The notes beneath the pieces are model-generated. The model did not search any database. It was not told where the DNA came from and saw nothing but the letters and a program-made list of their open reading frames with translations. 33,616 bases of DNA. Source: Bacteroidaceae bacterium. Lineage in GTDB: Bacteria > Bacteroidota > Bacteroidia > Bacteroidales > Bacteroidaceae. Of the stretch, positions 1-33,616 are shown in pieces. The position numbers were made by a program, and so were the translations under genes. Position 1 is the first letter of the stretch. Every line of letters starts with the position of its first letter. The stretch spans positions 1-33,616 of the forward strand of contig JAKSIZ010000029.1 in the NCBI GenBank assembly GCA_024398515.1. The letters are read 5' to 3'.

Positions 1-58
1 TGCGGCATATTTGCACAAAACAATAACGAAACCGAAATAATAATAACATTACCGAGAT

Positions 59-784
59 ATGGACAAGTTTAAAGTAATCATCGTAGAAGACGTACAACTG
101 GAGTTAAAAGGAACGGAAAACATCCTCAAGAGTGACATTCCTGAAGCCGAAGTCATTGGCACAGCGCAGGATGAATCCGAGTATTACAAACTTATAAAGC
201 AGCAAGTTCCTGACCTTGTATTGCTCGACCTCGGGCTTGGTGGCAGCACGACTATTGGCGTAGAACTTTGCCGTTACACGAAAGAGAACTACCCAAAAGT
301 CAAGGTTCTTATCTTTACAGGCGAGATATTGAATGAGAAATTGTGGATTGATGTGCTCGATGCCGGATGCGATGGAATCATTCTCAAAACGGGTGAACTG
401 CTCACTCGCCACGATGTGCAGAGCGTTATGGAGGGCAAGCAATTGGTATTTAATGAGCCTATACTGAAGAAAATCGTCGAACGATTCAAGGATATAGTCA
501 GCAATCAGCAGAGTCATCAAGAGGCAATCGTTGACTATGAGATTGATGAATACGACGAACGTTTCCTTCGTCATCTCGCACTTGGTTACACAAAGGACAT
601 GATAACCACGCTTCGCGGTATGCCTTTCGGCGTTAAAAGCCTGGAAAAACGACAGAATGATCTCGTGCAGAAGCTCTTTCCAAATGGCAACGGTGGCATG
701 AATGTCAATGCCACACGACTCGTCGTGCGTGCCATAGAATTGAGAATTATCGACGTTGACAACCTTGAACCTGACGAAGTATGA
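59..784 (+). CDS. Response regulator, receiver domain plus LuxR-like HTH
   Basis: Likely DNA-binding response regulator of a two-component system, acting in the cytoplasm. The N-terminal ~120 residues form a receiver domain: acidic pair E10-D11, phospho-acceptor D57 in PDLVLLD, T87 in LIFTGE and K110 in GIILK are all in place. Residues ~165-232 resemble a LuxR-type helix-turn-helix (LALGYTKDMITTLRG, then TRLVVRAIELRIID). The last codon overlaps the next gene by 4 bp (ATGA), so the two are probably cotranscribed. No histidine kinase is visible; it may lie upstream of the window. A near-match to the -7 box (CATATTTG) sits at 6-13, but the -33 region is outside the window. The receiver assignment is firm; the HTH subtype is inferred from pattern. 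Confidence 0.85.
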   Translation: MDKFKVIIVEDVQLELKGTENILKSDIPEAEVIGTAQDESEYYKLIKQQVPDLVLLDLGLGGSTTIGVELCRYTKENYPKVKVLIFTGEILNEKLWIDVLDAGCDGIILKTGELLTRHDVQSVMEGKQLVFNEPILKKIVERFKDIVSNQQSHQEAIVDYEIDEYDERFLRHLALGYTKDMITTLRGMPFGVKSLEKRQNDLVQKLFPNGNGGMNVNATRLVVRAIELRIIDVDNLEPDEV

Positions 785-1356
785 GACTTCTCTCGCGTAT
801 AATTGTCGTTGTTGTCTGCTTGCAACTACTGCTGATATTCGGCTCATGGATTGCAAACGCTTACGGCTTTGAGGTTCAAAGTCTGCTGAGTGCCTCTGGT
901 ATTCGCTGGACTTTTGGCAAGATGATAGGTCAAACGGCATCATCATACCTCGTATGGCTGCTTGTTATTGCTTTCACTTACGGCGTTGTGCGCAAGGCGA
1001 ACTTCAATCTTCATGCCTCTGACTACCGCAACCGACTTGCATGGCGAGCGGTAATAACCATGACGATACTCTTCATCGCGTGCATCATCATGCTTGCATT
1101 TGTGCCTCATGCTGTGCTTCGAAGTGTGACTGGCGAACTTTTCCCTTCGCCTTTCGCCACAAGTCTTGTGCCTTTTGCAGCCTTCTTCATACTGTTGACA
1201 TCTGTTATTTATGGTTGCATAGTCAATAGTTTCAAGTGCATATCAGACGTCATTTCCGCCATGTGCAACGGTATAACCATCTTTTCCCCTCTTATTATCC
1301 TCTACCTCTTAATCGCAGATTTTGTCTGTTCATTGCTATATGTTTTTGTCGCTTGA
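781..1356 (+). CDS. Small polytopic membrane protein, possibly AbgT-like
   Basis: A 191-residue, very hydrophobic protein with about five predicted membrane segments (roughly residues 5-27, 50-68, 90-110, 125-150 and 165-188). The start ATG overlaps the stop of the response regulator by 4 bp, which suggests translational coupling and a shared regulatory or envelope context. Phrases such as GIRWTFGKM and VTGELFPSPFATSLVPF remind me of short Bacteroidetes proteins annotated as AbgT (p-aminobenzoyl-glutamate transporter) family. That recall cannot be verified here, and full AbgT transporters are about 500 residues. It may therefore be a partial homologue with another role. The membrane location is well supported; transport function is not. 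Confidence 0.75.
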   Translation: MRLLSRIIVVVVCLQLLLIFGSWIANAYGFEVQSLLSASGIRWTFGKMIGQTASSYLVWLLVIAFTYGVVRKANFNLHASDYRNRLAWRAVITMTILFIACIIMLAFVPHAVLRSVTGELFPSPFATSLVPFAAFFILLTSVIYGCIVNSFKCISDVISAMCNGITIFSPLIILYLLIADFVCSLLYVFVA

Positions 1357-1450
1357 AACAAGAAATATATGAAAATAGATAGGTAATATGTTAATGGTCG
1401 GTATGTTCATGATAATAGAACTTAATTCGGAATTACGTTATAAATAAGAT

Positions 1451-2123
1451 ATGTCAAAGGAAATAGCAATAAGAAACAGCACAATAGAGTTTTTGACCTT
1501 TATTGCTGAAGGTAAAGAAGATGGTGTTCAAGTGATGTATAAGAACGAAACAATTTGGGCAAGTCAAAAGGCTATGGCGCAATTGTTTGATTGTTCGTCG
1601 GATAATATCGGTGTGCACCTTAAAAACATATATGATACAGAAGAATTATCGAAGGAGTCAACTACCGAAAAAAATTCGGTAGTTCAATGTGAAGGTAATC
1701 GGGAAGTTGCTCGTCAAATTCTGTTTTATAACCTTGATGCCATCATTTCTGTTGGTTATCGTGTGAATAGTATTCGTGCCACGCAGTTCCGACAGTGGTG
1801 TACGAATGTGCTCAGACAGTTTGCTCTTCGTGGATATGGGAAGGATTGTTACTGCTGTCCTTGAGTTTGCAGAATCACGCGCACAACGCCATATCCCGAT
1901 GACAATGGAGGATTGGGCTAAGCGTATTGATGCATATCTTGCAAGCGATGAACGCCCTTTGTTGAGTGATGCAGGCTCTGTAAGTCATGAACATGCCATT
2001 GATGTTGCTGAAACTGAATTTGAAAAATATCGCATAATCCAAGACCATCTTTTTGCAAGCGACTTTGATAAACTTGTTGAAACAGCCAAAAAATCTTCCC
2101 ATGACGCAGAAAGAATATTATAA
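1451..2123 (+). pseudogene. RhuM-family protein remnant (internal deletion and frame change)
   Basis: Two frames together look like one RhuM (virulence protein, DUF4062-unrelated Fic-like 'RhuM') gene that has lost its middle. The first part (1451-~1830) carries the family N-terminus: VMYKNETIWASQKAMAQLF, then SVGYRVNSIRATQFRQW and ALRGY. After this the frame runs into a TGA at 1862-1864. The C-terminal part continues in another frame from ~1830 (GRIVTAVLEFAESRAQR, then IPMTMEDWAKRIDAYL and EFEKYRIIQDHLF) to 2123. Intact relatives are about 330-340 residues and have roughly 110 more residues between these two blocks, so a deletion joined ALRGY to GRIVTAV out of frame. The 3' end overlaps the first codons of nth. 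The ancestral function is uncertain; RhuM genes often sit in accessory or restriction-linked regions. Confidence 0.8.
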
Positions 2124-2733
2124 TAAGGTAATAGAACTGTTTGAGATTAACTTGCCGGAGGCGGATACGGAACTTAAGTTCTCAAACAATTTCGAGTTGC
2201 TCGTGGCGGTGATGCTCAGTGCTCAATGCACGGACAAACGCATCAACATGATGACGCCGGCTCTCTTCAGTGCCTATCCCGACGCAATGGCTATGAGCAA
2301 AGCAACGGTTGACGACATACTCGAATACATCAGTTCCGTGTCGTACCCAAACAGCAAGGCTCGTCACTTGAGCGAGATGTCGCAGCAACTCGTCGCACGG
2401 TTTGGCGGTGAAGTACCATCGACATTCGACGAACTGACATCGCTCCCTGGCGTAGGTCGCAAGACGGCAAACGTCGTCACGAGCCATGCCTTCGGGCGGT
2501 CGTGCATTGCCGTCGATACCCATGTGTTTTGTGTGTCGCATCGGCTCGGGCTTGTTCCTGCGCGATGCACCACGCCACTTGCCACGGAACTCTACCTAAC
2601 CAGTCGCGTACCAACGGAGAAACAATTGAAGTTCCACTTCTATCTGCTCGAACACGGCAAACGTACCTGCACACTACGAAAGGCACATTGCGACGACTGT
2701 TTCCTATCAACTTTGTGCAAACGACGCTTATAA
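2101..2733 (+). CDS. nth: Endonuclease III (DNA glycosylase/AP lyase)
   Basis: Base-excision repair enzyme that removes oxidised pyrimidines and nicks the abasic site. Counting from the ATG at 2101 (210 aa, the usual family length), the helix-hairpin-helix LPGVGRKTANVV contains catalytic K121, and D139 lies in VDTHVF. The C-terminus has the [4Fe-4S] loop C190-x6-C197-x2-C200-x5-C206. An upstream in-frame ATG at 2053 would add 16 residues that belong to the overlapping RhuM remnant, so 2101 is preferred. One difference from the common VDTHVFRVSNRLGL signature is Cys in place of Arg after VDTHVF. It overlaps the RhuM remnant by 23 bp, so its native promoter may lie inside or upstream of that remnant. 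Confidence 0.95.
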   Translation: MTQKEYYNKVIELFEINLPEADTELKFSNNFELLVAVMLSAQCTDKRINMMTPALFSAYPDAMAMSKATVDDILEYISSVSYPNSKARHLSEMSQQLVARFGGEVPSTFDELTSLPGVGRKTANVVTSHAFGRSCIAVDTHVFCVSHRLGLVPARCTTPLATELYLTSRVPTEKQLKFHFYLLEHGKRTCTLRKAHCDDCFLSTLCKRRL

Positions 2734-2784
2734 TTTCAACACTTGACACTAATGATGTTTTACCTTGAACGCTTAACTCCGCAA

Positions 2785-2847
2785 AACATTGCTGCAATGT
2801 TGGACCGAACATTGCTACAATGTTGACTCGAACATTGCTGCAATGTT
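2785..2847. repeat. Three-palindrome array, family A, copy 1
   Basis: Three 17-bp palindromes start at 2785, 2808 and 2831, an exact 23-bp period with 6-bp spacers. Units are AACATTGCTGCAATGTT, AACATTGCTACAATGTT and AACATTGCTGCAATGTT. They are preceded at 2765-2779 by TTGAACGCTTAACTC, which recurs in inverted orientation beside copy 2 near 8922-8936. The array lies between nth and prmA. It could act as a hairpin series in RNA or a set of protein sites on DNA; there is no T-run that would make it a standard terminator. Confidence 0.9.
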
Positions 2848-2928
2848 TGAAGCAGTATAAGGCTCGATCTGAAAAATTAATAAACACGACTTGAAAAAGT
2901 ATAAAGCACGACTTGAAGAATGATATGC
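2841..2928. repeat. 22-bp imperfect tandem repeat running into the prmA start
   Basis: Four imperfect 22-bp units at 2841-2862, 2863-2884, 2885-2906 and 2907-2928. The last two are clearest: both begin CACGACTTGAA and continue with an A-rich tail. The final unit contains the prmA start codon (ATG 2925) and overlaps in position the alternative TTG start at 2913. The first unit overlaps the last palindrome of the adjacent array. Confidence 0.65.
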
Positions 2929-3806
2929 AATACATTGAAGTAGTATTTACGACACCAAAAGAAAAAGAATACCTCGTCGAACTGATTCCTTACGAACTTG
3001 GGCCACTTGGCTTTGAGTCGTTTCAGGAAACTGAAGACGGATTGCTTGCCTACGTGCAGCGACAATTGTTTGATGCAGATGCGTTGGCAGAGGCTGTCAT
3101 GGCATTGCCCGATGGAGATGAAATAGTATATTCCGTCTGCGATGCAGAGTATAAAGACTGGAATGAAGAGTGGGAACGCGAAGGGTTTGAGCCGATAGTC
3201 ATCGACGACATGATTATCCACGACTGCGTGCATCCGATAGATGTTACACCTTATATATATAATATTGTAATAGATGCACGTCTGGCTTTCGGCACCGGAA
3301 CCCACGAGACAACGCAGATGATGCTGAGAAATATGCGAAGTGTTATAAAGACTTTGCTTGACGAGGGCGTAGGGGAGTCAGAAAAAACATTGCGGTTGCT
3401 CGATTGTGGATGTGGCACTGGCATACTTTCTATCGCAGCATCGAAGATGGGAGCAACGGAGGTCGTGGGCTATGATATTGACGAATGGAGCGTAGAAAAC
3501 AGCAATCACAATGCCCAATTGAACTCAATTGATGGTTGCAAATTCTTCCTTGGCGATGCTTCATTGCTTGGCACGGAGATAGGAGGAACGTTTGATGTCG
3601 TTGTGGCAAACATCAATCGCAACATCCTTATGCATGATGTGCAGCAGTTTGCAGGCATGATGCACAAGGGTTCATACCTCATAGTAAGCGGTTTTTACAC
3701 TGAAGACAGCGAAGCAATAACCGCATCGTTTGCATCGCAAGGCCTTATACCAGCCCTTCCACCGCTTGAAAACCACAACTGGCAGTCGTTGGTTTTCACG
3801 AAATAA
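2925..3806 (+). CDS. prmA: Ribosomal protein L11 methyltransferase
   Basis: SAM-dependent methyltransferase that modifies ribosomal protein L11 in the cytoplasm. From ATG 2925 it is 293 aa. An N-terminal substrate-recognition domain (~1-115) is followed by the PrmA signature AFGTGTHETT (121-130), the SAM motif I LDCGCGTGILSIAA (159-172), the acidic ribose-binding DIDEWSVEN, and the VVANINRNIL motif typical of this family. A TTG at 2913 would add four residues, but the homologous start fits MQYIEVVF better. The gene stands alone between the repeat block and the convergent cysE; only 33 bp separate the two 3' ends, and no clear hairpin terminator is visible there. No promoter box was recognised, the upstream DNA being repetitive. 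Confidence 0.95.
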   Translation: MQYIEVVFTTPKEKEYLVELIPYELGPLGFESFQETEDGLLAYVQRQLFDADALAEAVMALPDGDEIVYSVCDAEYKDWNEEWEREGFEPIVIDDMIIHDCVHPIDVTPYIYNIVIDARLAFGTGTHETTQMMLRNMRSVIKTLLDEGVGESEKTLRLLDCGCGTGILSIAASKMGATEVVGYDIDEWSVENSNHNAQLNSIDGCKFFLGDASLLGTEIGGTFDVVVANINRNILMHDVQQFAGMMHKGSYLIVSGFYTEDSEAITASFASQGLIPALPPLENHNWQSLVFTK

Positions 3807-3839
3807 TGGGTATTTGAGGGCGTTAAATAGGTTTTTATT

Positions 3840-4583
3840 TTAGTCTTTCAAGATTGTTGCACCGTCAGGAACATCGTGTGTCAGCCATACGTTAGCACCT
3901 ACGACGGCATTGTTTCCTATTGATATGCGACCAAGGATAGTGGCGTTACTATAGATTACGACTTTGTCGCCAATGATAGGATGGCGTGGAATGCCCTTTA
4001 TAGGATTGCCGTTTTCGTCAAGAGGGAAACTCTTTGCGCCGAGTGTCACGCCTTGATACAACTTGACATGATTGCCGACGATACACGTTTCACCTATCAC
4101 TACGCCAGTTCCATGGTCTATTGTGAAGCTGTTTCCTATGGTTGCACCAGGGTGAATATCTATTCCTGTTTCGCTGTGTGCAAGTTCAGTTATCATTCTC
4201 GGAAGCAACGGAACGCCGAGTTGATAGAGTTTATGTGCGATACGATAGTTAATGATTGCCTTAATTGCAGGGTAGCAACAGATGACTTCAAAGAAGTCTT
4301 GTGCCGCAGGATCACCTTCGTATGTGGCAATTACATCCTTTTCCATCATCGTATGAAGCTCTGGAACGAAGTGCTTGAACTCCCTGACAATGTCCTTGAC
4401 ACATGGCAATTCCTTGCCGACACACTGAAATGCCGCGGTTATCTGCTGGGTAAGGATATACTTGAGGTCAAGGCTTTTGCGTTCGAACAATCCTGGAAAT
4501 ACGATAGCTCTAATCTCGTTTACGAAACTTGTAATCACCGGCAAAGAGGGTGGGGTGGCTGTTCCTTTGAAGAATTTATTCAT
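3840..4583 (-). CDS. cysE: Serine O-acetyltransferase
   Basis: Makes O-acetylserine from serine and acetyl-CoA, the first step of cysteine synthesis; the partner cysK lies immediately upstream on the same strand. The protein is 247 aa. An alpha-helical N-terminal domain (with the EGDPAA segment near 89-94) precedes the left-handed parallel beta-helix from ~140 (IHPGATIG, then IDHGTGVVIGET). H157 in IDHGTG is the expected catalytic histidine. The C-terminus stops soon after the helix (VPDGATILKD) and lacks the long tail ending in Ile that in many CysE proteins inserts into CysK. The start ATG (4581-4583) lies 6 bp from a run of five 8-bp repeats that forms its 5' leader. Confidence 0.93.
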   Translation of the reverse strand: MNKFFKGTATPPSLPVITSFVNEIRAIVFPGLFERKSLDLKYILTQQITAAFQCVGKELPCVKDIVREFKHFVPELHTMMEKDVIATYEGDPAAQDFFEVICCYPAIKAIINYRIAHKLYQLGVPLLPRMITELAHSETGIDIHPGATIGNSFTIDHGTGVVIGETCIVGNHVKLYQGVTLGAKSFPLDENGNPIKGIPRHPIIGDKVVIYSNATILGRISIGNNAVVGANVWLTHDVPDGATILKD

Positions 4584-4589
4584 ATTTAT

Positions 4590-4629
4590 CGGTTATGCTG
4601 TTATGCGGTTATACGGTTTTGCGGTTCAA
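4590..4629. repeat. 8-bp tandem repeat upstream of cysE
   Basis: Five consecutive octamers at 4590, 4598, 4606, 4614 and 4622: CGGTTATG, CTGTTATG, CGGTTATA, CGGTTTTG, CGGTTCAA. Read on the minus strand they sit directly 5' of the cysE start codon, so copy number could change leader length. Similar octamer pieces occur before lacZ (21103-21118) and near 32814-32829. Confidence 0.8.
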
Positions 4630-4653
4630 ATTGTAAATATGTAAATCTGAGAA

Positions 4654-5571
4654 TTAATATAAATCTGTTGTCAGGTAGCGTTCTCCACCGTCGGGAAGGA
4701 TGGCAACTACGTTATGAAATTCTGGATATTCTCTTATGACTTCTGCTGCACAGAACGTTGCTGCTCCGCCAGTGTAGCCTGTAAGTATGCCTTCAGTTTG
4801 GGCAATGAGGCGTGTTGTAGCGATGGCATCTTCGTTTGTCACCGTACGAACTTCGTCAACAACAGTGGCATCGTAGATGTCAGGAATGAAGTTTGCACCT
4901 ATGCCTTGCAGTTTATGCGAACCGCTCTTGCCTTGGGTAATGAGTGGAGAAGACGCAGGTTCAAAGCCGATAATCTTTATTTCAGGGTTAAGTTCCTTGA
5001 GTCGTTTGCCAATGCCACACAACGTTCCGGCTGTTCCGATGCCTGCAATGACGGCATCAACCTTGCCGTTTGTATCGTTCCAAATCTCGTTTGCAGTTGT
5101 CGAATAGTGTGCCAGAGGGTTTGACTTGTTGATGAATTGCCCAAGAATGACAGAACCTTTTATCTCTTTGTTCAGTCGTTCCGACTCAGCAACCGCACCG
5201 TTCATGCCTTTTGTTCCGTCGGTTAACACAACTTCTGCACCATGGGCACGCAAAAGGTTGATACGTTCAACGCTCATTGTGTCGGGCATTGTGAGTATGA
5301 GTTTGTAACCTTTTACGGCACAAATAAGCGAAAGTCCGACACCAGTATTGCCACTTGTAGGTTCGATTATCGTGGCACCAGGCATCAAGATACCACGTTT
5401 TTCGGCATCCTCAATCATGAACAATGCAGTTCTGTCCTTTATACTTCCGGCTGGATTGAGATATTCCAGCTTTGCTATAGGCGCAACATCAATCTTCATA
5501 GCCGTTGCCAAACGTTTCATTTTAAGCATCGGCGTGCTGCCAATTAGTTCTAATATGCTTTCTTTTATCAT
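4654..5571 (-). CDS. cysK: Cysteine synthase A (O-acetylserine sulfhydrylase)
   Basis: PLP enzyme that converts O-acetylserine and sulfide to cysteine. From ATG 5569-5571 the protein is 305 aa, the family norm. It starts MIKESILELIGSTPML, with PLP lysine K45 in NPAGSIKDRTA, the substrate loop TSGNTG (72-77), the phosphate-binding GIGTAGTLCGIG, and a C-terminal PDGGERYLTT. An upstream in-frame ATG at 5658 would add 29 residues of intergenic repeat and is rejected. The gene is followed after 70 bp by cysE on the same strand, so the two are probably cotranscribed, with DPP-IV upstream and a 134-bp repeat-bearing gap between. Confidence 0.95.
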   Translation of the reverse strand: MIKESILELIGSTPMLKMKRLATAMKIDVAPIAKLEYLNPAGSIKDRTALFMIEDAEKRGILMPGATIIEPTSGNTGVGLSLICAVKGYKLILTMPDTMSVERINLLRAHGAEVVLTDGTKGMNGAVAESERLNKEIKGSVILGQFINKSNPLAHYSTTANEIWNDTNGKVDAVIAGIGTAGTLCGIGKRLKELNPEIKIIGFEPASSPLITQGKSGSHKLQGIGANFIPDIYDATVVDEVRTVTNEDAIATTRLIAQTEGILTGYTGGAATFCAAEVIREYPEFHNVVAILPDGGERYLTTDLY

Positions 5572-5588
5572 GATGGTTGTGTTGTTTA

Positions 5589-5697
5589 CGAGATTTTCGA
5601 GACATCGAGAACTCGGGTTTTCGATATTTCTTGCAGTCGCTTCGCGTTCTTTGTGCAAACGGCAAGCCGATTTCGAGGCATCGATATTCCGATTTAT
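5589..5697. repeat. 8-bp CGAnnnnn repeats between DPP-IV and cysK genes
   Basis: Two runs of near-octamers beginning with CGA or CGG: 5589-5629 (CGAGATTTT, CGAGACAT, CGAGAACT, CGGGTTTT, CGATATTT) and 5668-5697 (CGATTT, CGAGGCAT, CGATATTC, CGATTTAT). The same repeat type recurs at 7703-7734, 25480-25495 and 29793-29808, always between genes. Confidence 0.65.
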
Positions 5698-5705
5698 TAT
5701 TCCTA

Positions 5706-7679
5706 TTATAATAGATGCTTGTCCATGAAATCCTCAAGTCTTTTCTTCAAATGACTGCGAGTTTTGCCTCCATAGATGCTATGATTGCGGTTTGTATAGA
5801 ACTGACTTTCAAACTGAACTCCAGCCTGAACGAGTTTCTCAACATATTCCGCTGTGTTCTGGAAGTGTACGTTATCATCGGCAAGACCATGCATGATGAG
5901 CAAATCGCCATGTAGTTTGTCGGTTCTTTTCAGTGGGCCGATGTCATAACCATCAGGATTCTCCTGTGGAGTACGCATGAAACGTTCGGTATATACCGTG
6001 TCGTAGAATCGCCAATTTGTGACTGGAGCAACGGCAACACCGCATCTGAACACGTGCCTTCCTTCGCTCATCGACAGCAAAGTATTAAATCCTCCAAAGC
6101 TCCACCCCCATATTGCGATCCTGTCTTTATCGACAAAAGGTTGCTGTCCGAGCCATATCGCTGCCTCGACCTGGTCTTTAGATTCCTTGCCGCCAAGGGT
6201 AAGGTATGTGCATTTGAGGAATTCCGCACCGCGACTTCCAGTGCCGCGACCATCAACACAAGCCACGACATAACCTTTCTTTGCCCATTCACGTTCCCAC
6301 TCCAAACCATTGATGAAACCGACTTTCCATGAATTCTTCACTTCCTGCGAGCCTGGACCAGAGTACTGATACATTATGACTGGGTGTCGTTGCCCGTCAT
6401 CGTTTGGTCGAACCATCCAACCATCAAGCTTCACGCCCTCTGATGTAGTAAACGAAAACATTTCAATCTTTATAGAGTTCGATGTTTCTGTAGGCTCAAC
6501 CTTGCCTTCAACCTTGATGATTTTGCCGTTAGCGTCAATTGTTCGTACGATTGGCTTTTGCAAAATCGTAGAATACTCATCGGTAAATCTCCCAAAGTCG
6601 GCATCAAATTTTGCCTCGTGCCAACCCTTTTCGGGCGTAAGACAAGTGCGTCGTCCCTTCTTATCTACCTTATATATATTAAGGTCGAGAGGCGAAACCT
6701 CATGACTGGAATAGAAAAAGTATTTCTGTCGTGCGTCACATCCAAAGTATTCTGCTACGTCGAAGTTGCCTTGCGTCAGTTGCTTCACCAGTTGTCCTTT
6801 AATATTATATAGGTATAAGTGATTGTAACCGTCCCTATCGTCGAGCAATGTAAAGCAGTCGTTTTTGAAAGAAAAACTGCCGTAGCAACTCTCGTCGAAG
6901 TATTCTTTTGCCTGCAATTCGAGTATTCGTTCCGATTTTCCTGTCGTACAGTTGCCTACTACAACGCCAAGTTTGTTCTGGTGCCTGTTCAATGTCACCA
7001 CGGCAAAGCGGTCATTATGTTCGGTAAAGACTATCCTCGGTATGTAACCATCAGCGTCAAGAGGAATGTCAATCTGCCGTGTCTGCTGCGTTTCTATGTT
7101 GTATGCCCACACAGAAACAGTGGAATTTTCCTCGCCAGCCTTCGGATATTTATACTCGTACGAACCAGGATAGAGGGCAAATTGCTCTTTTGTTGGGTTT
7201 GAACCTTGGTACAGCGGGAACGAAAAAGTCTTCACACGGCTCTCGTCGAAACGTATCCAAACAATCGTTTTGCCGTCAGGACTGAAGTCGTATGTGCTTT
7301 TCAGTGTAAACTCCTCTTCGTAAACCCAGTCAGGTTTGCCATTAAGAATATGGTTTATCTCGCCGTCGAAAGTCACTTGTTGAACCTTATCTCCATCAAT
7401 GTCGCGTATAAAGATGTTGTTGTCGTGAATGAAAGCAATGCGTTTTCCGTCGGGTGAAAACTTCACGCACTCCTGCACACCATCCTTGAATAGAGGGAGT
7501 TGCGTGTCGCCATTGAAGTAATACTCCGACGTAAAACTGCGTCGATAAATCTTCGTATGTGCCTTCTCAACAAGAAAAGTCTGCTTGTTGGGTGAATAAA
7601 TCGTGTCGTTGGCTGCTGTCAGACTTTGCGTAGAAAGCATTGCAGCCACGGCAAGCGTAAGGTTCAAAACGTAGTTCAT
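5706..7679 (-). CDS. Secreted S9 peptidase, dipeptidyl peptidase IV type
   Basis: Serine exopeptidase expected to release X-Pro (or X-Ala) dipeptides from N-termini, outside the cytoplasm. A signal peptide covers about residues 1-23 (MNYVLNLTLAVAAMLSTQSL, then TAA). The beta-propeller region (~24-400) contains DWVYEEEF, the Glu-Glu motif that holds the substrate N-terminus in DPP-IV. The alpha/beta-hydrolase domain has S527 in GWSFGG, D602 in HGLADDNVHF and H633 in RNHSIYGG. At 657 aa it is shorter than the ~720-aa Bacteroidales DPP-IV, mainly at the N-terminus. No lipobox Cys is visible, so periplasmic or secreted location is inferred. It is upstream of cysK on the same strand. DPP-IV is the best call; other S9B specificity is possible. 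Confidence 0.92.
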   Translation of the reverse strand: MNYVLNLTLAVAAMLSTQSLTAANDTIYSPNKQTFLVEKAHTKIYRRSFTSEYYFNGDTQLPLFKDGVQECVKFSPDGKRIAFIHDNNIFIRDIDGDKVQQVTFDGEINHILNGKPDWVYEEEFTLKSTYDFSPDGKTIVWIRFDESRVKTFSFPLYQGSNPTKEQFALYPGSYEYKYPKAGEENSTVSVWAYNIETQQTRQIDIPLDADGYIPRIVFTEHNDRFAVVTLNRHQNKLGVVVGNCTTGKSERILELQAKEYFDESCYGSFSFKNDCFTLLDDRDGYNHLYLYNIKGQLVKQLTQGNFDVAEYFGCDARQKYFFYSSHEVSPLDLNIYKVDKKGRRTCLTPEKGWHEAKFDADFGRFTDEYSTILQKPIVRTIDANGKIIKVEGKVEPTETSNSIKIEMFSFTTSEGVKLDGWMVRPNDDGQRHPVIMYQYSGPGSQEVKNSWKVGFINGLEWEREWAKKGYVVACVDGRGTGSRGAEFLKCTYLTLGGKESKDQVEAAIWLGQQPFVDKDRIAIWGWSFGGFNTLLSMSEGRHVFRCGVAVAPVTNWRFYDTVYTERFMRTPQENPDGYDIGPLKRTDKLHGDLLIMHGLADDNVHFQNTAEYVEKLVQAGVQFESQFYTNRNHSIYGGKTRSHLKKRLEDFMDKHLL

Positions 7680-7702
7680 TGAATTTGCTGTTTTACCATT
7701 TT

Positions 7703-7734
7703 CGAAATATCGAGTTCACGAGTTCTCGAGTTTG
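7703..7734. repeat. Four exact-length CGA octamers
   Basis: CGAAATAT, CGAGTTCA, CGAGTTCT, CGAGTTTG at 7703, 7711, 7719 and 7727, just upstream of the DPP-IV gene (start codon 7677-7679, minus strand). Same class as the repeats at 5589-5697. Confidence 0.7.
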
Positions 7735-7798
7735 AGTTTTCTCAGAACCTCTCATGTTCCTTTTTGGGGGACAGAAGGGGGCTTTAGGGGCTTTATTT

Positions 7799-8692
7799 TT
7801 ACTCTTCATCGAGGTCGTCAAGCGACATATCACCATCTTCGTCTTCCTCTGGAATCTCGAATGTTGTGCGATAATTTTCTTCAGTCATATCGTCAACATC
7901 CTCGTCGTTCATGTCAATGTCGTCAGCGTATGAGTCCTTTATATCGTCGTCATCCTCGTCTTCTTCGCTTTCGTCGCCATCAAGTTTGCTATTTGTGTTG
8001 ATTACAAGTTTCGGCACTTCAACGATAGGCCTAACCTTGGCAAATATAGCCTCGGTCCAAGTTCCCTTTTCTATTTCCAGCACTTCACAGCCATCGGCAA
8101 TCTTTTTCTCGTAAAGTCCACCCTCCTTATGCAGTCTGTCTGTCGGTAGGGTAGTGGTAGTGATGTTGAAACCACTCTCAATGATGTCGCGGATGCTTTG
8201 CGAGATGCTATCCCATCCACCGCCAAAGTTGTTTGCTATAACCTCAAGCATCTTTGCTGCCGTGATGTGACGTATGTTCTCGTAAGTAAAATCAGTGACT
8301 CTCTTTATCGCCTTTTTCTTCAGTGCTATTCCTATTACCTTATCGTCAACCTTCACTGTGCCGAGTTTGAACCCTTGTTTCTCAAGGCTCATCTTCGCAG
8401 GTTTATCGTCGCTGTCGTACTTCTCGACCATGAAAGCACCCTTTATCATCGACATATAGTGAGCGTATGTCTCAAAGAAATCAGCGTCTCTTTCAGCCTT
8501 CTTCAGCATCTTGAAAATGTCGTTCTCCTGATACTCCCAAAGCTTTCCACGCGTTACGTTCTTGAACGAAACCTTCTCGTCTTTCTTTGGTTCGTTTACT
8601 TCTGAAACGATGTTCAAGTCCTTCTCTGCAACCTGGTCTTCGCTGTTCTCCGTCTGCTCGTTCTTTGGCTTTTTAGTCTCTTCTGGATTCAT
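7799..8692 (-). CDS. Acidic protein of unknown function
   Basis: A 297-aa protein that I do not recognise. There is no signal peptide or membrane segment, so it is probably cytoplasmic. Residues ~1-45 are charged and low-complexity (MNPEETKKPKNEQTENSEDQ). The middle (~50-230) looks folded, with helices (FETYAHYMSMIKGAFMVEK), a GGGWDSISQSIRDIIESGF segment and KVRPIVEVPKLVI. The last ~60 residues are almost all Asp and Glu (ESEEDEDDDD, then EEDEDGDMSLDDLDEE). A well-formed promoter lies upstream at 8723-8753. Acidic tails occur in histone-mimic, chaperone and nucleic-acid-protein binding factors, but no specific role can be assigned. The gene ends ~120 bp upstream of the DPP-IV start and could be cotranscribed with it. 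Confidence 0.8.
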   Translation of the reverse strand: MNPEETKKPKNEQTENSEDQVAEKDLNIVSEVNEPKKDEKVSFKNVTRGKLWEYQENDIFKMLKKAERDADFFETYAHYMSMIKGAFMVEKYDSDDKPAKMSLEKQGFKLGTVKVDDKVIGIALKKKAIKRVTDFTYENIRHITAAKMLEVIANNFGGGWDSISQSIRDIIESGFNITTTTLPTDRLHKEGGLYEKKIADGCEVLEIEKGTWTEAIFAKVRPIVEVPKLVINTNSKLDGDESEEDEDDDDIKDSYADDIDMNDEDVDDMTEENYRTTFEIPEEDEDGDMSLDDLDEE

Positions 8693-8722
8693 AATATTTA
8701 CTGTTAATACTTAAATTTGCTG

Positions 8723-8753
8723 CAAAGATACTGTAAATCGAAGACAATACAAA
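8723..8753 (-). promoter_or_regulatory. Bacteroidetes-type promoter for the acidic protein gene
   Basis: On the minus strand TTTG (8750-8753) is followed after 19 bp by TATCTTTG (8723-8730), matching -33 TTTG and -7 TAnnTTTG. Transcription would start near 8716, about 24 nt before the start codon. Confidence 0.8.
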
Positions 8754-8830
8754 GAAAAAATAAAGTTTTTTACTTTAATTATTGAGATGCAACGTTACTT
8801 CGACGATAGTTGCACGTTATAATATTCAAA

Positions 8831-8936
8831 GTTGAACGTTAAAGTGTAAAAAACATTGCTGCAATGTTCGGCTCAACATTGGAGCAATGTTAGAGTCAAC
8901 ATTGCAGCAATGTTTGACAGAGTTAAGCGTTCAACT
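8831..8936. repeat. Three-palindrome array, family A, copy 2, with inverted arms
   Basis: Three 17-bp palindromes at 8852, 8875 and 8898 (AACATTGCTGCAATGTT, AACATTGGAGCAATGTT, AACATTGCAGCAATGTT), again exactly 23 bp apart. Outer arms GTTGAACGTTAA (8831) and TTAAGCGTTCAAC (8924-8936) are inverted copies of each other. The right arm matches, in reverse complement, the left flank of the copy at 2765-2847, so the two copies are in opposite orientation. It sits between divergent genes, which argues against a simple terminator role. No gene is seen in the rest of 8754-9022. Confidence 0.9.
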
Positions 8937-9022
8937 TTCCAAAGTCATTCGGAGGAGTAAAGCAAAGCATAGCATGAATTTGCAGTAAACATACAAATAA
9001 TCTCATTTTTTATGGGCATTTA

Positions 9023-9054
9023 TTTGTGTATGTTTAGCGAAATTATTATATTTG
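9023..9054 (+). promoter_or_regulatory. Promoter of the PI-PLC / glycine-rich protein operon
   Basis: TTTG (9023-9026), 20 bp, then TATATTTG (9047-9054): an exact match to the Bacteroidetes -33/-7 pattern. The start site would be near 9061, giving a leader of about 65 nt before the gene at 9126. Confidence 0.82.
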
Positions 9055-9125
9055 CAACGTGTATGGATTAGTATGAGAAATCAGAAACATTATTTTTGCG
9101 ATAACTTAATTTAATATACCACATT

Positions 9126-10283
9126 ATGAAATCATTGTTGAAACAATCATCTATTGCAGCAATCATTATGCTGCTCGTAGGTACGACGTATGGTTTTGCT
9201 TTTTCACAGGAAAAGTACAACATTCCAGATCATTCAAAATGGATGAGTAATCTAAGAGACGATGTCCCTGTACGACTTGTCAGTATTCCAGGGGCTCACG
9301 ATGCAGCTTCGGGAACAATAAACTCCGCCGGTACATCATGCCAGAACATGAACATCAACGACTTGTTCGATGCCGGCTGCCGATATTTTGATTTCCGCAC
9401 AGGCTTTACAAACGGCTTTATACTGCGAATGTATCATGGAATCATGGATTTGTCGAGAACGTTCAGCGGCGTCATGAACGACCTTTACAAGAAGCTTAAG
9501 GAGAATCCGACCGAATTTGTCATAGTAGAAGTAACGATAGAGCATGAAACGCTTAGGCACGATAGGGCTAAGCGACACTTGCGATCATATTTCCGCCACT
9601 CATTCGAAGAGGAGCATGATGTGCATAATTATTGGGATAACAAAGAGGAATTTGAGAATGCTGAGTCGAGATGGATGTATCTTCTGCCAGATGTAACCGT
9701 AGGCGAGGCACGTGGTCACGTGTTGTTGCTGTTCAATGAAAAGTACGATGACCTTGACATGATGCGTGGACCTTACATTCCAAGCAGGGGAGATGGGCCA
9801 GGCAGTATATGTTATATCCAAGGTTATGACAAGGATGGAAAGAGGTTTGATGCACCTGTCCATGCACAGAATAACTACCATTTTGATACGTTTGAGGATC
9901 ATCCGGAACTTAAATACAAGGATTACGCCGAACCGCAATGCGAGAAATTTACTGAGTATCTGCAGCAAAACCAGAATGCTCCAGTGTGGGGAATGAACTT
10001 CCTTTCAGCCTATATTGACGTGGTGCCAAACCAATATGACGTAGCGAAAGAGGTCAATCATAGGTTTGCACGCTTTGTCAACAGCAATCCGCAACTATAT
10101 TTAGGCATAGTTCTTATGGACTATTTCGCCTGTCCTTTCTATAAGAGCACATCAGCAACAACTACGAATGGCGACCTTGTAGTTGAGGCTGTAATCAACA
10201 ACAACCGTCGATTCTGGGACTATAACAAGATATATGGCAGCGGTAAAGACCGTCGCGAACCATTCGAAATGAAACAAAATTAA
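9126..10283 (+). CDS. Secreted phosphatidylinositol-specific phospholipase C X-domain protein
   Basis: A 385-aa protein with a signal peptide (~1-27, MKSLLKQSSIAAIIMLLVGT then TYGFAFS). The bacterial PI-PLC X domain follows: SIPGAHDA with general base/acid H58, RYFDFR with D89 and R91, and MYHG with the second histidine H104, all matching the B. cereus PI-PLC active-site layout. The family cleaves phosphatidylinositol or GPI anchors to inositol phosphate and diacylglycerol; the true substrate here could be another phosphodiester. It is first in a three-gene unit, 9 bp from the next start, which has an unusually clear AGGAG site. Its placement with two large secreted proteins suggests joint action at the cell surface or on host or protist lipids, which is an inference. 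Confidence 0.9.
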   Translation: MKSLLKQSSIAAIIMLLVGTTYGFAFSQEKYNIPDHSKWMSNLRDDVPVRLVSIPGAHDAASGTINSAGTSCQNMNINDLFDAGCRYFDFRTGFTNGFILRMYHGIMDLSRTFSGVMNDLYKKLKENPTEFVIVEVTIEHETLRHDRAKRHLRSYFRHSFEEEHDVHNYWDNKEEFENAESRWMYLLPDVTVGEARGHVLLLFNEKYDDLDMMRGPYIPSRGDGPGSICYIQGYDKDGKRFDAPVHAQNNYHFDTFEDHPELKYKDYAEPQCEKFTEYLQQNQNAPVWGMNFLSAYIDVVPNQYDVAKEVNHRFARFVNSNPQLYLGIVLMDYFACPFYKSTSATTTNGDLVVEAVINNNRRFWDYNKIYGSGKDRREPFEMKQN

Positions 10284-10292
10284 GGAGAAGAT

Positions 10293-13200
10293 ATGAAAAA
10301 GACAATAACTTCTATCATCATGGGCATTGCGCTTATGGCTGCTGCAAGTGCCCAGAATGCAGGGATACAGTTCCTTCATCCGAACTATGACAAGGTTCTT
10401 GAAGATGGTGTTCACTATGCAATTCAGTTTGACAGCCTGGTCATTGACAAGCACGACAGGAGATTTGTCGCTCCTCTGTCCGTGAACGTAGGCGCAGTTG
10501 CAGTCCTCGAATTGCGTCATGGGCAAAAGATAATAGTAAAAGGTTCCAATGGAATACGTGATGAATACGACCTTGATAAACGGCGTCAAGGCTATCCAGG
10601 CATCCTTGTCCCTGAAGGTGCAACGCTCGTTGTCTATGGCGATGGCGAAATAATTGCCAAAGGTGGCGATGCAGGCAACGGCGCAATAGGAGGGCATGGA
10701 GGCGATGCTGACATGGAAGGAAAGACCATAACATTTGGATATGGCGGCGCAGGAGGTGTCGGTGGCGGCGGTGCTGCCCCTGGTATCGGAGCAGTTGGCG
10801 GCCAAGGCGGACTGGGAGGTGCGCAGACAGAATTACTGACATACAATGTGTCATTGGGTAAAGAATACAATGAACTCACAACGAATGCAAACAAAGGTGA
10901 GAACGGTAAGCCTGGCAACAACATGGGAAAGGTCTATGTCCTTGGTAATGTCAAGATAAGTGCGCAGTCAGGAAAACAGGGAACTTTCGTCTATAATTAT
11001 GCCACACATGGCACTGGATTGAACTTCACCGAAACAAGATCAACCAGTAAATACTTCCGTATTGGATATGGCGGTGCTGGTGGAAACGGTGGAAGCGGCG
11101 TAGCTCCATTATTCGACATCGGTGGTAGCGCACCTGGTTCTGGCGGTGGCGGCAGTGGTAATAGCAGTAGTTTTATGTCTTCTGGAGATAGAGATAAATT
11201 AAAATTCAAATCCGGTGCTGGAGGTAGAGGCGGAAACTCGCTTGTAGATAGTATCTCAGGAATGCATGGAGAAGGAATAGGAAACTATCATTTTAGTGAA
11301 GGTAATGGCGGTAACGCTGGTAAAGACTATGGTGGCAATGGTTCTCTTTATATTGCAGGCAACGTAATGTTAAATTGCAAGTATGATGCAAATTCTGTAA
11401 AGGCAATAACCGATTTGTCGATGGTGCCCGAGAAAGCACGTCATCTTCTTGTCCGTCCTATAGTAGGAGCAGAGTGGGCTGGCGGCATTACTACCCTTGA
11501 AACCTTTGTGGGACAAGAAATGCCAAAGACAAAGGTCGTAATTCCTGTTGATGTAAAGAAAGGTTCTTTCATGGGATATTATGACCAATATGGCAAGAGA
11601 GTATATGACGAACAAGGTAATTTGGCTTTGGACAAGGACACTGAATCTTATAACTTTGTCGTGAATACCATTGACGGAGCAGACCATTGGTATGTGAACA
11701 GTTTGGATACTGTTAAACTGTCGGCTTCATGGTCGGGAGTAAAGAGCATCTTCGTCGTACGTTATTTGGAAAATCCAAATTATAATGGCTACAAGACAGC
11801 CAAGGAACACTATACTACTGGTTCGGTTGTTGTAGAGCAAATATATGTTCCAAAGACATTGTCTTCTGCAAAGGTTGCCGTATATCCTTCAGGCAAAAAT
11901 GGCATTGACCGATACTTATATAATTATAAGGAAGGGAACATAGATTCTATTACGGTTAATCTTGACAAGGTCAATCAAACTGTAGTAGTTGAGATGCTTT
12001 ACGATAATAAAACATATAACCTCACCTGGGAAGGACTTGACGAAGAAACTTTGAGCCGTCGTTGCATAAACCTCAGCGAATATACTGTGGCTGGCAACTA
12101 TCCTCACGGAATGGTTATCAACTATCCAGAGTTGCGCCAACTTGAAGGTAGTCAGTTTGATCATTGGGAGCGTAAGATAGCTGAAAACAAGTACGGGACA
12201 TTTGACGGAAGCGAGATGCCTACTGAAGATCTCATTCTTCGACCAGTCTTTGTTGATGTAAAGTTTAATGCTTCTGTTGAGAAAGAAGGCGATGGCAGCA
12301 TACAATTGAGATTAAAGAATGGTGAAGTGATAAGTGACCAAACAGCGATTGCATATCATTCACAAGTCAACATTGCTATTACATGCGCCACTGATTACCG
12401 TTGCAAGAGCTTGCAGGTGATTGGCGTTGATACTAAACGAGAGATTGAACTATCAGCAAATGATAGTCTCACAACATTCCTGATGCCTGACGAAAATGTG
12501 ATTGTCCGTGCATCGTTCGAGTATCATCCGTACTTTACACTTAAAGTGAGCAAGAATAGCAATGACGCAAAATACTATGTTACGAAGGATTGGAACACAT
12601 ACTTCACCAATGACAATGACTACTACAAGTTCGATAGCAAGCAATTTGCAGGAAAGGTGAACGATATGAAATATGGTGAAGGCGATCGTCTTTACTTACA
12701 CACAGATATAGTAGGCGATGACGGTTCGCGCGAACCTAAGGTGTCTGTATCAAAGAAGTATTATGATGAAACGATATTGCAGGAACTGAAGGCTTGTTCA
12801 ACAGGTTATGCCGACTCAACGTTCACCTACTTTGCTGTCGCAGTAGATAAATACATGACAGCAGCCGACCTGCCAATACAGATAGTTTGGAGCAAACCTC
12901 GACCACAATATAATATCAGTGCATACGATAGCGACAAGGCGTCTTTCACTGAATTGTATTCCGGTAAATACGACATAAGCGGCACTGGTGTTGCATACGC
13001 CAACGACTTAATCACGTTTAGCGTGGAGAGCGAGGATTCTACATTCGATTCTTCAAACATCCTGATTGAGTATATGGATGGATCTGACACTCAATATATG
13101 AATGTTAACAAAATAGAAGGCAAACAAACTTATTTGTTCCGTATGCCTGAAAGCGATGTGGAACTGAGTCTGATAGATGGCAACAAACATTCCATCATAA

Positions 13201-13583
13201 CAGATTGCGAGAACGACAGCATTATCATCGTTGCCCCTGCAACAGGTATCGCAGGATATCCAGTTACATTCAGTTTGTTCTATATGTCCGAGCCTATTAG
13301 CGATTCTAAAGCCGCGGATCTGGCAGTATTAATAAATGGAGAACCTTATACGGATGTGTTGAAACCAAACAACAATACTTTCATAATGCCTGACGAAGAT
13401 GTTAACTTGTCGTTCTTGATTGGCGAGATTACAATAGTTAATTTCGTTAGAGAAGACATGAAACCTTCTATGGATGTATATAATCTAATGGGACAGAAAG
13501 TTGGCAATCTGCGCCAGTATTATTCTGGCACTCTTCCAAAAGGAATACTCATTGTGAATGGTAAAAAAATAAGAATTAAATAA
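10293..13583 (+). CDS. Large secreted glycine-rich repeat protein (1096 aa)
   Basis: A signal peptide (~1-20, MKKTITSIIMGIALMAAASA) indicates export. Residues ~60-115 look like beta-strand rungs, then ~115-355 form glycine-rich stretches (GYGGAGGVGGGGAAPGIG, GAGGNGGSG, GSGGGGSG) interspersed with beta-rich segments, as in polyglycine-II or beta-helix surface proteins. Later come FMGYYDQYGKRVYDEQGN (~425) and several modules ending in MPDENVIV, MPESDVEL and MPDEDVNL, a pattern of divergent InlB B-repeat-like modules. The C-terminus (YNLMGQKVG, then LPKGILIVNGKK) resembles a type IX secretion or similar sorting signal. It is a paralogue of the next gene. AGGAG lies 5-6 nt before the start. Function is unknown; adhesion or matrix binding is the main guess. 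Confidence 0.85.
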   Translation: MKKTITSIIMGIALMAAASAQNAGIQFLHPNYDKVLEDGVHYAIQFDSLVIDKHDRRFVAPLSVNVGAVAVLELRHGQKIIVKGSNGIRDEYDLDKRRQGYPGILVPEGATLVVYGDGEIIAKGGDAGNGAIGGHGGDADMEGKTITFGYGGAGGVGGGGAAPGIGAVGGQGGLGGAQTELLTYNVSLGKEYNELTTNANKGENGKPGNNMGKVYVLGNVKISAQSGKQGTFVYNYATHGTGLNFTETRSTSKYFRIGYGGAGGNGGSGVAPLFDIGGSAPGSGGGGSGNSSSFMSSGDRDKLKFKSGAGGRGGNSLVDSISGMHGEGIGNYHFSEGNGGNAGKDYGGNGSLYIAGNVMLNCKYDANSVKAITDLSMVPEKARHLLVRPIVGAEWAGGITTLETFVGQEMPKTKVVIPVDVKKGSFMGYYDQYGKRVYDEQGNLALDKDTESYNFVVNTIDGADHWYVNSLDTVKLSASWSGVKSIFVVRYLENPNYNGYKTAKEHYTTGSVVVEQIYVPKTLSSAKVAVYPSGKNGIDRYLYNYKEGNIDSITVNLDKVNQTVVVEMLYDNKTYNLTWEGLDEETLSRRCINLSEYTVAGNYPHGMVINYPELRQLEGSQFDHWERKIAENKYGTFDGSEMPTEDLILRPVFVDVKFNASVEKEGDGSIQLRLKNGEVISDQTAIAYHSQVNIAITCATDYRCKSLQVIGVDTKREIELSANDSLTTFLMPDENVIVRASFEYHPYFTLKVSKNSNDAKYYVTKDWNTYFTNDNDYYKFDSKQFAGKVNDMKYGEGDRLYLHTDIVGDDGSREPKVSVSKKYYDETILQELKACSTGYADSTFTYFAVAVDKYMTAADLPIQIVWSKPRPQYNISAYDSDKASFTELYSGKYDISGTGVAYANDLITFSVESEDSTFDSSNILIEYMDGSDTQYMNVNKIEGKQTYLFRMPESDVELSLIDGNKHSIITDCENDSIIIVAPATGIAGYPVTFSLFYMSEPISDSKAADLAVLINGEPYTDVLKPNNNTFIMPDEDVNLSFLIGEITIVNFVREDMKPSMDVYNLMGQKVGNLRQYYSGTLPKGILIVNGKKIRIK

Positions 13584-13604
13584 TAATATAATATTAATAA
13601 GGAG

Positions 13605-16600
13605 ATGAAAAAGTATTATTGCATCGCATTGTTGGCAACATTGTTCTTTGGAATGGCATCTGTTGCAAGAGCTGATGTGCAGGAAGTTGTTTTCCACACT
13701 GGAACAATCACATTCGAGATGGGAAACGAAACCTATATTGTGAAAAATACAACAAAACACAATGTGAATGGTTTGGAAAATGCGAAAAACGGTGGACCTG
13801 CCATGAAAGTTAAAGAAGGGTGCACCGCAACCTTGATTATTCCAAAAGAAACCACACTTGAGTTATGGGGCTCAAACGCCAAGTCTGATAAAGAGAGCAT
13901 CGCACCTGCATGTCCTGCAATTGAAATACCTAAAACCAGTACGCTTATTATAAAAGGTGATGGAATTCTTCTTGTTCATGGTGGCGATGGACTGGAAAAG
14001 ACAGATGGAAAAGATGGAAAAGATGCTTATGTAGGAGATAAATGGTCGTTACCGCCATATTACACAGGCATGGGTGCTGCGGGAGGAGCTGGCAGCTTTG
14101 GCAATGCTAATGGCATAGGAACGCCTGGAGGTGTTGGAGGCTTAGGTGGAGTTGCTCCACAGGCATGTGCCACGGCTGATGACAAGTGGCATGTCAGTCG
14201 GAACAGAGCCTCCGAGGATAGATACAAAGGTGGTAATGGAGGTGATGGCGAATCGACTAAGGCAATGGGTAAGTTATATGTCTTCGGCAGTGTCTCGATT
14301 GTTTGTTACATAGGTGGCAAATCATACCCGTATTCGTCAAACAAGACTGTTATAGATAAATATCTGTCCGAAAATGTATCTAAAGGAGGAAGTGATCTTG
14401 TAATAGAGCCATGCAACTATAAATCTTTTGCTGGTGGCGGTGGCGGTGCCAATGGTGGTACGTGCTATTCTGTCATGTATGGCATTGGTGCTGGTGCTCC
14501 AGGTGCTGGCGGTGGTGGTGCCGGCGGCAGTGGAGGAATAGATGACGAATACTGGAAATCAAATTTGGATTTCTTCTTCGGCTATGGTGGAAATGGCGGA
14601 CAAGGTGATCTTAAAAATGGACATGACGGAGGAAGAGGTTATAAGAAGCGCACTCATGCGGATGGCGGCAAAGGCGGCAAAGCTGGTGCAGCAGGACGTA
14701 GAGGCGATAACGGACAGTTATTCTATACTAATAACGTGTTCATCGAACTTGACACACTTCTTACTCCTGCACCGAAAGGATTCTACTATCGCCAAATGAA
14801 GGCATACGAAAAGTCGCACTCTACAAATTTGTCCGACCTCTCGTACGAAGGGATAGTTTCTTCACATAATGCTGTAATGAATCATTTCCGTGTTAAGCGA
14901 AACAGTAATTATGAAGATCTTGCAGCATTCTTCCAAGGAATGCGATTGACCAATTACGTGCCTGATGTTGATGTCCCAAAACTTGACGAAGTAAATGGCA
15001 ATTCCTATTTCATGGGATACTTTGACCAGTACGGGAATAAAGTGTTCAATAAAGACGGAAAACTTGAGATTGCATTAAACGACGATGCAAACGAGGCAAA
15101 TCCTGTCATCTATAAAAACGATGGATATGGTACCTGGTATATTGATGCCCTTGAAGATATAGAGTTGCATCCTGTATGGCAAGACTCTGTCACAGTGTTT
15201 GTCAATCATATCGTCGAAGATGCAGAATGCAAAGATGCCTATCACAAGGATTGCTTCTCAAGCAAGAACTGTCTCGTGATAACCGAAACCAAGCGTTATG
15301 CTGTAAGTCATGGAGAGACTATGAGGATAAGGTCAATTGCATATCGCGACCTTGACAATAATCCTATCGAAGACTTGAACTTCAATGATGGCAGATATTA
15401 CTTGGCTGAAGGCGAAAAGGATACTGTCGTCACATTCTACGACAACGAACCTGTGATAAACATCGTTCATAAATATATGCGCAAGTCGTATAACTTCAAG
15501 TGGGATTATTCCGACTTGTGCAAGTCCGATGAGTTCTATGCAAACCTTACAAATGCCGGCAGCTATACAAAGGCTAAGACCTTGAAATATGGCAAAGCAA
15601 TTACTTATCCTGAGTTGAAACCGATACGGGGAAAGGTTATCACTGGCTGGAATCCAACGGAGATTGCAACAATGCCTGCCAATGACCTTACTCTGAAGGC
15701 AACGGTTGACAACATGTTGTTTACCGTCAAGGATAGTGTCAATAGGGGTTCAACGGCAAGCAGACTGCAACTTAGTCCTGCCAATGCATTGTATGGCCAG
15801 ACCGTAACCATTAATATCGAGTTGGAGAAGGGCACTCATCTCGTCAACTTGTCAGTCAAACCTGCTAACGACACTACAAAGGTTGAACTGAAAAAAGTCA
15901 ACGATACAAGCTACACATTCCTGATGCCTAATGACCACGTGACTTTAGATGGTGAGTTTGTCATGTCAAAGTATAACCTGCTGAACGTTCAAAGCAACAT
16001 GCCTGACAAGACTCGCGTGGCTCTGCTTGACGATGACGAAAAGCTTTACTCTGACTATCCAGAATGCTTCGGCGTAAATAAAACCGACGAAAACTATGGC
16101 GGTACGATAGCAGAATATGAGGTATATAAGACTAAATGGATGAAAATCCTGACCAATCTTGAAGGTAATGATACCGACATTGAAAACGCTACGTCAGCCA
16201 CAACGGCACTTCGTCCTAACGTAACCATCACTTCTGCGGACGGTGAATTGATTGATGAAACGATAGCATCACGCCGCTATTTCAATGGCCGCGACGTTAA
16301 AGCGTTTGAATATTATGTGCATGATGCCAGCTCTTTGTCAATCGACATCCAGTGGGAAAGCCAACTTGCAAAGACTATAAAGATAGAATATCCTCTAAAA
16401 GTAAAGGTTGTATCAATGCATAGCGACTGCCAGGACAACATAATGAACTCTGACAAACGCAGTGGAGTGGCTTATGCAAACGACTACGTTACGTTTGTAG
16501 CCACCTCACAAGTTGCCTCATTCAACAGCGACAATATCTATGCCTACTACTTAGACGCCGCTCACAGGCAGATAACTGTTGGGGTAGAAGTGCTCAAGGA

Positions 16601-17582
16601 CACGGTCAACTCAAACTATCAATGTTGGTTCCGTATGCCGGAAAGAGACGTAGCGGTTACGATTAGCGTAGGTCCGAAAGTCGCTGTAAAGACTGATTAC
16701 CCTGACGATCTATATGAATTAGATACGCCAGACAGCGCAGTAGTGGGAAGCATCATCCCATTTGAAATCCTCAGAAGGACTGTTGGACAAGACTTCGAGG
16801 CAGAACCAAAGGCACTCCATCCTGTAGGTCTTTACGGCAATGAAATGATGTTGGCTGAAGGTACACCATTCGAATTCATCTCTGTTTCCCCTGATATGCC
16901 GGCAATTGGTGCTTGCTCTTTCGTTGTGCCTGACGATGAAACCTTCGTCATCAAGAATGGTATTCCGCATCGACCTCAAATCTTCAACGACTGGTTCACA
17001 CTCTATATTGACGAAAATGCCTCCCTGCCAGACTTTGTCGAGGTGTTCAGCATCAACTTCAACGAAGACAGCAAACTGGAATTAGAGCCTACCGGTTCCA
17101 CGGAGGTCATGGCAAACATGCCAGTCGTTTGCCGTCTCGATGAGGACAAGATGCCAGAGTCGCTGTTTGTCACTAACGGTGAACTCAGCAGCGGACAGTT
17201 TATCTTCATTCAGACCGATCCAAACAGCGAAGGGCAGAATGTGCCAGTGGCAATCAACGGCATCTTGGTCAACGGAACCTTGGAAGACGTAGATTGTGCC
17301 ACACTTGAACAGGATTGCGTCAACGGCGAAAAAATCTATCGCTTCGACTTCGACGAGCAACTCAACTCTCCTTGCTTCAGGGTGGCAGAGACGTCATTCA
17401 TCTTCGATGCCTTCACAGTCTATCTGAAGGCTGAAACTCAGGGCGAACCGCTGTACCCGACAGGTATCGTCACCCTTCGTCAAGGCGACAGCACATCCCC
17501 GTCATACAATATCATGGGTATGAAAGTCACACCTTCATATAAGGGCATCATCGTCAAGCGAGGCAAGAAATACATAAAGTAA
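13605..17582 (+). CDS. Large secreted glycine-rich repeat protein (1325 aa), paralogue of the preceding gene
   Basis: A signal peptide (~1-23, ending ASVARA) is followed by a beta-rungs region (LIIPKETTLELWG, LIIKGDGILLVHGGDG), then glycine-rich blocks (~135-370: GMGAAGGAGSFG, GGVGGLGGV, GAPGAGGGGAGGSGG). The shared FMGYFDQYGNKVFNKDG (~468) and modules ending MPANDLTL, MPNDHVTL and MPERDVAV match its neighbour's architecture, so a tandem duplication followed by divergence is likely. The extra ~230 residues are mainly at the C-terminal half. The end (YNIMGMKVTPSYKGIIV, then KRGKKYIK) parallels the neighbour's putative sorting tail. It begins 21 bp after the previous stop, with GGAG directly abutting the ATG. 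It is the last gene of the unit. No enzymatic motif was recognised. Confidence 0.85.
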   Translation: MKKYYCIALLATLFFGMASVARADVQEVVFHTGTITFEMGNETYIVKNTTKHNVNGLENAKNGGPAMKVKEGCTATLIIPKETTLELWGSNAKSDKESIAPACPAIEIPKTSTLIIKGDGILLVHGGDGLEKTDGKDGKDAYVGDKWSLPPYYTGMGAAGGAGSFGNANGIGTPGGVGGLGGVAPQACATADDKWHVSRNRASEDRYKGGNGGDGESTKAMGKLYVFGSVSIVCYIGGKSYPYSSNKTVIDKYLSENVSKGGSDLVIEPCNYKSFAGGGGGANGGTCYSVMYGIGAGAPGAGGGGAGGSGGIDDEYWKSNLDFFFGYGGNGGQGDLKNGHDGGRGYKKRTHADGGKGGKAGAAGRRGDNGQLFYTNNVFIELDTLLTPAPKGFYYRQMKAYEKSHSTNLSDLSYEGIVSSHNAVMNHFRVKRNSNYEDLAAFFQGMRLTNYVPDVDVPKLDEVNGNSYFMGYFDQYGNKVFNKDGKLEIALNDDANEANPVIYKNDGYGTWYIDALEDIELHPVWQDSVTVFVNHIVEDAECKDAYHKDCFSSKNCLVITETKRYAVSHGETMRIRSIAYRDLDNNPIEDLNFNDGRYYLAEGEKDTVVTFYDNEPVINIVHKYMRKSYNFKWDYSDLCKSDEFYANLTNAGSYTKAKTLKYGKAITYPELKPIRGKVITGWNPTEIATMPANDLTLKATVDNMLFTVKDSVNRGSTASRLQLSPANALYGQTVTINIELEKGTHLVNLSVKPANDTTKVELKKVNDTSYTFLMPNDHVTLDGEFVMSKYNLLNVQSNMPDKTRVALLDDDEKLYSDYPECFGVNKTDENYGGTIAEYEVYKTKWMKILTNLEGNDTDIENATSATTALRPNVTITSADGELIDETIASRRYFNGRDVKAFEYYVHDASSLSIDIQWESQLAKTIKIEYPLKVKVVSMHSDCQDNIMNSDKRSGVAYANDYVTFVATSQVASFNSDNIYAYYLDAAHRQITVGVEVLKDTVNSNYQCWFRMPERDVAVTISVGPKVAVKTDYPDDLYELDTPDSAVVGSIIPFEILRRTVGQDFEAEPKALHPVGLYGNEMMLAEGTPFEFISVSPDMPAIGACSFVVPDDETFVIKNGIPHRPQIFNDWFTLYIDENASLPDFVEVFSINFNEDSKLELEPTGSTEVMANMPVVCRLDEDKMPESLFVTNGELSSGQFIFIQTDPNSEGQNVPVAINGILVNGTLEDVDCATLEQDCVNGEKIYRFDFDEQLNSPCFRVAETSFIFDAFTVYLKAETQGEPLYPTGIVTLRQGDSTSPSYNIMGMKVTPSYKGIIVKRGKKYIK

Positions 17583-17610
17583 AGTCCAGGACGACCCTTA
17601 TACTCCGAAA

Positions 17611-17673
17611 AAAACTGTAGCAGTTTTCAAGTCAAAACTGCTACAGTTTTCACATCGAAACTGCTACAGTTTT
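17611..17673. repeat. Three-palindrome array, family B, copy 1
   Basis: Palindromes start at 17611, 17634 and 17657 (AAAACTGTAGCAGTTTT, AAAACTGCTACAGTTTT, GAAACTGCTACAGTTTT) with an exact 23-bp period. The left flank CGACCCTTATACTCCGAAA (17592 onward) resembles that of copy 2 (CGACCTTTATATTCGGAAA). It lies 28 bp after the stop of the 1325-aa protein gene. Short T-runs follow each unit, so transcription termination is one possible role. Confidence 0.9.
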
Positions 17674-17800
17674 CTCCCAACCATAAACCATACCAGTAGA
17701 AAAACACAGCGAACAATCTCCGCTCATAGGTCGTAGTTTTTCAAAAACAAACCGTACGCATATTATAATTGTAGATTTTCAAATTCAAGCAAAAGATAAT

Positions 17801-18031
17801 AGCCTGAAAGGCTTACCCCTATCAGCCCAAGGCATAGCACAGCGCAGAATTATATTATTATATAATGGTGTCCGCTAAACATCTCTAACAAGCTAAAATC
17901 TTTCACCATATATAAGGATAAGCCCTGCATAAACATTATTATGCGCTCCGGAGGAGCAACAAGCCATCAGCCCAGGGCAGAGCGTAGCGGCGCCCTGGGT
18001 ATATCGACGCAACCATACGCTCTGTAAGAGC
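17801..18031. repeat. REP-like hairpin elements
   Basis: Three hairpins share one design, a 5-bp stem with a 3-nt loop: AGCCT-GAA-AGGCT (17801-17813), GCTCC-GGA-GGAGC (17945-17957) and GCTCT-GTA-AGAGC (18019-18031). The first two are followed by CAGCCCAAGGCA or CAGCCCAGGGCA; in the second copy CCCAGGGC (17971) pairs with GCCCTGGG (17992). This mosaic is of the kind seen repeatedly between genes in Bacteroidetes. No coding potential was seen. Confidence 0.65.
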
Positions 18032-18085
18032 AAAAGCATATAATTCACCCATCAATCCTGCGTAATAATATAATAGATCAAAATC

Positions 18086-18211
18086 TTTTCATTGTCTTCT
18101 TCTTTGCAAGTCTGCACTTCGTGCATCCTTTGCAGTTGTGGTCATCTGTTTTCCTTGAGAACAAGTTCTCAGACAAAACAACTGCCCACACCTGCAAGAA
18201 GACAATGAAAA
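18086..18211. mobile_element. MITE-like long imperfect inverted repeat
   Basis: Terminal inverted repeats TTTTCATTGTCTTCTT (from 18086) and AAGAAGACAATGAAAA (to 18211) enclose further nested pairs: GCAGTTGT with ACAACTGC, CTGTTTT with ACAAAAC-type sequence, and a central TGAGAACAAGTTCTCA palindrome. CAAAAT occurs on both sides (18079-18084 and 18213-18218), which could be a target-site duplication. There is no transposase. It could instead encode a long hairpin RNA. Confidence 0.55.
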
Positions 18212-18265
18212 ACAAAATTGCTAACGCATAAAAAATATCTCACTCCGTTCGTAAAAAATGAAGAT

Positions 18266-18344
18266 GGTTGAAGGTTGAAGGTTTTAGGTTGTAGGTTAAT
18301 CCCCAATCCAAAAACCGATAATCCATAACCAACAACCCACAACC
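18266..18344. repeat. 7-bp GGTTGnA run with inverted partner
   Basis: Five heptamers (GGTTGAA, GGTTGAA, GGTTTTA, GGTTGTA, GGTTAAT) at 18266-18300 are followed at about 18326-18344 by the complementary pattern TAACC, AACAACC, CACAACC. The two arms could form a hairpin. The same heptamer occurs at 25439-25473. Confidence 0.75.
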
Positions 18345-18439
18345 AAATATCATTTTTTATGGCCAAAGGCCACATTTTTTACCGTAAGGTATTTTTATCT
18401 ATTATAATAGCACGCGAAAAGTGCGCTTAATTCAATCGA

Positions 18440-18505
18440 ATTAAATAGACAATTTGCAGCAATTAAATAGACAACTTCCAGCATTTATATTGACAACTCA
18501 ATGCC
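18440..18505. repeat. Three 22-bp tandem repeats upstream of a promoter
   Basis: Units at 18440, 18462 and 18484. The first two differ at two positions (both begin ATTAAATAGACAA and end CAGCA); the third is more diverged (TTTATATTGACAACTC). The block ends about 50 bp before the -33 box of the LRR gene promoter, a position suitable for regulator binding. Confidence 0.65.
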
Positions 18506-18555
18506 ATTATATGAGATATGCCCATAAATGTAAAAGAAAAAAACATCACCAAACA

Positions 18556-18587
18556 TTTGGCGAAAAGAAAAATAATCATTACTTTTG
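18556..18587 (+). promoter_or_regulatory. Promoter of the LRR-dockerin gene
   Basis: TTTG (18556-18559), 20 bp, TACTTTTG (18580-18587): exact match to the Bacteroidetes -33/-7 pattern. The predicted start near 18594 leaves an unusually long leader of about 370 nt. Confidence 0.8.
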
Positions 18588-18593
18588 CAAATG

Positions 18594-18960
18594 ATTGGTT
18601 GGGCTCAATGGGCTTGCTGGTCAAATCTTATTGGTAAAGCGACCGACCCTCGTGTAGGGTGAAGTCGATGAAAAGACGTTTTCAACGCTGTCTTCTTTTC
18701 TCAAATCTGGAAAATTTGAACTTACAGGAAGATGATGCGCGATGCGTCTGCGCTGAGATTATATACTCAAACTATATAATCCGAAGCGTGGGCTATTTTG
18801 TGCAAATCCTTGTAAGTGGTATTCCAGAGCCTGAGAAAGGGATTAGCGAAACAATGTATCACCCACGCTCTTTTCATATCCAAACGAACTTAAAGCATAA
18901 AAGGTTTCTCGCAAGGGTGATTGTTGAGAGTATGGATTTATTGTATAACTAAAAATATGA
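18594..18960 (+). ncRNA. Structured leader RNA candidate upstream of the LRR gene
   Basis: The region from the predicted start to the LRR gene folds into several strong helices: ACCCT-cgtgt-AGGGT (18646-18660), GAAAAGAC with GTCTTcTTTTC (from 18670), a perfect 9-bp hairpin GATTATATA / TATATAATC (18757-18781), and AGCGTGGG (18785-18792) pairing with CCCACGCT (18862-18869). The last encloses AATCC/GGATT and TTGT/ACAA pairs. This matches no riboswitch class I know. It may be a new cis-regulatory RNA or a processed small RNA. A 97-aa reading frame (18659-18952) covers it but has no recognisable protein features. Confidence 0.5.
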
Positions 18961-18964
18961 ATTT

Positions 18965-20779
18965 ATGAAAAAGATTAATCTTTTCTTTATGCTCTGCTTA
19001 TTCTGCCTAATAAGCATAGGAGCAAGCGCTATTCCAAACAACACTATTTATTACACATCATCGGATGGCAATGTTGTATATCCTAACTATAGTAATGCAT
19101 TCGGCAGTGCGACTATCGTAAGTAACGAATACTCAAATGGTCAGGGAATAATAACATTCGACAGAAATTTGACTTCGATTGGCGATATTGCTTTTTGTAT
19201 ATGTGATCACTTGACAAGTGTAACAATCCCTAATTCCGTGACTGAGATTGGAAAATATGCTTTTGAGCAATGTTCAGGTTTGACAAGTGTGACAATCGGA
19301 AATTCCGTGACTTCGATTGGATATTATGCTTTTGAAGGCTGTAAAGGCTTGACAAGTGTTGAAATCCCTAATTCCGTGACTTCGATTGGAGAACGGGCTT
19401 TTTCTGGCTGTTCAGGCTTGACAAGTTTGACAATAGGAAATTCAGTGACTTCGATTGGAGAGGGTGCTTTTTATGAATGTTCCGGCTTGACAAGTGTGAC
19501 AATTTCAAATTCCGTCGATTCGATTGGTAATTATGCTTTTTATAATTGTTTAGGTTTGACAAGTCTTACAATCCCTAATTCCGTGACTTCGATTGGAGAT
19601 TATGCTTTTGGTTGGTGTCGAGGCTTGACAAGTGTGACAATCGGAAATTCCGTGACTGAGATTGGAAGTTCTGCTTTTGAAGGCTGTTTCTGCTTGACAA
19701 GTGTGACAATCGGAAATTCCGTGACTTCGATTGGAAGTTCTGCTTTTCGCTACTGTTCTGGCTTGACAAGTGTGACAATCCCTAATTCCGTGACTTCGAT
19801 TGGCAGTTATGCTTTTGAAGGCCCTTCACGCTTGACAAGTGTTTATGTCGGATGGAATAATGCTGATAGAATACCAGTTCTTACTTCTTGGGATTTCCCT
19901 TATTCAACCTGCGATTTGTATGTACCAACAGGGACAAAGGCAATCTATCAAGAGAAGGATTATTGGAACTCATTCAAGAATATTTATGAAAATGAGTTCG
20001 AGTCAGTATTACTTGGTGATGCCAATGATGATGGTAGTGTGGATGTAAGTGACATTACATCTATTGCAACTTACATTTTGAACGGAAAAGCAACTCCTTG
20101 GAATGAAAAGAATGCCGATGTAAATGGTGACGGTGTTATCGACGTGAGCGACATAACTGGCGTTGCAAGCATAATTCTAGGGAAAAAGTCACTCTGTCCC
20201 GATGACCATCACCCTCATGCCATTGACATGGGTTTGCCGAGTGGCACAAAGTGGTGCTGCTGCAACGTAGGCGCAACAACTCCTGAAGGCTATGGCGGCT
20301 ATTATGCCTGGGGCGAGACAAGCGAGAAGAGTGTGTATGATTTGCAAACATACGCTTATTGGAGAGATCAAAATGAAAATGGATTTGTTGACGATGGAGA
20401 TTGGGCAAACATCGGCACAGACATTGCTGGCACTCAATACGACGTTGCCCATGTCAGCATGGGTGGTTCATGGCGCATGCCAAGCCATGTGCAACAAATG
20501 GAACTTGTGAACAATTGTATCGGAACGTGGACTACGCAAGATGGCGTGAACGGCATATCAGTGATAGGTAAGAACGGAGGTCAGATATTCCTTCCTGCTG
20601 CAGGCTACCGTCAAAATGAATGGCTCGGAGATGTTGGTGTTTACAGTCTATACTGGTCGAGTTCACTCGATCCGCGCTACTACAGCATCCCGCACGTCCT
20701 GTATTTCTATTCTGGCTTTTGGGGGTGGGACTACTTCGAACGCCTCGTTGGTCTTTCCGTACGAGCCGTTTGCCCGTAG
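18965..20779 (+). CDS. BspA-like leucine-rich-repeat protein with dockerin and Fib_succ-type C-terminal domain
   Basis: A 604-aa secreted protein. A signal peptide (~1-22, MKKINLFFMLCLFCLISIGA then SA) precedes nine full 23-residue LRR_5/BspA repeats (~90-298) of the type LTSVTIPNSVTSIGxxAFxxCSG, with IPNS and IGNS variants intermixed. A type I dockerin-like pair follows (~349-405: DANDDGSVDVSDI, then DVNGDGVIDVSDI), with Asp/Asn positions for calcium. The last ~195 residues (MGLPSGTKWCCCNVGATTPE, FLPAAGYR, YWSSS, VRAVCP) match the Fibrobacter succinogenes major paralogous domain. Such proteins typically mediate surface binding. The repeats are also near-identical at DNA level (69-bp period), which allows expansion or contraction. 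It has a strong promoter and a long structured leader. Confidence 0.9.
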   Translation: MKKINLFFMLCLFCLISIGASAIPNNTIYYTSSDGNVVYPNYSNAFGSATIVSNEYSNGQGIITFDRNLTSIGDIAFCICDHLTSVTIPNSVTEIGKYAFEQCSGLTSVTIGNSVTSIGYYAFEGCKGLTSVEIPNSVTSIGERAFSGCSGLTSLTIGNSVTSIGEGAFYECSGLTSVTISNSVDSIGNYAFYNCLGLTSLTIPNSVTSIGDYAFGWCRGLTSVTIGNSVTEIGSSAFEGCFCLTSVTIGNSVTSIGSSAFRYCSGLTSVTIPNSVTSIGSYAFEGPSRLTSVYVGWNNADRIPVLTSWDFPYSTCDLYVPTGTKAIYQEKDYWNSFKNIYENEFESVLLGDANDDGSVDVSDITSIATYILNGKATPWNEKNADVNGDGVIDVSDITGVASIILGKKSLCPDDHHPHAIDMGLPSGTKWCCCNVGATTPEGYGGYYAWGETSEKSVYDLQTYAYWRDQNENGFVDDGDWANIGTDIAGTQYDVAHVSMGGSWRMPSHVQQMELVNNCIGTWTTQDGVNGISVIGKNGGQIFLPAAGYRQNEWLGDVGVYSLYWSSSLDPRYYSIPHVLYFYSGFWGWDYFERLVGLSVRAVCP

Positions 20780-20880
20780 TCAGAATTTAGTGCATCCTTA
20801 AAGTTTTTGTTTTTATAGCATAATTTTTCACCTGTGCCGTGAATGTTAAAAAAAGCATAGTATTTGAAAAATAATTCCAG

Positions 20881-20969
20881 AAAAGTGAAACTTTCGAATG
20901 TTAAAGTTTTGATTATTTGTATGCGCGCTCACATACGCGCGTAATATTAATAAGGTGTAGTTTACGGTT
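20881..20969 (+). repeat. Dispersed ~88-bp intergenic repeat, copy 1
   Basis: From AAAAGTGAAACTTT to TAGTTTACGGTT. The reverse complement of 32822-32909 matches over nearly the whole length. The core GCGCGC (20923-20928) and CGCGCG (20936-20941) can form a hairpin and is alternating purine-pyrimidine. The remaining 20780-20880 holds no recognised gene. Confidence 0.8.
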
Positions 20970-21039
20970 TTGGAGAACTAAGGTTGTCTGTATGTAAAAA
21001 CTTTTTATTGAAAATAGTGCGTATATCAAAAACATTTCG

Positions 21040-21047
21040 TAAATTTG
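21040..21047 (+). promoter_or_regulatory. Putative -7 box for the beta-galactosidase gene
   Basis: TAAATTTG matches TAnnTTTG. No TTTG lies at the expected -33 distance, so this is a partial promoter call. The start site would be near 21053, some 88 nt before the ATG. Confidence 0.5.
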
Positions 21048-21092
21048 CAAACGTTATCGACCTTTGGTCGTTTGCATAAAGCGCGAAGCGCG
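21047..21092 (+). other. Hairpins in the beta-galactosidase leader
   Basis: GCAAAC (21047-21052) pairs with GTTTGC (21070-21075), enclosing GACC-TTT-GGTC (21059-21069). A second, GC-rich element GCGCGAAGCGCG follows at 21081-21092. Possible leader structure; the octamer-like AAACCGTAGAACCGCA (21103-21118) then leads to the start codon. Confidence 0.45.
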
Positions 21093-21140
21093 ACTAAATG
21101 TAAAACCGTAGAACCGCAAATACTATAAAACTAACACATA

Positions 21141-24059
21141 ATGAACATTAGACAAATTGCATTGGCTGCTATCGTGGCAGCAACATCAGTAGGCACAACA
21201 GTGGCACAGGAAGGAAACGCATGGCAGGACATGCAAGTGAACGACATTAACCGATATGCTATGCATACGACTTTCAAGAGCGACATGGAACAACGACTCT
21301 CGCTGCATGGCACGTGGGACTTTACGCTGTGTGACGGTGAGACGGAACTGCCTTCGACACAGTATAAGGTAAAGCAGATGCCAGTGCCAGGCATGTGGGA
21401 ACTCAATGGATGCTATGATCCTATTTATGTGAACATAGGATTTGCATGGCGCGACCATTACAAGAATAATCCTCCTTTCGTCCCAAAGCACAACAACTAC
21501 CTCGGTATATACCAAAAAGAAATAGAAATACCTGCCAACTGGAAGGGGAAACACGTAGTGGCACACTTTGGTAGTGTGACTTCATGTGTGGCTCTCTACG
21601 TGAACGATAAGTTTGCCGGCTATGCTGAAGACAGCAAGGTAGCAGCAGAGTTTGACATTACAGCACTGGTGAAAACGGGAAAGAACAAGATTATGTTCAA
21701 GGTTCGCCGTTGGTGCGATGGCTCGTATTGTGAAGACCAAGACTTCTGGCGTCTGACTGGTGTTGCACGTGACTCGTATCTGTTGGCAAGAGACAAGAAA
21801 GACCGTATTGACGACATACGCATCTCAACAGATATGTATGGCAACCTTACAGCTACGACGAGAGTTACGGGTAAAGGTAGCGTGATGCTTGAACTCTTGG
21901 ATGCGAATGACAACAAGTGTAACACAACTGCAACAAAAACTGGATTGAAGATAGACAATCCGAAACTTTGGAGTGCAGAGACACCTTATTTATATACGCT
22001 TGTTGCAACGTTGAAAAAAGGAAACGGCAAGGCTCTCGACGTAGTGAAGCAACGCGTAGGTTTCCGCAGTGTGGAGATAAAGAATGCACAGCTTCTCGTC
22101 AATGGCAAGCCTATACTGATAAAGGGTACAGACCGCCACGAGTTGGATCCTGATGGAGGCTACGTAATCTCGCGCGAAAGGATGATTCAGGACATAAAGA
22201 TAATGAAGAGCCTTAACGTCAATGCTGTGCGTACTTCGCATTATGAGGATGATCCGCAGTGGTATGACCTTTGCGATGAATATGGTATATATCTTGTGGC
22301 AGAGGCAAATCAGGAAAGTCATGCCTTTGGTTATGGCAAGGATGCCATATCAAAGACTCCGCTTTTTGCAAAGCAGATACTTCAGCGTAACCAGCATAAC
22401 GTGATGATAAACTACAACCATCCATCGGTTATAATATGGAGCTTGGGCAACGAGACGGAAGACGGCGACAATTTTGCGGCTGCATACAAATGGATTCGTG
22501 AGCAGGACAAGATGCGGCCAATACAGTATGAACGTGCAGGAACAGGCGAGAATACCGATATCTTCTGCCCAATGTATTTCCCTCATGGTGCATGTGAGCA
22601 GTATGCATCAAATACGAAAAACACTAAGCCACTCATTCAATGTGAGTATTCTCATGCAATGGGCAACTCAGGTGGTGGATTCAAGGAGTATTGGGATCTG
22701 GTTCGTAAGTATCCAAAGTATCAGGGAGGTTTTATCTGGGACTTTGTTGATCAGGCACTTCGTGCAACACTTGTACGCGATGGCAAGACGATAAAGACAC
22801 TGGCATACGGTGGTGACTTCAATCAGTATGACCCATCAGACAATAATTTCAACTGTAACGGATTTATCAGTGCAGATAGAAAACTTACTCCACAAGCATA
22901 CGAGATAGGTTATCAATATCAGAGCATCTGGAGCACGTTGAAGAATGGAAAGATTGAAATCTATAATGAAAACTTCTTCAAAGACTTGTCAAATGTGAAA
23001 CTTGTATGGAAGGTTATTGCTGACGGTGAGGAAAAGAAGAGTGGCGAAGTGGCTGCACTTGACGTTGCGCCACAGTCGATAAAGGCTATATCGTTGCCAC
23101 AAGTTGGAGAGTTGCCAAGTGGAAAGGAAGTCTTTATTAATCTCAGTTATCAGTTGAAGACGGCTGAGCAGTTACTTGATGCAGGTTTTGAAGTTGCACA
23201 TCAGCAGATATGCCTGCAGGCAAAACCAGAAGTGGCAGAAGTAGAAATGCCACAAGGAAACAAGGAAGTGAAACTTGATTTCGTGAAGGAGACAGGTTTC
23301 TTGTCGGCTGTCAATGTTGATGGAAAGAATATCCTTGGCGAAGGTGGTACGATAAAGCCAAACTTCTGGCGTGCTGTTACCGATAATGACCTTGGTGCAC
23401 ATCTATATTGGGACTATTTAGTGTGGAAAGAGCCAGTGATGATGCTAACCTCTTTCACTACAGAAAATAACACAATAACTGCGACATACGACATGCCTGA
23501 CGTAAAGGCAAAGCTCACGATGAAGTATGAAGTGATGCAAAGTGGCTTGAAAGTTACGATGAAGATGGATTGCGATAAGGAAGCAGAGATAGCAGAAATG
23601 TTCCGCTATGGAGTTGTGATGCAGTTGCCTTACGACATGGACAAGAGCGAATACTATGGTCGTGGTCCGATAGAAAACTATTCCGACCGCAACAGTTCGC
23701 AGAATATCGGCATCTATAAGCAGACGGCAGACGAACAGTTCTACCCATACGTTCGCCCTATGGAAAGCGGAACGAAAACCGACATTCGTTGGTGGAAGCA
23801 AGGCGACATGAAGGTAACGGCTGCGAAACCTTTCACGGCGTCGGCACTTCACTACGATATTGAGGAACTTGACGAGAACGCGAATAAAGACCAACGTCAT
23901 CCTGAGTCGTTGAAGAAATCAAACTTCACTAATCTCTTCATTGATATGGAACAAACTGGAGTAGGTGGTGTAGATTCTTGGAGTCGTAATGCAAGGGCAT
24001 TGAAGCAGTATCAGGTTCCTTATAAGGACAGGGAATTTACATTTGTATTGAGTTTCTAA
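21141..24059 (+). CDS. Secreted beta-galactosidase, glycoside hydrolase family 2
   Basis: A 972-aa GH2 enzyme of the LacZ type that hydrolyses beta-galactosides, probably in the periplasm: a signal peptide spans ~1-22 (ending TVAQ). The sugar-binding domain (GMWELNGCYDPIYVN), immunoglobulin-like domain, TIM barrel and a C-terminal Bgal_small_N-like domain (FWRAVTDNDLG, YYGRGPIENYSDR) follow in order. The acid/base is E438 in SLGNETEDG and the nucleophile is E502 in QCEYSHAMGN. KGTDRHELDP replaces the usual KGVNRHE. It is slightly shorter than E. coli LacZ (1023). Sixteen bp separate it from the iron-sulfur membrane protein gene, implying cotranscription, although the link between the functions is unclear. 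No SusC/SusD pair is nearby. Confidence 0.95.
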   Translation: MNIRQIALAAIVAATSVGTTVAQEGNAWQDMQVNDINRYAMHTTFKSDMEQRLSLHGTWDFTLCDGETELPSTQYKVKQMPVPGMWELNGCYDPIYVNIGFAWRDHYKNNPPFVPKHNNYLGIYQKEIEIPANWKGKHVVAHFGSVTSCVALYVNDKFAGYAEDSKVAAEFDITALVKTGKNKIMFKVRRWCDGSYCEDQDFWRLTGVARDSYLLARDKKDRIDDIRISTDMYGNLTATTRVTGKGSVMLELLDANDNKCNTTATKTGLKIDNPKLWSAETPYLYTLVATLKKGNGKALDVVKQRVGFRSVEIKNAQLLVNGKPILIKGTDRHELDPDGGYVISRERMIQDIKIMKSLNVNAVRTSHYEDDPQWYDLCDEYGIYLVAEANQESHAFGYGKDAISKTPLFAKQILQRNQHNVMINYNHPSVIIWSLGNETEDGDNFAAAYKWIREQDKMRPIQYERAGTGENTDIFCPMYFPHGACEQYASNTKNTKPLIQCEYSHAMGNSGGGFKEYWDLVRKYPKYQGGFIWDFVDQALRATLVRDGKTIKTLAYGGDFNQYDPSDNNFNCNGFISADRKLTPQAYEIGYQYQSIWSTLKNGKIEIYNENFFKDLSNVKLVWKVIADGEEKKSGEVAALDVAPQSIKAISLPQVGELPSGKEVFINLSYQLKTAEQLLDAGFEVAHQQICLQAKPEVAEVEMPQGNKEVKLDFVKETGFLSAVNVDGKNILGEGGTIKPNFWRAVTDNDLGAHLYWDYLVWKEPVMMLTSFTTENNTITATYDMPDVKAKLTMKYEVMQSGLKVTMKMDCDKEAEIAEMFRYGVVMQLPYDMDKSEYYGRGPIENYSDRNSSQNIGIYKQTADEQFYPYVRPMESGTKTDIRWWKQGDMKVTAAKPFTASALHYDIEELDENANKDQRHPESLKKSNFTNLFIDMEQTGVGGVDSWSRNARALKQYQVPYKDREFTFVLSF

Positions 24060-24075
24060 AAAAATAGAGATAACC

Positions 24076-25434
24076 ATGTTATTAAAGAACATTCGAAAAA
24101 TCATCGCAGTAATATTCTTCTTTGGTTTGTTGCTGTTGTTTATGAACCGATTCGGCATCAGCGATTATTTCCAGTGGATGGCTGAGGTACAACTTGTGCC
24201 AGCACTGATGTCACTAAACTTTATTATTATTGCTGTATTGTTTGTCCTTACTTTATTGTTTGGACGAGTATATTGTAGCATGATATGCCCGCTTGGAATC
24301 TTTCAGGACTTGATTAGTCGCCTTATTCACAAGAAAGGAAGAAAATTCCACTACAGCAAGGGTTATCCCATCGTGCGCTATGCTTTCCTGATAGCATTCC
24401 TTGCATTCTTTGCATTTGGATTAGCATCGTTGATTGCACTTATCGACCCTTACAGCATATTCGGACGCTGGACAGCAGTCGGCACGAAGATGGGCGCTAT
24501 GTTCAATATCGTCGCAGCAGTAACATATATTATTATATGTATCTTTGCCATTTTCTTTGGAAGATTATATTGCAACAATATATGTCCGGTTGGAACAATA
24601 CTTGGTTTGATTTCAAAGTATTCACTGTTCCGATTCAATATTGATACAGATAAATGCACCAATTGCCGTGTGTGTGCAGTCCGCTGCAAGGGATCATGCA
24701 TCAATGCCGAAGAGCACAAGGTTGATATGGAACGTTGCGTGGGTTGTTTCAATTGCGTTGACAACTGCAAGCAAGGTGCAATATCGTATTCGTTGCGAGG
24801 AATGAAAAGATCAGCAACACCTGATGGCTCTCGCCGCACGTTCGTTGGAACAATCGGTTTACTTGCAAGTTCTTATCTCTTTGCCAAGGCAACAAATGTA
24901 GCTGAAGCCGTTGAAGCTGCCAGCGGAAAGACAACCCCGAAGCGTCATACTCCTGTGAAACCTGCAGGTGCTGTGTCTATCAGTAATTTCAATCAGCATT
25001 GTACGGCTTGTCAACTTTGTGTAAACAATTGTCCGCAAAATGTCTTGAAACCATCAACAGAACTCTCAACATTCATGCAAGTTGAGATGGACTACACGAA
25101 TGGATATTGCGACATAGATTGTAACAAATGTTCTCAGGTTTGTCCTACAGATGCAATTTCTCCAATCACACTTGAAGAGAAGAATGCTTTGCAGATAGGT
25201 CATGCCGTGGTTTATCCAGATTATTGCATCAACAATGCAACCACAGGACGATGTGGAAAGTGTGAAACTGTTTGTCCTGCAGGGGCAATCACTCTTGTTG
25301 AAAAGGATGGCAAGATGATTCCGAGCGTTGAAGAGGAGTTCTGCATAGGTTGCGGAGTATGCGAATTCAATTGCCAGGCATCGCCAGTAAAAGCGATTAT
25401 TGTTGAAGGTCACGAAGTACATAAGGAGGTTTAA
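24076..25434 (+). CDS. Membrane polyferredoxin, NapH/CcoG-like 4Fe-4S protein
   Basis: A 452-aa electron-transfer protein. The N-terminal ~190 residues hold about four membrane segments with cysteine pairs (CSMICPLGIFQ, CNNICPVGTILG) as in NapH/RdxA-type Fer4_5 domains. Two ferredoxin clusters follow (CTNCRVCAVRCKGSC and CVGCFNCVDNC, ~195-235). After a twin-arginine-like hydrophobic stretch (RRTFVGTIGLLASSYLFA), a second half carries CTACQLCVNNCPQ, CDIDCNKCSQVC, CGKCETVC and CIGCGVCEFNC, ending at VHKEV. It likely moves electrons across or to the periplasmic side. Next to it is a Tat-exported aldo/keto reductase with its own Fe-S tail, a plausible electron partner. Substrate unknown. Confidence 0.88.
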   Translation: MLLKNIRKIIAVIFFFGLLLLFMNRFGISDYFQWMAEVQLVPALMSLNFIIIAVLFVLTLLFGRVYCSMICPLGIFQDLISRLIHKKGRKFHYSKGYPIVRYAFLIAFLAFFAFGLASLIALIDPYSIFGRWTAVGTKMGAMFNIVAAVTYIIICIFAIFFGRLYCNNICPVGTILGLISKYSLFRFNIDTDKCTNCRVCAVRCKGSCINAEEHKVDMERCVGCFNCVDNCKQGAISYSLRGMKRSATPDGSRRTFVGTIGLLASSYLFAKATNVAEAVEAASGKTTPKRHTPVKPAGAVSISNFNQHCTACQLCVNNCPQNVLKPSTELSTFMQVEMDYTNGYCDIDCNKCSQVCPTDAISPITLEEKNALQIGHAVVYPDYCINNATTGRCGKCETVCPAGAITLVEKDGKMIPSVEEEFCIGCGVCEFNCQASPVKAIIVEGHEVHKEV

Positions 25435-25438
25435 AAAC

Positions 25439-25473
25439 GGTTGTAGGTTATAGGTTGTTGGTTGTAGGTTGCC
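25439..25473. repeat. Five 7-bp repeats (GGTTGTA type)
   Basis: GGTTGTA, GGTTATA, GGTTGTT, GGTTGTA, GGTTGCC at 25439-25473, beginning 4 bp after the stop of the membrane polyferredoxin gene and within the 100-bp gap before the aldo/keto reductase. Two CGA octamers (25480-25495) follow. Confidence 0.8.
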
Positions 25474-25534
25474 CATAATCGAATACTCGAAAACTAGTAC
25501 AACCTAACCCCAAAAACCTTAAAAGAAATATATC

Positions 25535-26896
25535 ATGGATAGAAGAGAATTTTTGAAGAGACTTGGTATAAGTAGCGCAGCTGTTGGTGTTGCTGCGGCT
25601 TCAATAGGAAAACCAAAATATCTGTTCGCTGAGGATGACAAACTTCAACTTGGCGAAATGACGTATAGAACTAACTCATCAACTGGCGACAAGGTTTCGC
25701 TGCTCGGTTATGGCATGATGCGACTGCCAAGTAAACGCACAGGCAATCAAGGCTGGGGTGGGGGAACAATTGACCAAGAGCAGACAAATCACTTAGTTGA
25801 TGTTGCAATGGAGCATGGAGTGAACTATTACGATACAGCACCCGTATATGGCAATGGCAAGTCGGAAGAGGCTACGGGCATCGCACTTCATCGTTACCCT
25901 CGCGACAAGTATTTCGTTGCCACAAAGCTCTCAAACTTCAGCCCTGAAGGAAAGACAATCGAAGGAGCAAAGAAAATGTACCATAACTCCATGAAATATC
26001 TTCAGGTAGATTACATCGACTATTACCTTCTTCACAGCGTAGGGGACATTGGCGACTTTAATGCTCGTTTCGTTGACAATGGCATGCTTGACTATCTTAT
26101 GGAAGAGCGCAAGGCTGGACGCGTACGAAATCTCGGCTTTTCGTTCCATGGAAGCAAGGAAGCATTTGATGAAACCATGCGTCTTCACGAGAAATATCAT
26201 TGGGACTTCGTTCAGATTCAGATGAACTATCTCGACTGGAAAAATGCCAAAAGCCAGAACAGACCCAACATAAATGCAGATTACCTTTACAACGAACTAA
26301 CAAAGCGCAACATATCAGTCGTCATAATGGAGCCGCTGTTTGGTGGCAGACTGGCAAAGGTGTCTGGTGACATTGCAAAAGTACTCAAGAGTCATGAGCC
26401 GGAAAAGAGCGTTGCTTCATGGGCATTTCGTTTTTGCGGCACATGGCCTAACGTACTTACAACCCTCAGTGGTATGACATACATGGAACACCTCGAAGAT
26501 AATCTCAAGACGTTCTGCCCGTTGAAACCACTTAACAATCAGGAAATGCAGATGCTCGAGGCCGTTTGCGACGAGATGTTAAAATACCATCAAGTCCCAT
26601 GTACGGCATGTCGATATTGTATGCCTTGTCCTGCAGGAGTAGATATTCCACTCGTGTTCAGCCATTACAACAAATGTATAAACGATAAGCAGATGCCTCT
26701 CAACAAACGCGACGACGACTACGAGGAAAAGCGTAAGGCATTCCTTGTAGGATATGACAATCAAGTGCCGAAGTTAGCACAGGCCGACCAATGTGTTGAT
26801 TGTGAGGAATGTCTGCCAAAGTGTCCACAGGGAATTCAAATCCCTAAGAAGATGGCGGAGATAACGACATTCGTTAATTCTTTGCGTGAGGAATAA
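25535..26896 (+). CDS. Tat-exported aldo/keto reductase with ferredoxin-like tail
   Basis: A 453-aa protein. RREFLKR at residues 3-9 and a hydrophobic stretch (SSAAVGVAAAS) form a twin-arginine signal, implying folded, cofactor-loaded export. The aldo/keto reductase barrel follows with the tetrad D100 (NYYDTAPVYG), Y105, K131 (FVATKL) and H167 (YYLLHS). The C-terminus has two cysteine clusters (CTACRYCMPCP, CVDCEECLPKC) typical of the COG1453 type. A periplasmic NAD(P)H-dependent reaction is unlikely, so electrons could come from the membrane polyferredoxin encoded upstream, an inference. The substrate is unknown. The gene is followed by a CTGAAAG/CTTTCAG hairpin (26897-26929). Confidence 0.9.
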   Translation: MDRREFLKRLGISSAAVGVAAASIGKPKYLFAEDDKLQLGEMTYRTNSSTGDKVSLLGYGMMRLPSKRTGNQGWGGGTIDQEQTNHLVDVAMEHGVNYYDTAPVYGNGKSEEATGIALHRYPRDKYFVATKLSNFSPEGKTIEGAKKMYHNSMKYLQVDYIDYYLLHSVGDIGDFNARFVDNGMLDYLMEERKAGRVRNLGFSFHGSKEAFDETMRLHEKYHWDFVQIQMNYLDWKNAKSQNRPNINADYLYNELTKRNISVVIMEPLFGGRLAKVSGDIAKVLKSHEPEKSVASWAFRFCGTWPNVLTTLSGMTYMEHLEDNLKTFCPLKPLNNQEMQMLEAVCDEMLKYHQVPCTACRYCMPCPAGVDIPLVFSHYNKCINDKQMPLNKRDDDYEEKRKAFLVGYDNQVPKLAQADQCVDCEECLPKCPQGIQIPKKMAEITTFVNSLREE

Positions 26897-26974
26897 CTGA
26901 AAGGAAGTGCTCAATGCGTTGGCTTTCAGGCTATGAACGCAATGCTTCTCAAGATCGACCTTTATATTCGGAAA

Positions 26975-27037
26975 TAAACTGCTGCAGTTTCTATGTGAAA
27001 ACTGTAGCAGTTTTCGATTGAATACTGCTACAGTTTT
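26975..27037. repeat. Three-palindrome array, family B, copy 2
   Basis: Palindromes at 26975, 26998 and 27021 (TAAACTGCTGCAGTTTC, AAAACTGTAGCAGTTTT, AATACTGCTACAGTTTT), again an exact 23-bp period. It lies between the ends of two convergent genes (26896 and 27079), and seven or more T residues follow the last unit, so it could terminate the rightward transcript. The flank CGACCTTTATATTCGGAAA (26956) matches the array near 17592. Confidence 0.9.
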
Positions 27038-27078
27038 TTTGCGTAGTAAGTTTATTCCCTAAATCACAACCTTGTAAT

Positions 27079-28491
27079 TTATTTGAGAATGATAGCGGCT
27101 GTCGCTTTTATGTCGGCAACAGTAATACGGCTGTCTCCATCAACGTCCGCATTGTCGAAGTTGAAAGGTTTGGGAGTACCTCCAAGTATGCGCGACGCAA
27201 TTGTTGTGATGTCTGTCACAGTAACCACTCCGTCGTTGTCGGCATCGCCTGGCTCAATGTCTGGCAGATATCCGTTATATCCGTAATATCCCTTGACGAT
27301 TGCATCGACAAGTTCGGGTTCGTTGAACTGTGGAACGGAACGACTTTCGCCGTCGGAAAGTCCCATCCAGTAGAATGTAGGAATGTTTTTTGCCTTTGCC
27401 TGTTCGACAACATACTGGCAGAAATCAATTTTGTTGCTACGGTAGTTTGTGTATGCATCCGTTTCACTTGAACCCCATTCGCCGAGAATAACCGGCACGC
27501 CTTTTTGCTTGATGATGTATGTGTCTAAGTCTTTGAACATATTTCTGACTTCGCTTTTTGCCGACGAAAGGTTCTTGATGCTCGGATAGGAGTGTACTTC
27601 TATTATAATATGGTTGTTGGCCTCGTCGTCGGGAACGTTTAGCTGCGTTATTGGTTCGAGTAGGTGAGAATTCCAGCTTCCGCTACCAGAGCATGCTCCG
27701 TAAGTAGATACAATCAAGTTTCTTTCAGCATTGTTGCCTCCTGTGCTGCGTACAGCATCCACGAAAGTCTGCGCATACCCATTTATAGCCTTATATGCCG
27801 ATGCTGCTATCGTGGCGTTGTAGTTTCCATTTGCAGCAAACGAAGCGAAACACCACGATCCCAATGGGTCGAGCATCTCATTGTAACCTTCGAAAAGCAA
27901 ATGGTCATCGTAGTCCTTAAACTCTTCGGCAATCTGTTTCCATAGTGATGCGAAACGATTTTTCTCCTTTTTGTATGTTGCTTCGTCGGCACGCAACCAT
28001 GCTGTGTTTGCCTCACCTGTATCATGATGTACGTTGAGAATGCAGTACATTCCTTGGCTCGTTACATAATCCACTATTTCGTGAACACGCCTCATCCATG
28101 CGGCATCAACAGTGCTTTCTGTCCATTGTGAACGATACCAATACCCTTTGTCTCCGACATTCACGCATTTTATTCCCATGTGAGGATACCAAGTTACTGG
28201 TACACGAATGGCGTTGAAACCTGCTTTTCGGAAAAGAGTAATAAGCGATCTTTTCGTTGTCGGCTGTTCCCACATCGTTTCATATTTGTTAGGAGTCAGT
28301 GGATAGGTCCATCGCTCTTGCCACATGTTAAGTGTATCGCCAGAATTGCTGTCGAGCGTATTGCCGAGATTCCAACCGATGGTGATGTTCTTTACAGTTT
28401 CAAAGGAACTTTCAAATTCTTTTGCCAAAAGCCTTGATGTCGCAAAGCAACAAAATGCAAAACAAGTAAATATGGATAGCAGCCTGTTCAT
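27079..28491 (-). CDS. Secreted GH5 cellulase/endoglucanase with dockerin
   Basis: A 470-aa glycoside hydrolase of GH5 (probably GH5_4), cleaving beta-1,4-glucan or related hemicellulose outside the cell. Signal peptide ~1-23 (ending RLLA). The catalytic domain (~30-400) contains GWNLGNTLD, FNAIRVPVTW, LNVHHD, acid/base E205 in EGYNEMLD and nucleophile E338 in ILGEWGSS. A C-terminal type I dockerin-like pair (~414-470: DADNDGVVTVTDI, DVDGDSRITVADI) resembles that of the LRR protein at 18965. No cohesin or scaffoldin is visible. It follows the CofE-like gene on the same strand after 64 bp; a GC-rich hairpin lies in that gap. An individual promoter was not recognised. Confidence 0.93.
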   Translation of the reverse strand: MNRLLSIFTCFAFCCFATSRLLAKEFESSFETVKNITIGWNLGNTLDSNSGDTLNMWQERWTYPLTPNKYETMWEQPTTKRSLITLFRKAGFNAIRVPVTWYPHMGIKCVNVGDKGYWYRSQWTESTVDAAWMRRVHEIVDYVTSQGMYCILNVHHDTGEANTAWLRADEATYKKEKNRFASLWKQIAEEFKDYDDHLLFEGYNEMLDPLGSWCFASFAANGNYNATIAASAYKAINGYAQTFVDAVRSTGGNNAERNLIVSTYGACSGSGSWNSHLLEPITQLNVPDDEANNHIIIEVHSYPSIKNLSSAKSEVRNMFKDLDTYIIKQKGVPVILGEWGSSETDAYTNYRSNKIDFCQYVVEQAKAKNIPTFYWMGLSDGESRSVPQFNEPELVDAIVKGYYGYNGYLPDIEPGDADNDGVVTVTDITTIASRILGGTPKPFNFDNADVDGDSRITVADIKATAAIILK

Positions 28492-28512
28492 TGTTTGCTG
28501 GATTAGTCGTAT

Positions 28513-28541
28513 GCCCCTCCTTATGGGAACAGGGGAGGGGC
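28513..28541 (-). other. GC-rich hairpin in the leader of the GH5 gene
   Basis: GCCCCTCC (28513-28520) and GGAGGGGC (28534-28541) can pair. Read on the minus strand, an AAGGAGG-like purine stretch lies in the 3' arm, about 22 nt before the start codon. There is no T-run, so it is not a typical terminator for the upstream gene; it could influence translation of the GH5 enzyme. Confidence 0.5.
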
Positions 28542-28555
28542 TTAAACTGTAAGTA

Positions 28556-29749
28556 TTATGACGTATAGTTATCGAAGTAACCTTGCACGAGGATTACAGG
28601 AGTACCCTTGTCACCGGAACCACTTGTAAGGTCCATCAACGAACCGAGAAGGTCAGTCAATTGTCGTGGTGTCGTTCCTTCTGATGCCATCTGTCCGACG
28701 AGGTTTGATTCCTTCGACTTTATCTTTTCAGAGATTGCCTGCTTGAGTTCTTCGCCATTGAGGTTGGCAAAGTCGTTGTCGGCAAGATATTTCAGTTTTA
28801 GTTCGTTAGGTGTTCCGATAAGTCCGTCTGTATGTGACGGTGAGACAATAGGATCTGCAAGTTCCCATATCTTTCCCTGAGGGTCCTTGAATGCTCCGTC
28901 GCCATAGACCATTACTTCTACATGCTTTCCCGTAGCCTTTAGGATGTTGTTCTGGATTTCGAGCAGCATTGCCTTACAGTCGTGAGGGAAAAGTTTTACC
29001 TTGTCCTCAGTTGCTTTGTTCGAGCCAAGCAGACCATAGTTTTCGTTGTATCCACTTCCGCAAATTGAAGAAGTGAGTATCTCATCGAGACCATACACAA
29101 TTTTGGCTCCATTCTCCTTGAGCACCTTGCGAGTGTGGAAACGAGTATGTATGTCGCAACTCAATACACAATCCGTATATTTAAGAATGTCTTGTGGATG
29201 GTTGCCAAAAATAATTTTCACATCTTTTCCAGCTTCGCGTACCACGTCGCCGTAGTATTGTATGTAGTCCATTCCGGTGAAAGGATGTTTTATCACTCCA
29301 AATAATTTGCGGAACTGTTCTTCAGTCAATACGTCAGAATAAGGATTAACGCCAGCTTTTTCGATTAAGTCGAGCGGAACAAGTTCGTTGCCGACTTCGT
29401 CTGAAGGGTATGAGAGTTGGATGACAACCTTCTTTGCCCCTTTTGCAATGCCTTTGAGACAGATAGCAAAGCGGTTGCGCGAAAGGATCGGGAAGATGAC
29501 TCCAACAGTATTCTCGCCAAACTTGTCTTTTACGTCTGCGGCAATGTCATCAATAGTAGCATAGTTACCCTGTGAGCGAGCAACAATAGATTCCGTGATA
29601 CCAATAACATCACGGTCATTCATCTGGAAGCCATCGCTTTCAGCTGCTTCCAACACACTTTCTGAAACAATCTTTGCAAGGTTATCGCCCTCGCGAATAA
29701 TCGGGCATCGAATGCCACGCGACACTGTGCCAACTTTTCTTTCTTTCAT
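28556..29749 (-). CDS. CofE-like (F420-0:glutamate ligase family) protein
   Basis: A 397-aa cytoplasmic protein with the features of the F420-0:gamma-glutamyl ligase family (COG1478/PF01996): an N-terminal RGIRCPIIREGDNLAKIVSE block, ITESIVARSQGNYATIDDIA (~50-70), and later VMYGDGAFKDP and ADPIVSPSHTDGLIGTP. CofE of archaea (~250 aa) adds glutamate to F420-0; this one is ~150 residues longer, the extra length largely in a middle region (LSYPSDEVGNELVP to YGLDEILTSS). F420 synthesis is not known in Bacteroidales, so another amide-forming role is likely. It is followed by the GH5 gene. Its promoter has a TAACTTTG box at 29814-29821. The family call is from memory of the pattern, not a search. 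Confidence 0.72.
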   Translation of the reverse strand: MKERKVGTVSRGIRCPIIREGDNLAKIVSESVLEAAESDGFQMNDRDVIGITESIVARSQGNYATIDDIAADVKDKFGENTVGVIFPILSRNRFAICLKGIAKGAKKVVIQLSYPSDEVGNELVPLDLIEKAGVNPYSDVLTEEQFRKLFGVIKHPFTGMDYIQYYGDVVREAGKDVKIIFGNHPQDILKYTDCVLSCDIHTRFHTRKVLKENGAKIVYGLDEILTSSICGSGYNENYGLLGSNKATEDKVKLFPHDCKAMLLEIQNNILKATGKHVEVMVYGDGAFKDPQGKIWELADPIVSPSHTDGLIGTPNELKLKYLADNDFANLNGEELKQAISEKIKSKESNLVGQMASEGTTPRQLTDLLGSLMDLTSGSGDKGTPVILVQGYFDNYTS

Positions 29750-29813
29750 ACCTTTAATTAATTTAAGGTTTGCGTTATGCGGATTGAATTCTCGTAATAT
29801 CGAATTTCCTACG

Positions 29814-29821
29814 CAAAGTTA
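29814..29821 (-). promoter_or_regulatory. Putative -7 box for the CofE-like gene
   Basis: TAACTTTG on the minus strand matches TAnnTTTG. No TTTG at the right -33 distance, so this is partial. Transcription would start near 29807, 58 nt before the start codon. Confidence 0.5.
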
Positions 29822-29902
29822 ATAAATAGACCTCATTTTTGAATAAAGAACATCAATAAAAATGGGAAAAAGATAATTTTTTACATATTTTTTCGTGAAA
29901 TG

Positions 29903-29934
29903 TTTGCGGCAAAGGGAAAAAAGTATTACCTTTG
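29903..29934 (+). promoter_or_regulatory. Promoter upstream of guaB and its leader RNA
   Basis: TTTG (29903-29906), 20 bp, TACCTTTG (29927-29934): exact match to the Bacteroidetes pattern. The start would be near 29941. No second good promoter was found between the terminator ending near 30124 and guaB. Confidence 0.82.
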
Positions 29935-29940
29935 TTCCTC

Positions 29941-30124
29941 AAATTACAACTTCAGTTAATACAAAAGATTTCTATGCTGATACAGACACCAACAATTAAC
30001 CATCGCCTTAAGTGTAAAGGCAGATTAGGCGAGAGAATTGTGTGCGGTGTTTTGTGCAACTGTGTGTGCACTATGCTGAGAAAATAACAATAGGGTCATG
30101 GCTTGTCCACGGCCCTTTTTTTTG
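29941..30124 (+). ncRNA. Structured RNA between promoter and terminator, upstream of guaB
   Basis: About 184 nt bounded by a clear promoter and an intrinsic terminator. Nested pairs make a rod: ACACC with GGTGT, ACAATT with AATTGT, CGCCT with AGGCG, plus outer ACAG/CTGT, GTTA/TAAC and ATTTCT/AGAAA. GCCTT with AAGGC is an alternative pairing of the apical stem. Size, rod shape and internal bubbles are 6S RNA-like; because the terminator sits directly before guaB, a transcription attenuator for guaB-guaA is the other main reading. It does not fit the classic purine riboswitch core. Confidence 0.55.
30092..30124 (+). terminator. Intrinsic terminator before guaB
   Basis: AGGGTCATGG and CCACGGCCCT form a 10-bp stem with one mismatch and one G-T pair around a CTTGT loop, followed by eight T residues. 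It ends 52 bp before the guaB start, so it can end a small RNA or attenuate guaB. Confidence 0.85.
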
Positions 30125-30176
30125 TATCATAACGATAAATGATAAATGTAATATTACTTTTTATAAAATTATAAAC

Positions 30177-31634
30177 ATGGCAAAGATTATTAAAGAAGCT
30201 TTTACTTTTGACGATGTGCTGCTCATGCCAGCATATTCTGAAATTCTTCCTTCACAGGTTAGCGTGAATGGCCGTTTCTCACGCAATATCGACCTGAACA
30301 TACCTATCGTTTCGGCTGCAATGGACACAGTTACAGAATCGGAAATGGCAATAGCCATGGCGCGTGAAGGCGGTATTGGTGTAATTCACAAAAATATGTC
30401 TATCAAGCAACAAGCTGATCAAGTTAAGAAGACAAAGCGTTCTGAAAATGGAATGATAGACAATCCCGTAACCATTCATCGTGACAACTCGGTAGGCGAT
30501 GCATTGCAGATGATGCGTGAGAATCACATCGGAGGTATTCCAGTTGTTGACGAGAACGGCTATCTTGTTGGTATTGTCACTAATCGTGACCTTCGCTTTG
30601 AAACTAACATGATGCGCAAGGTGTCGGAGGTGATGACTTCTGAAAATCTCGTTACCATAACCGACTGCTCTCATGAAAACATTCTTACAGTCCTTCAAAA
30701 GAACCGTGTAGAGAAACTCCCTGTAGTTGATAAACTGGGCAAGCTCATAGGACTTGTAACCTACAAGGATATTACGAAGATTAAGGATTATCCGAATGCA
30801 AACAAAGACTCGAAAGGGCGTCTCCGTGTTGCTGCAGGAATCGGCATTACTGCCAACTGTCTCGAACGTGTTGAAGCACTTTATGCAGAAGGTGTTGATG
30901 CAGTTGTCCTCGATTCTGCTCATGGTCATTCGAAAGGGGTTATCACAGCATTCCAAAGCATAAAGAATGCCTTCCCATCTCTTGATGTTGTTGTAGGCAA
31001 TGTCGCAACAGCAGCTGCCGTTAACGATTTGGTCAAAGTTGGCGTTGATGGCATAAAGGTAGGAATCGGTCCTGGTTCTATCTGCACAACAAGAATCATT
31101 GCCGGCGTAGGTGTACCACAACTTACTGCCATCATGGATGCTTCCGAGGCAGTGAAGGGAACAAACATCCCTATTATTGCCGACGGTGGTCTTCGTTATT
31201 CGGGCGATATCGTTAAGGCACTTGCTGCCGGTGGCGACTGCGTAATGTGCGGTTCTATGTTTGCCGGAACAGAAGAAGCACCAGGTGACACCATAATATA
31301 TAATGGACGTAAGTTTAAGACTTATCGTGGTATGGGTTCTCTCGACGCAATGAAGGCTGGTTCGAGCGACCGTTACTTCCAAGAGAAGACGGAGACAAAG
31401 AAACTTGTGCCAGAAGGCATCGTTGGTCGTGTTCCTTATAAGGGAAGCATTTCCGAGACTATCTATCAGATTATCGGTGGACTTCGTAGTGGTATGGGAT
31501 ATGTTGGTGCTAAAGACCTCGCAGCTCTCCGTCAGGCAGAGTTTGTGCGCATTACATCGGCAGGTGTTACTGAAAACCATCCACACGACATCACTATTAC
31601 ATCCGAAACTCCAAACTACACAAGGCATGAGTAG
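30177..31634 (+). CDS. guaB: IMP dehydrogenase
   Basis: Oxidises IMP to XMP with NAD+, the committed step to GMP. From the ATG at 30177 the protein is 485 aa, the normal length. It starts [20 protein letters not shown]; two CBS domains are inserted at ~95-210 ([19 protein letters not shown] and [19 protein letters not shown]), and the catalytic C303 lies in [10 protein letters not shown]. The mobile flap (SSDRYFQE) and the [10 protein letters not shown] loop follow. An in-frame upstream ATG at 30042 would put the start inside the terminator hairpin region and is rejected. It forms an operon with guaA 62 bp downstream. Confidence 0.97.
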
Positions 31635-31696
31635 TTGTTTGGTGGACCTAAACGACTAATCTCCTAAACAACAAAATAATTGTAAATTAAATCACT

Positions 31697-32665
31697 ATGT
31701 CATTCAGAAATTTTCCAGATTTGACTCCTGAGCAGTTTGTCGAGAAATCTCTTGCTGAAATCAAAGAGCAAGTTGGCAACGACAAAGTAGTGCTCGGACT
31801 TTCAGGCGGAGTAGATTCTACCGTCACAGCCGTACTTCTCAACAAGGCTATCGGCAAGAATCTCTTTTGCATCTTCGTAAACACAGGCCTTCTCCGCAAG
31901 AATGAATTTGAAGATGTTCAGGTTAACTACCAAAACTATGGTCTTCAGGTAAAGGGCGTTGACGCTTCAGCCAAGTTCCTCAGCGACCTTGCTGGTGTAT
32001 CAGATCCAGAGCAGAAACGCAAGATTATCGGACGTGACTACATTGAAATCTTCAATGAAGAGGCACAGAAGATTCAAGATGCACGTTGGCTCGGACAGGG
32101 TACAATCTATCCAGATGTCATCGAGTCACAAAACAAAAACTCAAAGACTATTAAGTCTCATCACAATGTTGGCGGACTTCCAAAGGAGATGAACTTCAAA
32201 CTCGTTGAACCACTGCGTATGCTTTACAAGGACGAAGTACGTATGGTTGGCGAAGCACTCGGCATGGACCACGACCACGTATGGCGTCATCCATTCCCAG
32301 GTCCTGGTCTTGGTGTTCGCATACTTGGCGACATCACTGCCGAAAAGGTTCGCATTCTTCAGGATGCTGACAAAATTTTCATCGACGCACTTCGTGCCGA
32401 AGGGCTCTACGACAAAGTTTGGCAGGCAGGAGCAATACTGCTTCCAGTAAAGAGCGTAGGCGTTTGCAACGACGAACGCACATACGACAATGCCGTTGTT
32501 CTGCGTGCAGTTCACTCCGTAAATGCCATGACTGCCGACTGTGTACGTCTGCCTTACGAGTTCCTTGAGCGAGTATCCTACGACATCATCACCAAGGTAC
32601 AAGGCGTTAACCGCGTTGTCTATGACATCTCAAAGAAACCACCTGCAACAATAGAGTGGGAGTAA
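31697..32665 (+). CDS. guaA: GMP synthase ATP-pyrophosphatase subunit (no glutaminase domain)
   Basis: Amidates XMP to GMP using ATP. The P-loop-like [10 protein letters not shown] (33-42), HHNVGGLP, the [14 protein letters not shown] signature and the C-terminal tail [12 protein letters not shown] are canonical. At 322 aa it has only the ATP-pyrophosphatase and dimerisation domains; the N-terminal ~190-residue class I glutamine amidotransferase of typical bacterial GuaA (~510-525 aa) is absent, and the upstream 62 bp does not encode it. Two-subunit GMP synthases with a separate GATase occur in archaea. Here a separate subunit elsewhere or direct use of ammonia must be supposed. A strong terminator follows. 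Confidence 0.95.
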
Positions 32666-32701
32666 TGACATGTCAGCCTTCAGTATGAAGGTTATGAAAT
32701 G

Positions 32702-32753
32702 AGCGCGATAGCTTTCAGATGAACTTGCTCGTCGGGAAGTTATCGCGCTTTTT
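32702..32753 (+). terminator. Intrinsic terminator after guaA
   Basis: AGCGCGATAGCTT (32702) pairs with AAGTTATCGCGCT (to 32749), followed by TTTTT. It is 37 bp after the guaA stop and ends the guaB-guaA operon. Confidence 0.9.
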
Positions 32754-32821
32754 CGTCAGGTGCTGACAAGCACCCCAAACTCTTCAAGGGTTGATTGATG
32801 TTTTTGTTGAAATAACCGTAT

Positions 32822-32909
32822 AACCGCAAACTACACCTTATTAATAAACGCGCGTGCGGGCGCGCGCATACAAATAATCAAAACTTTTACACTCAAAAGT
32901 TTCACTTTT
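32822..32909 (-). repeat. Dispersed ~88-bp intergenic repeat, copy 2 (inverted)
   Basis: The reverse complement matches copy 1 at 20881-20969, including AAAAGTGAAAC, GTTTTGATTATTTGTATGCG and ATTAATAAGGTGTAGTTT. The GCGCGC core is longer here. It ends at the -33 region of the promoter for the second LRR gene. Confidence 0.8.
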
Positions 32910-32930
32910 AGAAACTTTTTTATAACTTTG
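32900..32930 (+). promoter_or_regulatory. Putative promoter of the second LRR gene
   Basis: TTTC (32900-32903, 3 of 4 to TTTG), 19 bp, TAACTTTG (32923-32930). The start would be near 32937. The -33 part lies inside the dispersed repeat. Confidence 0.6.
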
Positions 32931-32936
32931 TGCCCG

Positions 32937-33099
32937 ATTAATGATGGTAGTCAAGAGACCATACGTATCGTATGCGGTTGCCGAGTATAATATAGGTTAT
33001 CACATTTCCTTATAATACGTTTTTGGCTGACATAATGCATGGTTGCTTTGCACCAGATTGACGGACAACAGAACATTAAGCAATATAAAAATAGAAATT
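32937..33099 (+). other. Leader of the second LRR gene, small hairpins
   Basis: About 163 nt with ATGG/CCAT (from 32944), CATACG-TAT-CGTATG (32959-32973) and GTAT-type arms near 32985-33019. No recognised RNA class. It does not resemble the leader at 18594 in sequence. Confidence 0.35.
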
Positions 33100-33616
33100 A
33101 TGAAAAAACTGATTTTTACATTTTTCGCAGCCCTGTGCTGCATGAGCGGATTTGCCAATGGAATAAAGATTGACAATATCTATTACTTCCTTTACAATAC
33201 AGACAAGACGGCTACAGTCACTTATACTGGTGCTACTTTTAAAGAAGAGTCTGAATATACTGGTTCAATCAACATACCATCTACAGTCACTTATAACAAT
33301 CAGGTCTATTCGGTTACAAGAATTATAGGTTATGCATTCTAAGGTTGTTCTGGCTTGACTTCAATAACCATTCCAAGCGGTGTCACGAGTATTGGAGAGA
33401 GAGCATTCCAAGGCTGTTCCGGCTTGACATCAATAGCCATTCCAAACGGTGTCACGAGTATTGGAGAATATGCATTCTATGGTTGTTCCTGCTTGACTTC
33501 AATAACCATTCCAAACGGTGTCACGAGCATTGGAGAACATGCATTCTATGGCTGTTCTGCTTTGACTTCAATAACCATTCCAAGCGGTGTCACGAGTATT
33601 GGAGAGCATGCCTTCG
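33100..33616 (+). pseudogene. BspA-like LRR protein, interrupted by in-frame TAA and cut by the window end
   Basis: From ATG 33100: signal peptide (~1-19, MKKLIFTFFAALCCMSGFA), an N-terminal region (IYYFLYNTDKTATVTYTGAT), then the first repeat IIGYAF followed by TAA at 33340-33342. In the same frame translation continues [18 protein letters not shown], then further 23-residue repeats to the window end. Equivalent codons in the following repeats are TAT (Tyr) or CAA (Gln), so one base change (e.g. TAT to TAA) accounts for the stop. An in-frame ATG at 33043 is less likely to be the start. The 3' end lies beyond the window. It could be a real pseudogene, a sequencing error, or an assembly error in repeats. 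Confidence 0.85.

Follow-up and report, generated by a model that had tools for sequence, protein, structure and literature searches.

Several described repeat systems invite comparison with the arrays reported here. The BrickBuilt MITE of P. gingivalis is built from a 23-nt tandem unit present 1 to 22.8 times, with 19 copies in strain ATCC 33277; its core is bordered by a leader and a tail of up to 285 and 318 nt, with terminal inverted repeats like those of IS5-family elements (PMC4596501). For the REP/BIME elements, BIME-2 has been found to bind gyrase, inter-REP DNA of another BIME type to interact with IHF, and REPs to interact with Pol I (PMC2817692).

We describe arrays of three 17-bp palindromes at a 23-bp period, belonging to family A (AACATTG-N3-CAATGTT), family B (AAAACTG arms) and a third family, in a draft genome of the Bacteroidaceae. 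Like BrickBuilt, they occur in the Bacteroidales, have a 23-nt period, are intergenic and have a flanked core, the BrickBuilt leader and tail having small inverted ends (PMC4596501); they are unlike it in being present in about 150 copies, in having nearly always three palindromic units, in falling into several arm types and in carrying 22-bp-periodic flanks. BrickBuilt is characterised by 23-nt repeats whose number, from leader to tail, differs between copies; no such variation was seen here, all 32 arrays on the contigs read whole being three-unit. With REP/BIME elements the arrays share short palindromes, high copy number and species specificity; they differ (PMC2817692, PMC3733652) in that neither a RAYT association nor a terminal GTAG/CGTC tag was found and in having a near-fixed number and period of units. 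Two groups of palindromes in other Prevotella-type genomes are likewise tandem, about 17 bp long and about two helical turns apart, namely those of Prevotella sp. MA2016 (G002; 22 bp) and the AAAGCTCTTAAGCTTT palindromes of two further genomes (G169 and G133; 22–23 bp); unlike the arrays described here, they were found at few loci and with variable unit number (2 to 4 in the former; about 4 to 6, by eye, in the latter). BOX and ERIC elements are also modular, dispersed intergenic repeats, and neither is known to have a core of three palindromic units at 23 bp.

Materials and methods

The window is the whole stretch of DNA analysed, 33,616 nt, and corresponds to contig C22 in a draft assembly that totals 2,652,605 bases (90 contigs, 87.78% complete). 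Palindrome arrays of any sequence were scanned for at 6 of 7 arm pairs and periods of 18–34 bp in 76 stretches (546,006 bases) picked around A and B matches. Because stretches picked in this way favour three-unit arrays, contigs C34 and C23 and the first 138.8 kb of C12 were read end to end (385 kb together; picked for length, some of their arrays being known beforehand). Copy numbers were taken from pattern counts, since the DNA searches scored 40 of 87 and 40 of 99 candidates. Gap classes rest on mechanical open reading frames (ORFs) of at least 100 aa. Model R1 was built from families A and B and the family of a relative (G001, below).

Geometry and copy number

The preliminary description located 17-bp units at a 23-bp period at 17611, 17634 and 17657 and again at 26975, 26998 and 27021; positions and geometry are as it gave them (Table 1). 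The first of these copies is near-perfect (AAAACTG-TAG-CAGTTTT, AAAACTG-CTA-CAGTTTT, GAAACTG-CTA-CAGTTTT), the second worn (TAAACTG-CTG-CAGTTTC, AAAACTG-TAG-CAGTTTT, AATACTG-CTA-CAGTTTT).

Table 1 Arrays and flanking repeats in the window. Coordinates are those of the window; a point in the strand column is given as recorded.
Feature	Coordinates	Strand	Remarks
Family A array (AACATTG-N3-CAATGTT x3, 23 bp)	2785..2847	.	Palindrome-array scan and R1 match
Right flank of 2785 array, degenerate 22-bp repeats	2848..2925	.	3.2 copies at 2856-2925 (TRF)
Left flank of 8852 array	8786..8851	.	66 nt = flank-model length; outer end not sharp; inverted repeat covers 8828 onward
Family A array, clear inverted flanks on both sides	8852..8914	.	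Inverted repeat 8828-8881 / 8885-8938; scan; R1 match
Right flank of 8852 array, inverted relative to left	8915..8980	.	66 nt; outer end not sharp
Left flank of 17611 array, contains GACGACCCTTATACTCCGAAAA	17545..17610	.	Outer end not sharp; repeat D4 from 17585
Family B array, three 17-bp palindromes, 23-bp period	17611..17673	.	R1 match 74.9 bits (R1 built from such arrays)
Left flank of 26975 array	26909..26974	.	Outer end not sharp; repeat D4 from 26949
Family B array, worn, three units at 23 bp	26975..27037	.	R1 match 64.1 bits

The scan of 546,006 bases returned 88 arrays of at least three units, every one of exactly three units at 23 bp, together with two pairs of similar units, one at 23 bp and one at 18 bp; a single mononucleotide shuffle of the same bases yielded no array of three. 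When the scan was relaxed to 5 of 7 pairs, 87 of the 23-bp triples were kept (47 B and 40 A), one two-unit B array was listed (L140), and chance-like matches appeared at other periods, including one triple at 21 bp and one at 52 bp. The B array of L131 was lost from the laxer scan because a stretch of its flank passes as a weak fourth unit, and it enters the flank-alignment, placement and core counts one unit out of register. Arrangements of two or four units, or at other periods, are thus far from being as common as three at 23 bp, with 88 triples against one two-unit array of A/B type. On the contigs read whole, all 32 arrays followed the same rule once 15 two-unit matches of unrelated sequence, mostly AT-rich and at 18–30 bp, had been set aside as chance; 28 of them belong to A or B and four to the third family, AACATTC-N3-GAATGTT, which the preliminary description had missed. 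Its proposal of one geometry carried by different sequences is borne out, since three families occur here and the relative has a fourth. Its three-unit rule, near-fixed in this genome, is not universal, the relative having seven arrays with three units and four with two.

The exact family B unit, AAACTGNNNCAGTTT, occurs 219 times in the 2.65-Mb genome against no occurrence of the reversed control pattern, so that family B is not a product of chance. With up to two mismatches, 151 two-unit B matches were counted, corresponding at two per array to about 75 arrays, and 144 two-unit A matches (over 28 arm bases), corresponding to about 72; A and B together amount to about 150 copies in the genome, a count that covers A and B copies within two mismatches.

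Arms, loops and flanks

Selection on spacing rather than sequence, as first suggested, finds no support in the alignments, in which the A arms are the most invariant part: none of 714 A arm bases is substituted on the whole-read contigs, 142 of the 144 two-unit A matches are perfect (two mismatches in 28 arm bases being permitted), and all 120 A units in the best-scoring 40 arrays have identical arms. Loops and spacers are variable in both families. Among the same best-scoring 40 arrays, 36 of the 63-bp A cores are distinct; 35 of 48 B cores are distinct, one core being common to nine B arrays. The B arms vary, at 12 of 462 bases on the whole-read contigs. The A loop is CTG or CAG in 66 of 80 outer units and in 9 of 40 middle units (Fisher p 2e-10).

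No compensatory pair change was present among the 120 A units of the best-scoring 40 arrays; it is therefore the sequence that is kept, and not pairing alone. Selection on structure only would permit such changes, and A shows none. What is kept across families is AA---T(G/C)---(C/G)A---TT and the symmetry. Judged from the aligned units, sequence is conserved within a family, and symmetry and period are conserved between families, a pattern such as would be expected of symmetric protein recognition with altered specificity.

The B flanks had been taken to differ from those of family A, and both families proved to have the same kind of flank: weaker, inverted, 22-bp-periodic repeats on both sides of the array, fading by about 75–100 bp. 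When each flank is compared with itself, the likeness is greatest at lag 22 (0.380 and 0.363 for A, 0.321 and 0.326 for B); the remaining lags between 10 and 39 give 0.22–0.31. Likeness at this lag is slightly higher within than between elements (0.380 vs 0.355; 0.328 vs 0.311), which fits local duplication too. A long stem maintained by pairing was considered and is not clear: in just 4 of 20 bins did left-right complementarity within an element surpass that found between different elements.

A 66-nt flank model, trained on the same flanks, exceeded a score of 6 at 161 of 176 array edges and a score of 16, the highest reached in the shuffle, at 152 of 176 (A, 79/80; B, 73/96; both edges in 66 of 88 arrays). 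Off the arrays, 67 matches above 6 were obtained on two strands, the shuffle giving 17 on one strand; two of these, at the edges of the two-unit L140 array, scored 37.7 and 32.9, and all others at most 15.8. With this model, trained as stated, no strong flank-only site was present in 546 kb. One flank is replaced near the array edge, according to a simple pattern, by a second dispersed repeat (AGTCGCTGCGCTT, AGTCGCTGCGCTTNGTGATCATCGCG and variants) in 7 of 48 B arrays (L093, L099, L106, L126, L127, L132, L142).

Other repeats were noted in the window. A dispersed inverted repeat with TATTAATAAGGTGTAGTTTACGGTT lies in two intergenic gaps (20881–20969 and 32822–32909; 62 nt 89% and 25 nt 96% complementary); 69-bp repeats are found at 19210–19842, inside a BspA-type leucine-rich repeat protein with a dockerin domain, and at 33332–33615; about three direct 22-bp repeats (AATTAAATAGACAACTTCCAGC) precede the following ORFs at 18431–18498; heptamers resembling GGTTGTA/GGTTGAA, and their inverse, are repeated between ORFs at 18266–18297, 18327–18346 and 25439–25471.

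Placement on the chromosome

Location at the 3' ends of genes, noted for the two B arrays of the window, is not general. The 88 arrays are mostly intergenic: the gap is codirectional for 47 of them, divergent for 18 and convergent for 12, while 7 run into a predicted ORF and 4 stand at the end of a stretch. No clear tie of array orientation to gene strand or GC skew was seen: orientation is split 20 to 20 (A) and 24 to 24 (B) relative to the net coding strand and, in raw counts, 22 to 18 (A) and 29 to 19 (B) relative to GC skew. Nor was there order in the succession of A and B along contigs, with 31 same and 29 different neighbours in 103 typed positions (p 0.42). A recurrent neighbour gene was sought by sequence comparison among the 172 ORFs adjoining the 88 arrays; one cluster of 15 and eight pairs recurred, and a transposase may be among them.

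Distances between arrays are regular. The 32 arrays of all three families on the three contigs define 29 distances with a minimum of 4,706 bp, a median of 8,793 bp and a mean of 11.2 kb; 12 of the 29 fall between 7.2 and 8.9 kb, and the overall CV of 0.55 is raised by two distances near 30 kb (28.0 and 30.5), inside which no additional array could be seen. Placing arrays at random in predicted intergenic gaps of 150 bp or more, an approximate null since just 26 of the 32 arrays lie within such gaps by mechanical ORFs, gave an expectation of 8.1 distances below 4.5 kb against 0 observed; of 20,000 simulations, 0 matched the minimum distance and 0.14% matched the CV, and uniform placement agrees. 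On C34 alone the CV is 0.21, matched in 0 of 20,000 simulations. A partial list of 103 arrays gave 60 distances with a minimum of 5.1 kb. Judged from three contigs of a draft assembly and the 32 arrays that they carry, the arrays are over-dispersed, more even than chance.

Relatives and distribution

By one protein, the nearest of 80 loci belongs to Prevotellaceae bacterium S38M_St_55 (L010; 80% identity), in a search that may have omitted entries from this genome itself or from one very close to it. In this relative, G001, a family AAAGTTG-N3-CAACTTT was recognised at 13 of the 16 places found, always at 23 bp (seven arrays of three units, four of two, two cut by contig ends; no array recognised at the other three places). 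No perfect unit of this family was seen in the stretches of the present genome, and no perfect A, B or third-family unit in 21 G001 loci picked for AAAGTTG-type arrays or Y1 genes. Prevotella sp. MA2016 has CAAATTC-type palindromes at 22 bp, in 3, 3, 2 and 4 units. As an observation apart, a Y1 transposase gene of G001 (L206, 1044–2208) is surrounded by a REP-like set of palindromes, CAGGCATGAAATGCCTG and CAGCCATNNCATGGCTG.

B pairs were found in none of 39 other genomes, 23 of these congeners. Model R1, which misses the MA2016 family and could so miss other families, matched none of 59 other congeners when strict filters were applied and 89 candidates were scored in each genome. It matched 2 of 240 further genomes of the family (22 candidates scored in each; partly overlapping with the 59-congener set). 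These two are the congeners with tandem AAAGCTCTTAAGCTTT palindromes (L247, L250 and L252 of G169; L246 of G133). Array positions are shared with G001 in none of four comparable gaps, defined by a G001 array with a neighbour gene 75–80% identical to its counterpart here (L168, L183 and L190, with weaker or repeat-protein neighbours, set aside), and the corresponding gaps of the present genome contain no perfect unit, whatever the family. The arrays are lineage-restricted within the genomes searched; together with the unshared gaps, this restricted distribution indicates that they have spread or turned over within a lineage. With no R1 match in 59 congeners and no shared position in the four gaps, their role cannot be one needed by the genus.

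A phage or plasmid origin was considered and set aside: array DNA of family B matched nothing among phages or plasmids. Viral contigs yielded no match to the any-arm pattern, to A pairs or to G001-type pairs, and B pairs matched two IMG/VR contigs carrying the same lone AACTGCTACAGTT pair; AACTGCTACAGTT and its inverse, at a distance of 23 bp, closely precede a possible start codon (L243, 948–983; L244, 809–844), and were judged to be a separate operator-like site.

Discussion

With their near-fixed geometry, several sequence versions and even placement, the arrays look like a landing pad for a putative DNA-binding protein. Our preferred reading, which we consider plausible though somewhat short of probable, is that each array, specific to this lineage, offers three sites to a dimeric protein and helps to organise the chromosome; the protein, its dimeric state and the chromosomal role are what we infer from the features described above. 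The core would present three dyad-symmetric putative sites, that is six 7-bp half-sites in alternating orientation, 3 and 6 bp apart, each site being bound by a sequence-specific dimeric protein. Weaker 22-bp-periodic accessory sites over about 100 bp on either side could extend binding into an ordered complex along one side of the helix. Families would differ in the arm bases that set half-site specificity and retain symmetry and period. Arrays roughly 8–11 kb apart may then serve the whole chromosome, as domain boundary, anchoring or compaction points, rather than single genes. Selection on such chromosome-scale protein-binding arrays is favoured by arms that hardly vary although the loops next to them do, by the difference between middle and outer units, and by even spacing unrelated to gene orientation. 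Against this reading count the variation of the B arms (12/462 bases), the positions not shared with the relative, the slightly greater lag-22 likeness of flanks within elements, and the fact that target immunity can also give regular spacing.

That last point leads to the main alternative, a non-autonomous MITE-like element. A transposase would then bind the palindromes and flanks, and target immunity would keep copies at least about 5 kb apart, a bound copy repelling insertions nearby. Gain in a single lineage and a minimum distance fit a mobile element with immunity too, and the many copies within a single lineage (0/39 other genomes with B pairs, 0/59 other congeners with R1 matches), positions that differ from the relative in 4 of 4 gaps, inverted flanks and over-dispersion all agree with it. 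We regard it as possible but on the unlikely side; conservation peaks at the centre and fades outward without a sharp end, opposite to the pattern of usual transposon ends. The terminal inverted repeats with a sharp outer end that mark a MITE are accordingly not seen, the flanks being inverted but fading. Recent copies would moreover be expected to share loops and spacers, whereas here the arms are constant and loops and spacers vary, and worn A copies are few (2 of 144, within two mismatches). A neutral minisatellite, gaining and losing tandem palindromes by slippage like BrickBuilt of Porphyromonas gingivalis, would account for the variable-number tandem 22–23-bp palindromes of other Prevotella-type genomes and for the two-unit and three-unit arrays of the relative; the near-fixed unit number here (88 triples against one two-unit array; 32/32 on whole-read contigs) and the regular distances make this the hardest of the readings to credit.

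Two further readings start from the palindromes themselves. RNA hairpins, acting as bidirectional terminators or transcript stabilisers, are suggested by the foldability of each unit as a 7-bp stem with a 3-nt loop, by the whole-core energy of about -23 to -32 kcal/mol on average and by the T runs that end B units; yet one unit by itself folds weakly (about -3 kcal/mol), divergent gaps hold 18 of the 88 arrays, A has no compensatory change, a terminator scan passes over the window's two B arrays, which were the arrays scanned, and no Rfam match was obtained at gathering thresholds (window, L001, L009, L165, L257), so that this reading appears improbable. An intrinsic terminator, with its G+C-rich stem and T run at gene 3' ends, was recognised neither by placement nor by the terminator scan of those two arrays. 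Spread by a RAYT (REP-associated tyrosine transposase), as for REP/BIME elements, would suit short, mostly intergenic, lineage-specific palindromes in more than 100 copies; GTAG spans the loop of B units in one orientation, and Y1_Tnp genes are present in all three genomes searched. Here, however, the sole Y1_Tnp (PF01797) match is weak (28.4 bits) and has an in-frame TAG (L204; G000:C18:22396-22599), no array lies in its 3.2-kb locus or at five other Y1_Tnp loci (four in G001 and one in G002, 2.3–3.4 kb each), and by eye no GTAG or CGTC tag stands at the ends of units, which start AACATTG, AAAACTG or AACATTC. No RAYT gene standing between a pair of inverted, like REPs was found, and the terminal tag is missing; at 87.78% completeness the gene may be missing from the assembly, and we consider a RAYT origin very improbable.

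Returning to the chromosomal function that we would assign to the arrays, the 10-kb supercoil domain of E. coli is one of the nearest parallels. The gyrase binding of BIMEs is the other (PMC2817692). As far as titles and the beginnings of abstracts show, no description of such arrays was found in the literature. A more far-reaching form of the proposal, which we think rather unlikely, is that three or more parallel sets of three-dimer arrays, each with its own half-site code and set between genes at intervals of about 8 kb, would be read by paralogous proteins to set up chromosome domains, the code being species-specific and the geometry constant.

If the arrays are mobile, their positions would record naturally occurring target immunity on a scale of about 5 kb. 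If they are protein-bound, they would be sequence-coded, evenly spaced landmarks of the chromosome, in which recognition sequence and geometry have been separated by evolution.
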